Positions 1 through 64,000 of a DNA stretch of 64,000 nt are shown one piece after another. How positions within the stretch are numbered: position 1 is the first letter of the stretch; each line of letters opens with the position of its first letter. The notes beneath the pieces were generated by a model, which saw only the letters and a program-made list of their open reading frames with translations, was not told the DNA's origin and searched no databases. Both the position numbers and the translations under genes were made by a program. The DNA is from Polaribacter aquimarinus. GTDB lineage: Bacteria > Bacteroidota > Bacteroidia > Flavobacteriales > Flavobacteriaceae. The stretch lies in the NCBI RefSeq assembly GCF_003129485.1, contig NZ_QFFG01000002.1, positions 682,001 to 746,000 of the forward strand. Reading direction: 5' to 3'.

Positions 1-1979
1 ACTGTATTTGGTGAAAAAGACAGGTTAGTATTTCCTAAAAATACTAATTTATCATTTATAACTGTAACAAAATCTCTATTTCTATTTGTGCTAAATGCTA
101 TATTAGGTCTAATAGTAAACTCATTAGATAATTTAATGTCTGCATCAATTTCTAAACCTAGTCTATAACTGCTACCAGAAGTTGCTCTTACTGGTTGTCC
201 AACATTATCAATAGCACCAGTTAAAACCAATTGGTTGTCATAATCCATATAATAGATATTGGTGTTTATTTTAATATTTTCACTTTTTAAACGCCATCCT
301 AATTCGTAATCAAACAAGGTTTCTGGTGTGGTAACTCCACCTTCAAAATCGTTTCTATTAGGTTCTCTATTAGCAACCGCAAAAGATGCATACAAATTGT
401 TGTTTTCGTTTACATTATAGGTAAAACCTAATTTCGGATTAAAGAAATCGAAGTTTGCATCTACATCAATAGCATCTAAATCAGAGGTAATTCCTTTGGT
501 TTGATAGTTTACAAAACGACCTTGTAAATCTAAATATCCAGATAATTTTTCACTGATTTCAAAATTGGCTTTTGCAAAGATTGAAAAGTCTGTTTTTTTA
601 GCATCAGAAAAATAATAACGATCTCTAATATTTACATTAGGCGCTAAATCAGAACCCCAAATTACTTCTCCAAAATGATCTCCTGTATAATTAGAATAAG
701 AGATTCCTGAAATGAAATTTACTTTGTCGTTTTTATAATTCGTGCTGAAATTCACTACATAAAAATCGTTGTCTAACCAACGTCTTACAATCACATCAGA
801 ATTGTCTACAATTAAGTTGTTAAAATCAGCAGCAGATTCGCCAGCTTTATATTGCTCAAAGAAACCAGCACCTTTGGTGTAATTTAAACCTAAGTTGGTA
901 GACCATTTGTCATTTAATTTTTCATTCCAGTGTAATTGATAATGATTTTGACCATAATCATCTACTTCATTGTCATAAGTATATGGATTTTGTCTTCTAT
1001 CAGTAGCTAATTGAGTGGCATCTAAACCAAACCAAGCTTGATAGGTTTTTTCTTTTCCACCAAAAGTGATGGCTTTGATTAACGTATTTTCATCAGTATA
1101 AGAACCTTGTAAAAAGTACGATTTTAAATCTGCAAAAGCTCTATCTACATAACCATCAGAATAAATATTAGACAAACGACCTGCAATTTCTATGTGGTCG
1201 TTAATTTTTCCTGTACTAAATTTTACGGTGTGTTTTCTTGTTCCAAAAGAACCAAAAGTGTTAGAGATTTCCCCAAAAGCTTCGTCAGAAACAGCATCCG
1301 TTAAAATGTTTAAACTTGCACCAAAAGCACCAGAACCATTTGTAGAGGTTCCAACTCCACGTTGTAATTGTAAGTTTTGCGTTGATGAAGCAAAATCACC
1401 TAAATTCACCCAAAAAGTTCCATGACTTTCTGCATCATTATAAGGAATTCCGTTTACAGTTACATTAATTCGCTCACCATTAGAACCACGTACATTCATA
1501 TACGTGTAACCGACTCCTGCACCAGCATCTGATGAAGAAACTACGTTTGGTAAATAGTTCATTAAAACAGGAATGTCTTGACCTAAATTACGTTTTGCAA
1601 TTTCTTTTTTTGATAAGTTAGAAAAAGTAACAGGAATATCTGCATTTACACGAACTGCAGAAACTAAAACTTCGTCTAAAACTGTAGATGAAGTGTTTAA
1701 TTGAATAACAAAATACTCGTCTTTTGTCATTTCAATTTTTTTAGAAATGGTTTTGTAACCAATAAAAGAAACTTCAATGGTAAAGGTTCCTTTTTTTAAC
1801 GGTAAACTAAATTCTCCTTTAAAACTAGAAGTAGTACCTTTTTTAATTTCTTTAGCCAAAATACTAGCTCCTGGTAAAGGTTCATTGTTTTTATCTACAA
1901 CTTTTCCTGAAAGTGTAAATGTCTGGGCGTTTGCAAGTATACTTACAAACAAGAATAAAAAAAATAGTATTTTTTTCAT
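1..1979 (-). CDS. TonB-dependent receptor, thiamine-regulated (C-terminus beyond window)
   Basis: Outer-membrane active transporter of the TonB-dependent family. Reading from the ATG at 1979 gives a signal peptide ending near AQT, then a carboxypeptidase-regulatory-like beta-sandwich (about residues 20-105, with PLPGASI and FIGYKT), then a plug domain and a long beta-barrel. The reading frame is still open at base 1, so the barrel C-terminus lies outside the window. A TPP riboswitch sits in the leader (2067-2213). This makes thiamine, its phosphates or a precursor the likely substrate, in line with thiamine-regulated outer-membrane receptors long predicted for Bacteroidota. The family is clear from sequence; the substrate is inferred only from the riboswitch. 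Confidence 0.93.
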   Translation of the reverse strand, partial: MKKILFFLFLFVSILANAQTFTLSGKVVDKNNEPLPGASILAKEIKKGTTSSFKGEFSLPLKKGTFTIEVSFIGYKTISKKIEMTKDEYFVIQLNTSSTVLDEVLVSAVRVNADIPVTFSNLSKKEIAKRNLGQDIPVLMNYLPNVVSSSDAGAGVGYTYMNVRGSNGERINVTVNGIPYNDAESHGTFWVNLGDFASSTQNLQLQRGVGTSTNGSGAFGASLNILTDAVSDEAFGEISNTFGSFGTRKHTVKFSTGKINDHIEIAGRLSNIYSDGYVDRAFADLKSYFLQGSYTDENTLIKAITFGGKEKTYQAWFGLDATQLATDRRQNPYTYDNEVDDYGQNHYQLHWNEKLNDKWSTNLGLNYTKGAGFFEQYKAGESAADFNNLIVDNSDVIVRRWLDNDFYVVNFSTNYKNDKVNFISGISYSNYTGDHFGEVIWGSDLAPNVNIRDRYYFSDAKKTDFSIFAKANFEISEKLSGYLDLQGRFVNYQTKGITSDLDAIDVDANFDFFNPKLGFTYNVNENNNLYASFAVANREPNRNDFEGGVTTPETLFDYELGWRLKSENIKINTNIYYMDYDNQLVLTGAIDNVGQPVRATSGSSYRLGLEIDADIKLSNEFTIRPNIAFSTNRNRDFVTVINDKLVFLGNTNLSFSPNT

Positions 1980-2066
1980 TTTAAAAATTTTAAAACGAAT
2001 AAAAAGAGGTAATTATTCTTGTGATTAATATTGAATAATTAGTTTTTGATATCAATTAAGATATCA

Positions 2067-2213
2067 CTCAGTCCCTAAACAGCATTACCTGTTCTAGGTT
2101 CATTGGGTATGATCTCAGCTTTTTTAAGTGAGCAGTTTGCAGTAAATCAGTTTGCAGTAAAACTGCTACTGAAAACTAAAAAACTGCCAACTAAATTGGC
2201 ACCCCTTTATGAG
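2067..2213 (-). promoter_or_regulatory. TPP (THI-box) riboswitch with enlarged P3
   Basis: On the minus strand the conserved THI-box parts appear in order: GGGGTGCC near the 5' end, CTGAGATCATACCC, then AATGAACCTAGAACAGGTAA and GGGACTGAG closing P1. It lies about 90 bases upstream of the TonB receptor ATG on the same strand. The P3/P3a region is long and holds a near-perfect tandem duplication of about 15 bases (2133-2147 and 2148-2162). A hairpin with 7-bp arms (TGATATC/GATATCA, 2047-2068) follows at the 3' edge without a U-tract. This suggests control of translation or a switch helix rather than a classic terminator. Ligand binding would lower receptor expression. Confidence 0.93.
2133..2162. 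repeat. 15-bp tandem duplication inside riboswitch P3
   Basis: The unit CAGTTTGCAGTAAA occurs at 2133-2146 and again at 2148-2161, a head-to-tail copy with a period of 15 bases. It falls in the variable P3 arm of the TPP aptamer, not in the conserved core, so it lengthens that arm without disturbing ligand-binding bases. Confidence 0.85.
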
Positions 2214-2267
2214 AACGCTGCAAAATTAAGTTGGATTTTTTTAATGTGAAACAGAAAAGTTATTTTT

Positions 2268-2672
2268 TTAATCCAATTTTGGTTTTTTACGAAAAGACTT
2301 TTTTTCAGAAGTTCTTTTTTTATTCTCAATTCTCTTTTTGATGATAGCTTTACTTGGTTTTGTAGGTTTTCTTTTTTTTGGTCTCATTAAATTCTCATTA
2401 ATTAAATCTAGAAAACGTTTAATAGCAATTTCTTTATTTTTGTGTTGAGAACGTGTTTCTTCGCAAAATAAAATTAATAGATTCTCTTTTGTCAATTTTG
2501 ATGAAAGTTTGCTTTTTAAAAACTCCTTTTCTTCATCATAAAGTGAAAGAGAATTCTCTAAGTCAAAAGTCAGTTTTATTTTTGAGGATACTTTATTTAC
2601 GTGTTGTCCTCCAGCGCCAGAACTTCTAATAGCCTTAAAGTTTAATTCTTTTATAATTTGGGAGGAGTTCAA
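2268..2672 (-). CDS. arfB: ArfB/YaeJ-like peptidyl-tRNA hydrolase
   Basis: Release-factor-like rescue hydrolase that frees nascent chains from stalled ribosomes. The GGQ catalytic tripeptide is at residues 21-23 within SSGAGGQHVNKV. The protein has only 134 residues, so it has the catalytic domain without the codon-recognition domains of RF1/RF2. The C-terminus is a Lys/Arg-rich tail (about residues 95-134), which in ArfB inserts into the empty mRNA channel. It starts 2 bases after the PAP2 gene stop and is the last gene of a tight minus-strand operon. The family call is firm; ArfB rather than another RF-like hydrolase rests on length and tail. Confidence 0.88.
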   Translation of the reverse strand: MNSSQIIKELNFKAIRSSGAGGQHVNKVSSKIKLTFDLENSLSLYDEEKEFLKSKLSSKLTKENLLILFCEETRSQHKNKEIAIKRFLDLINENLMRPKKRKPTKPSKAIIKKRIENKKRTSEKKSFRKKPKLD

Positions 2673-2674
2673 AA

Positions 2675-3601
2675 TTAAAAATTACCTACTATTCTTATAC
2701 CCGTAAATTCTGGAGAATATTGAGGAGTTATATTATAACTAATATGCTTTTCTTTTTTTGGAGCATCAGAAATCCCTCTTTTTTTCCAGCTACTTAAAAC
2801 TATAGATTTTCCAATAATTGTACCAACAATACCTCCTAAAACAATATCACTTACCCAGTGATTATGCCCTTTGATATTAGATAACCAAGCAATACTCATT
2901 AATCCATAAGGAATCCAATAGTTATTATATTCCATTTGAAAAACTTTAGCAAGTGCAAAATAAGCTGTTGTATGCAAAGAAGGAAGGGCTGAACCTTCTG
3001 GACTTGAAAAAAGGTATTCTTTTCTAGCGTTAAAAAAATCCCAATTATCATTAGTCCATGGACTTGTAGCAGTTTCATAAAGAGGTCTATGGGGTCTGTT
3101 TCTACCAAAAATAGTTTTCAAACTTAATTGAGTAATAATTGTAGAATATTGAATTGCCTTTAAAGCATTTATTGATGCATATTGACCCTTTTCTTTATTT
3201 GATAAAAAAGAACCAATATAAACACCAATTATAGGGTAAGTAAGATATGCATTATCACCTATTAACCATTGTTGACTTGTGGTGCTATTAACAAGATTTA
3301 TATTTGGTAAATTATAATTAATTTTTGGCTCTATGTGTTGGTGTAAAAATTTAGTAGTAATTTTATCAGTAGCTATTAGCCCAAGAATTCCAGCAGCATA
3401 ATATCCAGTTTTTTTCCAATCATTAGAAATTTCTTTACCCATAAAAACAAAGTCACTAGGAATAGTTAGAATACTGTTTTTAATAACTTTACCTGAGGTT
3501 TGAAATATATTATCTTTTTTTACCTTCTTATTGTTTTGAGCATTAAGGTTATAAAATGATAAAAGAAGTATAATTAGTAGTATTTTTTTAATAGTTCTCA
3601 T
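2675..3601 (-). CDS. PAP2-superfamily phosphatase, exported
   Basis: Membrane- or periplasm-associated acid phosphatase of the PAP2 type, 308 residues. An N-terminal signal segment (residues 1-21, ending NAQ) is followed by hydrophobic stretches. The phosphatase signature is present in three parts: KTIFGRNRP, LPSLHT (the PSGH box, with Leu for Gly) and GHNHWVSD with the last His/Asp pair. Its ATG overlaps the end of the kinase gene by 14 bases, so it is translationally coupled. The natural substrate is not visible. The neighbours suggest a prenyl-glycerol phosphate or a nucleotide such as NMN. Confidence 0.85.
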   Translation of the reverse strand: MRTIKKILLIILLLSFYNLNAQNNKKVKKDNIFQTSGKVIKNSILTIPSDFVFMGKEISNDWKKTGYYAAGILGLIATDKITTKFLHQHIEPKINYNLPNINLVNSTTSQQWLIGDNAYLTYPIIGVYIGSFLSNKEKGQYASINALKAIQYSTIITQLSLKTIFGRNRPHRPLYETATSPWTNDNWDFFNARKEYLFSSPEGSALPSLHTTAYFALAKVFQMEYNNYWIPYGLMSIAWLSNIKGHNHWVSDIVLGGIVGTIIGKSIVLSSWKKRGISDAPKKEKHISYNITPQYSPEFTGIRIVGNF

Positions 3602-4244
3602 AGCTTTGGTTAATTGAGGTTTGATGTAAAAAATGCATATCTACATCGTGTAAAGAATCGGAAAAAGAATGCAAGTTTTCTTTCTTAGAAATAATTTTAT
3701 CAATTGCTTTAACAGCATTTTTTAGCCGTGTTTCTTTGTCGCCTTTTAATAAAATATATGGTCTGTTATGGTCTTTTAGAGATTGTTCAAAAGCGTTAAA
3801 CATTTCTAAACGTTGTTCTGGTCTATCGCGTAAATCGTCTTCTTCCCACGGTGTGTCTATGTAAGTGAGTAAATACAAATCATATTGATTATTTTGAGCT
3901 GCTTTGTCTAAAACCTTATCAACAAAACCGTCATAAAATTCTTCGGAATACACCTTGGTTTCTAGCAAATCCGTATCACAAATTAAAACTTTATCCGCTT
4001 TTTTAGCCAATTTATTTTCTAGTTTCATTTGACCAATAGCAATTGGAATTAAATCGTCTTTTTCGCAAGTTTTACGTTCGTTATTCCATTTTTTTTGTAA
4101 ATATTCACGTGCAAATTCGGGCGCCCAAACCGTATTATAATGACGTGCTAAATGACGAGAAAGTGTCGTTTTCCCTGTGGATTCTGGTCCAAATAAAACA
4201 ACCTTTACGAGGTTAATGGGGTTTTGTTTAAGCTTTTTTTCCAT
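3588..4244 (-). CDS. NadR-type nicotinamide riboside kinase (AAA_28 domain)
   Basis: ATP-binding kinase of 218 residues related to the C-terminal ribosylnicotinamide kinase domain of NadR. Walker A GPESTGKTT is at about residues 19-27, followed by the WAPEFAREYL segment and CDTDLLETKV typical of this family. The NMN adenylyltransferase and HTH parts of full NadR are absent. It overlaps the 3' end of pnuC by 40 bases. Importer and kinase together form the usual nicotinamide riboside salvage pair: PnuC brings NR in and the kinase traps it as NMN for NAD synthesis. Confidence 0.85.
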   Translation of the reverse strand: MEKKLKQNPINLVKVVLFGPESTGKTTLSRHLARHYNTVWAPEFAREYLQKKWNNERKTCEKDDLIPIAIGQMKLENKLAKKADKVLICDTDLLETKVYSEEFYDGFVDKVLDKAAQNNQYDLYLLTYIDTPWEEDDLRDRPEQRLEMFNAFEQSLKDHNRPYILLKGDKETRLKNAVKAIDKIISKKENLHSFSDSLHDVDMHFLHQTSINQSYENY

Positions 4245-4837
4245 GCGATGTAACCAAATATAGCAATAAATGTGAATCCTAAGTATTGTAAACTCGTAAA
4301 AGTAAATCCTTTATGGAAATATAAAGGTACAGAAATGATGTTGCCAGCAATCCAAAACAACCAGTTTTCTATTTTTCTTTTAGCCATTAACCACATACCT
4401 ACAAAGAAAATTGCCGTGGTAAATGTATCTGCATAGGCAACCCAAGAAGTCCATTTGTTGAAAGTTTTATAAACAATATAGACAAAAATTAACGTAGCAA
4501 AAAAAATAAAAATTGAGATTCTTTTTTCCTTGTTTGTAGTTGTAGAAATTGGAGTTACGTGTGTTTCATCAATTTTGCGAGTCCAAATATACCAACCGTA
4601 AACACTCATTATAAAATAATATCCGTTAATCATCATATCTCCTAAAAGTTCCCATTTTAACAATAAATAAACAAAAATTGATGTACTAATCATTCCCGTG
4701 GAAAAAACCCAAATTTTATTTTGTTTAGAAAACCAAACGGATAAAAAACCAAAGACAACGGCAATAATTTCCATAACAATATCTATGGTTTCATAGGTTT
4801 TGTATTGTGCAAAAAAGAAGTCGAAAATTTCTGACAT
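4205..4837 (-). CDS. pnuC: PnuC nicotinamide riboside transporter
   Basis: Inner-membrane facilitator of 210 residues with about seven hydrophobic helices. Family signals include NKIWVFSTG near residue 40, YGWYIWTRK near residue 80 and the WFWIAGNIISVPLYF segment near residue 165. These correspond to the aromatic- and Asn-rich substrate-binding helices of PnuC. It is followed directly by a NadR-type kinase, which supports nicotinamide riboside rather than thiamine (PnuT) as substrate. It begins 3 bases after the PcrB gene ends. Confidence 0.9.
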   Translation of the reverse strand: MSEIFDFFFAQYKTYETIDIVMEIIAVVFGFLSVWFSKQNKIWVFSTGMISTSIFVYLLLKWELLGDMMINGYYFIMSVYGWYIWTRKIDETHVTPISTTTNKEKRISIFIFFATLIFVYIVYKTFNKWTSWVAYADTFTTAIFFVGMWLMAKRKIENWLFWIAGNIISVPLYFHKGFTFTSLQYLGFTFIAIFGYIAWKKSLNKTPLTS

Positions 4838-4840
4838 TTC

Positions 4841-5563
4841 TTATTTTTTTAGTTGATTAAAAAAGTTTTCATCATTTTCAAAAACAGTACCAATAACGAC
4901 TAAATCTGCTCCAGCTTTAAAAGCATTTACTAATTGTTGTTTGGAGCGAATTCCACCACCAACAATTATGGGAATAGAAATACTCTCAGAAACTTCTCTT
5001 ATAATTTTTTGGCTGACGACCTTCGTCGCGCCTGAACCAGCTTCTAAATAAATGAGTTTTTTGCCAGAGAATTCTCCGGCTAAAGAAGTGTTTATAATCA
5101 AGTCTTTGTTTTCTTGCGGAATTGGTTTTGTGTTACTCACTTTTTGAGTTGCAGTTTCTTTGCCTCCATCAACTAAAATATATCCCGTAGGTAAAATTTC
5201 TAAATTGGTATTTTTTAAAATAGGAGCAGCTTTAATTTGTTGTTCAATTAAATACTCTGGGTTTCTACCAGAAAGTAAACTCAAAAATAGAATCCCGTCT
5301 GCTGTATTTGTGATTTGCGAAACATCACCAGGGAATAAAAGAACAGGTAAATGAGTTACTTTTTTAATTTTAGAAACAACAATTTCTATTTGATTGTCTT
5401 TATCTGTACTACCCCCCACAAAAATATAAGTCGCAATAGATTGGTGCACTTTTTCAAAAAAAGAAGGAATGTTTTCTAAATCGATTTTTTCAGGATCGAT
5501 TAAAACGGCTAAGAGTTTCTTACCTTTCTTTTTTGCTTGTAAAATGTTTTGGTAGATATTCAC
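4841..5563 (-). CDS. Geranylgeranylglyceryl phosphate synthase family (PcrB-like)
   Basis: TIM-barrel prenyltransferase that joins a polyprenyl diphosphate to glycerol-1-phosphate, 240 residues. Diagnostic stretches are LAVLIDPEK near residue 18, FVGGSTDKD near 48, YLEAGSGA near 172 and VGGGIRS plus GADLVVIGT near the C-terminus (phosphate-binding loops). Bacteroidota carry group II members of this family; whether they make an archaeal-type ether lipid is known in only a few cases. It heads the tight run pcrB-pnuC-kinase-PAP2-arfB. The prenyl chain length cannot be read from the sequence. Confidence 0.87.
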   Translation of the reverse strand: MNIYQNILQAKKKGKKLLAVLIDPEKIDLENIPSFFEKVHQSIATYIFVGGSTDKDNQIEIVVSKIKKVTHLPVLLFPGDVSQITNTADGILFLSLLSGRNPEYLIEQQIKAAPILKNTNLEILPTGYILVDGGKETATQKVSNTKPIPQENKDLIINTSLAGEFSGKKLIYLEAGSGATKVVSQKIIREVSESISIPIIVGGGIRSKQQLVNAFKAGADLVVIGTVFENDENFFNQLKK

Positions 5564-5617
5564 GAATGCGAAAATACAAACTTTGCTACTTTGTAACTTT
5601 TAACTTTGAGACTTATT

Positions 5618-6244
5618 TTAATACGCAAACACACAAGTAAAACCTTCAAACTCTAAAAACTCAATGGTATATGAGCTTTCTTCACCATTATAACGAATTT
5701 CACCAGTAGTTTTTTCATCAGCAAATTTAAAATCTTCAATATAAATGTGGTGTAAAAACAAAAGTTTTTTCTTGCCATAAATTTTATACAAACTCTCTTT
5801 GGCTCCCCAAACAATGGTCAATTTAGAAATCATAGCATCAACATTAGCTATCGTTTTGTATTCTTCAATAGGTGTGAATTTATGTGCTATTTTTAAAATC
5901 TTTTCACGTTGTTTTTCAATATCAATACCAACAACAGATTTATAAGAGAAAATAATAGCGGTAAACTCAAATGAATGTGTAATAGAAATATAACGTCCGT
6001 TTGTTAAATGAGGTTTTCCAAACTCATCATAAATTAAATCAGCGTCTGCTAAGTTAATCTCTTTTAATAAATGTCTAATAGATAAAAACCCTTTCTGATG
6101 TAATTCTGATTTCATAGAATTCAACCTATTTTCACTGTTTTCAGAAAGTGTAATTCCAGTTTTTAAATCATCTAAAGATTCTTCAATTTTCCAAATAAGA
6201 ACTTTAGTTTCAGCACTGATAGTTAATGTTTTGTAAAGAGCCAT
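5618..6244 (-). CDS. 4'-phosphopantetheinyl transferase
   Basis: Transfers phosphopantetheine from CoA to a carrier-protein serine. The protein has 208 residues in the two-lobed Sfp-like arrangement, with the metal-binding GIDIEK motif at about residue 108 and the WGAKESLYK motif at about residue 147. It lies divergently from ahcY with a 63-base shared upstream region, and 54 bases before the PcrB gene on the same strand. The target carrier protein cannot be told from here. Confidence 0.88.
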   Translation of the reverse strand: MALYKTLTISAETKVLIWKIEESLDDLKTGITLSENSENRLNSMKSELHQKGFLSIRHLLKEINLADADLIYDEFGKPHLTNGRYISITHSFEFTAIIFSYKSVVGIDIEKQREKILKIAHKFTPIEEYKTIANVDAMISKLTIVWGAKESLYKIYGKKKLLFLHHIYIEDFKFADEKTTGEIRYNGEESSYTIEFLEFEGFTCVFAY

Positions 6245-6264
6245 ATTATTTAAATTCTATGTCG

Positions 6265-6272
6265 TAACTTTG
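6265..6272 (+). promoter_or_regulatory. Putative -7 element upstream of ahcY
   Basis: TAACTTTG matches the Bacteroidota TAnnTTTG -7 box and is 36 bases before the ahcY ATG. No clear TTG -33 box is found at the expected distance, so the call is tentative. Confidence 0.4.
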
Positions 6273-6307
6273 CAATCGCAAAAATTAGAATATAAATATA
6301 CATAAAT

Positions 6308-7621
6308 ATGAGTGCAACTACAGCATACGTACCATTTAAAGTTAAAGATATTTCTTTAGCAGACTGGGGAAGAAAAGAAATTGAATTGGCAGAAGCAGAA
6401 ATGCCAGGACTAATGAGTTTAAGAGAAGAATACGGAGATTCTCAACCTTTAAAAGGGGCAAGAATTGCAGGATGTTTACATATGACTATCCAAACTGCAG
6501 TTTTAATTGAAACGTTACAAGCTTTAGGAGCAGAGGTAACTTGGAGTTCTTGTAATATTTTCTCAACTCAAGATCAAGCCGCCGCTGCAATTGCTGCTGC
6601 AGGCACACCAGTTTATGCTTGGAAAGGTATGAACGAAGAAGAATTTGATTGGTGTATTGAGCAAACTTTATTTTTTGGCGAAGACAAAAAGCCATTAAAT
6701 ATGATTTTAGATGATGGTGGAGATTTAACCAATATGGTTTTAGATAAATATCCTGAATTAGCTGCAGGAATCAATGGTTTGTCAGAAGAAACAACTACTG
6801 GAGTTCATAGATTATACGAGCGTGTAAAAAATGGAACACTACCAATGCCAGCAATCAATATTAACGATTCGGTTACAAAATCGAAATTTGATAATAAATA
6901 CGGTTGTAAAGAATCTGCAGTTGATGCAATTCGCAGAGCAACAGATATTATGTTAGCTGGTAAAAGAGTTGTGGTTTGTGGTTATGGTGATGTTGGTAAA
7001 GGTACTGCTGCTTCTTTTAAAGGTGCAGGTTCTATTGTCACGGTTACAGAAATCGATCCAATTTGTGCGTTACAAGCCGCTATGGATGGTTTTGAAGTAA
7101 AGAAATTAGAAACTGTTATGGGGAATGCAGATATTATCATTACTACCACAGGAAACAAGGATATTGTTACAGCTAAACATTTTGAAGGTGTAAAAGACAA
7201 AACAATCATTTGTAACATTGGGCATTTTGATAACGAATTAGACATTGCTTGGTTAAATGAAAACTATGGTGATACGAAAGTAGAAATAAAGCCACAGGTA
7301 GATAAATACACAATTAACGGAAATGATATTATCATTTTAGCTGAAGGGCGTTTGGTAAACTTAGGTTGTGCAACTGGTCACCCAAGTTTTGTAATGAGTA
7401 ACTCATTTACCAACCAAACTTTAGCACAAATTGAATTGTGGAACAATGCAGATGCTTACGGAAATGAAGTGTATATGTTACCAAAACATTTAGATGAAAA
7501 AGTAGCAAAATTGCACTTGGCTAAAATTGGTGTAGAATTGACAGAATTACGTTCTGATCAGGCAGAATATATTGGTGTTACTGTAGAAGGACCTTATAAG
7601 CCTGAGCATTATAGATACTAA
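6308..7621 (+). CDS. ahcY: Adenosylhomocysteinase
   Basis: Hydrolyses S-adenosylhomocysteine to adenosine and homocysteine in the methyl cycle. The protein has 437 residues, the normal size for bacterial SahH. Visible features are the substrate-domain segments CLHMTIQTA and [17 protein letters not shown], the NAD-binding GYGDVGKG loop near residue 224, GHPSFVMS, and the conserved C-terminal KPEHYRY that reaches into the neighbouring subunit's NAD site. It is monocistronic, with a terminator-like hairpin after the stop. Confidence 0.97.
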
Positions 7622-7673
7622 GTATAGATTTTTTGAAGTAAGATTTTTTAGACTACTTCGCTTTTAGATATTT

Positions 7674-7708
7674 AAACCCTTGCATTCATTTGTGAGGGTT
7701 TTTTATAT
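7674..7708 (+). terminator. Terminator after ahcY
   Basis: A 7-bp stem AAACCCT/AGGGTTT with a 14-base loop is followed by a T-run, 53 bases after the ahcY stop. Confidence 0.65.
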
Positions 7709-7726
7709 ATTAGTTAAAAATTAAAA

Positions 7727-8188
7727 ATGAATATTATTTCTTTAGAAAATAAATTAAATTCAATCGAAAACTACATTTCAGATTTCGAGCAAAGGAATTT
7801 AAAAATTTCTAAAGCTACTGTAGGTTGGCATTTAGACCATAGTTTAAAAGTGATAAATGCTGTGATTTCTTCAATGGAAAAATCAGACCCAAACTTATAT
7901 CAAGATAATTTTAAGTTTTTGGGCAAACTATTATTAAGCCTCAACTTTTTCCCAAAAGGTAAAGCCAAAGCTCCTAAATATTTACTGCCTCCTGATACTA
8001 TTTTAAAAGAAGAGATTGTATCTCAATTAAAATTAGCAAAAGAGAATATCAATAAAATAGAAAAATTGGATACCAATGTTTTTTTTAAACATCCTTTGTT
8101 TGGGAATGTAAATAAAAAGAGAGTTGTACCATTCTTAAATGCACATACAAATCATCATTTAAAAATTGTAAAAAGTATTTTGAAATAG
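7727..8188 (+). CDS. DinB-like/DUF1569 protein
   Basis: A 153-residue soluble protein resembling the DUF1569 branch of the DinB four-helix-bundle superfamily. GWHLDHSLKV near residue 38 and the C-terminal AHTNHHLKIVKS supply histidines in the places used for metal binding in DinB/YfiT folds. The biochemical function is unknown. It starts 106 bases after ahcY beyond a terminator and is followed 28 bases later by the DASS transporter on the same strand. Confidence 0.7.
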   Translation: MNIISLENKLNSIENYISDFEQRNLKISKATVGWHLDHSLKVINAVISSMEKSDPNLYQDNFKFLGKLLLSLNFFPKGKAKAPKYLLPPDTILKEEIVSQLKLAKENINKIEKLDTNVFFKHPLFGNVNKKRVVPFLNAHTNHHLKIVKSILK

Positions 8189-8216
8189 TTATTTTGCCAA
8201 AGATTAATCAACTAAA

Positions 8217-9647
8217 ATGCAACCCACAAAAAAAATAGGATTATTCTTAGGTCCACTTTTATTTTTTATCATTCAGTTTTTACCATTTACTTTAGTTTCA
8301 GAAACTGGAGATGCAGTGATTGCTGTTGCAAGTTGGATGGTTGTTTGGTGGATTACAGAAACTGTACACATCGCAGTCACAGCTTTATTACCACTCATAT
8401 TATTTCCGTTGTTAAAAGTTATGCCTATTGCAGATGTTGGTGCTAATTATGGAAGTCCAATCATTTTTTTATTCTTTGGCGGTTTTGTGTTGGCTTTGGC
8501 TTTAGAGAAAGTAAATCTGCATAAAAGAATTGCTTTAAATATTGTAAAATTTACAGGTACAACTCCAGAAAAAGTAGTGTTGGGTTTTATGTTAGCAACC
8601 GCTTTTATGAGTATGTGGATTAGTAATACAGCAAGTACAGTTGTAATGTTACCGATTGCAATATCAGTAATTAAACTCTTAATAGATGACAAAGACGGAT
8701 TTACAAAACGCGATAAAAACTTTGCATTAAGTATCATGTTAGGTATTGCTTTTGCAGCAAATGCAGGTGGAATAGCAACCGTTATTGGAACACCACCAAA
8801 TTCGGTTTTAATAGGACTTTTAGAAAATCAATATAACATTCAAATATCCTTTTTAACGTGGATGAGTTTTGGTTTGCCATTTTCAATTTTGATGATTGCA
8901 ACAGTTTATTTTGTCCTCGTAAAATGGATGTTTCCCTGCAAAGGAATTCTGTTTACATCATCAGCCAATTTAATTCACGAAGAAGTTGAGAAATTGGGTA
9001 AAATCTCTAAATCTGAAAAACGAGTGTTAACAGTTTTTGCAATCACCGTTTTTTTATGGATTACAAGAACATTAATCAATAGTGTTTTTCCTGAATTGAA
9101 ATTATCGGACACCATTATCAGTTTAATTGGGGCAGTTTCTTTATTTGCAATTCCGATGAGCTTTAAAAAAGGAAACTTTATTTTAGAATGGAATGATACT
9201 AGCAAATTAGCTTGGGGAATTTTATTATTATTTGGAGGAGGTCTAGCTCTAGCCAAAGGAATGGCCTCCTCAGGTTTAGTCGCGTTAATTACAGATACAA
9301 TTGCAGCAGGAAATTTCCCTGTTTTGCTCACGGTTTCTTTATTAATTGTATTGATGTTGTTTATGACAGAATTGATGAGCAATGTGGCTTTGGTGGCAGT
9401 TTTAGCTCCAGTTGTGGCAGGAATAGCAATTGGGTTAAACATCCCAATTTTGAACTTATTAATTCCTGTTACAATGGCAAGTAGTTGTGCATTTATGCTG
9501 CCAATGGCAACTCCACCCAATGCGATTGTTTTTGCCAGTGGTTATGTAAAAGTGAATCAAATGGTAAGAGCAGGAGTTATATTAAACTTAATCGCAGTTG
9601 GTTTATTGATTTTGTATTATCATTTTGTGATTCCGTTGTTTTTTTAA
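8217..9647 (+). CDS. DASS/SLC13-family anion:sodium symporter
   Basis: Polytopic inner-membrane carrier of 476 residues with about 11-12 helices. Two SNT-type motifs mark the repeated sodium/substrate sites: [14 protein letters not shown] near residue 137 and [15 protein letters not shown] near residue 390. The PPNSVLIG and [12 protein letters not shown] segments are also typical. Substrates in this family are di- and tricarboxylates, sulfate or phosphate; the sequence does not decide among them. Its stop overlaps the convergent yifB stop by 4 bases. Confidence 0.9.
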
Positions 9648-11179
9648 CCCAACCATCCCTCTCTGTCCAAACTTCTATATTGTATGGCTTCTGCAATATG
9701 ATCAGGAGAAATGTTTTCTGTATTTGCTAAATCTGCAATAGTTCTTGAGACTTTTAAAATACGGTCATAAGCTCTGGCAGAAAGGTTTAATTTTTCCATT
9801 GCCGTTTTTAAAAGTGTTAGACTTTCTGGAGATAATTTACAAAATTCACGAATCTGTTTTACACTCATTTGTGCATTATAATGCACGTTTTCAAAGTTTT
9901 TAAAACGCTCAGATTGAATTTCTCTTGCAGCAGAAACTCGCTTTCTAATTTCTACAGAAGATTCTCCTTTTCGTTCTTCAGATAATTTTTCAAACGGAAC
10001 AGGAGTTACTTCTATATGAATGTCTATTCTATCTAATAAAGGTCCTGATATTTTACTCAAATAACGTTGCATTTCTTGTGGAGAAGAGGTCATTGGCGAG
10101 TTTGGATCATTAAAAAAACCTGACGGAGAAGGGTTCATGCTTGCCACCAACATAAAACTGCTTGGATAGGTTACTGTAAATTTTGCTCTAGAAATAGTTA
10201 CTTCTCTGTCTTCTAAAGGTTGACGCATTACTTCTAAAACTTCTCTTTTAAATTCTGGTAATTCGTCTAAAAACAAAACCCCATTATGAGATAAAGAAAT
10301 TTCTCCAGGTCTTGGATATTGTCCACCTCCAACAAGAGCAACATTTGAAATCGTGTGATGTGGACTTCTAAAAGGTCTTGCATACAATAATCCCTCATTT
10401 TTAGTTTTACCAACCACAGAATGAATTTTAGTAGTCTCTAATGCTTCGTGCAAAGTCATTGGTGGAAGTATAGAAGGTAATCGTTTTGCCAACATTGTTT
10501 TTCCAGACCCAGGAGGTCCAATCAGAATAATATTGTGCCCACCAGCAGCAGCAATTTCCATACAACGTTTTATAGATTCTTGTCCTTTTACATCAGAAAA
10601 ATCAAACTCAGGAAAATCGATGTTTTTATAAAATTCTGCTCTGGTATCAACAATCGTAGGTTCAATTTTTACATCACCATTAAAATGATTGATGACCTCC
10701 ATAATGTTGTTCACTCCTAAAACTTCTAAATTGTCTACAATGGCAGCTTCTTTAGCATTTTCTTTTGGTAAAATAAAATGTTTAAATCCTTCTTCTCTAG
10801 CTTTTATGGCAATTGGTAAAGCACCTTTTATTGGTTGTAAACTTCCGTCTAAAGAAAGTTCTCCCATAATAATATAATCACTGATGTTTTCGGATTTAAT
10901 TTGGTTAGAAGCTGCTAAAATTCCTGTGGCTAAAGTTAAATCATAAGAAGCGCCTTCTTTTCTAATATCAGCCGGAGCCATATTAATAATAATTTTCTTT
11001 CCAGGAAGTTTATAATTGTTATTGTTTAGTGCTGCTGAGATTCTGTAAGAGCTTTCGCTAACCGCTTTATCGGGTAAACCTACTAGGTGATAGCCAATTC
11101 CTTTATCAATATTTACTTCAACAGTAATTGTAGTGGCTTCAATACCAAAAACGGCAGAACCATAGACTTTAACAAGCAT
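9644..11179 (-). CDS. YifB/ComM family Mg-chelatase-like AAA+ ATPase
   Basis: A 511-residue AAA+ protein of the ComM/YifB family. In naturally competent species ComM is a branch-migration helicase acting on recombination intermediates. The order is an N-terminal Lon-protease-like fold ([20 protein letters not shown]), the Walker A loop [15 protein letters not shown] near residue 220, the Walker B region LFLDELPEF, and a C-terminal Mg-chelatase domain with [20 protein letters not shown] place the start at 11179 (MLVKVYGSA). The frame is open 48 bases further upstream, but that part overlaps the ppc terminator. Confidence 0.92.
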
Positions 11180-11218
11180 TCTTTTTTCTTTAAAAGTAAA
11201 AAAAAATAAGGCATAAAA

Positions 11219-11247
11219 AAAATGCAATCAAAAAATGATTGCATTTT
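11219..11247 (-). terminator. Terminator after ppc
   Basis: A perfect 12-bp stem AAAATGCAATCA/TGATTGCATTTT with an A5 loop, flanked by an A-run that reads as U on the minus transcript, 22 bases after the ppc stop. Confidence 0.75.
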
Positions 11248-11268
11248 ATAAATTTATTCCAAAAACTG

Positions 11269-13848
11269 TTACGCAGAGTTTCTACTTGCATTAATATTAC
11301 CAAATAAAGAACGCATAACCATTTTTTCGTAAACTTCTAACTCTTCTGAGTTAGCATCGGATTTTTGAAGCTCCTGAATTTTCTTTAGCGCATATTGCTG
11401 AATGGTTAAAAGTGGCAATACAATTTGCTCTCTAATCTCAATTGATGCTTTTCCTACAGGGAAGTTCTCCATTAACTCAGTATGACCAGTTAATTTTAAA
11501 AGTAATCTTTTAGTAGTTTTATATTCTTCATAGATTAATTTCCAGAATTCTCCAAACTCTTCATCTTCTGCCATATAAGAAGTTAAACCAAAGAAAGATT
11601 TTGTTAAGCTCATAACGCTATTCTCTAATAAAGTTCTCAGGAAATCTGAAGAATTGTAAAAATCTACTACTTCATCAAATCTATCAGTTTCTTCATATTT
11701 TTTTAAAGCAGTACCAACACCAAAGAAACCTGGAACATTTTGTTTTAACTGACTCCAACTTCCAACAAAAGGTATGGCTCTTAGTTGAGAGAAATCTAAA
11801 GTATCTGAGTTAGAACGTTTACTTGGTCTACTTCCAATATTGGTTTTTGCGTAGTATTTTAAAGTACTCATTCTCTCTAAATACGGTAAAAACATAGGAT
11901 GTTTTTTAAAGTCTACATAGGCTTGGTAACTGGTATTAGCCATATCATCCATTAACTTTCTATGTTCTTTATTTAGCTGATCTTTATTAAAAATATCATT
12001 TTTAATTCCAGAACTCAACAATTGTTCTAAGTTGTATTGAGATGATTGTATAGTACCAAAATTAGAACTAATGGTTTGTCCTTGTATGGTTAACTGAATT
12101 TCTTTATCCTCTATTGTTGGTCCTAAAGAAGCGTAAAACTGGTGTGTTTTTCCTCCTCCACGTGCTGGTGGACCTCCACGACCGTCGAAGAATATTACTT
12201 CAATATCAAATTCTCTAGAAACTTTTGTTAAAGCCTCTTTTGCTTTAAAAATACCCCAATTGGCCATTAAATAACCACCATCTTTAGTTCCATCAGAAAA
12301 ACCACACATAATAGTTTGTTTGTTTTTTCTTTTTGATAAATGATGTCTATACACTTTATTAGAGTACAAAGTACGCATTACTTCTTCTGCATTTTGCAAA
12401 TCTTCTACAGTTTCGAAAAGTGGAATTACATCTACTGGTAATTCACTTTCGAAACCACAAAGGTTTAACATTGCAAATGTTTCCATTACATTTAATGCAG
12501 TTTGGTTATTACTAATAATGTAACGATTTGCACCACGCTCTCCATTTCTTTGTTGAATGGTTTTAAGGGCATAAATAGATTCAATAGTTTTAACAGAAAC
12601 CTCATCTGTTAAAATACCTGGATCTACACTTCCTTTAACTGAAGAAAGAATTTTTATTTGTTCTTCTTCAGAAAGACTTAAGTAGTTTTTTGGAAAAGTA
12701 TTATCTCCTGTTTCTTGTAAATCTTTTACGATTTGAACAAATGCTTTATGATGCACTCTACTATCTTGTCTGATGTCTAAAGTTGCAAAATGGAATCCAA
12801 AAATTCTTACTTTATTGATAAAATCATTTAATTCTTCTACAAATAAAGATTGATGATCATTTACAATGATTTCTCTTGCTGCATATAATTCTTCTAAAAG
12901 AATTTTTTGAGAAAAATTAACTTTAGTATAACTTCTTACTACGTGTTTGTATAATCTTTTTTCTACACGTGCTAAAATATCTTGAACTCCATCAAAAGTA
13001 AAACGTCTTTTTAAACGTCTAACATCTCTGTAATAACTTCTTAATACAGTTTGACGCAGTCTTTCTGCAACATCTAGAGTAATTTGTGTTGTTACAAAAG
13101 GGTTTCCATCTCTATCACCACCAGGCCAAAAACCAAGATCAATAATTTCGTTATCTATTGGTTTTCCATCATAAATATGATGTTGTATATAATTATAGAT
13201 TTTTGGAACAGAATGATAAAATACGTGTTCTAAATACCAAACTAAACTTACAGCTTCATCAAAAGGAGTTGGTTTAGCTTTTTTGTAAAAAGGAGTTTTC
13301 CCTAATTGCGCCAACAATTTTTTAATCAATAATAAATCGTCTTTTTGTATTGCTTTGTCCAAGTCTGTAATAATCCCTAAAACAGAACCAGGATAAAATT
13401 GTGTTGGATGTGCAGTTAATACTATGCGTACTTTAAAATCTTCTAAATAAGCTTTAAGTTGATCTTTTTTATTGCTTAAAGTTGCAGATTCTTTAGAACT
13501 TCTTAAAGTACCAAAACCATCCATATTATTAACAATAGGGAAAGCTGCATCTTCAATAGCATCAAACAAAACCACTTGACGCTCTATAAATTGAATAAAA
13601 CGAAATAGTAAATCTGTTTTTTCTTTTTCTGATGGATTTTCTTGATATTTTTTAAAGAAATGTTCTATTATTTCTGTAGGGTTTTTCTCTAATTGAAAAC
13701 CTTTATCGCATACTTTGTGCAATAGTGGAAGTAAAACTCCAGTATCATCTATAGTATCAAATGGAAGTGTAGTAAAAATACTATTGTATATCTGATACTT
13801 AGAAAGTACATTTTCATTAAATCTCTGTAACTTGGGTAAACTGCTCAT
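11269..13848 (-). CDS. ppc: Phosphoenolpyruvate carboxylase
   Basis: Anaplerotic enzyme that carboxylates PEP with bicarbonate to oxaloacetate. The protein has 859 residues, close to the usual size. The catalytic signatures are LTAHPTQFYPG near residue 144 (catalytic His), FWPGGDRDGNPFVT near residue 240, and the glycine-rich FDGRGGPPARGGG loop near residue 555. The extreme C-terminus reads NASRNSA instead of the QNTG end of proteobacterial enzymes. It stands alone between the tilS gene and yifB, with its own terminator. Confidence 0.96.
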   Translation of the reverse strand: MSSLPKLQRFNENVLSKYQIYNSIFTTLPFDTIDDTGVLLPLLHKVCDKGFQLEKNPTEIIEHFFKKYQENPSEKEKTDLLFRFIQFIERQVVLFDAIEDAAFPIVNNMDGFGTLRSSKESATLSNKKDQLKAYLEDFKVRIVLTAHPTQFYPGSVLGIITDLDKAIQKDDLLLIKKLLAQLGKTPFYKKAKPTPFDEAVSLVWYLEHVFYHSVPKIYNYIQHHIYDGKPIDNEIIDLGFWPGGDRDGNPFVTTQITLDVAERLRQTVLRSYYRDVRRLKRRFTFDGVQDILARVEKRLYKHVVRSYTKVNFSQKILLEELYAAREIIVNDHQSLFVEELNDFINKVRIFGFHFATLDIRQDSRVHHKAFVQIVKDLQETGDNTFPKNYLSLSEEEQIKILSSVKGSVDPGILTDEVSVKTIESIYALKTIQQRNGERGANRYIISNNQTALNVMETFAMLNLCGFESELPVDVIPLFETVEDLQNAEEVMRTLYSNKVYRHHLSKRKNKQTIMCGFSDGTKDGGYLMANWGIFKAKEALTKVSREFDIEVIFFDGRGGPPARGGGKTHQFYASLGPTIEDKEIQLTIQGQTISSNFGTIQSSQYNLEQLLSSGIKNDIFNKDQLNKEHRKLMDDMANTSYQAYVDFKKHPMFLPYLERMSTLKYYAKTNIGSRPSKRSNSDTLDFSQLRAIPFVGSWSQLKQNVPGFFGVGTALKKYEETDRFDEVVDFYNSSDFLRTLLENSVMSLTKSFFGLTSYMAEDEEFGEFWKLIYEEYKTTKRLLLKLTGHTELMENFPVGKASIEIREQIVLPLLTIQQYALKKIQELQKSDANSEELEVYEKMVMRSLFGNINASRNSA

Positions 13849-14031
13849 AATTGATTGATTTTACGGAATAAAATTACAAAAAAGGCTAATGATAGAAGCT
13901 ACCTTTTTATCAATAATTACTTAAATAATTACGAAAACGATATAAATTTATCCTTTTTTTAATGAAATGTTTATTTTCTAATCTACTTTGTTGGTTTTGT
14001 TTTAGTTTAAACTCAAAACAAGGAGCCTAAA

Positions 14032-15357
14032 TTAAGGTATAAAAGAGATTTTTAATATTTTTGTTGTATCTTTTTTAGCAAGGTATCTATTGTCTTGCCT
14101 TAAACCAACAATCCATAAAATATTATTGTGTTTATCACAAAGTAACCAAGTGTTTTCTTTTTGAAAAAGAGATAGTTTTTCATCTTTAAAATACTTACTT
14201 AGTTTCTTTTTTCCTTTCATATTCGATGGATAAAAAACATCTCCTTCTACCCATTTTCTGAGCTTCAATGGAAAAGAAATGGCTTCTCTATTTACATAAA
14301 TTGTTGCCTTATTTTTTAAAGAACAATCTTTAACTATTTTAAATGTTATATGAATTGGATATTTAATTTCTAGTTGATTCTCAATGATTTCAACTTCTTT
14401 TAAATTGGTATTATCAGTTTTTTTAGAGAGTATTAAAAAATCTCGATCTTTAAGTAAAATATGAGTTTTAGAGAAAACTTGTTTACCAGACTGTGCAGAA
14501 AGTAAATTGTAAACATCATTCCACTCTGTAAAGTTATATTCTTTTAAAAATCGGTATAAGTAAGCTTTTGGATTAGAAAGTTGATTGATTTTTTTAATAT
14601 TAAATTTCACCAAATCTTGTCCGCAAGAGAAATCTTTCTGAATTATGTTTTTAGAAACCTCTGAGATTCTATCTTCAAGAATTTGCTGACTTTCTTCCAA
14701 ATGAGCTGTCGTTTTTGCAAAAGATTCTAGTAAACTAGGGTTAATTTCTTTTAAAACTGGTACAACTTTATGTCTAATTTTATTCCTAATATATTTGATT
14801 GAAGCATTACTTTTATCTTCTCTCCAATAAATATTATTTTTTTTAGCAAAAGAAATAATTTCATCACGAGAAAATGTTAATAACGGACGAACAATATTAC
14901 CATTTACATCTGGAATTCCTGTTAAACCCTCTAAACCAGTGCCACGACTTAAATTGATTAAAAAAGTCTCTAAATTATCATCAGCATGATGCGCAGTTAA
15001 AACATAATTAAATTGATGTTTTTCAGCGATTTCTTTAAACCAAGAATAACGTAAATTTCTTGCAGCAATTTGAGTAGATTGTTTGTTTTTAGCAGCAAAT
15101 TTTTCAGTTTCAAATCGAGTTGTAAATGTTTTAATATTTAATAGTTTTCCTATTTTTTTAACAAATTCTTCATCTAAATTACTTTCTGTATCTCTTAGTT
15201 TAAAGTTGCAGTGCGCTAAAGCAATAGTAAAATTTAATTTTGATAAAAGATGAGTTAACACTACAGAATCAACTCCTCCAGAAATAGCAATCAATAGTTT
15301 TTTACCCTTTAAAAAAGGAAATTTATTATCGATGTGATGTAAGAATTTTTGCTGCAT
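14032..15357 (-). CDS. tilS: tRNA(Ile)-lysidine synthetase
   Basis: Modifies C34 of the CAU-anticodon tRNA-Ile to lysidine so that it reads AUA. The PP-loop SGGVDS is at residues 26-31, LTAHHADDNLETFL follows near residue 120, and the RNKIRHKVVPVL segment near residue 192 is typical of TilS. At 441 residues it includes the C-terminal TilS_C domain (KGKKKLSKYFKDEKL). It is the last gene of a minus-strand run that starts with a hypothetical exported protein and pabB, and lies 22 bases after the 78-residue protein. Confidence 0.95.
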   Translation of the reverse strand: MQQKFLHHIDNKFPFLKGKKLLIAISGGVDSVVLTHLLSKLNFTIALAHCNFKLRDTESNLDEEFVKKIGKLLNIKTFTTRFETEKFAAKNKQSTQIAARNLRYSWFKEIAEKHQFNYVLTAHHADDNLETFLINLSRGTGLEGLTGIPDVNGNIVRPLLTFSRDEIISFAKKNNIYWREDKSNASIKYIRNKIRHKVVPVLKEINPSLLESFAKTTAHLEESQQILEDRISEVSKNIIQKDFSCGQDLVKFNIKKINQLSNPKAYLYRFLKEYNFTEWNDVYNLLSAQSGKQVFSKTHILLKDRDFLILSKKTDNTNLKEVEIIENQLEIKYPIHITFKIVKDCSLKNKATIYVNREAISFPLKLRKWVEGDVFYPSNMKGKKKLSKYFKDEKLSLFQKENTWLLCDKHNNILWIVGLRQDNRYLAKKDTTKILKISFIP

Positions 15358-15379
15358 TTACAGTCCAAAAATACCATTT

Positions 15380-15616
15380 TTATTTTTGAGATTTTAGCCA
15401 TATTCGAATCTCTTTTCTAAGAGAAACTTCTGGTTTTGGTAACGGAATTGTTTTTCCAAATTGTTTACTTCTGTTAAACTTAGTAAATGTAGTTTTTAAT
15501 TGTTTCCATTCCTCTGGATAAAGTTTTAAAAAACCATTGAATATATTTTGTTCGGCTGGTTTTTCATTTAAACTTTCTACTATTTTTTGGAACTTTTGGT
15601 TTTTGTTAAAAATCAT
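15380..15616 (-). CDS. Conserved hypothetical protein, 78 aa
   Basis: Small, basic soluble protein between the pabB region and tilS. I do not recognise a named domain. No signal peptide or membrane helix is visible. The middle (FLKLYPEEWKQLKTTFTKF) looks helical and the C-terminus (PLPKPEVSLRKEIRIWL) is basic. Its ATG overlaps the end of the small upstream ORF (15606-15710) by 11 bases, which suggests translational coupling within one operon. Confidence 0.65.
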   Translation of the reverse strand: MIFNKNQKFQKIVESLNEKPAEQNIFNGFLKLYPEEWKQLKTTFTKFNRSKQFGKTIPLPKPEVSLRKEIRIWLKSQK

Positions 15617-15710
15617 CGAAATCTATATGGTTATAATCTTTAGTTTCATAATCATTCTTGTACTTTTTAGAATTATCTGATTTTGTAAAAAGGTATAAAG
15701 ATAGACTCAT
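15606..15710 (-). CDS. Putative small membrane peptide, 34 aa
   Basis: ATG at 15710, TAA at 15608-15606. The product starts MSLSLYLFTKSDN and ends in an acidic, Tyr/Asp-rich tail (DYNHIDFDDF). The frame stays open ten more bases upstream with hydrophobic codons (VYISFI), so a non-ATG start could add part of a membrane helix. It fills the gap between pabB and the 78-residue gene and overlaps the latter's ATG by 11 bases. No family is known to me; reality rests on position and composition only. Confidence 0.4.
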   Translation of the reverse strand: MSLSLYLFTKSDNSKKYKNDYETKDYNHIDFDDF

Positions 15711-15739
15711 TATAAAGCTTATATATACAATTTAGAATT

Positions 15740-17044
15740 CTATTTAGAATTTAGTAAAACATATTTCATTGCTTTGGCTTTCAGTAAGCATTCTTCATAT
15801 TCTTTTTCTGGGATAGATTTAGCAGTGATAGCACCTCCAACAGAATAAGAAATATATTTTTTAGATTGATTATAGAGAATACTTCGAATAATTACGTTAA
15901 AATCAAAATCATTATTAGGTGTAAAATATCCAATAGTTCCAGAATACAAACCACGTTTGGTTTCTTCTAAATTTTCGATGATTTTCATGGCAGAAACTTT
16001 AGGAGCACCAGTCATACTTCCCATCGGAAAAGTATCTTTAATTACATCAACTGGATGAGTTTCTGTTATATTAATTTCTGAAACTACAGTAGAAATCATT
16101 TGATGAACTTGTTTAAAAGAATATACTTTACAAAGTTCTTCTACTTTTACACTTCCTTTTTTGGCAGATTTAGATAAATCGTTTCTAACCAAATCTACAA
16201 TCATTACATTTTCTGCACGTTCTTTTTCATCACGCCCCAAATCATTAGCAATTTGTTTATCATCTATTTCACTTACTAATCTTTTTGCAGTTCCTTTAAT
16301 AGGTTGAGAAATTATTTTTGATCCTTCTTTTCGAATATATCTTTCAGGAGAAGCACACAAAGCAAATTGGTCATCATTTTTAAAAAAAGAAGCAAAAGGG
16401 GGTTCAGAAATTTGATTCAAATGCTTATAAACTTCTACAGGGTCTATGGTACTGTTCTCAGCATAAAATTCCTGACAAAAATTGGCTTCATATATGTCTC
16501 CTCTATGAATGTGATCTAATACTTTTGTAACCTTAGTATGATATTCATCTTTATGAATTCTTAGTTTTATTTTGATATCAGTTATAGATTCTTTGATTTT
16601 AAAATTTTTAGTTCTTTGGATTTCCTTAAAATCCTTTTCAATTTCATCATCAACCAAATGTAAATACTGGAACTCGATAGAATTATCTTTGATAAAAATT
16701 ATTTTTTTTGGTTGAAAAAAATATAAATCTGCAAAATTTAATTCATCTATATTCTCTGAAGAAAGTTGTTCAACATCATTTTTAACATCGTAGGTAATGT
16801 ATCCGAAAATATAATCCTTTACTAAAGATTGATATTCTTTTAATTTATCAAAAGCATTGTAAAAATCTGTTTTTATAGAAGTAAAATCATCGACAGCTAA
16901 AGCGCAATCAAAATTTGAATATTGCTGGTCATATTTGTTAGAATCTAGCCAAATTAGAGTTTGAAATTGCTGAGACCAAGACAAGAGATTGTTTTTAAAA
17001 TCATCGAGACCATCAATAGAAAAAGTTTTTACAGTTCTTTGCAT
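15740..17044 (-). CDS. pabB: Aminodeoxychorismate synthase component I
   Basis: Chorismate-utilising enzyme that adds an amino group to chorismate for p-aminobenzoate and folate synthesis. The protein is 434 residues from the ATG at 17044. The motif PIKGTAKR near residue 255 has Lys where anthranilate synthase (TrpE) has Ala, which favours PabB. DLVRNDLSK and the C-terminal GSMTGAPK and SVGGAITAKS segments complete the chorismate-binding domain. An ATG 9 bases upstream is less likely because MQRTVK begins the conserved N-terminus. It sits 20 bases after the exported-protein gene upstream. Confidence 0.9.
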   Translation of the reverse strand: MQRTVKTFSIDGLDDFKNNLLSWSQQFQTLIWLDSNKYDQQYSNFDCALAVDDFTSIKTDFYNAFDKLKEYQSLVKDYIFGYITYDVKNDVEQLSSENIDELNFADLYFFQPKKIIFIKDNSIEFQYLHLVDDEIEKDFKEIQRTKNFKIKESITDIKIKLRIHKDEYHTKVTKVLDHIHRGDIYEANFCQEFYAENSTIDPVEVYKHLNQISEPPFASFFKNDDQFALCASPERYIRKEGSKIISQPIKGTAKRLVSEIDDKQIANDLGRDEKERAENVMIVDLVRNDLSKSAKKGSVKVEELCKVYSFKQVHQMISTVVSEINITETHPVDVIKDTFPMGSMTGAPKVSAMKIIENLEETKRGLYSGTIGYFTPNNDFDFNVIIRSILYNQSKKYISYSVGGAITAKSIPEKEYEECLLKAKAMKYVLLNSK

Positions 17045-17064
17045 AAAGCACAAAAATACAAAGG

Positions 17065-18282
17065 TTAATTTTTAAATATAGGAATTTTAAGACTGATTCC
17101 TGTCTGTACGTCTGGAGCATTATTTACGGCTAAATCTTCTTTTAAATAGAGTGATAATTTAAAGTTCTCTCTTCCATAAGTGTACACCCAAGTCCAAGCA
17201 GATTGCTGAAAATACAATTGCTGAAAACCGTTTTGCCATCCTGCATTAATTTCTTGCCATTTACCAACAAATTGAACAAAACTATATTCTTGCTTTTTGT
17301 TAAAACGAGTTTGATAGTTGTAGTTTACCGCAATCGAGTTGTAATTTCCTTTTTTGGTGTATTTGGTAAATTCAAACATGGCTTCTAAACTACCCAAAAA
17401 ATTATTATTACCTAGAATTACTGATTTTTTAAATTTTATTGCATTTTTTCTTAATACACTCGCTCCGAATGCAGTCCTAATTTCATTTGTGTTTTTAAGG
17501 CTCCATTTTTTTATAATGTTTGATGATAAACCTAAATCTATTGAAGGATTATGTTTCGAAGTATTTACCCCTAAATGCGAACCAAAATTTAACTGAATTT
17601 TTTTACTTTTTAGAGCTTTAAAATCTGGATAATAAAAATAATTAAATTCTATTCCGGCTAGTAAAAATTGCCCGTCAGTTAATTCTAATTTACGCCCATT
17701 TCTGTCTTGATAACTAATGTTTACTTGATTTAATCCATAATATCTTCTACCAAAAGGATCTTCTCCTCCTGCAATATTAGAGTGAAACCATTCTATAGAT
17801 TCATCACTTGAAAAAAAAGAAAAAGGATATTTACCTTTAGTAACTAAATAGGAACGAAATGTAATTCCTAATTCATGATTTTTAGCAATTTTTGTATTAA
17901 AATCAATTCTAAATTCTTTAAAAACAGCGTCTATGATAATATTTTCATATTCAGCAGGAGTGGTTTGTTGATCTTTCCAAAAGTGCCTATTAAACCATAC
18001 TTGACCACTCATAAGTTGTCGGGTAGTTTTATCTTTTGGAATGTACATTTCTACAAAAGGGTGAAACGTATTGCCGCTTGCATAAGAGAAGTTTAAAGCG
18101 GCATTTTTGGGTGGTTTAATTTTAAAATTTTGATTGATTCTTGCAGAAAATATTCCAAAGTGATGTGTTGGGAGTAGACTAGGTTTGTCTATCCCATTTT
18201 TTAAATTAAGAGAATCTTTTTTTTGTCCAGAAATGGAACTTGAAATCATAATAATGAAAAGAAGAAACATCTTTTTCTGCAT
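17065..18282 (-). CDS. Exported beta-rich protein, probably outer-membrane barrel
   Basis: About 405 residues with a signal peptide (MQKKMFLLFIIMISSSISGQ). The body has alternating aromatic and polar strands, such as FNYFYYPDF, NSIAVNYNYQT and FKLSLYLKED, and ends in a short strand with a hydrophobic/aromatic C-terminus (SLKIPIFKN). This pattern fits an outer-membrane beta-barrel of unknown function. I take the start at 18282; the frame is open to a TTG/ATG pair 15-18 bases upstream. It reads into pabB with a 20-base gap, although the functions look unrelated. Confidence 0.65.
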   Translation of the reverse strand: MQKKMFLLFIIMISSSISGQKKDSLNLKNGIDKPSLLPTHHFGIFSARINQNFKIKPPKNAALNFSYASGNTFHPFVEMYIPKDKTTRQLMSGQVWFNRHFWKDQQTTPAEYENIIIDAVFKEFRIDFNTKIAKNHELGITFRSYLVTKGKYPFSFFSSDESIEWFHSNIAGGEDPFGRRYYGLNQVNISYQDRNGRKLELTDGQFLLAGIEFNYFYYPDFKALKSKKIQLNFGSHLGVNTSKHNPSIDLGLSSNIIKKWSLKNTNEIRTAFGASVLRKNAIKFKKSVILGNNNFLGSLEAMFEFTKYTKKGNYNSIAVNYNYQTRFNKKQEYSFVQFVGKWQEINAGWQNGFQQLYFQQSAWTWVYTYGRENFKLSLYLKEDLAVNNAPDVQTGISLKIPIFKN

Positions 18283-18313
18283 TTTGTAAAAATACATCAA
18301 TGATTAAGAATAA

Positions 18314-18343
18314 AAAAAAGCAACCCTATTGGGTTGCTTTTTT
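18314..18343 (-). terminator. Terminator after lpdA
   Basis: A perfect 13-bp stem centred on GCAACCC/GGGTTGC with loop TATT and A/T runs on both sides. It lies 17 bases after the lpdA stop. Confidence 0.8.
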
Positions 18344-18359
18344 ATTTATTTTTTTAAAA

Positions 18360-19760
18360 CTACGCATTTAATGGCTTACCATCCCAAGCGGCTTTTGCAG
18401 CTTCTTTAACGGCTTCTGAGTATGTAGGATGACCGTGACAAATTCTTGCTAAATCTTCTGCAGAGGCTCTGTATTCCATAGCAACAGCAGCTTCCATGAT
18501 TAAGTCTGCAACTCTTGCACCTACCATATGAACTCCTAAAACTTCATCTGTGTTTTTATCAGCCAAAACTTTTACAAAACCATCAATATCCCCACTTGCA
18601 CGAGACCTACCTAAAGCTCTCATAGAGAACTTACCTGCTTTGTATGCAACTCCAGCTTCTTTTAGTTCATCTTCTGTTTTACCAACAGCAGCAACTTCTG
18701 GCCATGTATATACAATTCCTGGAATTAAATTATAATTGATATGAGGTTTTTCACCGGCTAAATATTCAGCTACAACAACCCCTTCTTCTTCTGCTTTATG
18801 AGCTAACATAGCACCTTTAACCACATCTCCAATTGCATAAATATTACTAACATTAGTTTGTAAATGATTGTTTACAGCTATTTGTCCGCGTTCATTTACT
18901 TCAACACCAACTTTTTCTAAACCTAAACCAGCTGTATACGCTTTTCTACCAACAGCAACTAAACAATAGTCTCCTGTAAACTCTACCTCGACACCCTTTT
19001 TATTTGTTGCTTTTACAACAACTTCATCACCATTTCTCTCAACAGCAGAAACTCCATGACTCACTGCAAATTTAATTCCTTGTTTTTTTAGAACTTTTTG
19101 CAATTCTTTAGAAACATCTGCATCCATAGTTGGTGTTATTTTTGGTGCATATTCTACAACAGTAACATCTGCACCCAGACGTTTATATACAGAACCTAAT
19201 TCTAAGCCAATTACACCACCTCCAATTACAATTAAGTGTTTTGGAACTTCTTTTAATTTTAAAGCTTCTGTAGAGGTGATAATACGTTCTTTATCAATAG
19301 AAATAAAAGGTAAAGTTGATGGTTTTGAACCGGTTGCAATAATGATATTTACTCCTTCGATTACTTCTGATGATCCATCATTTTTAGTGATTTTAACGTG
19401 TGTTGCATCTTCAAAAGACCCTAAACCTTCATATACATCAATGTTATTTTTGTCCATTAAGTATTTGATTCCTCCAGTAGTAGTTTCAACAACTTTTGCT
19501 TTTCTTTCGACCATCTTTCCAAAATCAAAAGTTGGTTTTTCTACAGAAATACCATGCTCTTCAAAATGATGAATTGCATCATAATAATGGTGAGAAGAAT
19601 CTAACAAAGCTTTAGAAGGAATACATCCAACATTTAAACAAGTTCCTCCCAAGGTTGCATACTTTTCTATAATAGCAACTTTTTTCCCTAATTGAGATGC
19701 TCTAACTGCAGCAATATATCCTCCAGGACCAGAACCAATAACAATGATATCGTATTTCAT
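18360..19760 (-). CDS. lpdA: Dihydrolipoyl dehydrogenase (E3)
   Basis: FAD disulfide oxidoreductase that reoxidises lipoamide in the 2-oxo-acid dehydrogenase complexes. The protein has 466 residues. The FAD dinucleotide motif GSGPGGYIAAV is at residues 9-19, the redox-active disulfide is in GGTCLNVGCIPSK near residue 38, the NAD-binding GGGVIGLELGSV is near residue 178, and the catalytic HGHPTYSEAV is near the C-terminus. The E1 and E2 subunits are not in the window. Confidence 0.97.
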   Translation of the reverse strand: MKYDIIVIGSGPGGYIAAVRASQLGKKVAIIEKYATLGGTCLNVGCIPSKALLDSSHHYYDAIHHFEEHGISVEKPTFDFGKMVERKAKVVETTTGGIKYLMDKNNIDVYEGLGSFEDATHVKITKNDGSSEVIEGVNIIIATGSKPSTLPFISIDKERIITSTEALKLKEVPKHLIVIGGGVIGLELGSVYKRLGADVTVVEYAPKITPTMDADVSKELQKVLKKQGIKFAVSHGVSAVERNGDEVVVKATNKKGVEVEFTGDYCLVAVGRKAYTAGLGLEKVGVEVNERGQIAVNNHLQTNVSNIYAIGDVVKGAMLAHKAEEEGVVVAEYLAGEKPHINYNLIPGIVYTWPEVAAVGKTEDELKEAGVAYKAGKFSMRALGRSRASGDIDGFVKVLADKNTDEVLGVHMVGARVADLIMEAAVAMEYRASAEDLARICHGHPTYSEAVKEAAKAAWDGKPLNA

Positions 19761-19858
19761 AAGTGATTTAAATTTTGAAAAACAAAAATAAGTATATTTT
19801 TATAGACTTAAAGGAGAATTGATTAGTTTTACGTTATTGAAATTTAAAACTTTTATTT

Positions 19859-20332
19859 ATGAAAATTATTAAAAAAATCGGCTGGTTTTTATTGATTATA
19901 CTAATTATCGCGCAATTTTTTGGACCAGAGAAAAATGAAGGAAGTATAGAAACTGTTAACGCGTTTATTGCTGAGACAAACCCGCCATCAGAAGTTCATA
20001 AAATTTTAAAGGAAAGTTGTTTTGATTGCCATTCAGCAAAAACAAAATACCCTTGGTATAATTCAATTACACCAATTAATTACTGGTTAGCAGATCATGT
20101 AAAAGACGGTAAAAAACATTTAAATTTTTCGAAATGGAGTTCTTACTCTTTAAAAAAGAAAGAGCATAAGATGGATGAGTTATATGAAGAGGTAGAAAAA
20201 GGTGAAATGCCTTTAAATTCTTACACATGGACACATGCTGAAGCAAATCTATCTCAAGAACAAATTAATGCTATTGTAGCTTGGGGAAAAAAGGTTCAAG
20301 CAGAATATAAGCAGCAACTGAAAGCAAAATAG
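19859..20332 (+). CDS. Haem-binding domain protein, membrane-anchored
   Basis: A 157-residue protein with one N-terminal hydrophobic helix (about residues 8-21) that anchors or exports it. A single CxxCH haem-attachment site (CFDCH, residues 54-58) is followed by PWYNSITPINYWLADHVKDG and LNFSKW, typical of the small haem-binding domain common in Bacteroidota. The conserved Met of GEMPLNSY could be the axial ligand. The redox partner is unknown. The next gene begins immediately after its stop. Confidence 0.83.
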   Translation: MKIIKKIGWFLLIILIIAQFFGPEKNEGSIETVNAFIAETNPPSEVHKILKESCFDCHSAKTKYPWYNSITPINYWLADHVKDGKKHLNFSKWSSYSLKKKEHKMDELYEEVEKGEMPLNSYTWTHAEANLSQEQINAIVAWGKKVQAEYKQQLKAK

Positions 20333-21577
20333 TTGACAAAACAGTCTGTTTTAATTATCGGTTATGTTTGGGTAGAACCTAATTCTTCTGCAGCAGGAAG
20401 TAGAATGATGCAGTTAATCAACCAGTTTTTAAATCAAAATTGGAAGATTACTTTTGTTTCACCATCACATAAAAGCGAAAATGCAAGTGATTTGAATTCT
20501 TTAGGAGTTGATGAAGTTTCTATTGAATTGAATAACCCATCTTTTGATGATTTTATAAAAAAGTTGCAACCAACAATTGTAGTATTCGATCGTTTTATGA
20601 TGGAAGAACAATTTGGCTGGAGAGTTGCAGAAAATTGTCCAAATGCTTTACGAATCTTAGATACAGAAGATTTACATTTTTTAAGAAAAACACGTCATCA
20701 ACAATTAAAAAAAAGAGAAGAATTTACAACTGAAACTCTTTTGAAATCTGATGATACAAAAAGAGAAATTGCTTCTATTTTAAGATGCGATTTGTCTTTA
20801 ATCATCTCTACTTTTGAAATGGACTTGCTAAAGAATGTATTTAAAATTGATGAAGAAATTCTATATTATTTACCTTTTTTATTGGAAACAATAGACGAGC
20901 ATCAAACTAAAAAATGGAAACCTTTTGAAGAAAGAAAAAACTTTGTTTTTATCGGCAATTTCTTTCACAAGCCAAATGTAAATGCAGTTCTTACTTTAAA
21001 AAAACATATCTGGCCGTCAATTAAAAAATTGCTCCCAAAAGCAGAAATCCATATTTATGGAGCTTACATTAACCAACAAATAGAACAATTACAAAATCCT
21101 AAAGAAGGGTTTATTATTAAAGGTTTTGCAGATAATGCAAAAGATGTTGTAGGAAATGCAAAAGTTGTTTTAGCTCCGTTAAGATTTGGTGCAGGTATAA
21201 AAGGAAAACTTACAGAAGCTATGATTTGCGGAACGCCAAGTGTTACGACTTCAATTGGAGCAGAAGGGATGTCTGGAGCGTTAACATGGAATGGTTGTAT
21301 TGAAGATGATTTTTATAATTTTGCTTTGTCTGCATCGCGATTGTATAAGAATAAGTCACAATGGAAAAATGCACAATTGGCGGGTGTAGAAATTATCAAT
21401 ACGATTTATAATAAAAAAAAATTGAGTCAACCTTTTATCAATCACATTAAAAATCTTCTTGATAATTTAGATGCTCATAGAACCCATAATTTTTTTGGAA
21501 GCTTGTTACAACATCAAACATTACAAGCTACAAAGTATATGAGTAAATGGATTGAGTTTAAAAACAAAGTGAATTAA
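20333..21577 (+). CDS. Glycosyltransferase, GT-B fold (GT4-like)
   Basis: Cytoplasmic glycosyltransferase of 414 residues. The N-terminal Rossmann half contains SVLIIGYVWVEPNSSAAGSR and the C-terminal half contains NFVFIGNFFHKPNVNAV and VVLAPLRFGAGIKGKLTEAM (the nucleotide-sugar binding glycine and glutamate). The first plausible start is a TTG at 20333, directly after the previous stop. The next ATG would remove the first beta-strand, so TTG is preferred. The sugar and acceptor are unknown. Confidence 0.85.
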   Translation: MTKQSVLIIGYVWVEPNSSAAGSRMMQLINQFLNQNWKITFVSPSHKSENASDLNSLGVDEVSIELNNPSFDDFIKKLQPTIVVFDRFMMEEQFGWRVAENCPNALRILDTEDLHFLRKTRHQQLKKREEFTTETLLKSDDTKREIASILRCDLSLIISTFEMDLLKNVFKIDEEILYYLPFLLETIDEHQTKKWKPFEERKNFVFIGNFFHKPNVNAVLTLKKHIWPSIKKLLPKAEIHIYGAYINQQIEQLQNPKEGFIIKGFADNAKDVVGNAKVVLAPLRFGAGIKGKLTEAMICGTPSVTTSIGAEGMSGALTWNGCIEDDFYNFALSASRLYKNKSQWKNAQLAGVEIINTIYNKKKLSQPFINHIKNLLDNLDAHRTHNFFGSLLQHQTLQATKYMSKWIEFKNKVN

Positions 21578-22782
21578 TCTTTTTTAGGGTTATAATCTAA
21601 TGGTAAAAAATTAGCAAATCTTTCAAAAGCCCAATAACCTTCGTAGACTAAATCTAAAGGATTGTCTAATATTCCATTTTTATCAATTAATATAGGTCTA
21701 GTTGTCGGAATTATAGTAGACATTTGTGGACGGAATTTTAAAGAAGACTCTAAGCCTCTTCTTCTATAGTTCTTTTCTTCTTTTTCTTTTTTGTAAATTA
21801 CCAATAGATTATTTTTAAAATCTAACCTAAGTTTACCTTCCTTTTTTACTAGAATATCTTTAGATTTTAAGTCTTTTTTATAAATAGAATCTTTTAGTTT
21901 AGGTAAGTTACTTTTTCTTATGGTTACAAGAGCAGAGTCAATATCAGTGACTGGATTTTCAATTTTTCTACTGAAATTTATTGTTTTTTTGTATGAAGTG
22001 ATTTTTTTTCGCGCTTTTTTAATTTCAGTATCCGATGGTCTTTCTTTGTTTGGTAACCTTATAAACTGTTCTATAACAAAACCTTCTCTTTTAACTCTGT
22101 TTGCAAGAATAGATTTTAAAAAATGATTTACTGAACCGTTGTAAGTTACTAATCTATTTTTTTTCCAAGTTCTTTTTTTATGCTTACTTCCTTGTAGGTT
22201 TTTAAATTGAGAATACCCTAAAGATTTCACAAAGTCTTTTTCGACAGAAAAATACACCAAATCATAAGTAATTGAGTACCCAAGACCATTATGTCTAATG
22301 ATTAAAGGTGCTTTTGTAAATGCATTAAAAATATTATCCTTTGAATTGTAATAAAAAAATAATGTCTTAGGATTTATTATTTTACAATCCTTGGAAAGTT
22401 TAGTATTCCCAAAGAATTCTCTATAAAACCTTTTTAGGTTAGCCTTCCATTTTTTATCATATTTGATTTTTTTTAAGACCACTTCATCAAGAGTATATCT
22501 ATTCTCTTCTAATGCAAAAACAAGAGGTTTCTTATACTCATTTGTATATAAATTGTAACGAATAGTCTTGTAGCCTAAATAAGAAATGATTAACTCAAAA
22601 TGACCTTCTTCTGTTTTTATTGAAAATTCACCTTCAGAATTTGTAGTTGTTCCCACCATTGTACTGTTAAAATAAATAGCAGCGCCTTCAAGTGGGCCTT
22701 TACTGTCATAAACTTTACCTTTAATATTAACTTGAGAAAAAGAACAATGAAAAACTAAGAAAAATAAAAATCGAATTTTCAT
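21574..22782 (-). CDS. Exported protein with carboxypeptidase-regulatory-like domain
   Basis: A 402-residue protein with a short signal peptide (MKIRFLFFLVFHCSFSQ), then a CarboxypepD_reg-like beta-sandwich (about residues 19-95, KGKVYDSKGPLEGAAIYF and LGYKTIRYNL) and about 300 residues of basic, charged sequence I do not recognise. Unlike TonB receptors it has no plug or barrel. It overlaps the convergent glycosyltransferase by 4 bases. Its start codon lies inside an 18-bp perfect inverted repeat (22767-22814), so the mRNA start region should fold into a strong hairpin. Confidence 0.78.
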   Translation of the reverse strand: MKIRFLFFLVFHCSFSQVNIKGKVYDSKGPLEGAAIYFNSTMVGTTTNSEGEFSIKTEEGHFELIISYLGYKTIRYNLYTNEYKKPLVFALEENRYTLDEVVLKKIKYDKKWKANLKRFYREFFGNTKLSKDCKIINPKTLFFYYNSKDNIFNAFTKAPLIIRHNGLGYSITYDLVYFSVEKDFVKSLGYSQFKNLQGSKHKKRTWKKNRLVTYNGSVNHFLKSILANRVKREGFVIEQFIRLPNKERPSDTEIKKARKKITSYKKTINFSRKIENPVTDIDSALVTIRKSNLPKLKDSIYKKDLKSKDILVKKEGKLRLDFKNNLLVIYKKEKEEKNYRRRGLESSLKFRPQMSTIIPTTRPILIDKNGILDNPLDLVYEGYWAFERFANFLPLDYNPKKD

Positions 22783-22814
22783 TTGATAAAAATAATAAAT
22801 GAAAATTCGATTTT
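22767..22814 (-). promoter_or_regulatory. 18-bp inverted repeat covering a start codon
   Basis: The arms are 22767-22784 and 22797-22814, perfectly complementary over 18 bp with a 12-base A/T loop. The minus-strand ATG at 22782-22780 and the next four codons are in the 3' arm of the mRNA hairpin. There is no T-tract typical of a terminator, and the position before a gene argues against that role. Confidence 0.7.
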
Positions 22815-22862
22815 ATAAAAAAGTATGTTAATCTAGTATTAAGCTTAGTTGAAAACTGTAAA

Positions 22863-24878
22863 CTAAATTAACCCAGCACGTTTTAATAAAGCATCTGGTT
22901 TTGGTTCTTGTCCTCTAAAGCGTTTGTATAACGTCATCGGTTTTTCTGTTCCACCTTTTGAGAGTATATTTTCTTTAAATTTTGTTGCAATTTCTTTATT
23001 AAAAATTCCTTCTTTTAAAAAGTACTCAAAAGCATCAGCATCTAAAACTTCTGCCCATTTGTAAGAATAATACCCAGAAGAATATCCACCCTGAAAAATA
23101 TGAGAAAATGCAGTGCTCATACAGTTTTCTAAAACATCAGGATATAATTTTGTGTCTGCAAAAGCTTTATTTTCAAACTCTTTTACAGATTTTATTTCCG
23201 AAGGATTTTGAGCATGCCACTGCATATCTAACAGACCAAAACTTAATTGTCGTAAGGTTTGCATTCCTTCGTGAAAACTTGCTGATTCTTTTATTTTCTC
23301 TACATATTTCATAGGGATAACTTCTCCTGTTTTGTAATGTTTTGCAAAGATTTCTAAAGCTTCTTTTTCGTAACACCAGTTTTCTAAAACCTGACTTGGT
23401 AATTCCACAAAATCCCAAGAAACGGATGTCCCTGATAAACTGTTGTATGTTGTATTTGCTAACATTCCATGTAACGCATGACCAAACTCGTGAAACAATG
23501 TGGTAACCTCATTAAAAGTTAATAAAGAAGGTTTTGTTTCGGTTGGTTTGGTAAAATTACACACAATAGAAACGTGAGGTCTTTCGTTTATTCCGTTTTT
23601 AATTTGCTGAGGTTTATAAGAGGTCATCCACGCTCCATTACGTTTACCTTTTCTTGGATGAAAATCTGCATAAAAAATAGCAATAAAATTATTTTCAGAA
23701 TCAGTTACATTATATGTTTTAACGTCTTTGTGATATTTATCAATATTTAAAATTTCTTCAAAATTTAAATCAAATAAGCGATTTGCTATTTCAAAAACAC
23801 CATTAATTACATTCTCTAATTTAAAATAGGGCTTTAATAATTCTTGGTCTAAATCAAAAATTTCTTTCTTTAATTTTTCTGAATAATAAGCGCCATCCCA
23901 TTTTTGAAGCCGATCAATTCCATCTAATTTTTTAGCGTAATTCTCTAATTTTTTAAACTCTCTAAGTGCAGCAGGTTTTGCTTTTGCTAATAAATCATTA
24001 GAAAACTTAAAAACAGTTTCTGGTGTTTCTGCCATTCTTTCTTCCAAGACAAAGTGAGAATGAGTTTTATAGCCTAATAGATTAGCTCTTTGATGACGTA
24101 GGTTAACTATATCTAAAACAATTTGCTCATTATTAAAATCATTGTCTTGAAATGCCTTTTTACCAGCAGCAATTGCCATTTTTTTGCGCAATTCTCTATT
24201 GTCAGCATAGGTTAAAAAAGGAATATAACTTGGGTAATCTAAAGTAAAAACCCAACCCTCTTTTTCTTTTGATTTGGCCACTTCTTTAGCAGCTTCTTTT
24301 ACACTTCCTGGTAAGCCAGATAAATCTTTTATGTCAGTTAAATGTAATTCAAAAGCATTGGTTTCTGCTAAAACATTTTCACCAAATTTTAGAGAAAGCT
24401 TAGAAAGTTTTGCATCAATTTCACGAAGTTGAATTTTATCATTCTCATTTAAATTAGCTCCATTTCTAGCAAAACCTTTGTATTGTTTTTCTAGCAACAT
24501 TTGTTGTTCTGGTGTTAAATCTAAGTTTTTACCGTTGTCATAAACTGATTTTACGCGCTGAAACAATTTTTCATTTAAAGTAATATCATTTCTAAATTCG
24601 CTTAACCAAGGAGAAATTTCTTGTGCTATTTTCTGAATTTCATCATTAGTTTCAGCTGAGTTTAAATTGAAAAAGATTGACGAAATCCTATTCAGTTTTT
24701 CTCCTGTAAAATCTAAAGCTACTGTTGTGTTATCGAATGTTGGTGCTTCTAAATTATTTACGATTTCATCTATTTCATTTTTAGCATGTTCAATTGCTTT
24801 ATGGATAGCTGGCTTGTAATCATTATTAGAAATCTTAGAAAAAGGTGCTGTATTAAAGTCGTTTAAAAGTGGGTTCAT
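22863..24878 (-). CDS. M3-family metallopeptidase (Dcp/oligopeptidase A type)
   Basis: Zinc peptidase of 671 residues, normal for the thimet-oligopeptidase/peptidyl-dipeptidase family. The active site FHEFGHALHGML (HExxH) is near residue 464, and the third ligand Glu is expected in the WDFVELPSQVLENW segment about 27 residues later. No signal peptide is visible (the start is MNPLLNDFNTAPFSKI), which suggests a cytoplasmic role degrading short peptides. It stands alone. Confidence 0.93.
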   Translation of the reverse strand: MNPLLNDFNTAPFSKISNNDYKPAIHKAIEHAKNEIDEIVNNLEAPTFDNTTVALDFTGEKLNRISSIFFNLNSAETNDEIQKIAQEISPWLSEFRNDITLNEKLFQRVKSVYDNGKNLDLTPEQQMLLEKQYKGFARNGANLNENDKIQLREIDAKLSKLSLKFGENVLAETNAFELHLTDIKDLSGLPGSVKEAAKEVAKSKEKEGWVFTLDYPSYIPFLTYADNRELRKKMAIAAGKKAFQDNDFNNEQIVLDIVNLRHQRANLLGYKTHSHFVLEERMAETPETVFKFSNDLLAKAKPAALREFKKLENYAKKLDGIDRLQKWDGAYYSEKLKKEIFDLDQELLKPYFKLENVINGVFEIANRLFDLNFEEILNIDKYHKDVKTYNVTDSENNFIAIFYADFHPRKGKRNGAWMTSYKPQQIKNGINERPHVSIVCNFTKPTETKPSLLTFNEVTTLFHEFGHALHGMLANTTYNSLSGTSVSWDFVELPSQVLENWCYEKEALEIFAKHYKTGEVIPMKYVEKIKESASFHEGMQTLRQLSFGLLDMQWHAQNPSEIKSVKEFENKAFADTKLYPDVLENCMSTAFSHIFQGGYSSGYYSYKWAEVLDADAFEYFLKEGIFNKEIATKFKENILSKGGTEKPMTLYKRFRGQEPKPDALLKRAGLI

Positions 24879-25010
24879 ATTTTTTATATATAAAAAAGGT
24901 CAAATATAATTATTAATAGAACAGATTTAAGTTTAACTAAAATAATTATCCATTTATCGACAAATTCACTTGTTTAGTCTAAAAAATATTATGCACGCAT
25001 AGTATAACGC

Positions 25011-25018
25011 TAATTTTG
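25011..25018 (+). promoter_or_regulatory. Putative -7 element for the LamG/T9SS gene
   Basis: TAATTTTG fits TAnnTTTG and lies 59 bases before the ATG at 25077. The -33 position has TTA rather than TTG. Confidence 0.4.
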
Positions 25019-25076
25019 TAACGTTAAATAGACTATTGTCGATATTAAAAAAAACAATAGTATAAAAGAAAAGATT

Positions 25077-27551
25077 ATGAAGTTTATAAAAAGAAGTTTA
25101 TCTATTTTAATATTATTAGTTTCACAATTAGTAGTAGCTCAAATACCTTGTAGTTCTGGGTTTAATGCAAATGGTACAAACGATTATATTACTATACCAA
25201 ATACAGATGCCATTAACTTACAAAATACAAGAAATAGAACTGTAGAATTTTGGTTTAAACCTGATGATATAAATACAAGACAAGTATTGTATGAAGAAGG
25301 AGCACAAGTAAATGTAATCATGTTTTTTATAGAAAACGGAAGAGTTTATGCAGGAGCCTACAGAAATAACGCAACTTCTAATGCTAATAGACGTTTTTTT
25401 AGATCAGCTATTGGAGATATCGAAGTTGGAAAATGGAGTCATATCGCACTAACGTTAACAGATTCTCCTTCTTTAACACTCAAATGGTTTTTAGATGGGG
25501 TAGAAAAAGATTCACAGAATGGATTACAAGTAAATACACACTCTGGAGATATTGCAATAGGAAGAAATGGTGGAAATATTAGATTTCCTTCTAGTCTTAC
25601 CAATAATTGGACTTCAAGTTCTATTGGTAGTTCAACATCTCAAACCTACAATTCAGGATTTACTGGTCAAACGAATACCGATTATAATTTTGATGGAAAT
25701 ATTTCTTTACTAAGAATTTGGAATGTTGCTAGAACTCAAACTCAAATAGACACCAATAAATCAACACTTTTAACAACCGGAATAAGTTTAGTAGCATATC
25801 AAGAAGGAGACCAAATGAGGTATGAGGCTAATAATACATCAACAATTGGAGGAACTGCAACAGCCACAGGAAGTGGAACAACTTATACTTGGTCTGGAAC
25901 AACTTCTACAGATTTTGGGAATAATGCCAATTGGGTTGGAAACGCACCTGATGTAACTAAAACACAAACGGTAACAATAAATAATGGTTCTAACAATCCA
26001 AGTATTACATCAGAGATAAATATTGGTAGGTTAACAGTTGATGCTGGTGCAGAAGTAATTGTTCAAAATGGGGCAACTTTAAACGTGTTTTATGAGCTAA
26101 CCAATAATGGAAAAATTACAGTTGAAGATGGAGGAGCGTTAATTTATCACGCTTGTGATGCAGCAATTGCTGGATCTGGGACTTTTGATATTAAAAGAGT
26201 TACTCCAACTTATAATAGTCAATATTTTTATTCATATTGGAGTTCACCAATTGTCGAAGCAAATGCATCTCCAAGCACAATTTTTTCAGATGCTCCAGTA
26301 ATTTATTCTTTTGCCGCAAGTTCAGAAGATTCTGATTGGGCATACAACGGAGCTGCAAATTTTAAACCTGGAGTAGGTTATGCTATAAGAAGCGAAAACA
26401 ATGGAGGTCAGTTAAGAACTTTTTCTGGTAAAATAAATGAAGGAGATGTAAAAGTAAATGTTTTTTACAGCTCTAATTTCGAAAGCGAAGACCCAAATAA
26501 TGTTTGGTCAACTGCAGGAGATAATTTAGTAGGTAATCCTTATGCATCTGCAATAGATTGGGATTTAGTTATTGCTGATACCGATAATTCTAATATAGAA
26601 GGTACAATTTACTTCTGGAATCAAAATACTGTAGAAACAGGAGACAATAATGTTTCTGATTATCTACAATATAATAGTACTGGTGGAGCATCACCCGGAG
26701 TTACAGGTAAAATAGGTACTGGTCAAGGGTTTTTTGTAAGAACAACTGCAAACAGTACTATTACTTTTAAAACAACTCATCAAATTGCTGCTAACAATAA
26801 CCAATTCTTTAAAGGTGTATCAAAAAATACCACTCCAAAAAAAGAAGGAAGGTCTTGGTTTACTTTTAATAGAGGAGATAAAACAAATACATTGTTGGTA
26901 GGTTTTTTAGAAGGAGCAACAAATAGATACGATAGAACATTTGATGCACCCTTTGACATCAATCAGAAATCATTAGGATTTTATTCGGTAGTAAGAGATG
27001 GTAAAAAAGCATCTATTCAAGGTTTACCCAAATTAAGAAGAGCTAAAAAAGTAGTAAAAATAGGATATGTAGTAGATCAGGTTGGGGAATATTCAATAGG
27101 AATTCAAGAAGAGCATATCGATGAAGATTATTATATTTATTTAAGAGATACTGAGAAAAAAATTACTACAGATTTAAGAAAAAGAAAGTATATATTTAAT
27201 ATAGATTCTATTGGAGAAAATAATACAAGATTTAAATTAGTATATACTAAAAAGAGAAGAAAGGCATCAAATTTAAAATCAACAGGAAAACAATCCGTTT
27301 TTGTTGAAGAAGTTGATTCTAAAGATTTTACTGTATATGTTGATGGAGCAAAAGAATTAATAGTAGAGTACGATTTTGACGTAGATAATGTAAAAGAAGT
27401 CTCTCTCTATAACATTCAAGGAAGAAAAGTAGCTACTTTTAGTGGTCAACAGGCAAAAAATATTTCTAATTTAAAATCTGGAATTTATATAGTGAATGCC
27501 ATTTTAATAGACAATAGAGTATTAAATAAAAAAATGGTGATTTCTAATTAA
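25077..27551 (+). CDS. LamG-domain surface protein with T9SS type A sorting domain
   Basis: An 824-residue secreted protein. Residues 1-21 form a signal peptide ending VVAQ. A LamG/concanavalin-A-like domain follows (about 25-220, with RTVEFWFKPDD, WSHIALTLT and ISLLRIWNVARTQ). The middle is a repeat-poor beta region typical of Bacteroidota adhesins. The last 75 residues have the type A T9SS C-terminal domain (VSLYNIQGRKV, LKSGIYIVNAI, KKMVISN). It should cross the outer membrane by the gliding-associated type IX system and attach to the cell surface. Its ligand is unknown. Confidence 0.9.
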   Translation: MKFIKRSLSILILLVSQLVVAQIPCSSGFNANGTNDYITIPNTDAINLQNTRNRTVEFWFKPDDINTRQVLYEEGAQVNVIMFFIENGRVYAGAYRNNATSNANRRFFRSAIGDIEVGKWSHIALTLTDSPSLTLKWFLDGVEKDSQNGLQVNTHSGDIAIGRNGGNIRFPSSLTNNWTSSSIGSSTSQTYNSGFTGQTNTDYNFDGNISLLRIWNVARTQTQIDTNKSTLLTTGISLVAYQEGDQMRYEANNTSTIGGTATATGSGTTYTWSGTTSTDFGNNANWVGNAPDVTKTQTVTINNGSNNPSITSEINIGRLTVDAGAEVIVQNGATLNVFYELTNNGKITVEDGGALIYHACDAAIAGSGTFDIKRVTPTYNSQYFYSYWSSPIVEANASPSTIFSDAPVIYSFAASSEDSDWAYNGAANFKPGVGYAIRSENNGGQLRTFSGKINEGDVKVNVFYSSNFESEDPNNVWSTAGDNLVGNPYASAIDWDLVIADTDNSNIEGTIYFWNQNTVETGDNNVSDYLQYNSTGGASPGVTGKIGTGQGFFVRTTANSTITFKTTHQIAANNNQFFKGVSKNTTPKKEGRSWFTFNRGDKTNTLLVGFLEGATNRYDRTFDAPFDINQKSLGFYSVVRDGKKASIQGLPKLRRAKKVVKIGYVVDQVGEYSIGIQEEHIDEDYYIYLRDTEKKITTDLRKRKYIFNIDSIGENNTRFKLVYTKKRRKASNLKSTGKQSVFVEEVDSKDFTVYVDGAKELIVEYDFDVDNVKEVSLYNIQGRKVATFSGQQAKNISNLKSGIYIVNAILIDNRVLNKKMVISN

Positions 27552-27566
27552 TATACAAGAAATCTC

Positions 27567-27608
27567 AAAACAAAAAACTCATGAGTATACTCATGAGTTT
27601 TTTGTTTT
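27567..27608. terminator. Bidirectional terminator, perfect 42-bp palindrome
   Basis: The sequence is its own reverse complement over 42 bases, centred on CATGAGTATACTCATG, with A-runs on the left and T-runs on the right. It lies between the stops of the convergent T9SS gene and purE and should end both transcripts. Confidence 0.85.
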
Positions 27609-27613
27609 AGTAA

Positions 27614-28093
27614 CTATTTTCTCACCCGTTCAGAAGCTTTTTCAACTTTTAGCTTTAATCCTTCTTTAAAAGCAATAATTTTATCTAAAACACATTTATC
27701 TGAAGCACCAATAATTTGCGCAGCTAAAATACCCGCATTTTTTGCACCGTCTAAAGCAACAGTAGCTACTGGAACACCACCAGGCATTTGCAAAATTGAT
27801 AAAACTGAATCCCAACCATCAATAGAATTTCTGCTTTTTACAGGAACTCCAATTACTGGTAAGGGACTCATAGATGCAACCATGCCTGGTAAATGAGCTG
27901 CACCTCCTGCACCGGCAATAATAACTTTTATACCTCTAGTATGTGCATTTTTAGAATAGTCAAATAATTTTTCTGGAGTTCTATGAGCAGATACAATATC
28001 TACTTCAATTTGAATGTCCATACTTTCTAAAACATCAATTGCTTCTTGCATGATTGGAAGATCTGAATCACTTCCCATTATTATTCCTACCAT
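27614..28093 (-). CDS. purE: N5-carboxyaminoimidazole ribonucleotide mutase
   Basis: Purine biosynthesis step converting N5-CAIR to CAIR. The 159-residue protein has the class I PurE pattern: GSDSDLPIMQEA at residues 6-17, SAHRTPEKL, AGAGGAAHLPGMVA and GVPV. It follows purK by 52 bases on the same strand, so both steps from AIR to CAIR are co-expressed. Confidence 0.96.
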   Translation of the reverse strand: MVGIIMGSDSDLPIMQEAIDVLESMDIQIEVDIVSAHRTPEKLFDYSKNAHTRGIKVIIAGAGGAAHLPGMVASMSPLPVIGVPVKSRNSIDGWDSVLSILQMPGGVPVATVALDGAKNAGILAAQIIGASDKCVLDKIIAFKEGLKLKVEKASERVRK

Positions 28094-28106
28094 ATTTTTT
28101 AATTGT

Positions 28107-28139
28107 CACTAATCAATCACCATTGATAACTTATTAGTG
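28107..28139 (-). promoter_or_regulatory. Small hairpin between purK and purE
   Basis: The arms CACTAAT and ATTAGTG enclose a nested ATCAAT/ATTGAT pairing. It lies in the 52-base gap of the purK-purE operon and has no T-tract. It could tune purE translation or mRNA stability. Confidence 0.35.
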
Positions 28140-28145
28140 TAGCTG

Positions 28146-29309
28146 TTAATTGTTTTTACTAATTACCTTAATAGTTTCTTTAACTTCTTGAGCAATTTCT
28201 CTTGCTTTATCAATATCTTTATTTACTATAGTAACATGTCCCATTTTTCTAAAAGGACGCGTTTCTTTTTTTCCATAAATATGAGGTGTAACTCCGTCTA
28301 TTTTTAAAATATCATTTAAATTTTCGTAGATTACATCGCCAGAAAAACCTTCTGCACCTACTAAGTTTACCATAATTCCTGCAACTTTACTATCAGTGTT
28401 TCCTAAAGGAAGATTTAAAATACTTCGTAAATGTTGTTCAAATTGATTGGTATAACTTGCTTCAATTGAATAATGTCCAGAGTTGTGAGGTCTGGGTGCA
28501 ACTTCGTTGACTAAAATATCATTATTCTTGGTTTGAAACATCTCTACCGCCAATAAACCAACAAAATCTAATTCTTTTACTACTTTTAATGCAACTGCTC
28601 TTGCTTTATCTGCAACTTTAGAATCTATTCTTGCAGGACAAATAACATATTCTACTTGATTTGCCTCTGGGTGAAATTCCATTTCTACAACTGGATAGGT
28701 GGTAGTCTCACCATCAGAATTTCTTGCTACAATTACCGCCAATTCGTTTTTAAAAGGAATCAGTTTTTCTGTAATACATTCTACATTAGGCAAACTATTT
28801 AAATCGTCAAGATTTCTTACAATTTTCACACCATTTCCATCATATCCAAAACGAGCTGCTTTCCAAACAAAAGGAAAATCAATTATATCATTTTCTAATG
28901 TATGTCTTAACTCTTCTAAATATGCATAATGAGAAAAAGGAGCAGTTGGAATTTGATGGTCGACATAAAAATTTTTCTGTCTTGCTTTACTTTGAATTAC
29001 TCTTAAATCTTTTGGTTTTGGGAAGATAGTTAAACCTTCACTTTCTAATTTATCTAAAGCATCAAGATTAACATTTTCGATTTCTATGGTTAATAGATCT
29101 ACGGTTTTTCCAAAATTGTAAACAGCATCAAAATCTAATAAATCTCCAACAACAAAAGTGTTGCAAATTTCTGCACAAGGTGCATTTTTGTTGCCGTCTA
29201 AAATTGAAGTATGAATATCAAATTTTTGAGTTTCAGCCAATAGCATTCTTCCTAATTGACCACCACCCAATACGCCTAATTTAAAATCTGAAGAAAAGTA
29301 GTTTTTCAC
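28146..29309 (-). CDS. purK: 5-(carboxyamino)imidazole ribonucleotide synthase
   Basis: ATP-grasp enzyme that carboxylates AIR using bicarbonate. The 387-residue protein starts with the PurK signature LGVLGGGQLGRML, contains VWKAARFGYDGNGVKIV (ATP-binding lysine region) and EMFQTKNNDILVNEVAPRPHNSGHYS (metal and ATP site). It is first in the purK-purE pair. Confidence 0.96.
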   Translation of the reverse strand: MKNYFSSDFKLGVLGGGQLGRMLLAETQKFDIHTSILDGNKNAPCAEICNTFVVGDLLDFDAVYNFGKTVDLLTIEIENVNLDALDKLESEGLTIFPKPKDLRVIQSKARQKNFYVDHQIPTAPFSHYAYLEELRHTLENDIIDFPFVWKAARFGYDGNGVKIVRNLDDLNSLPNVECITEKLIPFKNELAVIVARNSDGETTTYPVVEMEFHPEANQVEYVICPARIDSKVADKARAVALKVVKELDFVGLLAVEMFQTKNNDILVNEVAPRPHNSGHYSIEASYTNQFEQHLRSILNLPLGNTDSKVAGIMVNLVGAEGFSGDVIYENLNDILKIDGVTPHIYGKKETRPFRKMGHVTIVNKDIDKAREIAQEVKETIKVISKNN

Positions 29310-29364
29310 GATTGATAAAGTTGTGTTTTGGCAAAAATACAGAACAGGATTTAAGTAATCTAAT

Positions 29365-29778
29365 TTAATTCCTTATTTCAAGTGCTTCATTTCCTTTTAA
29401 GGAAACTGAATACATAAGCATACTACAACCTTCTTGATTAATGGGTCTTCCGCCTTCTAAATAATTGTATTCAATATTGTGACATTCACATATGATTTTT
29501 GGAAGATTTAATTTTAAAGGTTTGTTACAATTTCTTTCAGGGCATTCCAAATCAAATGCTATAAAGTTTGATGCATTATTACGAATAATATGTATATTTC
29601 TACCATTTATTGTAGCTGTTACACTTAATCCATCTATATTAAGATTTTGATAAGCTGGTAACCTAAGATTTAAGATTTCAAAAATATTTATTCCTGTAAA
29701 ACAATCATTTATTTGAGTATTGTCTGAACAAGAAAAACTCATAACTAAAAACCAAAAAACCAATATTTTTTTAATCAT
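29365..29778 (-). CDS. Rieske-fold-like lipoprotein with incomplete cluster ligands
   Basis: About 137 residues starting at the ATG 29778. A signal peptide ends in a lipobox (SFSCSDN), so the mature protein is lipidated on Cys. The C-terminal half resembles small Bacteroidota Rieske proteins: FDLECPERN, then IICECHNIEYNYLEGGRP, then a closing strand SVSLKGNEALEI. The second ligand pair C-x2-H (CECH) is present, but the first C-x-H reads C-P-E, so a normal 2Fe-2S centre seems unlikely. It is divergent from greA. The Rieske assignment is my inference. Confidence 0.65.
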   Translation of the reverse strand: MIKKILVFWFLVMSFSCSDNTQINDCFTGINIFEILNLRLPAYQNLNIDGLSVTATINGRNIHIIRNNASNFIAFDLECPERNCNKPLKLNLPKIICECHNIEYNYLEGGRPINQEGCSMLMYSVSLKGNEALEIRN

Positions 29779-29826
29779 AATATACCTTCGTTTCAATAAA
29801 AACGATGACAAGTTACAAATATTTTG

Positions 29827-29834
29827 TACATTTG
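29827..29834 (+). promoter_or_regulatory. Putative -7 element for greA
   Basis: TACATTTG fits TAnnTTTG and lies 58 bases before the ATG at 29892. It falls inside the possible 5' extension of the frame, which supports the later start. Confidence 0.45.
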
Positions 29835-29891
29835 CATTCTAATCTCATTCCTATTTTGGTAATGGGATTTTTAAATTTTAAAAATAAGAGT

Positions 29892-30365
29892 ATGAGCAAT
29901 GTATCGTATTATTCTGCAGAAGGATTAAAGAAATTGAAAGACGAATTGGCGCAATTGGAACAAGTTGAAAGACCAAGAGTAACACAAGAAATTGCAGACG
30001 CAAGAGATAAAGGTGATTTGAGTGAAAACGCAGAATATCACGCAGCAAAAGAAGAACAATCGCATTTAGAAACTAAGATTGCTAAGTTGAAAAATGTGGT
30101 AGCCAATGCACGTATTTTAGATGAATCTCAATTAGATACTTCTAAAATATTAATCCATTCTAACGTAATTATTAAAAATACTATTAACGGAATGGAGTTT
30201 AAATACAGATTGGTAGCAGATTCAGAAACTGATGTTAGAAATGGAAAGTTATCTGTAAATTCTCCAATTGGTAAAGGTTTGTTGGGAAAAAAAGTTGGAG
30301 AAATTGCAGAAATTCAGGTTCCAAGTGGAATTATGAAATTTGAAATTATAGATATCTCTCGATAA
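29892..30365 (+). CDS. greA: Transcription elongation factor GreA
   Basis: Binds the RNA polymerase secondary channel and stimulates cleavage of backtracked RNA. From ATG 29892 the product is 157 residues, matching the usual 158. The N-terminal coiled coil carries the acidic tip (ARDKGDLSENAEYHAAKEEQ) and the C-terminal FKBP-like domain shows SPIGKGLLGKKVGEIAEI. The frame is open 87 bases upstream, but that part overlaps a -7-like element and has no homology. Confidence 0.96.
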   Translation: MSNVSYYSAEGLKKLKDELAQLEQVERPRVTQEIADARDKGDLSENAEYHAAKEEQSHLETKIAKLKNVVANARILDESQLDTSKILIHSNVIIKNTINGMEFKYRLVADSETDVRNGKLSVNSPIGKGLLGKKVGEIAEIQVPSGIMKFEIIDISR

Positions 30366-30444
30366 GTTTTTACCAGTAGTAATCTTTTTTCAAATTAATA
30401 GGATTACTTTATTATATTCGCAATCATAAATAGTATTATTTATA

Positions 30445-30487
30445 AATTCGGGTTTTGGCATCGCCAAAACCCGAATTCTTTTTTATA
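30445..30487 (+). terminator. Terminator after greA
   Basis: A perfect 15-bp stem AATTCGGGTTTTGGC/GCCAAAACCCGAATT with a 3-base loop, followed by TTCTTTTTT. Confidence 0.88.
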
Positions 30488-30527
30488 TTTACTTAATTAC
30501 TTAAAATTCGAATTTAGAACTTAAAAA

Positions 30528-30914
30528 ATGAGCATATTTACTAAAATAATTAATGGAGAAATCCCTTGTTACAAAGTGGCAGAAAATGATGATTTTATTG
30601 CTTTTTTAGATATTAATCCAAATGCAAAAGGCCACACTTTAGTTGTTCCCAAAAAAGAAGAAAACAAAATTTTTGACTTGCCAAGAGATGAATATTTGAC
30701 ACTAATGGGTTTCTCATATAAAGTAGCTAAAGCATTAGAAAAGACGGTTTCTTGTGATAGAATTGGAATGAGCGTTATTGGCTTAGAAGTTCCTCATGTA
30801 CATGTACATTTAATTCCGATAAATAATATGGCAGATATGCAATTTATGAAGAAGGAAAAATTAACCAATGAAGAGTTTGTTGCTTTGGCTAATAAAATTG
30901 GAAGCAATTTTTAA
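30528..30914 (+). CDS. HIT-family nucleotide-binding protein
   Basis: Histidine-triad hydrolase of 128 residues. It begins SIFTKIINGEIPCYKV, includes FLDINPNAKGHTLVVPKK, and has the triad HVHVHLIPI near residue 90. Family members hydrolyse nucleotide phosphoramidates or dinucleoside polyphosphates; the physiological substrate is unknown. A strong terminator separates it from greA. Confidence 0.93.
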   Translation: MSIFTKIINGEIPCYKVAENDDFIAFLDINPNAKGHTLVVPKKEENKIFDLPRDEYLTLMGFSYKVAKALEKTVSCDRIGMSVIGLEVPHVHVHLIPINNMADMQFMKKEKLTNEEFVALANKIGSNF

Positions 30915-30919
30915 TATAA

Positions 30920-31102
30920 ATGAAAAAGTGGGTAAAAGTAGGTTTGATTTGGGGTATAATTATGTTTGTAATAATGACATTTATTTTTCCTTATTTTGAT
31001 AAAGAAGAAATAACAACAAAAAGAATATTATTAGGAATTATAATATGGACTATTGCAGGATTATTCTTTGGTTTTTCAATGAGAAAAAATTTTAAGCGCT
31101 AA
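30920..31102 (+). CDS. Small membrane protein, 60 aa
   Basis: Two hydrophobic helices (about residues 6-26 and 36-54) separated by a charged loop (DKEEITTKR), with positive charges at both ends. It starts 5 bases after the HIT gene, consistent with co-transcription, and its stop overlaps the convergent histidine kinase by 4 bases. No function is known to me. Confidence 0.65.
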   Translation: MKKWVKVGLIWGIIMFVIMTFIFPYFDKEEITTKRILLGIIIWTIAGLFFGFSMRKNFKR

Positions 31103-32250
31103 ATCTTATTTAACAAAATTTCAAAAGTAGTTCCTTTTCCAATCTCAGATTTTTGTACAAATATTTTACCATTGTGGTAATCTTCTACAATTCTTTTAGA
31201 TAGTGATAAACCTAAGCCCCAACCACGCTTTTTAGTGGTAAAACCTGGTTTAAAAATTTGTTTGAATAGTTTCTTTGGCATTCCTTTTCCTGTGTCAGTA
31301 ACTGTAATTTTTACTTTTTTAGGAGTATTTTCAATATTTAATTTGAGTTCTCCTTTTCCTAACATTGCATCAATAGCGTTTTTGATAAGATTTTCTATCA
31401 CCCAACCAAACAGTTCTGTGTTTAGCTTTGTGTGAATTTCATTATTAGTAGTTAGAAAAGTAAACGAAATTTGTTTAGAACTACGAGATTCTAGATAATC
31501 AAAAGCTTGTTTAGAAATGCTAACAATATTTTCTTTTTTCAATTCCGGAACAGAACCAATTTTAGAAAAACGATTGGCAATGGTATTTAATCTATTTACA
31601 TCTTTTTCGATTTCTTCTATGTAAGTTTCATCAACATTTTCGGTTTTTAAAATAGCAATCCAACCCAACAAAGAAGACAAAGGAGTACCAATTTGATGTG
31701 CAGTTTCTTTTGCCATTCCTGTCCATAGTTTGTTTGTCTCAGAAGCTTTGTTAGAACTGTAAAATAAGTAAACTACCGATAAGAAAAGTATTAAAATTAA
31801 GACTAATGCAAGTGGGTAATAAGTAAGTTTGTTTAACAAATCAGAATTACCATAGTATACAAATTGTTTTTCGTTTTGTAAATAATTTATTTCGATGGGT
31901 TTATTTTCATCTTTCATCAAAACTAATTGCCTTTTAAGATAAGCTTCATTTTTTGCTTTGATACTATCTAAATTTCTTGAATCTATGATTATACCGTTTT
32001 TATCAGTTAAAATCATTGGAATATTTTTAATTTTTTCAAAAACTTTGGTTTCAAGATTAAAATCGGCATTTAAATCATCATTTATAGCAAATTCTTTAAT
32101 GGCAGATGCAAAAATTTCCATTTTAGCCCGCTCATCAATCTTGAATTTTTGGAAAAAAATGTAAGTATTCCATAAAATTAAAGAAACAATTATCAACGAA
32201 ATAAAGATAGCTAATCGCTTGTATAAAGTACTGTTTGTTAAAAAGTTCAT
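31099..32250 (-). CDS. Sensor histidine kinase
   Basis: Membrane-bound two-component sensor of 383 residues. A first helix is near residues 12-32, an extracytoplasmic segment of about 110 residues follows (ENKPIEINYLQNEKQFVYYG), then a second helix near 145-165. The kinase core has the phospho-acceptor HQIGTPLSSLLGW, the N box NLIKNAIDAM, G1 DTGKGMPKK and G2 GWGLGLSLSKRIVEDYH. No response regulator is adjacent, so it is an orphan here. The signal is unknown. Confidence 0.92.
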   Translation of the reverse strand: MNFLTNSTLYKRLAIFISLIIVSLILWNTYIFFQKFKIDERAKMEIFASAIKEFAINDDLNADFNLETKVFEKIKNIPMILTDKNGIIIDSRNLDSIKAKNEAYLKRQLVLMKDENKPIEINYLQNEKQFVYYGNSDLLNKLTYYPLALVLILILFLSVVYLFYSSNKASETNKLWTGMAKETAHQIGTPLSSLLGWIAILKTENVDETYIEEIEKDVNRLNTIANRFSKIGSVPELKKENIVSISKQAFDYLESRSSKQISFTFLTTNNEIHTKLNTELFGWVIENLIKNAIDAMLGKGELKLNIENTPKKVKITVTDTGKGMPKKLFKQIFKPGFTTKKRGWGLGLSLSKRIVEDYHNGKIFVQKSEIGKGTTFEILLNKI

Positions 32251-32328
32251 TAAAACAAATATAAAGTTTTCCTGTATATAACTCGTTTAAAGATTTGATA
32301 GTATCTTTACCTATGTAAAAATTTATTT

Positions 32329-33189
32329 ATGCTTTCGATTCATCCAAAAGAGATTTCTACCCAAAAATTACATGGTTATTTATTAGGAGCAATTGCACCA
32401 AGACCCATTGCTTTTGCTAGCACTATAGATGCTGATGGAAATCCGAATTTATCACCATTTTCGTTTTTTAATGTGTTTGGTTCTAATCCCCCAATACTAA
32501 TATTTTCACCGGCAAGAAGAGTTAGAGATAATACAACAAAACATACTTTAGAGAATGCTTTGGCTACAAAAGAAGTAGTAATAAATGTGGTGAATTATGA
32601 TATTGTGCAACAAATGTCTTTGAGTTCTACAGAATATCCTGAAGGGGTGAATGAATTTGAAAAAGCAGGATTTAAAATGTTGCCTTCAGATAAAATTAAA
32701 CCTTTTAGAGTGGCAGAATCTCCAGTACAATTTGAGTGTAAGGTAAATGATGTAATTTTTACAGGTGATGAAGGTGGAGCAGGAAATTTAATTGTTTGTG
32801 AAGTGGTAAAAATCCATATTAATGAGGCTATTTTAGATGAAAACGGAAGCATAGATCAACATAAAATTGATTTGGTAGCAAGGGCAGGAGGAAGCTATTA
32901 TTCGAGAGCTAGAGATGGATTTTTTGAAATTCCAAAACCCATTTCAACTTTAGGAATTGGCGTTGATCAAATTCCATCAGAAATTAGAAATAGTACTATT
33001 TTAACAGGAAATAATTTAGGGATGTTGGGTAATGTAGAGCAATTACCATCAACAGAAACTGTTAATAACTTTGGGAAAGAACATCCTGAATTTATTGGAT
33101 TAGAACCCACAAAAAAACATACATTTGCTCAAGAGTATTTAAAAAAGAATGATGTAGAAAGTGCTTGGAAAGTACTTTTATTAAATTAG
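32329..33189 (+). CDS. Flavin reductase-like FMN-binding protein
   Basis: A 286-residue protein with the split-barrel FMN-binding domain of flavin reductases. The N-terminal half has LLGAIAPRPIAFASTID, NLSPFSFFNVFGSNPPILIFSP and DNTTKHTLENA, all usual in this family. A C-terminal extension (about residues 200-286) is shared by larger members. The electron donor and target are not evident. It is followed 5 bases later by the DUF3127 gene. Confidence 0.87.
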   Translation: MLSIHPKEISTQKLHGYLLGAIAPRPIAFASTIDADGNPNLSPFSFFNVFGSNPPILIFSPARRVRDNTTKHTLENALATKEVVINVVNYDIVQQMSLSSTEYPEGVNEFEKAGFKMLPSDKIKPFRVAESPVQFECKVNDVIFTGDEGGAGNLIVCEVVKIHINEAILDENGSIDQHKIDLVARAGGSYYSRARDGFFEIPKPISTLGIGVDQIPSEIRNSTILTGNNLGMLGNVEQLPSTETVNNFGKEHPEFIGLEPTKKHTFAQEYLKKNDVESAWKVLLLN

Positions 33190-33194
33190 AAATT

Positions 33195-33563
33195 ATGGAA
33201 GTTATTGGTAAAATAAAAATTATTGGAGACGTTCAAACGTTTGGATCTAACGGATTTAGAAAAAGAGAATTAGTAGTTACAACTGATGAACAATATCCAC
33301 AAATGATAATGATTGAGTTTGTACAAGACAAAACAGATTTGTTAAACAATTACTCAGTTGGACAAGATGTAAAAGTTTCTATTAATTTAAGAGGTAGAGA
33401 GTGGATTAATCCACAAGGAGAAGCTAAATACTTTAACTCTATTCAAGGATGGAGAATTGAAAACATAGGTCAAGCGGCAGCTCCAAGTAATTTACCGCCT
33501 GTAGATCAATTTCAGCCAGCATCTAACGTTTCTAACGAAGAACCAGATGATTTACCATTCTAA
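33195..33563 (+). CDS. DUF3127 protein, OB-fold-like
   Basis: About 122 residues from the ATG at 33195 (MEVIGKIKIIGDVQTFGSNGF). The sequence FRKRELVVTTDEQYPQMIMIEFVQDKTDLL and the acidic C-terminal tail EEPDDLPF resemble single-strand DNA-binding proteins; the last six residues echo the SSB protein-interaction tip. Function has not been shown. It is likely co-transcribed with the flavin reductase and ends in a strong terminator. Confidence 0.82.
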   Translation: MEVIGKIKIIGDVQTFGSNGFRKRELVVTTDEQYPQMIMIEFVQDKTDLLNNYSVGQDVKVSINLRGREWINPQGEAKYFNSIQGWRIENIGQAAAPSNLPPVDQFQPASNVSNEEPDDLPF

Positions 33564-33598
33564 TTAGAGGTAAGACTGTTAGAAGCAAGAATAAAGAT

Positions 33599-33637
33599 AA
33601 AAGAGTATAAACTAAATGTAGTTTATACTCTTTTTTA
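33599..33637 (+). terminator. Terminator after the DUF3127 gene
   Basis: A perfect 16-bp stem around AGAGTATAAACTA/TAGTTTATACTCT with loop AATG and a T-tract. Confidence 0.85.
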
Positions 33638-33697
33638 TTTGTTGTCTTTTATCTATTTTATAAAAATGAAGTGGTCTTAAAATATAAAAAAAGAAGT

Positions 33698-33937
33698 TTA
33701 CTTCTTTTTTTCAGGCATTGGCCCACGCAAGTGAATAATTAATCCGTTTAAAAAGTTTCGCAAAAACTGATCTCCGCATTCCATATACTTAGGGTGATCT
33801 TCTTTTCTAAAAATTGCTCCTAATTCTCCTTTAGTAACTTTAAAATCTACTAAAGCACAAATATCTATAATATCTGTATCACGAAGTTTATGCGCTACTC
33901 GTAATTTTTTAAAAACGTCGTTATTTGTTAATCCCAT
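33698..33937 (-). CDS. DUF1456 (YehS-like) protein
   Basis: A 79-residue soluble protein with one DUF1456 unit: NNDVFKKLRVAHKLRDTDII, then LVDFKVTKGELGAIFRKEDH and FLRNFLNGLIIHLRG. Enterobacterial YehS has two tandem units, so this is a single-repeat form. Function is unknown. Confidence 0.82.
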   Translation of the reverse strand: MGLTNNDVFKKLRVAHKLRDTDIIDICALVDFKVTKGELGAIFRKEDHPKYMECGDQFLRNFLNGLIIHLRGPMPEKKK

Positions 33938-33955
33938 TTTGTAAATGTAACTATT

Positions 33956-34579
33956 TTAAGTGACTACTTTAAAAATTGCCCAAGCATAAATTGCAAACCT
34001 TGCAAAACGAAACAATCCAAATAAAACTACATTTTTAAAAGGATATTTAATCATACCTGCAGCCATACAAGAAATAGAAAAAGGAACAGGTAATAAAGCA
34101 CCAACCAAAATTAGAAAGCCACCCCATTTTTTAGAATTTTTTAGATGTTTTGCCATTTTAACTTCTAAATAGTTTTTAACTGCCTCGATTTTTAATGCCA
34201 GTTTTCCAATAAAATAAGATAATAAACCACCTACATAAGATAGTGTTGCTAAAATGGATAAATTTAAAATTGGTTCAGGAGTTTTTTTTGTCCAGGCTAT
34301 GAAAATCTCTGGCGGAACTAACCCTAATAAAGTTTCCGAGGTAAAAAAGAATGTAAATATTCCTGGTCTAGAAAATGTTTCTGTAATCGATTCTAAGCCT
34401 TCGTTAATATTATAAACGTATCTATTAATAAGAAAAAGACCTACAACAACCGAAAGAATGGGAATAAAAGCTTTTTTTACACTTTCCCATATAAACATAT
34501 AAAAACCAGTTCTAGAGTAGTAAAAGTGCATTAATTTTGCTCTTTCCTTTTTAGTTTTTATTCTTTTTTTCTTGGTCAT
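33956..34579 (-). CDS. VTT/DedA-like membrane protein
   Basis: A 207-residue membrane protein with a strongly basic N-terminus (TKKKRIKTKKERAK) and four to five hydrophobic segments. GGFLILVGALLPVPFSISCMAAGM followed by FGLFRFARF resembles the VTT motif of DedA/YqaA proteins, which act in lipid scrambling or membrane homeostasis. The acidic helix of the first repeat is less typical (GLVPPEIF). It starts 123 bases from the divergent aat gene. Confidence 0.68.
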   Translation of the reverse strand: MTKKKRIKTKKERAKLMHFYYSRTGFYMFIWESVKKAFIPILSVVVGLFLINRYVYNINEGLESITETFSRPGIFTFFFTSETLLGLVPPEIFIAWTKKTPEPILNLSILATLSYVGGLLSYFIGKLALKIEAVKNYLEVKMAKHLKNSKKWGGFLILVGALLPVPFSISCMAAGMIKYPFKNVVLFGLFRFARFAIYAWAIFKVVT

Positions 34580-34701
34580 TGTATTTTTTATTGTTTTTAC
34601 AAACAGTCTGCAAAAATAACGACTTCTGCCGTATAAATGTTAAAATAAAATCAGATTAACGATTTTTTATGAATTTAGTACTTTCGTGATAAAAAAATAG
34701 T

Positions 34702-35328
34702 ATGATTTGGTTGTCAGATAACATTGCTTTTCCTCCTTATGAGTTTACCACAGATGATGGTATTATTGCTCTAGGTGGAGATTTATCTGAAGAACGCCTA
34801 ATTTATGCCTACAAAAACGGAATTTTCCCTTGGTATTCTGAAGGCGAACCAATTGTTTGGTATTGCCCACATGATAGAATGGTTTTGTTTCCTGATGATT
34901 TAAAAGTATCTAAATCGATGCGAAATATCATCAATAGAAACCAATTTGTTATTACAGAAAACTCAGTTTTTAATGAAGTGATTTACAATTGCAAAAGCAT
35001 CGATAGAAATGATGGTTTTGGTACTTGGATTACAAATGATATGCAGCAAGCTTACATTAATTTACACCAAAAAGGAATTGCAAAATCCATTGAAGTTTGG
35101 TTAGATAATGAATTGGTTGGTGGTTTATACGGATTAGAAATAAACAATATTTTTTGCGGAGAAAGTATGTTTAGCAAAGTGTCTAATGCTTCTAAATTAG
35201 CTTTTATTCATTTGGTAAAAAAGAAAAATTACAAATTGATAGATTGCCAAGTGTATAATGAGCATTTGGCAAGTTTAGGAGCTAATGAAGTAGACAGAGA
35301 TCTGTTTTTGAAGATTTTAAAGGGTTGA
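34702..35328 (+). CDS. aat: Leucyl/phenylalanyl-tRNA-protein transferase
   Basis: N-degron enzyme that attaches Leu or Phe from charged tRNA to proteins with N-terminal Lys or Arg, marking them for ClpS/ClpAP. The 208-residue protein has FPWYSEGEPIVWYCPHDRMVLFP near the start and the signature GTWITNDMQQAYINLHQKG, then GGLYGLEINNIFCGESMFS. It is the last core gene before the cassette-like region beginning at 35338. Confidence 0.95.
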   Translation: MIWLSDNIAFPPYEFTTDDGIIALGGDLSEERLIYAYKNGIFPWYSEGEPIVWYCPHDRMVLFPDDLKVSKSMRNIINRNQFVITENSVFNEVIYNCKSIDRNDGFGTWITNDMQQAYINLHQKGIAKSIEVWLDNELVGGLYGLEINNIFCGESMFSKVSNASKLAFIHLVKKKNYKLIDCQVYNEHLASLGANEVDRDLFLKILKG

Positions 35329-35337
35329 TTTTTAAAA

Positions 35338-35468
35338 TTAGCTAACGGTTTGTGTATGAGCAGTAGCGGATTTTTAACCGCTATGTTTTCAGATAGCAAG
35401 ATACTTATTTAAACGCAAAAACGGTTCAAGTATGCACTCAAACCGCTATTGCTTATACACGTCTTAAG
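35338..35468. repeat. Structured boundary site 1 (attC-like)
   Basis: The site starts with box A, TTAGCTAACG (35338-35347). An arm 35352-35369 pairs over 18 bases with 35443-35460 through two G·T wobbles on the plus strand, and the site ends in box B', CGTCTTAAG (35460-35468). The loop holds a smaller hairpin TAGCGG/CCGCTA (35364-35382). Box A matches the far end of site 2 and box B' matches its near end. The layout (box, spacer, arm, loop, arm, box) is like an integron attC site, although the boxes are not canonical GTTRRRY. Confidence 0.6.
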
Positions 35469-35506
35469 TTTGTCTTTTACTAATTTTGATATATAATCAG
35501 AAAGAA

Positions 35507-35580
35507 TAAAAGAGAGAATTAAGGTTAATATACACGGTGAAGCTTTAGACTTCGACAACATTGGTAATCCTCTCTCTTTT
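35507..35580 (-). other. Stem-loop region downstream of the DUF2892 gene
   Basis: The intergenic stretch 35329-35620 has no credible gene. Apart from site 1 it contains this stem-loop. Arms AAAAGAGAGAATTA and TAATCCTCTCTCTTTT pair imperfectly around an inner hairpin (GAAGC/GACTTC, 35540-35554). On the minus transcript it lies about 40 bases beyond the DUF2892 stop and could act as a 3' end structure. It could also be a remnant of another mobile boundary. Confidence 0.45.
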
Positions 35581-35620
35581 CTACTTTTAAACACGTTCAG
35601 TTCTTTGTTGTGTGCTGCAT

Positions 35621-35830
35621 TTATTTTTCTTTGATTTTACTAGTTTTAATTCCAAATGGTGCATAAAGTGGACAAAAGTTAATCACACTTGTTAAAACGA
35701 ATACTCCTGCAAGTACCAATAAAATGATACCTAATGTACCTGATATTGTTCCTGTAAAATAAAGAATACAAACTATTGCAGCGATTATAACTCTTATAAT
35801 TCTGTCTGCTGAACCCATATTTTTTGTCAT
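35621..35830 (-). CDS. DUF2892 (YgaP-like) membrane protein
   Basis: A 69-residue protein with two membrane helices (about residues 11-26 and 30-48) and the DUF2892 pattern MGSADRIIRVIIAAIVCILYF then FCPLYAPFGIKTSK. Family members are stand-alone or fused to rhodanese domains, often near sulfide or metal-stress genes. It is the last of three minus-strand genes inside the cassette-like region and follows the Crp gene by 67 bases. Confidence 0.87.
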   Translation of the reverse strand: MTKNMGSADRIIRVIIAAIVCILYFTGTISGTLGIILLVLAGVFVLTSVINFCPLYAPFGIKTSKIKEK

Positions 35831-35897
35831 AATTTTAATTTTTAAAAGATTACCTTACAAAGATAAATAGTCGTTTACAGCTATGCAGTGACTATAG

Positions 35898-36524
35898 TCA
35901 CCATTCGTCAATAATTCTTATTTTACCTGAATTCTGTTCAACTTTCCCATCTGTTTCAAGCTTTTTTAATACTCTAGTAACTACTTCACGAGCAGTTCCT
36001 AATTCATTCGCTATTTGGGAATGACTCATATTTACAGAATTGTTATGACTTAATTCAGTTTTCTTTTTTAAATGGTCGAAAAGTCTTTTATCCATTTTGT
36101 CCAATAATAAGCTACCTATTGTGTCTAAAAGCTCCGAATATCTCAGATTAAACTGATTGTAGAAAAGTTCGTTAAAGTCAGGATATTCTTTTAACCAGGT
36201 AGGTAAAAAATGAACAGGTAATAAAAGGATGGTTGAATCTTCTTCCGTTTTTGCAAATACTTTGCTTGGTGTGTTTTTTAAAGCCGCATAAAAAGACATT
36301 ACACAGCTTTGGGCAGGTTCAATGTAGTAGAGTAGTAATTCTTTCTCATCAAATCTAGAATAAACATTTATAAGACCATTAACGACAATAGGTAAAACTT
36401 TGACATACTGATGTTCCCTTAAAATTTCAGTTCCTTTTGGGAATTCCTTGAGGGTGGATTCTTGCAGTATTTTTTCAATCAGATCAGGTTTTAAAAAAGA
36501 TAATATTCTTCTGTCAAGTTCCAT
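35898..36524 (-). CDS. Crp/Fnr-family transcriptional regulator
   Basis: A 208-residue regulator with an N-terminal cyclic-nucleotide-binding-like fold (about residues 15-125, FPKGTEILREHQYVKVLPIVVNGLINVY) and a C-terminal winged helix (SHSQIANELGTAREVVTRVLKKLE). No Cys cluster typical of an oxygen-sensing FNR is visible, and the cAMP-contact residues are not conserved. It lies 3 bases after the CDF transporter gene and probably regulates the local operon. Confidence 0.9.
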   Translation of the reverse strand: MELDRRILSFLKPDLIEKILQESTLKEFPKGTEILREHQYVKVLPIVVNGLINVYSRFDEKELLLYYIEPAQSCVMSFYAALKNTPSKVFAKTEEDSTILLLPVHFLPTWLKEYPDFNELFYNQFNLRYSELLDTIGSLLLDKMDKRLFDHLKKKTELSHNNSVNMSHSQIANELGTAREVVTRVLKKLETDGKVEQNSGKIRIIDEW

Positions 36525-36527
36525 TCT

Positions 36528-37397
36528 TTATTTATCTGGTTCAATGTGGATTAAGACGTGTCCTAAACTTGGTATTTCATTTCGTAAATGGTCCTTTAAT
36601 TTATGTGCAATATCGTGCCCATCCTTAACAGAAATTACCCCATTAACTATTGCGTGTAAATCAACGTGGTATTTCATCCCTGCTTTTCGAATAAAACATT
36701 TCTCTGTACCAACTATACCTTTCACTTTTAAAGATTCTTCTCGAATTTCTTCCAATAGGTCATCATATAAATGCTCATCCATAACTTCTCCTAAAGCAGG
36801 TCTAAAAATCAAATAACTATTGTATAAAATAAAAGCAGAAGCTAATAAAGCTGCCCAATCGTCAGCAGTTTCATATCCTTTTCCGAAAATTAAAGCGATA
36901 GAAATTCCTATGAATGCCATAATTGAAGTAATTGCATCACTTCTATGGTGCCAAGCATCTGCCTTGAGTGAAGTACTATTTGTCTCCTTACTTTTTTTAA
37001 TTACTATTCTAAAGGACACTTCTTTCCATATGATAATTGCACCAAGAACAATCAAAGTCCAAGATTTTGGAACCTTATGAGGTATCTGAATATTTTGAAT
37101 GCTTTCATAGGCAATAATAGTTGCTGATGTTACAAGAAAAGCTACTACTAAGAATGTTATTAGCGGTTCAATTTTTCCGTGACCGTATGGATGATTTTTG
37201 TCTGCTGGTCGTTTGGCATATTTTAAACCAAATAGTACAAGTAGAGAAGAGAATATATCAGTTGTTGATTCTATTGCATCAGCGATGAGCGCATATGAAT
37301 TACCAAAGAATCCTGAAAGCCCTTTAATCAAAGCTAAACTGGTGTTTCCAATTATGCTAAAATATGCAGTTCGTATTGCAGTTTGTTCGTTATTCAT
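36528..37397 (-). CDS. Cation diffusion facilitator (CDF) efflux transporter
   Basis: Divalent-metal/proton antiporter of 289 residues with about six helices and a cytoplasmic C-terminal domain. Helix 2 has the family DAIESTTDIFSS, and HPYGHGKIEPL follows. Helix 5 has KADAWHHRSDAITS, where the DxxxD/HxxxD residues form the transport site. The C-terminal domain reads VDLHAIVNGVISVKDGHDIA. The His/Asp pattern would suit zinc or iron, but specificity cannot be fixed. It is the first gene of the three-gene cassette operon. Confidence 0.92.
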   Translation of the reverse strand: MNNEQTAIRTAYFSIIGNTSLALIKGLSGFFGNSYALIADAIESTTDIFSSLLVLFGLKYAKRPADKNHPYGHGKIEPLITFLVVAFLVTSATIIAYESIQNIQIPHKVPKSWTLIVLGAIIIWKEVSFRIVIKKSKETNSTSLKADAWHHRSDAITSIMAFIGISIALIFGKGYETADDWAALLASAFILYNSYLIFRPALGEVMDEHLYDDLLEEIREESLKVKGIVGTEKCFIRKAGMKYHVDLHAIVNGVISVKDGHDIAHKLKDHLRNEIPSLGHVLIHIEPDK

Positions 37398-37420
37398 TCA
37401 GTTTTTCAGATTGTAAACAA

Positions 37421-37472
37421 CTTAAGACGAATATGAGGTCGTTTTTAATGACTTATATTCGGCGTTAGCTAA
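37421..37472. repeat. Structured boundary site 2 (attC-like)
   Basis: Box B, CTTAAGACG (37421-37429), is followed by an arm 37429-37440 pairing with 37450-37460 around a 9-base loop, then box A', CGTTAGCTAA (37463-37472). The plus-strand fold contains one G·T pair and one extrahelical G, features also seen in attC bottom strands. Box A' is the exact reverse complement of box A of site 1, and box B is the exact reverse complement of box B' of site 1. Confidence 0.6.
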
Positions 37473-37510
37473 GTTATATTTTTTTGAGTTTAGAAACAAA
37501 CTAAATTAAA

Positions 37511-37548
37511 AAACAACCAACTTCAAAAAAAATAGAAGTTGGTTGTTT
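37511..37548 (-). terminator. Terminator after the DUF4097 operon
   Basis: A perfect 14-bp stem AAACAACCAACTTC/GAAGTTGGTTGTTT with a 10-base A-rich loop, 20 bases past the operon's last stop. Confidence 0.85.
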
Positions 37549-37568
37549 AAACAAAGCTTGGGTTGATG

Positions 37569-38321
37569 TTATATTTTTCGCAAGTAAATATCTCCGCTTA
37601 TAGTATTTAATTTTAAAGAAGCGGTTCCTTTTTTAATCGTTGCTACTATTTTAGAGCCATAACTTCTTTTCTTTTTATTTTCATTAAAATCGATATCTAA
37701 ATCAGAATAAATGCCACCTGTTAGAGTTTTTGCTTCAAATTTAGCATCAGCAACAAAAATGTCAATATCACCACTAATGGTTTTTAATCGCATTTCTTTA
37801 GAGTGTTTTTTTACGGTAATATTACCGCTAATTAGATCTAAATTTAAGACGCCTGCATAATTTTCTGCCACCACACTTCCAGAAATGCTTTTTACTTTTA
37901 ATTCCATTTTTTTAGGAACATAAATTACGTAGTTTACAATATTACTGTGCTTATGGCTGTGGCAATTATCATCATCTTTTTTGCTGTCTTTATCATCGCC
38001 TTTATGCGAATGTTTATGACTGTAATAGCTTCTGTATTTCTTAAAATAATCTCCATAATCTGAGTTTATTTTTAACATTCCGCCAATGTTATCTGTTTTT
38101 AGAGAAAAGTAATCATTGTGTTCGTTGTCATCCAAATTAACAGTAGCTTCAACAGAAATTTCGTTTTTATTCCAGTTTTTAATAATGATGTTATTTGCGA
38201 ATTTTAAGTGAACATAAACGTTTTCAACGTTATTGCTTTTTACATTTTTTGTTACTTTTTTTTGTGCCGTTAGGTTACTAAAAGTCAATAGTAATCCTAT
38301 GAAGAAGAGATGTCTTTTCAT
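37569..38321 (-). CDS. DUF4097-type exported beta-helix protein (second copy)
   Basis: A 250-residue protein with a signal peptide (to LTAQ). The body has repeated strands of the DUF4097/DUF2807 kind, such as LKVKSISGSVVAENYAGVL, DLISGNITVKK and LKTISGDIDIFVA, which build a beta-helix. A His/Asp-rich insert (about residues 95-125, SHKHSHKGDDKDSKKDDDN) could bind metal. It is last in the sigma/anti-sigma operon and ends YLRKI, like the YLRKK end of its neighbour. Function is unknown. Confidence 0.8.
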   Translation of the reverse strand: MKRHLFFIGLLLTFSNLTAQKKVTKNVKSNNVENVYVHLKFANNIIIKNWNKNEISVEATVNLDDNEHNDYFSLKTDNIGGMLKINSDYGDYFKKYRSYYSHKHSHKGDDKDSKKDDDNCHSHKHSNIVNYVIYVPKKMELKVKSISGSVVAENYAGVLNLDLISGNITVKKHSKEMRLKTISGDIDIFVADAKFEAKTLTGGIYSDLDIDFNENKKKRSYGSKIVATIKKGTASLKLNTISGDIYLRKI

Positions 38322-38418
38322 TTTTTTAGTATTTTAAATTAATGTGAATTAGTGTCTTTATTTCATTTAGAGCACAGTTAAAAACGATTAAATTACGCTC
38401 GAAATGAGTAAAGGAAAT

Positions 38419-39213
38419 TTATTTCTTTCTAAGATAAATGTTACCCATAGAAGATTTAATGTAGATTTTTACACCACCATTATTCAATTTAGAAACAATG
38501 CTTTTTCGACCACTTACATTAGGCATTCCTTTTTTAGTTGGAATCTCAAAATCGAAATTTGTGTACACAGTTCCTTGTGTTTTTAATTCTAAATTAGCTT
38601 TGGTGTTTCCTGGTAAAGCAACATCAATTTCTGAGACTGAAGAACTAATGGTTATAGGAGATTTCTGATTTACTTTATCAAAATCGATATCAATTTTACC
38701 AACACTAGTATTAGCTGTAATTGGTCCGGTTACATTTTTCATAATTATTTTACCAACATTTGTCTCTGCTTCTACTTCACCAGTAAAACCATAAACTTCT
38801 ATTCCTCCTAAATTACCAGCATCTATAGATACATTCATATTTTTGGGTAATGCAAACTTAAGTCCATGTCGTTGATGCATCGATTTTAAATCGGTAACAT
38901 ACAAAACGTTACCTTCTTTTTTGATTGAAAAGCCAAATCCATTTGTATTATCTTTTCCTCCAGGATAAATAGCAGTTAAGCCTTTTCTTTTTTCTTCTTT
39001 TGTCTTATCGCTTGTATGCCAACGACTGTGTCTTTGATGGTCATTTGCATTGTCTTGTATAACTAATTGAGATGAGTTTACTGCGTTTAATACAATTCTT
39101 GTATTGCTACTTAATACTACCTTGGTAATTCCTGATAAAGCGTATTTAAATTCCTTTTTTTGGGCGGTGACAATAGCACTAATAAATAGTATAACTATAC
39201 ATATTTTTTTCAT
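38419..39213 (-). CDS. DUF4097-type exported beta-helix protein (first copy)
   Basis: A 264-residue protein with signal peptide MKKICIVILFISAIVTAQ. Its C-terminal 150 residues have the repeated strand pattern of DUF4097 (GGIEVYGFTGEVEAETNVGK, ITANTSVGKIDIDF, SSSVSEIDVALPG). It also has a His-rich stretch (NDHQRHSRWHTSDKTK). It lies directly after the anti-sigma gene, so it is probably made when the ECF sigma factor is active. Role unknown; an envelope-stress function is inferred. Confidence 0.78.
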   Translation of the reverse strand: MKKICIVILFISAIVTAQKKEFKYALSGITKVVLSSNTRIVLNAVNSSQLVIQDNANDHQRHSRWHTSDKTKEEKRKGLTAIYPGGKDNTNGFGFSIKKEGNVLYVTDLKSMHQRHGLKFALPKNMNVSIDAGNLGGIEVYGFTGEVEAETNVGKIIMKNVTGPITANTSVGKIDIDFDKVNQKSPITISSSVSEIDVALPGNTKANLELKTQGTVYTNFDFEIPTKKGMPNVSGRKSIVSKLNNGGVKIYIKSSMGNIYLRKK

Positions 39214-39231
39214 AATTTCTAGATGTTTCTT

Positions 39232-39996
39232 TTATAATAATGTGGGTAAATTAATTTGTATTTCTTGTTTTACAAACTCAGGTGTTTCTTCGTTTGATAG
39301 CATTTTTTCCATAGGTTTGATAGCTCTTTTTTCTTGAATTTTTGCCAAAATGTGAATTAACTCTATTTGTACAGATGAGTTTTTCTCGGTTGCTAGTGAT
39401 TTTATTAAAGCTTCTCGAACCATCTCTCTTGATGAAAATTTAGACAAAACTTCTGCAGCAGCCAAACGTACATTTGTATTTTTATCAAAAAATAATCTGT
39501 TGATTAAAGCTTCAATAATTTTGGTGTCTTCTTGTGTAAATTCCTCTGCGTTGGTAACTGCTAAAATTCGCTTACTTGCAGAATTGTTTTCTAACATAGC
39601 TAACACTTCTTGTTTGTTTTCTTCTTTTATATTCGCAATTTTGGTAATGTCAGATTGATGTTTTCCAAACAGAAAAGCACTAATTACTATAGCGATACTT
39701 GCAGCTATTTTTAAAAACGATTTCCAGTCTTGTTTTGGCTGTAATTGTACAACTTTTGGTTTGCTGTTTTCAATTTCTTGCGCCAGCATTTCTTCAAAAC
39801 TTGCTTTTAAATTAGATGAAGGAATTTCCATTTCTTTAGTATCAAAAGCTGATAAAAAAGAGATGATTTCCTCGAATTCTTTTTGACAAGCATTACAAGT
39901 AGATAAGTGTTTTTTTACATCAGAATTTACAACTTCTGATAAATCATCTTCTATGAATTGTGATAAGTTTTCCTGTATTTCGTTACATTTCATCAT
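39232..39996 (-). CDS. Anti-sigma factor with zinc finger and HEAT repeats
   Basis: Membrane-spanning anti-sigma factor of 254 residues. The N-terminal zinc-binding domain has HLSTCNACQ (HxxxCxxC), a helix near residues 90-107 (IAASIAIVISAFLFG) crosses the membrane, and the outer part (about 140-254) forms HEAT-like repeats (NVRLAAAEVLSKF, VQIELIHILAKIQEKRAIKPM). Its start overlaps the sigma gene stop by 4 bases. The HEAT part would be the periplasmic sensor or protein-binding module. Confidence 0.85.
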   Translation of the reverse strand: MMKCNEIQENLSQFIEDDLSEVVNSDVKKHLSTCNACQKEFEEIISFLSAFDTKEMEIPSSNLKASFEEMLAQEIENSKPKVVQLQPKQDWKSFLKIAASIAIVISAFLFGKHQSDITKIANIKEENKQEVLAMLENNSASKRILAVTNAEEFTQEDTKIIEALINRLFFDKNTNVRLAAAEVLSKFSSREMVREALIKSLATEKNSSVQIELIHILAKIQEKRAIKPMEKMLSNEETPEFVKQEIQINLPTLL

Positions 39997-40529
39997 ACTG
40001 TTGTTTGAAAATAGATGTCTTTTAATTTCTTAAGAGCTCTATGCACTTTTACTTTTACGGCATTTTCATTGCTGCCTACAATTTGAGCTATTTGCTCGTA
40101 TTTAATTTCTTGAAAACGATGCATTACAATCAATTCTCTATCAGAATTAGAAAGTTTTAACAATGCTTTCTGTAAATGATCTAACTCTTCTTGCCTACTC
40201 TCAGAAACTAAAGTTTCATTGGCTTCCAATTTATCATCATCAATAACATTAGAACGTTCTTTTTTTGTTTTTTGATAATGAGTTGAAAATATATTGCGAG
40301 CAATTGTATATATCCAAGCAGCAAAATTTCCGTTTTTGTAAGACGTTTTGTACTTAATTACTTTTAAGAAAACATCTTGAGTTAAATCTTCACTAACCAT
40401 TTTATTTTGAATCATTTTGTTGAAAAAGTTATAAATACGCACATTGTACCTATCAAACAGAATTGATAACAATTCTAATTTGCCATTGGCAATTTGCAAC
40501 ATGAGTTCCTCGTCAGTTAAATGTTTCAA
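39993..40529 (-). CDS. ECF RNA polymerase sigma factor
   Basis: A 178-residue sigma-70 family ECF factor. Region 2 has NKMVSEDLTQDVFLKVIKY and NFAAWIYTIARNIFSTHYQ; region 4 has DRELIVMHRFQEIKYEQIAQIVG and VKVKVHRALKKLK. It heads a four-gene operon (sigma, anti-sigma, two DUF4097 proteins), which is probably its own regulon. The inducing signal is unknown. Confidence 0.93.
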   Translation of the reverse strand: MKHLTDEELMLQIANGKLELLSILFDRYNVRIYNFFNKMIQNKMVSEDLTQDVFLKVIKYKTSYKNGNFAAWIYTIARNIFSTHYQKTKKERSNVIDDDKLEANETLVSESRQEELDHLQKALLKLSNSDRELIVMHRFQEIKYEQIAQIVGSNENAVKVKVHRALKKLKDIYFQTTV

Positions 40530-40616
40530 GGTTGATTTTGGTTAGTTTCTATTCTTAAAACCATCAATTTACAAAAAGGTTACATTTTTAATTTAAAAAA
40601 GTATAGAAATAAAAAA

Positions 40617-40642
40617 AAATCCCAAGCTATTGCTTGGGATTT
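40617..40642 (-). terminator. Terminator after mscL
   Basis: A perfect 11-bp stem AAATCCCAAGC/GCTTGGGATTT with loop TATT, next to a long A-run that is the U-tract of the minus transcript. Confidence 0.85.
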
Positions 40643-40664
40643 GGAAAGATATAAATTGTGAAAT

Positions 40665-41078
40665 TTATTTTTTATTAGCTAATAAGTCTCTTATTTCTGC
40701 TAATAAATCTTCTTGACTTGGTCCTTTTGGAGCTTCTGGTTTAGGTTCTTCTTTCTTTTTAGTGGCATTAACACCTTTTACAATTAAGAACATTACAAAA
40801 GCAACAATAATAAAGTCGATTACATTGGTTAAGAAATCTCCGTATAAAACTGCGACTTCTCCCGAAACTTTTCCTGCTGCATCTGCAACACCTTCTTTAA
40901 CAATCCATTTAAGGCTTTTAAAGTCGGTATCGAATAATAATCCGATTAAAGGAGAAACAATTCCTCCGGTAAAAGAAGTTACAACTTGTTTAAAAGCTGC
41001 ACCCATAACAAAACCTACTGCAATGTCTACAAGGTTCCCCTTCATTGCAAAGTCTTTGAATTCTTTAAGCATTCCCAT
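40665..41078 (-). CDS. mscL: Large-conductance mechanosensitive channel
   Basis: Pentameric emergency valve against hypo-osmotic shock. The 137-residue protein begins MGMLKEFKDFAMKGNLVDIAVGFVMG (N-terminal amphipathic helix and pore-lining TM1), has a variable periplasmic loop, and a second helix (TNVIDFIIVAFVMFLIVKGVN) followed by a cytoplasmic coil (EDLLAEIRDLLANK). It is monocistronic. Confidence 0.96.
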   Translation of the reverse strand: MGMLKEFKDFAMKGNLVDIAVGFVMGAAFKQVVTSFTGGIVSPLIGLLFDTDFKSLKWIVKEGVADAAGKVSGEVAVLYGDFLTNVIDFIIVAFVMFLIVKGVNATKKKEEPKPEAPKGPSQEDLLAEIRDLLANKK

Positions 41079-41202
41079 TATTTGTTGTTTTTAATTAGTT
41101 TATCTATGCTAAGATATAAAAAATGTTTTTTTTGGTGTTTTTTATTCGATGAGAAGTATAATTTAGGCTTTTAAAGGTTCTTTTTTTTCAAAATAGAAAA
41201 GT

Positions 41203-42312
41203 TTAGTCTTTTCCTTGTTTTAAAATTTTTGATACTCGTTGCGAAATGGCAGTTAAGGTTTCATAAACAATAGTTTCAGAAACATCAGCAATATGTTGAA
41301 GCATGTCTTGAGAGTTAAAAATGATAACTTCATCACCTTCTTTACAATCAATTTTAGTAACATCAACCATAATCATATCCATGCAAACATTACCAATAAT
41401 TTTTGCTTTTTGATTGTTGATGATTACAAAACCTTTTTTATTTCCTAATTTTCTAGACAAACCATCTGCGTGACCAACAGGAATTGTAGCAGATTTTGTA
41501 GGTTTTTTGGCTACAAAAGCTCTATTGTAACCCACAGTTTCTCCTGGTTCTATCAAATGAATTTGAGAAATAATCGATTTTAAATTATGTGTGTTTTTAA
41601 GTTGAGCAGTTTCTTTTTCATCGTTTCCAAAACCATATAAACCTATACCAACTCTCACCATATCAAATTGTGCTTTGGCATAATTTACTACACCAGAAGT
41701 ATTTAAAATATGCAACATAGGTTCATAACCTAAATGTTTGTAGAACTGTTGCGCGGTGTAAGCAAAGTTGTTAATTTGATTAACGGTAAAATCTTGTTCT
41801 TCAACATCTTCACTTGCAGCTAAATGAGAAAATAAAGATTGTACTTTAACGTGATTTGTTTCTTTTAAACTAGTAATAATTTTAGGAATATCTGTATGCC
41901 AAAATCCTAATCTATTTAACCCAGTATTGAATTTTATATGAATAGGATAATTCATCAACGGAATTTCATCTGCCAGTTTTAAAAAAGCATTAAAAATTTT
42001 AAAATTGTATAAATTAGGTTCTAGTTTATAATCTATAATAGATTTTAGGTTTGGTGTTTGCGGATGCAAAACCAATATAGGCGTTTTAATACCTGCTTCT
42101 CTCAAGGCAATTCCTTCAACTGCATAAGCAACAGCAAAATAATCTACCTTATCTGCTAAAAATTGAGCTATTTGAACTCCATCAGAACCATATCCAAAAG
42201 CTTTTACCACAGCCAAAATTTTGGTTTCAGGTTGTAGCTTTTTTTTGAAATACTCTAGGTTATGTTGTAACGCATTTCCATCTATCTCTAAAACCGTAAC
42301 GTGATTATTCAT
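41203..42312 (-). CDS. alr: Alanine racemase
   Basis: Makes D-alanine for peptidoglycan. The 369-residue protein has the PLP lysine in [12 protein letters not shown] near residue 37, a fold-III TIM barrel, [12 protein letters not shown], and the catalytic tyrosine region [10 protein letters not shown] near residue 260, then MDMIMVDVT. Its ATG lies inside the end of tdk (8-base overlap), so the two are coupled. Confidence 0.95.
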
Positions 42313-42928
42313 TTGCAGAACTTTCTTTTTGGGAATTTTTTTCTTCTTTCTGATTTCTTACTGCTTTGTAATAAGCTGCTCTACTTAAAGGTTCGTATTC
42401 TTGTGTTTCGCCTAATAAAACCAAATCATCATTTTGTGCCTTTCTAAAACTGTAATGTGCTAAATTTCCTGTGTGGGTACAAACTGCGTGCACTTTTGTT
42501 ACATATTCTGCAGTTGCCATTAAAGCTGGCATTGGGCCAAAAGGATTTCCTTTAAAATCCATATCTAAACCAGCAACAATTACACGAATTCCTCTATTTG
42601 CCAAATCGTTACAAACAGCAACAATTTCATCATCAAAAAATTGCGCTTCATCAATGCCAACTACATCAACATCATTGGCTAATAATCTAATATTTGAAGA
42701 AACAGGAACAGGAGTTGAGCGAATTCTATTGTCATTATGAGAAACCACTTCCTCATCATCATAACGAACATCAACCGCAGGTTTAAAAATCTCTACACGT
42801 TGTTTGGCAAATTGTGCGCGTTTTAGGCGTCTAATCAGTTCTTCTGTTTTACCAGAAAACATTGAGCCACAAATTACTTCAATCCATCCAAATTGTTCTG
42901 TATGATTTACGGTATTTTCAAGAAACAT
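42305..42928 (-). CDS. tdk: Thymidine kinase (type II)
   Basis: Salvage kinase converting thymidine to dTMP. The 207-residue protein has Walker [16 protein letters not shown] near residue 21, Walker [13 protein letters not shown] near residue 90, and the lasso segment [12 protein letters not shown]. The second zinc-ligand pair of longer homologues is not obvious, which is common in this phylum. It precedes alr with an 8-base overlap. Confidence 0.94.
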
Positions 42929-43028
42929 TTTGTAATTTTAGGCGTTAGAGTTATAGATTTCCTGTTACTTTGAGTTTTAGCAAATTTATGAATATTTACG
43001 AGTAAAAAATAAAATCAACTTACAACTT

Positions 43029-43814
43029 ATGCACAAAAGATTAGAAAACGATTTAATGTCTCTTGCTCACGAGATTTTACAAATGAAAGATAAAGATGAT
43101 GTATTTGCACTAAAAGAAAAGGCAAAAGAAATTTATGAGAAATTATCTTTATTAGCTTTTGTTGAAGAATACATAGCAACAACTCCTGATCTAGATGAAA
43201 CTAAAGAAGAATTAGTTGCAAAAGTTGACAAAGCTCTGGAATTAAAAGAGATTATTGATGAAGTTGTTGAAGAAAAAAAGGATGAAGAAAAAGTAGTGCA
43301 TCAATTGGTAGAAGAAATTCAAGAAATTACAGAAGAACCTAAAAAGGTAATTGAGGAAAAGGTGGCAATTAAAGTTGAAGAAATTATAGAGCAACCTTTT
43401 GATGAATTAGAATCACTAATGTTTGAGCCAGAACAACCAGAAATGTCTTTTAAGAATGATGTAAAAGATGTTGGAGAAAGAAAAACGGCAACTTTAGAAG
43501 AAGAATTGCAAGACACCATTCCTGTGGATGAAATTGCCGATTTATTTGATGCTCCAGCGCCAGCAAAATCTTTAAATGATAAATTGTCAACCAACATTCA
43601 AATTGGTTTAAATGATAGAATTGCTTTTGTAAAGAATTTGTTTGATGGAAGTCAAGAAGATTTTAATAGAGTTGTTTCTCAGTTAAATACTTATTCGTCT
43701 GAAAAAGAAGCTAAAAAATTCATAGATAAAATGGTAAAGCCAGATTACGATTGGTCTAATCAAGAAGAATTAGAAACTCGTTTTATGGAAATTGTAGAAC
43801 GCAAATTTACTTAA
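43029..43814 (+). CDS. Conserved acidic coiled-coil protein
   Basis: A 261-residue cytoplasmic protein without signal or membrane helix. The N-terminal 60 residues are helical (LMSLAHEILQMKDKDDVFALKEKAKEIYEKLS). The middle (about 60-170) is Glu/Lys-rich, low-complexity, probably coiled coil. The C-terminus has a conserved block (NDRIAFVKNLFDGSQEDFNRVVSQLNTY). I know it only as a conserved flavobacterial hypothetical. It is followed 17 bases later by a glycosyltransferase. Confidence 0.8.
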   Translation: MHKRLENDLMSLAHEILQMKDKDDVFALKEKAKEIYEKLSLLAFVEEYIATTPDLDETKEELVAKVDKALELKEIIDEVVEEKKDEEKVVHQLVEEIQEITEEPKKVIEEKVAIKVEEIIEQPFDELESLMFEPEQPEMSFKNDVKDVGERKTATLEEELQDTIPVDEIADLFDAPAPAKSLNDKLSTNIQIGLNDRIAFVKNLFDGSQEDFNRVVSQLNTYSSEKEAKKFIDKMVKPDYDWSNQEELETRFMEIVERKFT

Positions 43815-43831
43815 TATTCAAACTTCAATTA

Positions 43832-44812
43832 TTGAAACCTATTTTAATTCATACTCATTTTCACAGACGCAGAACAGGAGTAACCAGAAGTATAGAAAAC
43901 GTACTACCTTTTTTTGAGGATAAATACGAAACTTATATCTACGGTTATAATGTAGAAGGAAAGAAAATTTCTTTTTCTGAATTAAAAAAACTATTGTTTT
44001 CCAATCGAGAAGTTGTTGTGCATTGTCATCGAAATAACGAGATAATGAGAATGTTGTTTTTGCGTTTTTTAGGCGCTAAATTTAAGTTGATTGCTACACG
44101 TCACGCAGAAACGGTTCCTTCTGGTTTAACGATGAAACTGCTAAAAAAAGCCGATAAAGTTGTTACGCTTATAAAAAGCATGAGTGACAATTTAGGGATA
44201 GAAAATACTGTTGTTGGTCACGGAATTGATATCGAGAAATTCAAACCCAGTAATTCTAAAAAACTTTCTAATATCTCACAAGAGAATATAATTCTTTGTG
44301 CAGGAAGAGTAAGAAAACCCAAAGGACAAGTAATCTTGTTAGAAGCTGCAAAAGTGCTAAAAAATCATGAAAATTGGGCTTTGGTAATTGTTGGAAAAGT
44401 AGATAAACCTGATTTTCTAGAAGAATTAAAAACGATTGCAAAGAAATATCAAATAGAAAACCAAGTGTATTTTATAGATGAAACTTCAGATATTGTTTCT
44501 TATTATCAAGCATCAAAGATTGCATTGGTTCCTAGTTTTTCAGAAGGATTTTCTTTAGTAACAGCAGAAGCTATGGCTTGTGAATGTTCTGTTATTGCTA
44601 CAAAAAATGTTGGAGTGCATTCAGAATTAATCACTCACCAAAAAAATGGCTATTTATTTGAAGTTGGTAATATTTCTGAATTAGAAGATTTATTAGAAAA
44701 ATCAATCACCAATCAAATTCCACTTTTAGGACAAGAAGCAAGAGCAGAAATTCTTGAAAATTGGAGTGCCCAAAAAGAAGCAGAAGGTTTAATAAAAGTA
44801 TATAAATCTTAA
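43832..44812 (+). CDS. Glycosyltransferase family 4
   Basis: A 326-residue GT-B enzyme. The N-terminal part has HTHFHRRRTGVTRSIENVLPF and VVHCHRNNEI. The C-terminal nucleotide-sugar domain has ILCAGRVRKPKGQVILLEAA and VPSFSEGFSLVTAEAMAC (GT4 E-x7-E motif). The start at 43832 is TTG; no ATG fits the conserved N-terminus. It is short for GT4 but both halves are present. Likely role in surface glycan or lipopolysaccharide synthesis; donor and acceptor unknown. Confidence 0.87.
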   Translation: MKPILIHTHFHRRRTGVTRSIENVLPFFEDKYETYIYGYNVEGKKISFSELKKLLFSNREVVVHCHRNNEIMRMLFLRFLGAKFKLIATRHAETVPSGLTMKLLKKADKVVTLIKSMSDNLGIENTVVGHGIDIEKFKPSNSKKLSNISQENIILCAGRVRKPKGQVILLEAAKVLKNHENWALVIVGKVDKPDFLEELKTIAKKYQIENQVYFIDETSDIVSYYQASKIALVPSFSEGFSLVTAEAMACECSVIATKNVGVHSELITHQKNGYLFEVGNISELEDLLEKSITNQIPLLGQEARAEILENWSAQKEAEGLIKVYKS

Positions 44813-44837
44813 TAAAAACCCTAAAACAAATTAAAAA

Positions 44838-45311
44838 ATGAAAAAATTATTCTTTACAATTATTTTATGTTTAGTAGCATTTTCTAATATAAATGCTCAA
44901 AAAATTGAAATGAAAAAATCTTTTGGAACCAATATGTATATGCAAGATGGAAAAAGGTTGAATGCAAAACAATTAACAGATTTAATGAAAGGTAATGAGA
45001 AAGCTTTATCAGCCATAAAAAAAGCCAAAACTAATAATACTTGGGCTACAGTTTTAGGAGGAGCAGGAGGTTTTTTAGTAGGATTTCCAATAGGAACATC
45101 AATTGGAGGTGGAGATGCAAAATGGGAGTTAGCAGCAGTTGGAGCAGGTTTAATAGTGGCTGCAATTCCATTAAACTCTGCCTATAATAAACACTCCAAA
45201 AAAGCTGTAAATTTATACAATAACGAAATTTCTTCTAGTGCTTATCATTTTAAACCAGAGTTTAACCTAAATTTAAAAGGAACAGGTTTAGGAATTACAA
45301 TGAGTTTTTAA
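44838..45311 (+). CDS. Exported protein with glycine-zipper segment
   Basis: A 157-residue protein with signal peptide MKKLFFTIILCLVAFSNINAQ. A hydrophobic Gly-rich region (VLGGAGGFLVGFPIGTSIGGG, then AAVGAGLIVAAIPL, about residues 72-115) could insert in a membrane. The C-terminus is a short strand (FNLNLKGTGLGITMSF). Typical of small Bacteroidota envelope proteins; function unknown. Confidence 0.72.
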   Translation: MKKLFFTIILCLVAFSNINAQKIEMKKSFGTNMYMQDGKRLNAKQLTDLMKGNEKALSAIKKAKTNNTWATVLGGAGGFLVGFPIGTSIGGGDAKWELAAVGAGLIVAAIPLNSAYNKHSKKAVNLYNNEISSSAYHFKPEFNLNLKGTGLGITMSF

Positions 45312-45364
45312 ACCAAATTGTAACAATTTGTTTTCATAATCGTCTGAAAGGAAAACCAAATATT

Positions 45365-45841
45365 ATGAGACAATTAGTAACAGTAATATGCGCACTTTTT
45401 ATGGTAAGCGCTGTAGCACAAGAAACTACTTTTAAGAAATTTTATAAAACCCACAAAGAGAAGTCAGCTTTTTCATTGAATTTATCAGCGTCTTTTGCAG
45501 GTTCTTTTTTAAGTGATGATGATAATGAAGACTTGCAAAAACTATTAAAAAAATCAGGAGATTTTAAATTAATGGTGTTTAATAATGAAGATGCCTCTGT
45601 ATCTAAAGATTTTAAAAGATACATAAGAAAGTATAAGTTAAAAACAATGGTACGTTTTAAAGGTGATGATGGCAAAGCATCGTTTTATATTTTGAAGAAA
45701 AACGATATTGTAAAAGAAATTATTTTAAAAGCAAATAGCGATGATGATAAGTTAGTTTTATTCGGATTAAAAACAAATTTAACAACAGACGAACTAGCAG
45801 AAATGATGTCAAATTCCAATATTAATATCACCACAGATTAA
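45365..45841 (+). CDS. DUF4252 exported protein
   Basis: A 158-residue protein with a signal peptide ending VSAVAQ. The body reads FYKTHKEKSAFSLNLSASFA, then LMVFNNEDASVSKDFKRYIRKY and KGDDGKASFYILKKNDIVKEIIL, the DUF4252 pattern common in this phylum. Function unknown. A bidirectional terminator follows the stop. Confidence 0.8.
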   Translation: MRQLVTVICALFMVSAVAQETTFKKFYKTHKEKSAFSLNLSASFAGSFLSDDDNEDLQKLLKKSGDFKLMVFNNEDASVSKDFKRYIRKYKLKTMVRFKGDDGKASFYILKKNDIVKEIILKANSDDDKLVLFGLKTNLTTDELAEMMSNSNINITTD

Positions 45842-45847
45842 TAAAAT

Positions 45848-45880
45848 AAAAGAGAAGATTTAACCAATCTTCTCTTTTAC
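45848..45880. terminator. Bidirectional terminator between DUF4252 and ArsC-like genes
   Basis: A perfect 13-bp stem AAAAGAGAAGATT/AATCTTCTCTTTT with loop TAACC. It overlaps the last codons of the convergent ArsC-like gene. Confidence 0.75.
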
Positions 45881-46207
45881 TTTTTCTACTTCTTTCTTAC
45901 TATTTCCAATAAAAATTTCATCGTTAATAATAAATACAGGACGCTTTAAAAAAGTATATTCATCTAGCAAATATTGTCTATAATCTGCTTCAGATAATTC
46001 CTGATTTTTCAAATCCATTGCCTTGTAGAGTTTTGCACGTTTGTTAAATAACGCTTCATAACTCCCAGAAAGCACATACATTTCTTCCAACTGAGCAACA
46101 GTAATATTATTTGCCTTTATTTCTTGTCGCTCAAAACTCTCTGTATTTACCTCTTTTAAAATTCTTCTGCAAGTGTCACAAGTTTGTAAAAAATAGACTT
46201 TCTTCAT
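45860..46207 (-). CDS. ArsC/Spx-family thioredoxin-fold protein
   Basis: A 115-residue protein of the ArsC/Spx superfamily. A CxxC pair (C10, C13 in QTCDTCRRIL) lies after the first strand and the cis-Pro region KRPVFIINDE is near residue 90. The arsenate-reductase arginine triad is not evident, and no ars genes are nearby. It is therefore more likely a thiol-redox or Spx/MgsR-like protein than an arsenate reductase. Confidence 0.85.
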   Translation of the reverse strand: MKKVYFLQTCDTCRRILKEVNTESFERQEIKANNITVAQLEEMYVLSGSYEALFNKRAKLYKAMDLKNQELSEADYRQYLLDEYTFLKRPVFIINDEIFIGNSKKEVEKVKEKIG

Positions 46208-46264
46208 TTTTAATAAATTATATTTACACTATCAAAATTACATATAAAAAAACAAGTGAATGCT

Positions 46265-46696
46265 ATGAGACAAATAATTATTCTATTAGCTTTTTTATTA
46301 TCAAGTTATGGCTTTTCTGCTCAAACTGAAAATTTAAAAAATGTTTCTGAAACTCAAAAAATATCAAAAAGAGTTGCAAATTTATTTAAAGAAAACAAAA
46401 TCACTTTAGCTTTTAATGAATTAAAGCCTTATTGGCCTTTACCCAGTAACGAATTGGAATCTTTAGAAGAAAAAACAATAAAATATATAAATATTATCGA
46501 AAGTAGATTTGGTAAATCTATAAACTTTTTAAAAGTTAAAAATGAAACTATTTCAGATATTGCAATTAGAGAAACCTATATTATTCAATATACAAATAGT
46601 GCAATTCGTTTAATATTTACTTATTATAAGAATAACAAAGGATGGATTATAAATGCTTTTAAGTGGGATGATTCATTTGAAGAAGAATTTAAATAA
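46265..46696 (+). CDS. Exported hypothetical protein, 143 aa
   Basis: Signal peptide MRQIIILLAFLLSSYGFSAQ, then about 120 residues with no family I recognise. The C-terminal part alternates strands (YIIQYTNSAIRLIFTYYKNN, GWIINAFKWDDSF) in a way reminiscent of NTF2-like folds. The ATG at 46265 is chosen over a GTG 9 bases earlier because it fits the signal peptide. It is divergent from the ArsC-like gene. Confidence 0.68.
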   Translation: MRQIIILLAFLLSSYGFSAQTENLKNVSETQKISKRVANLFKENKITLAFNELKPYWPLPSNELESLEEKTIKYINIIESRFGKSINFLKVKNETISDIAIRETYIIQYTNSAIRLIFTYYKNNKGWIINAFKWDDSFEEEFK

Positions 46697-46711
46697 ATAA
46701 TGATATAAAAA

Positions 46712-47167
46712 ATGAAGAATCAATTCGATGTTTTAAGAAAATCTCGTGAACTCGTTATAAAAGAGTTAGAAGGTTTAACTATAGAGCAAATTCATAAAAT
46801 TCCAACCGGATTTAAAAACAATATTGCTTGGAATGTTGCCCATTTAGTAGTTACTCAGCAATTGTTGCACTATAAATTATCAGGCTTAAGCCCTTTGTGT
46901 CCAGACGATTTAATTGAGGAACACAGAAAAGGAACTTCACCAACAAAAACTTTTACAGCAGAAGAGTTTGAAGAAGTAAAAGAATTGTTAGTTGGGTTGC
47001 CAAATGCTTTACAAGAAGACTTCGAAGCGGGTATTTTCGAGAATTATCAAGAATATCCTACAAGCACAGGTTTTGTGTTGACTTCCATAGAAAATGCGAT
47101 TCCTTTTAACAATTTTCACGAAGGGATTCACTACGGAATTATAAGGTCTATTAAAAAGTTTTTATAG
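46712..47167 (+). CDS. DinB-family protein
   Basis: A 151-residue four-helix-bundle protein. Histidines in NIAWNVAHLVVTQQ and FNNFHEGIHYGIIRSI form the metal site expected for DinB/YfiT. Members act as thiol-dependent or metal-dependent hydrolases and transferases, but this one has no known substrate. It starts 15 bases after the exported hypothetical. Confidence 0.85.
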   Translation: MKNQFDVLRKSRELVIKELEGLTIEQIHKIPTGFKNNIAWNVAHLVVTQQLLHYKLSGLSPLCPDDLIEEHRKGTSPTKTFTAEEFEEVKELLVGLPNALQEDFEAGIFENYQEYPTSTGFVLTSIENAIPFNNFHEGIHYGIIRSIKKFL

Positions 47168-47307
47168 AAGCTTTTTCCAGCTTTCGCTACTCGCTTTTTT
47201 GATACTTTCAATAAAAATATATTTTTATTTCAGTAACTCAAAAAGAGCTTAGACAAACCGCTCAATCTGGGCTAAACTTGTTTGCTAACTATAAGAAAAC
47301 TAAAAAA
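47168..47307 (+). repeat. Degenerate interspersed-repeat-like intergenic sequence
   Basis: This gap holds GCTTTCGCTACTCGCTTTTT at its start and AAACCGCTCAATCTGGGCTA near 47256. Both resemble parts of a short interspersed sequence I remember from many flavobacterial intergenic regions. No ORF or stable terminator is visible. The identification is from memory and the copy looks eroded. Confidence 0.4.
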
Positions 47308-48456
47308 ATGAAATTCAATACAAAAACCATTCACGGAGGTCAAAAGCCAGAAGAAGCAACAGGTTCTGTAATGCCACCCGTTTTTTTAACATCAACATTT
47401 GCGCAATCTAGTCCAGGAAATCATAAAGGTTATGCTTACGGAAGAGGTACAAACCCAACAAGAACTGCTTTAGAAAATAGTTTTGCAGCCATAGAAAACG
47501 GAACTCACGGTTTTGCATTTGCCTCAGGAATGGCTGCTATAGATTGTGTTTTACGCTTATTAAAACCAGGAGATGAGGTGATTGCAGGAGATGATTTGTA
47601 TGGAGGAACGTATAGAATGTTTACACAACTATTCCAAAAATACGGATTAGAGTTTTCTTATGTAGATATGGATGATGTTAAGAATGTATCTGATGCAATT
47701 ACTCAAAAAACAAAATTAATTTGGATAGAAACTCCTACAAATCCGTTAATGAAAATTGCAGATATCGAATCGATTTCATCATCAGTAAAAGAGGTTAATT
47801 CTAATATCATAGTTGCTGTAGATAATACGTTTGCAACTCCTTATTTGCAGAAACCATTAGATTTAGGTGCGGATATAGTTATGCATTCTGCTACAAAATA
47901 TTTAGGCGGACATTCAGATTTGTTAATGGGTGCATTAATGGTAAAAGATGAAAAATTAGCCAAAGAAATACATTTTATTCAATTTGCTGCAGGGGCAATT
48001 GCTGCACCTATGGATTCTTTTTTAGCCTTAAGAGGTATAAAAACGCTACACATTAGAATGCAACGTCATTGCGAAAATGGTAAAGCTGTCGCTAAATTTT
48101 TAAAAAACCATCCAAAAGTTGGTGAAGTCTATTATCCCGGGTTTAAAGATCATCCAAATCACGAAGTAGCCACAAAACAAATGAAAGATTTTGGTGGTAT
48201 GGTTTCTTTTCGATTAAAAGATCAAAGCAAAGAAGTGGCGTTTCAATTTCTAGAAAACACGCAAATTTTTACTTTGGCTGAATCTTTAGGAGGCGTAGAA
48301 AGTTTGGTAAATCATCCAGTAACAATGTCTCATGGATCTATACCCGAAAAAGAACGCCTAAAAGTTGGTATAACAGATTCTTTAATTCGCTTAAGTGTTG
48401 GTATTGAAGATATAGAAGATTTACTTGCTGATTTAGAATTCGCATTAAATACATAA
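47308..48456 (+). CDS. Cystathionine gamma-synthase-type trans-sulfuration enzyme
   Basis: PLP enzyme of 382 residues from the ATG at 47308 (MKFNTKTIHGGQ). The family pattern is complete: YAYGRGTNPTRTALE, GFAFASGMAAI, VAVDNTFATPYLQKPLDLGAD, and the PLP lysine in HSATKYLGGHSD near residue 199, then SLGGVESLVNHP. Sequence alone cannot separate cystathionine gamma-synthase (MetB) from cystathionine lyase activity. ahcY elsewhere in the window shares the methionine/homocysteine pathway. Confidence 0.92.
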   Translation: MKFNTKTIHGGQKPEEATGSVMPPVFLTSTFAQSSPGNHKGYAYGRGTNPTRTALENSFAAIENGTHGFAFASGMAAIDCVLRLLKPGDEVIAGDDLYGGTYRMFTQLFQKYGLEFSYVDMDDVKNVSDAITQKTKLIWIETPTNPLMKIADIESISSSVKEVNSNIIVAVDNTFATPYLQKPLDLGADIVMHSATKYLGGHSDLLMGALMVKDEKLAKEIHFIQFAAGAIAAPMDSFLALRGIKTLHIRMQRHCENGKAVAKFLKNHPKVGEVYYPGFKDHPNHEVATKQMKDFGGMVSFRLKDQSKEVAFQFLENTQIFTLAESLGGVESLVNHPVTMSHGSIPEKERLKVGITDSLIRLSVGIEDIEDLLADLEFALNT

Positions 48457-48487
48457 AAAAAAGAGTGCCAATCGGCACTCTTTTTTT
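48456..48487 (+). terminator. Terminator after the trans-sulfuration gene
   Basis: Stem AAAGAGTGCC/GGCACTCTTT with loop AATC and a T7 tract directly after the stop codon. Confidence 0.88.
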
Positions 48488-48534
48488 GTATTTGAATAAT
48501 TAAATTAGGGGATTATTCAAATGCTTTTTTTGGG

Positions 48535-49326
48535 TTAATATAACAATGGAGTACTAAAGTTAAGATGGTAAACTAGTCCAAATTGTATATTGAGTAACCA
48601 ATCATTATTTTTATTTTCTATTACACTTGCTTGTAAACCATCAATAGTATCAGAAAAGAAGTATTGATAAGCAAATTGAGTAACTAAATCGATTTTAGGA
48701 GCTAATTTAAACCTTGTACCAAGTCCTAATTGAACTGAAAAAGCTTGATTTGAGCCAATTTCTAGTGCATTTTCTAACGTGTACTTTTGGGGAAGAATGT
48801 TTATATCTTGCTGCCAATCACCTAAATCAGAACTTAAACCAGTTGTATAACTAGAGTATTTTATACCAAAAGTTAGAAAAGGATTAAAATACATTTCTGA
48901 ATATGGGTAAACAAACTCTTCTAATGGATTTAGAAAATACTCTAAATTTACTCCAAGGCTTAACATTCTTAGTGAGCCTTTCATGGACTTTAGTTTAACT
49001 CCAGCTGCAGATTTTTTTTTCGCCCATTTTCCATGATGAAGTAGTTCTGTATTACTAATGTAGTGTATTTCAGATTTAACCATTAAATGGTTGTGAAGTA
49101 CATTGTTGGGGTCCCAACGCAAAGTTTTATTGTAAAAACTAAGGTAGTGTGCAATGGAATATGTTGTTCCATTGTTGCTCCAATCGCTTGCAAAATTTCC
49201 TCTTTGTCCGTAATCGCTTTGTAAACTAGTAGAACCAACAAAAGCACCAATGTCATGGGTAAAATGTTGAGCCTGTAAATCTAGAATAAAAACAATTACA
49301 AAAAGAATTGTTATAGGGGTTTTCAA
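48535..49326 (-). CDS. Outer-membrane beta-barrel protein (THC0290_0291-like)
   Basis: A 263-residue protein with a signal peptide (to LQAQ). The body has amphipathic strands such as MYFNPFLTFGIKYSSYT and FAYQYFFSDTID and ends in a terminal strand. It includes GAFVGSTSLQSDYGQRG at the N-terminus, which I associate with a family first named in Tenacibaculum. Function unknown. It is third in a same-strand run after comF and the Ig-like lipoprotein. Confidence 0.72.
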   Translation of the reverse strand: MKTPITILFVIVFILDLQAQHFTHDIGAFVGSTSLQSDYGQRGNFASDWSNNGTTYSIAHYLSFYNKTLRWDPNNVLHNHLMVKSEIHYISNTELLHHGKWAKKKSAAGVKLKSMKGSLRMLSLGVNLEYFLNPLEEFVYPYSEMYFNPFLTFGIKYSSYTTGLSSDLGDWQQDINILPQKYTLENALEIGSNQAFSVQLGLGTRFKLAPKIDLVTQFAYQYFFSDTIDGLQASVIENKNNDWLLNIQFGLVYHLNFSTPLLY

Positions 49327-49391
49327 GATTAGGGGTCTTAAAGTATTTGGTCAAATATATGGTAAAATTAGTTTACCAACAAAAAAAAGAG

Positions 49392-51005
49392 TTAATTTTT
49401 AATGTTAAAGACCTCATTTAAATAGTAATTAGCTCTTAATTCTAGTTCTTCTGGAAAGTAAATTATTTTTTCTGGAGCTTCTTTTTTTAGGTAATTACCA
49501 GTATCCCATTTATTATTATTATTCTTATCTATAATTGCTCTTATTATATATTTCTGAGGTCTCAGTAAATCGAAAACAAGAGTAGCATTACCTTTTACAA
49601 ATCTTCTTTTAACTAATAATTCTTTATTAGATTTCTTAAGTAATTCAACGATTAAATTTTCAGAATTTGGATTTAAAACATTTAAAGTAATTCTCCCGTA
49701 ATCTTCAATTTCTTTGGTTCTAAAATTAAATTTAAGGGTATCATTTTTACAAGCATAAATGTCAAAAATTGCATTAGGTAAAATCTTAAGTTTATATTTT
49801 TGTTGAGGTTTTTTTTCAAAAAGTAAAGCCAATTTGTTTTCTTTTTCAGAAACTATTGTTTTAAAAGGTACAGCAATTGTATCCTTATCAGTTAATGAAA
49901 TTTTGCTGGTATCAATTTTAACAATAGGGTTGTTATAGGTTAAGAAAAAAGTATCTCTTAAGTGCAGTGTATTTTTAATCGAAGAACTAATTGATAGAGA
50001 ATCAATTTTTTTCTTTCTGAGTTTAACTGTTACTGTATCTATAAATTCATTATTAGATACTATAAAATTTAAAGAATCTACTTCTATAGGAGTAAACCAA
50101 TAATTTAAAGTATCTCTGTTAATCTCTACTTTTGAAATACTTCTGTATTTTTCAGGAACTTTAGATAATAGTTTTACTTTAAAATCTGTTCTTTTACCAT
50201 TAAAACCAAATAATATTTTTCCTTTAGAAACTTCTTTTGCTTTTCTAAATTTATACGCTTGAGTTTCTTTAAAAAGTATTATAGGTTTGCTTACAATACT
50301 GTCTTGAGGTAGGTTTATAGTGTCTTTTAAAAAACCTATTTTATCAATTTTTGGATCAAAAAGATAGTCACTAGAACTTTCTTTTAAAGCAAACATAAAG
50401 TATTTTCCTTTTCTTAGGTTGGTAAAATTGAAAAGTGTAGTGTCTGATGTATTTGTTACATAGTTTGGTTTCTTCTTATATATAATAGAATCGTTATAAT
50501 TACTATCTATTCTGTATAACAACACATTTACATTTCTTGGAGTTTCTTTATTGTAAGCATCTTTAATACTTCCTTTAGTTTCAAGAGAATCTATATAAGT
50601 CCCAGTTGAAAATACATATTTAAAGCCTTCAAGAGTATTACTTTCATTATTATCTTCAACAGCATTACCAAAATTAAAAATATAAGTGGTATTTTTTTTT
50701 AGTGTATCTAAAATCTCGATATTTAAAAATTTACTAGCAGATCCCTGAGGAGAAATTACAAGTGGGTTTTTTAGAGGAGGAGATACAATTAATTGTTTGT
50801 TTAGATCTTTTAATTTAATAAATTCATTAAAATAAAGTTTTATTTCTTTTTTATCAAAATTGATAGATTCATATGGAGGTTTAGAGGTAACAAAAAGAGG
50901 AGCTTCTTCATCTTTTGGTCCTCCTTCTGGTCTTCCAGTTCTTGCGCAATTGGAAAATACTACAATAATAACGCTTAAAAAAAGAAATCTAAAAAATGGT
51001 TTCAC
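49392..51005 (-). CDS. Lipoprotein with N-terminal Ig-like (Big_5) domain
   Basis: A 537-residue lipoprotein. The lipobox is FSNC at residues 17-20. The sequence ARTGRPEGGPKDEEAP then introduces an Ig-like domain (about 40-140, INFDKKEIKLYFNEFIKL and TTYIFNFGNAVED), common in a widespread Bacteroidota envelope family. The remainder is beta-rich, with a late KYIIRAIIDKNNNNKWDTGNY segment. Function unknown; it follows comF by 56 bases. Confidence 0.82.
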   Translation of the reverse strand: MKPFFRFLFLSVIIVVFSNCARTGRPEGGPKDEEAPLFVTSKPPYESINFDKKEIKLYFNEFIKLKDLNKQLIVSPPLKNPLVISPQGSASKFLNIEILDTLKKNTTYIFNFGNAVEDNNESNTLEGFKYVFSTGTYIDSLETKGSIKDAYNKETPRNVNVLLYRIDSNYNDSIIYKKKPNYVTNTSDTTLFNFTNLRKGKYFMFALKESSSDYLFDPKIDKIGFLKDTINLPQDSIVSKPIILFKETQAYKFRKAKEVSKGKILFGFNGKRTDFKVKLLSKVPEKYRSISKVEINRDTLNYWFTPIEVDSLNFIVSNNEFIDTVTVKLRKKKIDSLSISSSIKNTLHLRDTFFLTYNNPIVKIDTSKISLTDKDTIAVPFKTIVSEKENKLALLFEKKPQQKYKLKILPNAIFDIYACKNDTLKFNFRTKEIEDYGRITLNVLNPNSENLIVELLKKSNKELLVKRRFVKGNATLVFDLLRPQKYIIRAIIDKNNNNKWDTGNYLKKEAPEKIIYFPEELELRANYYLNEVFNIKN

Positions 51006-51061
51006 AAAAAGTAAATTTTCTACAAATTAACAATATATTTTTGATTTAAAAATCATAAATT

Positions 51062-51748
51062 TTACTCGGTGTAGGCCATAGTTAAAATACTAATTTTTAT
51101 TCCTTTGCTTTTTTGTAATTCTTTGATACAGGCTTCTAATGTTGCACCTGTGGTAACTACATCATCGATTAACAGTATGTTTTTGTAAGCTAAAGTTTTC
51201 GTGTTTTTTAATAAAAACTTAGTTTCATTATTATTAAAACGTTCAAATCTAGATTTAAAGGTTTGTGTTTTAGAAGTAGATATTCTTATTAAAACATCTT
51301 GTACAAAAGGTTTATTTAAATAATAACTTAATCGGTAACCGTATTTAGAAACTTGATTATAACCTCTTTTTTTTAATTTTATGGGATGAAGAGGAACAGG
51401 AATGATAATATCTATATGGTTAAACTCTTTAGTTTCTTTTAAAATCTCTCCTTGCCAATCTCCAAAGAAAACCCCTACTTTTTCATTTTCTTTATATTTA
51501 AGTTGATGAATTAACTTTTGTGTAATTCCCTCTTTTCTAAAGTAAAATAAGGAATTTGCTTTATCAATAGATACTCTTCCATCAAAAATTCTTTTTACTT
51601 TATTGTTTTCGAAATCAATAAAGTTAGTTAGAGGTAAGTCATGTCTGCAAAATGTACACAGAAAATCTTCGTTTTGTAATAAATTTGTATCACAATTTAT
51701 GCAGAGTTCAGGATAAAATATCTTAAAAAGGTTTTTAAAAATTTTCAT
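51062..51748 (-). CDS. comF: ComF-family phosphoribosyltransferase-like protein
   Basis: A 228-residue protein. An N-terminal zinc ribbon has CINC and CTFCRHDLP; the PRPP-binding loop LLIDDVVTTGATLEACIKEL near residue 195 closes the PRT fold. DIIIPVPLHPIKLKKRGYNQ is also typical. ComF is linked to DNA uptake in competent bacteria, and ComM/YifB elsewhere in the window belongs to the same process. No uptake pilus genes are visible here. Confidence 0.9.
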   Translation of the reverse strand: MKIFKNLFKIFYPELCINCDTNLLQNEDFLCTFCRHDLPLTNFIDFENNKVKRIFDGRVSIDKANSLFYFRKEGITQKLIHQLKYKENEKVGVFFGDWQGEILKETKEFNHIDIIIPVPLHPIKLKKRGYNQVSKYGYRLSYYLNKPFVQDVLIRISTSKTQTFKSRFERFNNNETKFLLKNTKTLAYKNILLIDDVVTTGATLEACIKELQKSKGIKISILTMAYTE

Positions 51749-51837
51749 ATTTTTCTTAGCAATTCTGATTAAAGATAAGTAAAAATATAAATATCCAAGA
51801 ATTAGAAATCAATCGATAAACTTGATTCATTTTTTTA

Positions 51838-51867
51838 TTGAAAAATTTATGCAAACGTTTATCTTTG
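51838..51867 (+). promoter_or_regulatory. Promoter of glyS
   Basis: TTG (51838-51840), 19 bases, then TATCTTTG (51860-51867) matches the Bacteroidota primary-sigma consensus TTG-N17-23-TAnnTTTG. The expected transcription start is about 51872-51875, right at the glyS ATG. Confidence 0.7.
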
Positions 51868-51875
51868 CGCTCATT

Positions 51876-53417
51876 ATGGCAAAACAAGAAGATCAGTTTA
51901 AAAAAGTGTTATCGCACGCAAAAGAGTATGGTTATGTATTTCAGTCTTCTGAAATTTATGATGGTTTAAGTGCGGTTTATGATTATGCTCAAAACGGAGT
52001 TGAGTTAAAGAAAAATATTAGAGAGTATTGGTGGAAAGCAATGGTGCAAATGCATGAAAATATTGTAGGTATAGATGCTGCAATTTTAATGCATCCAACC
52101 ACTTGGAAAGCATCTGGTCACGTAGATGCTTTTAATGATCCATTAATTGATAATAAAGATTCAAAGAAGCGTTATAGAGCAGATGTTTTAATTGAAGATT
52201 ATTGTGCCAAAATAGAAGGTAAAATAAATAAAGAAGTTACAAAAGCAGCAAAACGTTTTGGAGATGCTTTTAATAAAGAGGAATTCCTTTCTACAAACGG
52301 TAGAGTTTCAGGTTACCAAGAAAAAATCAATACAATTTTAGCGAGAATGGGTAAATCTTTAGAGAATGAAGATTTAGCAGATGTTAAATTGTTAATAGAA
52401 GAATTAGAGATTGCAGATCCTTTAACAGGTTCTAAAAACTGGACAGAAGTAAAGCAATTTAATCTAATGTTTGGAACTCAAATTGGTGCTTCTGCAGAAA
52501 GTTCTACTCAGGTTTATTTAAGACCAGAAACTGCCCAAGGTATTTTTGTAAACTTTTTAAATGTTCAGAAAACTGGACGTATGAAAATTCCCTTCGGAAT
52601 TGCACAAACAGGTAAAGCCTTTAGAAATGAAATTGTTGCAAGACAATTTATTTTTAGAATGCGTGAGTTTGAGCAAATGGAAATGCAGTTTTTTGTAAAA
52701 CCAGGAACTCAAAAAGAGTGGTATGAAGCATGGAAAGAAACGCGTTTAAAATGGCACCTTTCTTTAGGAATGGGAGAAGAAAATTATCGTTTTCATGACC
52801 ATGATAAATTAGCACACTATGCAGATGCAGCAGCAGATATTGAGTTTAATTTTCCTTTCGGATTTAAAGAATTAGAAGGAATTCACTCAAGAACAGACTT
52901 CGATTTAAAAGCACATGAAGAATATTCTGGTAAGAAATTACAATATTTCGATCATGAAGAAAATAAAAGTTACGTGCCATATGTGGTAGAAACTTCTATT
53001 GGTTTAGACAGAATGTTTTTGGCTGTTTTCTCAAATTCTTTACAAGAAGAAACTTTAGATAATGGAACTACAAGAACAGTTTTAAAATTACCAGCAGTAT
53101 TAGCACCTTTTAAAGCAGCAGTTTTACCTTTGGTTAAAAAAGATGGTTTGCCAGAAGTTGCCCGTAAAATTATGGACGATTTAAAATGGGATTTCAACGT
53201 TTTTTATGATGAAAAGGATGCAGTTGGTAAACGTTATAGAAGACAAGATGCAGCAGGAACTCCATTTTGTATTACAGTAGATCATAACACTTTAGAAGAT
53301 AATTGTGTAACAATTAGACATAGAGATACTATGGAGCAAAAAAGAGTTGCAATTGCTGATTTAAGAGAAATTATTAAAGCTGAGGTAGCTATAAAAACTT
53401 GGTTACAGAAAATGTAA
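51876..53417 (+). CDS. glyS: Glycyl-tRNA synthetase (class II, alpha2 type)
   Basis: Charges tRNA-Gly. The 513-residue product starts MAKQEDQFKKVLSHAKEYGYV at 51876. Class II motifs are visible: GTQIGASAESSTQVYLRPETAQGIF, AQTGKAFRNEI (motif 2 region), RMREFEQMEMQFF, VVETSIGLDRMFLAVF (motif 3), and a C-terminal anticodon-binding domain with LPLVKKDGLPEVA. It is the single-chain eukaryotic/archaeal-like type, not the bacterial alpha2beta2 type. The frame is open upstream but the promoter lies there, so the mRNA is probably leaderless. Confidence 0.96.
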   Translation: MAKQEDQFKKVLSHAKEYGYVFQSSEIYDGLSAVYDYAQNGVELKKNIREYWWKAMVQMHENIVGIDAAILMHPTTWKASGHVDAFNDPLIDNKDSKKRYRADVLIEDYCAKIEGKINKEVTKAAKRFGDAFNKEEFLSTNGRVSGYQEKINTILARMGKSLENEDLADVKLLIEELEIADPLTGSKNWTEVKQFNLMFGTQIGASAESSTQVYLRPETAQGIFVNFLNVQKTGRMKIPFGIAQTGKAFRNEIVARQFIFRMREFEQMEMQFFVKPGTQKEWYEAWKETRLKWHLSLGMGEENYRFHDHDKLAHYADAAADIEFNFPFGFKELEGIHSRTDFDLKAHEEYSGKKLQYFDHEENKSYVPYVVETSIGLDRMFLAVFSNSLQEETLDNGTTRTVLKLPAVLAPFKAAVLPLVKKDGLPEVARKIMDDLKWDFNVFYDEKDAVGKRYRRQDAAGTPFCITVDHNTLEDNCVTIRHRDTMEQKRVAIADLREIIKAEVAIKTWLQKM

Positions 53418-53438
53418 TTTTTACAGCATTATTAAACA

Positions 53439-53475
53439 AAAAAATCCGTTAGAATTTATTTCTAACGGATTTTTT
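53439..53475 (+). terminator. Terminator after glyS
   Basis: Stem AAAAATCCGTTAGAA/TTCTAACGGATTTTT with loop TTTAT and a T-rich tail. Confidence 0.88.
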
Positions 53476-53495
53476 ATTTTTGCGTAAAGTTTATT

Positions 53496-53993
53496 TTAAA
53501 ATCTCCATCCAACATTTAAACCTAATCTAGGTACTAAAATAGGAGAATCTGTTCCAAATAAATTTCTTCCTACCCCTCCATAAATATCAATAACTAAGCC
53601 ACCATCAGAAACATATTTAGTTCCAATAGCGATACCTAAGGCGCCATCAGTATATTTTTTATTGAAGTTCCCAGAATTTTTTACAGATTCTGATTTTCCA
53701 GCATTGATTCCTATAAAACCTTCTCCAAAAAAGTTCCACTTGTAATCGGATGTAAAATAATGACGATAATAAGGTGTTATCATAATGTTTTCATTGTATC
53801 GAAATGAAACATCTTGTTTTGCTAAATTAAAAAGGGCAGATAAACCAAAAGAAGATTCATCAGAAAGGTAACTTTCATAAGAAAACTCTAAACTTCTTAT
53901 TACCAAAGCATCTCCAATATCTAATTTTATTTCTTGTTGGGAATAACTTAGAGAGCTTATTAAAAGTCCAAAAGCCAAAAGTATTTTTTTCAT
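53496..53993 (-). CDS. Small outer-membrane beta-barrel protein (DUF3575-like)
   Basis: A 165-residue protein with signal peptide MKKILLAFGLLISSLSYSQ. Strand pattern ITPYYRHYFTS, FFGEGFIGINAGK, LGIAIGTKYVSDGGLVIDI and the terminal RLGLNVGWRF end in aromatic Phe, as expected for an outer-membrane barrel. A paralogue lies directly upstream (54069-54602), sharing PYYRxYF, GxGRNL and the GWRF/GYRF end. Confidence 0.78.
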   Translation of the reverse strand: MKKILLAFGLLISSLSYSQQEIKLDIGDALVIRSLEFSYESYLSDESSFGLSALFNLAKQDVSFRYNENIMITPYYRHYFTSDYKWNFFGEGFIGINAGKSESVKNSGNFNKKYTDGALGIAIGTKYVSDGGLVIDIYGGVGRNLFGTDSPILVPRLGLNVGWRF

Positions 53994-54068
53994 AATATTA
54001 TTTTTTATTGATAACGTATACCTTTACACAAAATTATTTGATAAAAATAGTGATTTTTTGAGGCTTCA

Positions 54069-54602
54069 TCAAAACCTATATCCAACAGAAATTGCAATTC
54101 TACCAAATGGTTCATCATAATCAGATTTTATCAAATTTCTTCCAACTCCTAAAAGTAATTCTGTTGTAAACCCTTTTTTAGAAACGAATTTACCTCCAAC
54201 AGAAACCCCCAAAGCAAAACCAGTTTCGAAAGATTCATTTTTAGAATTAAAAAGAAAATCACTATCTCTTCTAGAGAATAAAGCACCAAAACCTTCAACA
54301 AAAAAACCTCTAGCAAATTTACCAGAAAAATAGCGTCGATAATAAGGTGTCAGAGCAAAGTTTAAATCTGTCTCAGCGGTGTCTGTATTTAAAGTGGCAG
54401 ATACTCCTAAAGAAGATTCTTCATCAATTAATTTTTCGTAAGATACATCTAGCCATTTTGCAGCAAGTAAAGTAAGTGCATTAATTTTAACCTCATGTTT
54501 TTTGTTAATATCTTGTAGAGGTTTTCCTTCCTTTTCTTGAGCGTAAATACATGAACTAATAAATATCAAAATTAAAAATGCTGTTTTTTTCATTTTTTTC
54601 AT
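54069..54602 (-). CDS. Small outer-membrane beta-barrel protein, paralogue
   Basis: About 177 residues with a signal peptide (to IYAQ). It shares with the previous gene the segments LTPYYRRYFSGKFARGFFVEG, GVSVGGKFVSKKGF, LLGVGRNL and the C-terminal IAISVGYRF. The two are a tandem duplication that has diverged. ATGs at 54602 and 54593 are both possible; I use the first. Function unknown. Confidence 0.77.
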   Translation of the reverse strand: MKKMKKTAFLILIFISSCIYAQEKEGKPLQDINKKHEVKINALTLLAAKWLDVSYEKLIDEESSLGVSATLNTDTAETDLNFALTPYYRRYFSGKFARGFFVEGFGALFSRRDSDFLFNSKNESFETGFALGVSVGGKFVSKKGFTTELLLGVGRNLIKSDYDEPFGRIAISVGYRF

Positions 54603-54650
54603 TTTTTTTTGAGTTGTTGATACAAACCTATCAAAAAACAAGCCAATAAA

Positions 54651-57600
54651 CTAAAAAATAGCTTTTAATTGCACGCTTCCTGTATGAATTGTTTTTGAAT
54701 TTTCACTTTTTCTCCCCAGATAACTTAAATTCAAATTCAAAAAATTGCTTAATTTTTGATTGAAAAGAACGTTCCAAGTGTAGTTTTTACCCGATTGCAA
54801 CCCTTCTAACATTTGATATGCAACAGGAGAATTTGTGTTTCCATTAAAATCATTTAAAAATACATTTGCATTAGCAGAAATTTGATTTTTATTTTTACTG
54901 ATATAAAAATATTCTACTCCAAATTTTTGTTGACTCAATGTTTCAAAATCTTGCAACTTATTTTTTTTGTTTTTTAAGTGATAAAAGGCTGTAAAGCGAT
55001 TGTTTTGATTGTATAAGAAACTTATTTTTGGTTGTATTTCATTTGTTTTTATAAGATAGTTTCTATTATTAAAATTTTCAGTTTGTAAATCGTTTTCAGA
55101 TACTTTTCCAATCAACTCAAATAACCAAAAGGTTTTAAATTTGTGCGCAAAATCTATTTGATGTAATTGCAGGTTATTCTCTTGATTACCAATTAAAAAT
55201 TGTTGTTTATTTCTGTTTTTTCCATAAGTGTATGTTACACTGTAATCTTGAAGACCTCTATTAAAATATAGGCTATTTCTTAGATTAAAATTAAGTCCAA
55301 TTAATTTGTTTTCATCAAAATTAAAAGGATTAAAATTAAAACTATTTCCAATTCTTTTTTGTTCGTTTTCTACACTCAAAAAACTCTGATTGTAAAACTT
55401 AGAAAGTATTTTATGAATTCCTTTTTTATATGTCCAAACTCTTGGGTTTAAGGTTAATGATTGAGTAAATTTGGCTCTTTGGGTAGCAATAAAACGCAAA
55501 TTAGGTTTTGGTAAACGTAAATACGATGCCTGGTCTTGAAATTCTGCAATTTCGAACTCATCAAAATCTTGAATTCCATTATTGTTGTAATCAATCCATG
55601 TATAGTATCCTAAACCGGGTTCTGTTTTTACATAAATATATTCTTGTTGAGCAACATTTCCAGAAGAAGTTTCATAAACAGTATTTATGTTTATAAAATT
55701 TTTAAATAGTTTTTGGTTGAAAACTACCTTGGAATTTAAAGTTTTTTCATCTTCAGAAAATTGATTTTCTGTCAATCTATAATTAGCATAAAGACTCAGG
55801 TTCGTTTTTTTATTTTGAATCAATTTACTATTCAAATAGAGCGTTTTACGATTGTTGATTTCGGTAAAAGCATTCGATTTTATACTATCGTTATTTCTAT
55901 AATTGAAACCGAGTTTTGCAAAAACTTTGGTGGTATCTCCAATACCAAAATACCCTTCATATTCTTTAAATCGATGACTTGTATTGATAAATTCTTTAGT
56001 GTTGATGTTTTGCCTGCTATTAGTTTCAAAATTGATAAATGCCCCCAACCATTTTTTATTGAAATCATGCTCAGCTTTTGCCTTGGCAATAAAAAAGGAA
56101 TTGTCTTCTGAAGTAGAAGTATTCTCTAAAAAACTTCCATTTAGATAAAATGTGGTTTTTTTTAGGATCATTTTAGATTGAAATTCGTGTTTATTCCCAT
56201 TGAATGTGTTGGGATAATTTAAATGATTGAATCTGTATAAAACAAAATCGTTTTTTTTACTTTGTAAAGATATTTCTGATTGAAAATAATTTTTTGTGGC
56301 ATTATTTGTTAAAATATTCCAATCTCTGTTAAATTCTACAGTTTCCCAACCTTGTTCTGTATTAAAGTTATTTTGTACAAACTCGTGAGAAATGGTACTT
56401 TTTAATTGCCATTTTTTATCTATCAAAATTTGTTGCCAATCTACTTTAATAGCAGGTGCAACATTATTAGCATCATCTTTAACAGAAAATAAATTGGCAT
56501 CATTGTTACTAACAGCAACTTCTAAATTAATTTTGGTTTTTTTTTGAGAATCATAATTCGTTTTAAAAACAAAAGCTTGGTATTTATTTGGAGCAGTTAA
56601 ACGAATTATTGGATTGTAACTTCCTTGATTTACACCAGCATAGACAAAAATATTACCTACAGCTGTACTTCTGTCTAAATTATAATCACCTCTATTTTGG
56701 CCAACATTGGTAAAAGTTACAAAGTATAATTCATCATTTGGGTTTTGAGAATATTCAAAAGTTTCAAATACTCCATTAATCACTTTTTTATATAAAACTT
56801 TGTTTTCATCAAAAGCATCTACAAAAGCACTCGGTGTCACCATTGCATCAGTATTGTCACCAGCATCAGCTAAAATTTGTTTTTGAGCATCTGTTAAACT
56901 TTGTTGAATTGGTTGGTTTTTAGCATCGTTTTCACTGTAAAAATACCCACTAATATTCCATTTATTACTTTTATATTCGACTTCTTCGTAAGTTAAAAAT
57001 CGAGTGTAGTTTCTATCTGCATATTGAAAATCAATCGCAATTCTCATATCATTTGTAATAGGAAAAGTTGTATTAAATGTAATTTCTGCTAAATTATAAT
57101 TTATGGTATAATCTTTATCTTCTCCTTCTTCTATTGGAACCCCATTTATAAATACAACTTCGCTACCTTCTATAATTAAAATTGCAGGTTCATTATTAAC
57201 TCCAAAAATTTTATATGGACCTTGATTTCCTTCTTTACCATTAACATAGTAAGTATTAAATTTACCACGAACAACAGCTCCAGAAGCAGCCACTTTTAAA
57301 TTTTTATTAACGTTGGCCTCAACTCGTAAGCCAGCAATTTGTTTGCCTATTGGCATAAAATAACTTTCTTCATTTTTAAGTGATATATCACCAGCTCTTA
57401 CCCGCCAGTTGTCTGTAAACATTTCTACATAAACACGATCAAAATCGCTTAAGTTTTGAGAATATCCATTTTGTTGAATAGGAATATTAGTGTCAAAAAT
57501 ATTAGCTTTTAGTGTTACATTTTTTGATAGTTTTCCTGAGATTTCTAAATCTAAAGACGAGTTGGTAACAGCATTTTGATTGTTTCCCGAAGTAAGTCCT

Positions 57601-58028
57601 CTTGTAATAAAACCACGAGTTTGTAAACCTTCAAATAATTTTATATCAGCAGTTTTTTTATTGGTAGTTAAACTATACAATTTACCGGTATTGGTTTCGT
57701 TAGGGAGTATCAATTTTTCATCAAAAGGTGTATATACTTTGGTAATAAAATCAGGAAGTCTAAAATATTCAACTGTAATTTCTTTATGTTTTTTAGCACT
57801 GAGGATTAATACCGCATTGCTAAAATCAATTGTATAAGATGTATTGGGTATTATTTGTAAAGAGGCATCAAAAACTTTAAATATCTTAGGATTTAATGCT
57901 ACGGAATCTAATAGAATGGTATCTTTTTTAACCAAGATTTTTTTAACCTTAAAATCTTTAGATTTGGTTTGAGATTGAATTGAAAATCCAACAATCAAAA
58001 AGAGAAAAAAAAGATATTTTTTTAACAT
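54651..58028 (-). CDS. Large outer-membrane beta-barrel protein, 1125 aa
   Basis: A signal peptide (to IQSQ) is followed by about 120 residues of a periplasmic-type domain, then FITRGLTSGNNQNAVTNSSL, ISGKLSKNVTLKANIFDTNI and ADISLKNEESYFMPIGKQIAG, and then long alternating strands to the C-terminal SVQLKAIF. No TonB box, plug or T9SS signal is seen, so it is not a typical SusC/TonB receptor. It resembles a large conserved hypothetical of Flavobacteriaceae. It stands alone with no close operon partner. Confidence 0.72.
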   Translation of the reverse strand: MLKKYLFFLFLIVGFSIQSQTKSKDFKVKKILVKKDTILLDSVALNPKIFKVFDASLQIIPNTSYTIDFSNAVLILSAKKHKEITVEYFRLPDFITKVYTPFDEKLILPNETNTGKLYSLTTNKKTADIKLFEGLQTRGFITRGLTSGNNQNAVTNSSLDLEISGKLSKNVTLKANIFDTNIPIQQNGYSQNLSDFDRVYVEMFTDNWRVRAGDISLKNEESYFMPIGKQIAGLRVEANVNKNLKVAASGAVVRGKFNTYYVNGKEGNQGPYKIFGVNNEPAILIIEGSEVVFINGVPIEEGEDKDYTINYNLAEITFNTTFPITNDMRIAIDFQYADRNYTRFLTYEEVEYKSNKWNISGYFYSENDAKNQPIQQSLTDAQKQILADAGDNTDAMVTPSAFVDAFDENKVLYKKVINGVFETFEYSQNPNDELYFVTFTNVGQNRGDYNLDRSTAVGNIFVYAGVNQGSYNPIIRLTAPNKYQAFVFKTNYDSQKKTKINLEVAVSNNDANLFSVKDDANNVAPAIKVDWQQILIDKKWQLKSTISHEFVQNNFNTEQGWETVEFNRDWNILTNNATKNYFQSEISLQSKKNDFVLYRFNHLNYPNTFNGNKHEFQSKMILKKTTFYLNGSFLENTSTSEDNSFFIAKAKAEHDFNKKWLGAFINFETNSRQNINTKEFINTSHRFKEYEGYFGIGDTTKVFAKLGFNYRNNDSIKSNAFTEINNRKTLYLNSKLIQNKKTNLSLYANYRLTENQFSEDEKTLNSKVVFNQKLFKNFININTVYETSSGNVAQQEYIYVKTEPGLGYYTWIDYNNNGIQDFDEFEIAEFQDQASYLRLPKPNLRFIATQRAKFTQSLTLNPRVWTYKKGIHKILSKFYNQSFLSVENEQKRIGNSFNFNPFNFDENKLIGLNFNLRNSLYFNRGLQDYSVTYTYGKNRNKQQFLIGNQENNLQLHQIDFAHKFKTFWLFELIGKVSENDLQTENFNNRNYLIKTNEIQPKISFLYNQNNRFTAFYHLKNKKNKLQDFETLSQQKFGVEYFYISKNKNQISANANVFLNDFNGNTNSPVAYQMLEGLQSGKNYTWNVLFNQKLSNFLNLNLSYLGRKSENSKTIHTGSVQLKAIF

Positions 58029-58090
58029 TGATAAACTATACGTAACTAACGTAAAAATAACTTTTTTAATCTATGAATGATGGTTAAAAT

Positions 58091-58582
58091 TTAGAAAAGC
58101 GATTGTTGTTTTACAGGATTTTCGTGAGCCAATAACCATTTTTTACGCCAAATTCCGCCTGCATAACCTGTTAATGAACCGTCAGATCCAATAACTCTAT
58201 GGCAAGGAACAATTATCCAAATTGGATTTTTACCATTAGCAGAAGCTACAGCTCTTATAGCTTTTACATCACCTAAAGCTTTACTTTGTTGTAAATAGGT
58301 TCTTGTTTTTCCGTAAGGAATATTTAATAAGGCTTCCCAAACTTTTTTTTGAAAGGGGGTTCCTTTAGGATTTAATGTTAAATCAAAACTTCTTCTTTTA
58401 CCAATAAAATATTCTTCTAATTGATTAACACAATCTTGCAAACAGCCTGGTGTTTTTTGATATAGAATTGAATTTGCTATAGCATCATTATTTAGAACAG
58501 AAACCGATTGAATTCCATTTTCGTCACCAACGATTTCTGCAATTCCTAAAGGTGTTTGGTGGTATGTAGTTTTTGTAGTCAA
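58091..58582 (-). CDS. Methylated-DNA-protein-cysteine methyltransferase
   Basis: Suicide repair protein that removes O6-alkylguanine. The 163-residue protein has the active-site WIIVPCHRVIGSDGSLTGYAGG near residue 123 (reactive Cys in PCHRV) and the helix-turn-helix region TPFQKKVWEALLNIPYGKTRTY. The length suits the Ogt/MGMT type without an Ada regulatory domain. Confidence 0.94.
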   Translation of the reverse strand: MTTKTTYHQTPLGIAEIVGDENGIQSVSVLNNDAIANSILYQKTPGCLQDCVNQLEEYFIGKRRSFDLTLNPKGTPFQKKVWEALLNIPYGKTRTYLQQSKALGDVKAIRAVASANGKNPIWIIVPCHRVIGSDGSLTGYAGGIWRKKWLLAHENPVKQQSLF

Positions 58583-58780
58583 TAGTTTTTATTTCTTTTA
58601 TAAAAATATAACAAAATAATGTTTTGTAAAAAAAATAATTATAATCAATTTGTTTTTAATAGTTTGAAAATCAGTTAAATAAAAATTATTTTACAATTAT
58701 TTTAAATTTTAGGTAGGGTAAATTCAAAATAAATACCTCAATATACAAACGAACGAATTATAAATTTAAAATCAATAATT

Positions 58781-59722
58781 ATGAAAAAATCAATTTTTAA
58801 AATCGGAATGTTAGCTGTATTAGTATCATTTGCATCTTGTTCAGAACAAGCAGAAAGTTTACCAGATGATACACAAACAAGAAACACAAAAGTGTCTATT
58901 ACAGATGCACCAATTGATAATGCCGAAGTAAGTGGAGCTTTTGTTACAATTACAGATGTTAAAGTAAATGGAGTCTCTGTTGAAGGATTTAATACGACAA
59001 CCATCGATTTAATGACTCTGCAAAATGGGAAAAAAGAAATATTAGGAGATTTAGACCTAAAAGTAGGATCTATGTCTGAGGTAAGTTTAGTTTTAGATTA
59101 CGATTTTGATGAAGATGGAAATTCTCCTGGATCATTCATTAAAACAACAGATGGTGTAAAACATAAATTAGAGGCGAGTACAAAAGAAATTAAAATTGCT
59201 GATAGAGTAGAAGTATTAGCTAGTAGCGCTAATGAAATTATCATTGATTTCGACTTAAGAAAAACAATAATTGCTTCTAATGATAACAACCATAAGTTTG
59301 ATTTTGTAACTGATTTTGAGTTGTCTAATGGATTAAGATTGGTAAACAATGATGAAGCTGGTACAGTTTCTGGATCTGTATCAGATTCTAAAAATACATC
59401 AGATAAAATTTTAGTCTTTGCATACAAGGTTGGTGCATATACAGAAGCTGAAACAAGAGGACAAGGAGCAAGTAATGTAAGATTTGCAAATGCAGAAACT
59501 AGTGCAGTTGTTTCTTCTAATTCAACTTATAGTCTAAGTTTCTTAAAAGAAGGTGATTATGAAATAAAGTTTGCTTCTTTTACTGATGAAGATCAAGACG
59601 GTGAATTAGAATTTAAGGGAATGTTAGATGTAGAAAGTACATTGGGTATAAATTTAAATAGTGTAAACGTATCTTCTAAAACAAACTTAAATTTACTAGT
59701 AAATGTAAAAGGAGTAAAATAA
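58781..59722 (+). CDS. DUF4382 lipoprotein
   Basis: A 313-residue lipoprotein with lipobox SFASC at residues 16-20. The DUF4382 domain (about residues 35-190) starts VSITDAPIDNAEVSGAFVTI and includes LVLDYDFDEDGNSPGS. A second beta domain (about 195-305) with NSTYSLSFLKEGDYEIKFAS looks like a carboxypeptidase-regulatory fold. Likely attached to the outer membrane; role unknown. A strong terminator follows. Confidence 0.85.
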   Translation: MKKSIFKIGMLAVLVSFASCSEQAESLPDDTQTRNTKVSITDAPIDNAEVSGAFVTITDVKVNGVSVEGFNTTTIDLMTLQNGKKEILGDLDLKVGSMSEVSLVLDYDFDEDGNSPGSFIKTTDGVKHKLEASTKEIKIADRVEVLASSANEIIIDFDLRKTIIASNDNNHKFDFVTDFELSNGLRLVNNDEAGTVSGSVSDSKNTSDKILVFAYKVGAYTEAETRGQGASNVRFANAETSAVVSSNSTYSLSFLKEGDYEIKFASFTDEDQDGELEFKGMLDVESTLGINLNSVNVSSKTNLNLLVNVKGVK

Positions 59723-59743
59723 AACAGTATAAATTATTTCGAG

Positions 59744-59774
59744 TAATAAAGTCCGATTTTTAATCGGACTTTAT
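59744..59774 (+). terminator. Terminator after the DUF4382 gene
   Basis: A perfect 14-bp stem AATAAAGTCCGATT/AATCGGACTTTATT with a 3-base loop. Confidence 0.85.
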
Positions 59775-59831
59775 TTATGGTAAGAATAAAACAAAGAATT
59801 CTATGTGTAAATATGTAATTTCTAAGTTCAA

Positions 59832-60926
59832 TTATTTTTTAGATAATAGTTTTCCTTCGATTCCAATAGATAAACCTATGTTAAGGGTATAACCTTTTAA
59901 ATTTGGATTAAAATTAGAATTGCTCATAAAAATACGAGCTCTAAAATAGCTATAACCTTCTTCTCTTAAGCCAAAAACAGTGGGCGTAAAATTTACAGTT
60001 TTTTTATTTTTAAAATCGAAATTAAAACCAAATATGGAAGTGCCAGCTGAGGTTTCTTTCTTATTATCTTTATTTCCCGATTCTCCAAAAAACCGAACAC
60101 CATAACCAACAAAAGGCATAACCCTAATCTTTTTGGCATCATAGACAGGATATCCAAAATACGTATTTAATAACCCAATTGTACTTTTTTCTCCTTTAGA
60201 AACCTTAAAAGAGTTGTTAGTTAAATCTTTATTTAATTTACTGTTTGTAAAGCTCATGTTTAACCCCATAAATACTTTTTTGTATGAAAATTCAAAGCCA
60301 AGACCTAGCGCAATAGTATTGTTAAAAATTTCATTGTATGTATTACCATAGGCGCTAAAATCTATTCCACTATACATGCCGTAAGTCCAACTACTTTTTC
60401 TAAAGTTTGGGACTTTAAAAGAAGCACTATTGGTTAATTTCTGGGTAGTTTTTAACAACCATTTTTTTGTAATATCTTTTTGAATTCCATAATTACTTTC
60501 CTCTTGAAAATCTAAAATCTCACGTTCTAACTGATTTTTAGCATCTCCTAATAAAGAGCTTATAGAAAATGTATCATCTATTCTGTAAATAGTTTCTTGG
60601 AATTTTCTTTTATGAATTTCTATTAAATTAAAAATTACTTGATTATAGTTTAATTGATGTTTGTCTTTTAAGTTATTATGAACAAATGATAATGATTTGT
60701 CTATATAAGCATCAGCAAAAACACCATAATAAGTAATATCATCTATTACTTTCTTATCTGTTTTATACATTAAAACATAGGCTAAGTTAATTGTGCTATT
60801 TTTTGTTGGTTTTGCTTGAAAATCATTCCAAGTTAATTTTCCATCACTCCAATATTTTCGATATTCTTGAGAATTAATTGTAAATGTAATTACAAGAACA
60901 ATTAAGAGTGTTAAGTTTTTTCTCAT
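59832..60926 (-). CDS. Exported hypothetical, probable outer-membrane protein
   Basis: About 364 residues from the ATG at 60926 (MRKNLTLLIVLVITFTINSQ signal peptide). The N-terminal 170 residues are mixed alpha/beta (KYWSDGKLTWNDFQAK, similar in style to DUF922-type segments). The C-terminal half is strand-rich (LGLGFEFSYKKVFMGLNMSF) and ends in LNIGLSIGIEGKLLSKK. It starts 4 bases after the tatD stop. The frame continues 72 bases into tatD but without a signal-like start. Confidence 0.7.
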   Translation of the reverse strand: MRKNLTLLIVLVITFTINSQEYRKYWSDGKLTWNDFQAKPTKNSTINLAYVLMYKTDKKVIDDITYYGVFADAYIDKSLSFVHNNLKDKHQLNYNQVIFNLIEIHKRKFQETIYRIDDTFSISSLLGDAKNQLEREILDFQEESNYGIQKDITKKWLLKTTQKLTNSASFKVPNFRKSSWTYGMYSGIDFSAYGNTYNEIFNNTIALGLGFEFSYKKVFMGLNMSFTNSKLNKDLTNNSFKVSKGEKSTIGLLNTYFGYPVYDAKKIRVMPFVGYGVRFFGESGNKDNKKETSAGTSIFGFNFDFKNKKTVNFTPTVFGLREEGYSYFRARIFMSNSNFNPNLKGYTLNIGLSIGIEGKLLSKK

Positions 60927-60930
60927 AACA

Positions 60931-61695
60931 TTAAATATTAAAAATAGTTTTAGAATTATGTGTGGTAATTTTAGCAATTTCTTTAAATGAAAGTCCATAA
61001 ATATCTACTAATTTATCAATAATATTGGTAATGTAAGCAGATTCGTTTCTTTTGCCTCTATATGGAGTTGGTGCTAAATAAGGCGCATCGGTTTCTAAAA
61101 CAATGTGTTTGATGTCAATTTCATTCAGAAATTTATCAATCTTCCCATTTTTAAAAGTAGCAACACCACCAATTCCTAATTTCATATTGTAAGAAATGGC
61201 TTGTTCAGCTTGTTCTTTTGTGCCTGTAAAACAATGAAAAATTCCGAACAAATCATCCCCTTTTTCTGTTTCTAAGACTTCAAAAATTTCATCAAAAGCC
61301 TCTCTGCAATGTATTACAATAGGTAGTTTTTTTTCTTTTGCCCATTGTATTTGAGTTCGAAATGCATCTTGTTGCTGTTTTAAAAAAGATGTATCCCAAT
61401 ACAAATCAATACCAATTTCACCAATGGCATAAAAATCTCTTTTATCAATCCATTTTTTTACGTGACTTAATTCTTCTAAATAATTTTCTTTTACCGATGT
61501 TGGGTGTAAACCCATCATTAAAAACACATCATTTGGGTAATTCGCTTCTAAATTCATCATTCTTTCTGTATAAGAAGCGTCTATTGCTGGAATAAAAAAA
61601 CGAGAAACCCCAGCATCTTTGGCGCGTTGTATCATTGCGGATTGATCTTCATCAAACTGACTAGAATATAAATGTGTATGTGTATCTGTAATCAT
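60931..61695 (-). CDS. tatD: TatD-family metal-dependent hydrolase
   Basis: A DNase/3'-5' exonuclease-type TIM-barrel of 254 residues from ATG 61695 (MITDTHTHLYSSQF). The metal ligands are in THTH, then GEIGIDLYW, VIHCREAFDE, FHCFTGT and LETDAPYLAP, all present. The start at 61695 is preferred over a TTG 9 bases upstream. It is co-transcribed with the following exported protein. Confidence 0.94.
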   Translation of the reverse strand: MITDTHTHLYSSQFDEDQSAMIQRAKDAGVSRFFIPAIDASYTERMMNLEANYPNDVFLMMGLHPTSVKENYLEELSHVKKWIDKRDFYAIGEIGIDLYWDTSFLKQQQDAFRTQIQWAKEKKLPIVIHCREAFDEIFEVLETEKGDDLFGIFHCFTGTKEQAEQAISYNMKLGIGGVATFKNGKIDKFLNEIDIKHIVLETDAPYLAPTPYRGKRNESAYITNIIDKLVDIYGLSFKEIAKITTHNSKTIFNI

Positions 61696-61783
61696 TAAAA
61701 TCAATTAAAATCGATAGCAAAACTACTAAATAGGTTTCAATTAAAACTTAAAACCCAAAATTCGTAACTCAAAACTTTAGCTG

Positions 61784-61791
61784 TACCTTTG
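61784..61791 (+). promoter_or_regulatory. Putative -7 element for the DEAD-box gene
   Basis: TACCTTTG fits TAnnTTTG and is 17 bases before the ATG at 61808, implying a leader of only about 10 bases. No TTG is found at -33. Confidence 0.45.
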
Positions 61792-61807
61792 CACAAAATT
61801 ATTTAGA

Positions 61808-63160
61808 ATGACTTTTGAAGATTTAGAAATTTCTAAACAGCTACAATATGCAATTGACGACTTGGGTTTTTTGAATCCAACACCTATTCAGCAACAAGCA
61901 TTTTCTGTAGTTAGATCTGGAAAAGATGTTGTGGGAATTGCACAAACTGGAACAGGGAAAACTTTTGCCTATATGATGCCAATTTTGCAAGATTTAAAGT
62001 TTTCTAAACAGCAACACCCAAGAGTTTTGGTTTTAGTACCAACTCGTGAATTGGTAATTCAGGTGGTTGACGAGATTGAAAAATTATCAAAATACATTAA
62101 TACGCGTGTTTTAGGAGTTTACGGTGGTACAAACATCAACACTCAAAAACAAGCTATTTTACAAGGGCAAGATATTATTGTAGCCACTCCAGGACGTTTA
62201 TATGATTTAGCTTTAAGTAATGCTTTAAAATTAAAGTCGATTCAGAAATTGGTGATTGATGAAGTAGATGTAATGTTAGATTTAGGTTTCCGTTTTCAGT
62301 TGATGAATATTTTTGATGTGATTCCTGCTAGACGTCAGAATGTATTGTTTTCTGCAACCATGACGCAAGATGTAGATGCATTAATTTACGATTTTTTTAA
62401 AAATCCGAGAAAGATTTCTGTAGCGGTTAGTGGAACTCCCTTAGATAATATTGAGCAAGTTTCTTATAATGTGCCCAACTTTTTTACCAAAGTTAATTTA
62501 TTGAATCATTTGTTAAGCGACAAACAAACCTTTTCTAAAGTTTTGATTTTTGTAGCGTTTAAAAGAAGTGCAGATTTGTTGTTTAAACATTTAGAAGAAG
62601 TATTTGGAAGTGAAACCTGTGTCATTCACTCAAATAAAACTCAGAATTACAGAATTCGTTCTATCAGGCAATTTGATGAAGGGAATAATCGAATATTAGT
62701 GGCTACAGATGTGATGGCGCGTGGTTTGGATTTTGATGAAGTTTCTCACGTTATTAATTTTGATACACCAGATTTTCCAGAAAATTATATGCATAGAATT
62801 GGTAGAACTGGTCGTGCAGAAAAAGCAGGAAAAACCATTTTATTCTCAACTGAAAAAGAACAAAAAGCAAAAGAAAGTATAGAGACTTTAATGGATTATA
62901 CAATTCCTGTTTTAGAGCTCCCAGAAGATGTTGAGATTTCTAAATTATTGACAGAAGATGAACGCCCAAGAGAAGATAGAGAGCAGTCTAAAAACAGAAC
63001 AGCATTAGAATATGTACCTGGGCCTGCTTTTCATGAGAAGAGTGAAAAGAACAGTAAAGTAAATTTAGGCGGTTCTTACCGAAGAGAAATTGCGAAGAAA
63101 TACAAGAAGCCTAAAACAAGAGGAGATAAGAACTACAATAGAAGGAATAAAAAGAAATAA
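61808..63160 (+). CDS. DEAD-box RNA helicase
   Basis: RNA helicase of 450 residues with all motifs in order: Q motif LNPTPIQQQAF, I AQTGTGKT, Ia VPTREL, Ib TPGR, II DEVD (Val for Ala of DEAD), III SAT, V ATDVMARGLDF, VI HRIGRTGRA. A C-terminal basic tail (KKYKKPKTRGDKNYNRRNKKK region, after residue 430) should help bind RNA. Role in ribosome assembly or mRNA turnover is the usual one for this group. It is followed 3 bases later by a 121-residue gene. Confidence 0.95.
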   Translation: MTFEDLEISKQLQYAIDDLGFLNPTPIQQQAFSVVRSGKDVVGIAQTGTGKTFAYMMPILQDLKFSKQQHPRVLVLVPTRELVIQVVDEIEKLSKYINTRVLGVYGGTNINTQKQAILQGQDIIVATPGRLYDLALSNALKLKSIQKLVIDEVDVMLDLGFRFQLMNIFDVIPARRQNVLFSATMTQDVDALIYDFFKNPRKISVAVSGTPLDNIEQVSYNVPNFFTKVNLLNHLLSDKQTFSKVLIFVAFKRSADLLFKHLEEVFGSETCVIHSNKTQNYRIRSIRQFDEGNNRILVATDVMARGLDFDEVSHVINFDTPDFPENYMHRIGRTGRAEKAGKTILFSTEKEQKAKESIETLMDYTIPVLELPEDVEISKLLTEDERPREDREQSKNRTALEYVPGPAFHEKSEKNSKVNLGGSYRREIAKKYKKPKTRGDKNYNRRNKKK

Positions 63161-63163
63161 ATC

Positions 63164-63529
63164 ATGCAGATTTTAACCGAACAAGAGTTGCATAATTTGG
63201 CAATGAATATAGTAGGCGAGAAATTAACCAAAATGGGGTATGAGTTTCAAGCTATTAACAGTAAGTTAAAAAGACATCCTCAGTTTGTACTTTTTAAAAA
63301 AGGAGAACCTACCATTTTTGTTTTGGTAAAAGCTACGAATAATTTACAAAACCCAAATGATTATGATGCTATTTGGATGGAAACCTTTAAAAATCATGCA
63401 AAAAAACAAAATGCTAAAGTTTGGTTTGCAGGTGTAGGTATTGCCAATGCAGAAAGTGTAGAAAGCCCAATATTTAAAGATCAACCTTACTATGTAGCTT
63501 TTGAAGATTTTATAAGAATTTTGGAATAG
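63164..63529 (+). CDS. Conserved hypothetical, 121 aa
   Basis: Small soluble protein beginning MQILTEQELHNLAMNIVGEK. FEAINS-like FQAINSKLKRHPQFVLFKKG and PTIFVLVKATNN give an alpha/beta pattern loosely like a restriction-endonuclease fold without a clear catalytic triad. Homologues are sometimes labelled as NADH-quinone reductase subunit F, which its sequence does not support. It is co-transcribed with the DEAD-box helicase, and the cassette-type box TTAGCTAACG begins right after its stop. Confidence 0.75.
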   Translation: MQILTEQELHNLAMNIVGEKLTKMGYEFQAINSKLKRHPQFVLFKKGEPTIFVLVKATNNLQNPNDYDAIWMETFKNHAKKQNAKVWFAGVGIANAESVESPIFKDQPYYVAFEDFIRILE

Positions 63530-63566
63530 TTAGCTAACGTGTTGTTATAAGGTTTGTTAGCCTAAG
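63530..63566. repeat. Compact third copy of the boundary box
   Basis: TTAGCTAACG (63530-63539) is identical to box A at 35338, and is followed by six bases and TATAAG, then GTTAGCCTAAG (63556-63566), which is nearly complementary to box A. The arms of sites 1 and 2 are missing or shortened. It lies between the stop of a plus-strand core gene and, 4 bases away, the stop of a minus-strand accessory gene. Confidence 0.5.
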
Positions 63567-63569
63567 TGA

Positions 63570-64000
63570 TTATTTGTTCAGTTCTATTAATTTCCATTCT
63601 CCATTTGGTTCTTTAGTTAGATATACACCAACGTTTAAATCTCTTTTGTTTCCTATTACTTTTATATTTAATTGAGCCTCTCCATATCCATTCGAAATAT
63701 TTACACTTCCCATAGGCATTAACCCATATTCTTTTATACCACCAATTTCTGACGTTATTTCTTCGTTTTTTTCTATTTCAGATATTGCTACTTTATAAGC
63801 ACCCGAATTTTTTATTGCAGCACCAGCAAACAAGAATATAAAAGTGAAAAAGACAATACCAATTCCAATTAATACTAAAATTCGTGGAAGCTTTTTCGGT
63901 TTGTTTGGGTTCTTAACTACAATTGCCTTTGTAGTTTTGTCTCCAAGTCTTTTTTTCTCTTGACTTGATACAAGTAGTATAAACTCTACTGGCCAAATTA
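63570..64000 (-). CDS. RDD-like membrane domain plus Coa1-like domain (N-terminus beyond window)
   Basis: The frame is open from the stop at 63570 to the window edge, so at least 142 residues are visible and the start is outside. The first part has QEKKRLGDKTTKAIVV, similar to the end of an RDD membrane domain (RxRLGDxxxxTxVV). A hydrophobic helix follows (ILVLIGIGIVFFTFIFLFAG), then about 75 residues ending NGEWKLIELNK that resemble Coa1/Tim21-like domains. A membrane protein with an outward Coa1-like module is inferred. It may belong to an accessory cassette bounded by 63530. Confidence 0.6.
   Translation of the reverse strand, partial: IWPVEFILLVSSQEKKRLGDKTTKAIVVKNPNKPKKLPRILVLIGIGIVFFTFIFLFAGAAIKNSGAYKVAISEIEKNEEITSEIGGIKEYGLMPMGSVNISNGYGEAQLNIKVIGNKRDLNVGVYLTKEPNGEWKLIELNK

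Follow-up and report, generated by a model that had tools for sequence, protein, structure and literature searches.

A three-gene insertion beside aat in Polaribacter aquimarinus is probably a cassette of a Bacteroidota integron-like system

The window (the whole analysed stretch of 64,000 nucleotides) contains, at 35338-37472, an insertion of three genes flanked by two hairpin sites (Table 1). The gene content recognized from the letters alone in the original prediction (DUF2892, Crp/Fnr, and CDF) is confirmed by Pfam matches, and the genes do read toward their attC. The four exchanged boxes described at the ends are all present: TTAGCTAACG at 35338, CGTCTTAAG at 35460, CTTAAGACG at 37421, and CGTTAGCTAA at 37463. 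The boxes named A and A' are exact reverse complements in their letters, but this is partly automatic, as TTAGCTAA and CTTAAG are self-complementary. Taken by itself, the A/A' and B/B' pairing of this locus is thus less strong evidence than the pairing in arrays. Box B' (GTCTTAAG) has GTC, where the array boxes have GTT. In two other species (G061 and G110), orthologues of the CDF gene (84% identity) occur in arrays as single-gene cassettes whose boxes match.

Table 1. Features of the inserted interval and its neighbours, in window coordinates. G005 is a relative with an empty site; R1 is a covariance model of array sites.
Feature	Position	Strand	Evidence
aat (leucyl/phenylalanyl-tRNA-protein transferase), left chromosomal neighbour	34702..35328	+	Pfam PF03588; orthologue adjoins the G005 empty site
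Chromosomal half of the target, outer core TTAGCTAA (minus strand: G^TTAGCTAA)	35338..35345	.	one copy in the G005 empty site
Site 1, putative attC of the three-gene cassette	35337..35467	-	R1, 69.1 bits, E=1.8e-14, site 1 held out of training
Three-gene cassette	35346..37427	-	10-base pairing between its start box GTCTTAAGTT (G at 37428, minus strand) and its end box AACTTAAGAC
YgaP-like transmembrane protein (DUF2892 of the prediction)	35621..35830	-	PF11127, E=2.9e-22
Crp/Fnr-family regulator	35898..36524	-	PF13545, E=3.6e-11
CDF cation efflux transporter	36528..37397	-	PF01545 and PF16916
Site 2, short attC-like hairpin, boxes TTAGCTAAC and GTCTTAAG	37428..37472	-	fold z -3.3 on the plus strand; R1 20.8 bits; absent from G005
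DUF4097 protein, right chromosomal neighbour	37569..38321	-	PF13349; 95% identical orthologue beside the G005 empty site

A second TTAGCTAACG, followed by TGTTGTTATAAGGTTTGTTAGCC, is observed at 63530-63565, directly after the stop codon of a gene. It is possibly a bare target or a decayed short site, and it has no covariance-model match.

Both arms had been described as folding better on the plus strand. This holds for site 2 (plus -8.6 against minus -6.0 kcal/mol; z -3.3 against -2.0). In site 1, the preference is slight over 133 nt (plus -16.6, minus -15.4), and for the inner 114 nt the two strands fold equally well. The single-sequence fold of site 1 is unimpressive, and a covariance model was used instead. 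The model, R1, was trained on 51 array sites with the window sites left out, and it recovered the held-out site 1 (Table 1). The hairpin of site 1 is more than chance. Site 2 matches R1 weakly (E=0.013). The Rfam search returned no matching family, only a weak chance match. The loop of site 2 (ATTAAAAACG) resembles a similar loop in short attC sites of locus L083 (G130), and no close relative of site 2 was found among the fetched loci; site 2 is probably a gene-less or decayed cassette. Short attC sites coexist with the long class in L083 and in L086 (G059), where one 55-nt site occurs three times.

The integrase, suggested to lie elsewhere in the genome, was sought with a search of the integron-integrase family. 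A tyrosine recombinase of 371 aa is encoded on another contig of the same genome (G000:C1:826885-827997), and it adjoins a cassette array. The array consists of about 13 units, all in one direction, each with one or more genes followed by a hairpin (attC) of mostly 123-125 nt, and it extends to the end of the contig. More array fragments are found at the ends of other contigs, and two small contigs are made up of them entirely. Genome-wide, 48 strong sites were detected, which are array fragments at contig ends and about nine dispersed singles, including the one in the window. The prediction of an integron-type cassette was right in kind.

In those cassettes of this array that were read by eye, the first 8-10 bases (GTTNNNNNNN) are reverse-complementary to the last box of the cassette itself, and the box across the hairpin is not their partner. 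Such pairing matches the A/B logic of the original prediction. In 185 of the 211 cassettes in array loci of 21 genomes, the start box pairs with the cassette's own end box (R'') over 9 bases or more, compared with 1.8% for random pairs and 3% within one site, in agreement with the proposed exchange at G^T. The hairpins in these loci are oriented on the integrase strand in 255 cases and on the opposite strand in none. The longest ORF opposes the array direction in 26 of 190 cassettes. Behind the integrase gene, a core ATATAA-N-N-A^GTT is conserved in about 25 loci, and the first cassette starts there, which points, on sequence grounds, to an attI next to the integrase gene.

The 51-site alignment reveals a 16-bp attC stem with compensatory changes. 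Two fixed pairs are A.C on the top strand and G.T on the bottom strand, in 40 and 50 of the 51 sites, respectively. Across the whole alignment, the G.T cells number 102 for the bottom strand against 3 for the top. The hairpins are imperfect, and the bottom strand is the more stable one in 114 of 120 sites. The plus strand of the window is the bottom strand, as had been read from the direction of the genes. No extrahelical base is fixed in the 16-bp stem, and the strand bias in silico appears to stem from the two G.T wobbles, not from extrahelical bases. The I2 domain is what accommodates extrahelical bases in classical integrons (PMC4792948). The GTT of the boxes is nearly constant, and many boxes read GTTGTGC or GTTGGCA compared with the canonical RYYYAAC/GTTRRRY.

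The insertion was expected to be missing from a close relative, and it is. G005 has the closest aat among the relatives sampled (89% identical), and its DUF4097 gene product is 95% identical. Its aat-DUF4097 intergenic region reads TTTTTAAAATTAGCTAACGTTATATTTTTTTGAG, with AAAATTAGCTAACGTTATATTTTTTTGAG at the target and no arm; the locus holds one single TTAGCTAACGTT without a hairpin. The window has the same letters, interrupted by 2.1 kb, and lacks one base at the right junction. The lack of an arm in G005 indicates that the target was a bare GTT core, and that the hairpin of site 2 is inserted DNA that arrived with the insertion. Site 2 arrived together with or before the three-gene cassette; one two-cassette circle and two successive insertions look alike. 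On the minus strand, the target (AATATAAC directly before GTT) seems to resemble the attI core of the Bacteroidota system.

These relatives bear on the order of events originally proposed, in which a lone chromosomal attC with matched ends (A-arm-A', that is, TTAGCTAACG-arm-CGTTAGCTAA) resided between aat and the sigma operon before the three-gene cassette entered. Site 2 would indeed be perfect if box A stood at both of its ends, and cassettes of the Bacteroidota system do occur behind other attC sites. However, G005 has the same two neighbours and reads AAAATTAGCTAACGTTATATTTTTTTGAG in place of the expected empty site, and no arm is present in G085 and G004, in which the DUF4097 gene is also beside aat. 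The arm could have been resident only since the split from G005. This order is unlikely.

A second dispersed insertion in the same genome (L189), of about 1.1 kb, is also absent from G005; its flanks are diverged and the junction is not base-exact. Including this one, eight further off-array attC sites (L187-L194) are located on contigs C18, C1, C15, C14, and C17. Several of them have GTTAGCTAA, GTTAGCGAA, GTTAACGAA, or GTTAAACAA as the outer core, unlike most array boxes. An AAACTC motif before off-array insertions was noticed post hoc and was rejected; it is present in only 3 of 58 starts with no detected attC before them, and those starts are mostly attI or missed attC.

The integrase is not an IntI in the strict sense. 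It lacks the IntI-specific insert (I2), with 69-70 residues between two catalytic motifs compared with 111 in IntI1, and it scores 189 bits against the NCBI integron integrase model TIGR02249, below the cut-off of 265. The best family match is NF040815 (Xer-type/XerA; 211 bits, cut-off 220), and the closest solved structures are XerA (5hxy) and IntI4 (2a3v). Structure prediction gives the first 75 residues of the integrase a fold of their own (pLDDT 88), an N-terminal domain. This domain (L039:2886-3110) weakly matches HARP/XPB with Foldseek (E 0.05-0.2) and, in one member, Pfam HARP (E=7e-4); a PDB sequence search with its profile returned nothing meaningful, and some relatives of the integrase have no such domain. 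The resemblance to these DNA-structure-recognition domains is suggestive only. In an exploratory tree with one IntI sequence, IntI1 falls inside the Bacteroidota integrase group (modest support, about 0.86). The group may be the stock from which IntI arose, and both ancestry and convergence fit this tree.

It is very unlikely that the cassettes are real but moved by another recombinase, such as XerC/XerD or an unseen IntI, with the linked integrase as a passenger. The discrepancy between attC-like sites, found in 116 of the 118 genomes of the genus, and integrase homologues (E<=1e-40), found in 77 of them, is what this explanation would account for, although many of these assemblies are fragmentary. 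On the other hand, the integrase gene directly precedes the array, and the array is on the integrase strand, in 21 of the 21 loci examined from the genus and in several other families. The first cassette begins at the conserved core behind the integrase gene, and no IntI above the TIGR02249 cut-off was detected in any of the 118 genomes. The presence of TTAGCTAA on both sides of the insert, with a single copy in G005, would suit a transposon or insertion sequence that duplicated an 8-bp target. This origin is less likely still, since the insert carries three genes and no transposase and ends in attC-type hairpins, one of them from the family that ends hundreds of array cassettes.

The interval is best explained as a gene cassette of a Bacteroidota integron-like system that inserted outside its array (probability about 0.9). 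The system would consist of a tyrosine recombinase, an attI core shortly downstream, and an array of gene-plus-attC cassettes. By analogy with integrons, the integrase is presumed to recombine folded single-stranded bottom strands of attC. Excision would join the start box of a cassette to its own end box in a circle, whose integration target would be attI, a different attC, or, occasionally, some other GTT core. The circle would be opened between G and TT, so that each linear site carries the outer box of its neighbour. In the window, one circle, or two in succession, would have entered the GTTAGCTAA core between aat and the DUF4097 gene, leaving the short attC and the cassette with the YgaP-like, Crp/Fnr, and CDF genes.

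Some arrays in the genus exceed 100 kb. In the class, integrase relatives (E<=1e-60) are found in 220 of 396 genomes, and arrays beside them are observed in several other families and on a Chryseobacterium plasmid. Many integrase genes of the class are no more than a few hundred bases away from the end of a contig, a pattern that assemblies broken at repetitive arrays would produce. With IntegronFinder 2.0, Salinibacter ruber was the sole case of a complete integron reported from Bacteroidetes proper (PMC9024848). The large Bacteroidota system is apparently undescribed in the openly licensed PMC literature. One genome (G001) has two integrase-array copies about 110 kb apart (L074 and L075). 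In L039, a 3.7-kb cassette (10185-13570) carries a cytosine-5 DNA methylase and an MvaI/BcnI-type restriction enzyme, and another cassette carries a CDI immunity-type protein.

The system appears to be a source of tet(X), the tigecycline-resistance gene, as judged by comparison of L259 (G344), L251 (NZ_CP104735.1), and L253 (FJ012881.1). In G344, a Bacteroidia array includes a gene for a Tet(X) with 86% identity to Tet(X3); it forms a cassette flanked by attC sites, GTTATGTGCC - gene - GGCACATAAC, and the next cassette contains an SMR-like gene. In pJAT2044, an Acinetobacter plasmid, tet(X3) is preceded by a truncated integrase relative (TnpF). The two sequences agree at 60 of 60 positions from GTTATGTGCC onward and at 18 of 60 before it, which indicates an identical cassette boundary. 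Tet(X) homologues in G312 and G052 (47-62% identical) have no clear attC neighbours. The gene beside tet(X) has been named xerD, and whether it moves tet(X) was posed as a question (PMC7473080); the cassette boundary offers a concrete answer.

A broader proposal, held tentatively, is that this is a second lineage of integrons that is widespread among Bacteroidota, that G.T wobbles and a HARP-like domain take the place of extrahelical bases and of the I2 helix in selecting the folded bottom strand of its attC, and that this lineage is possibly the stock of IntI and supplied tet(X) to Acinetobacter plasmids. If true, an integrase lacking I2 acts on sites lacking fixed extrahelical bases, and the link between the two features is directly testable.

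Among known systems, the 'xerD'/TnpF beside tet(X) (PMC7473080) is a truncated relative of the Bacteroidota integrase, with 51.8% identity across residues 145-371; the plasmid copy is missing its beginning, and a degenerate attC follows tet(X3). The Xer-type simple tyrosine recombinases of NF040815 ('site-specific tyrosine recombinase/integron integrase') are the best family match, but the Bacteroidota integrase is linked to cassette arrays and has the additional N-terminal domain. The insertion in the window resembles attG insertion (Loot et al. 2024), in which, as far as the citing text (PMC12901181) relates, a cassette enters a hairpin-less GTT core outside the integron and the right-hand attC gains a chromosomal outer box; that text reports it for IntI, whereas the integrase here is of another type. 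Sedentary chromosomal integrons (superintegrons) of Vibrio are alike in having the integrase at one end, a long and mostly one-direction array with the first cassette at attI, a homogeneous attC family across a genus, G^TT crossover, and a bottom strand that folds better. In contrast to them, the Bacteroidota integrase lacks the IntI insert, scores below TIGR02249, has an extra N-terminal domain, and is co-directional with its array, while the boxes pair over about 10 bases, and two fixed G.T pairs rather than fixed extrahelical bases appear to account for the strand asymmetry. In the strict sense, the system would not be counted as an integron because of the integrase domain, but its anatomy suggests that it works like one.
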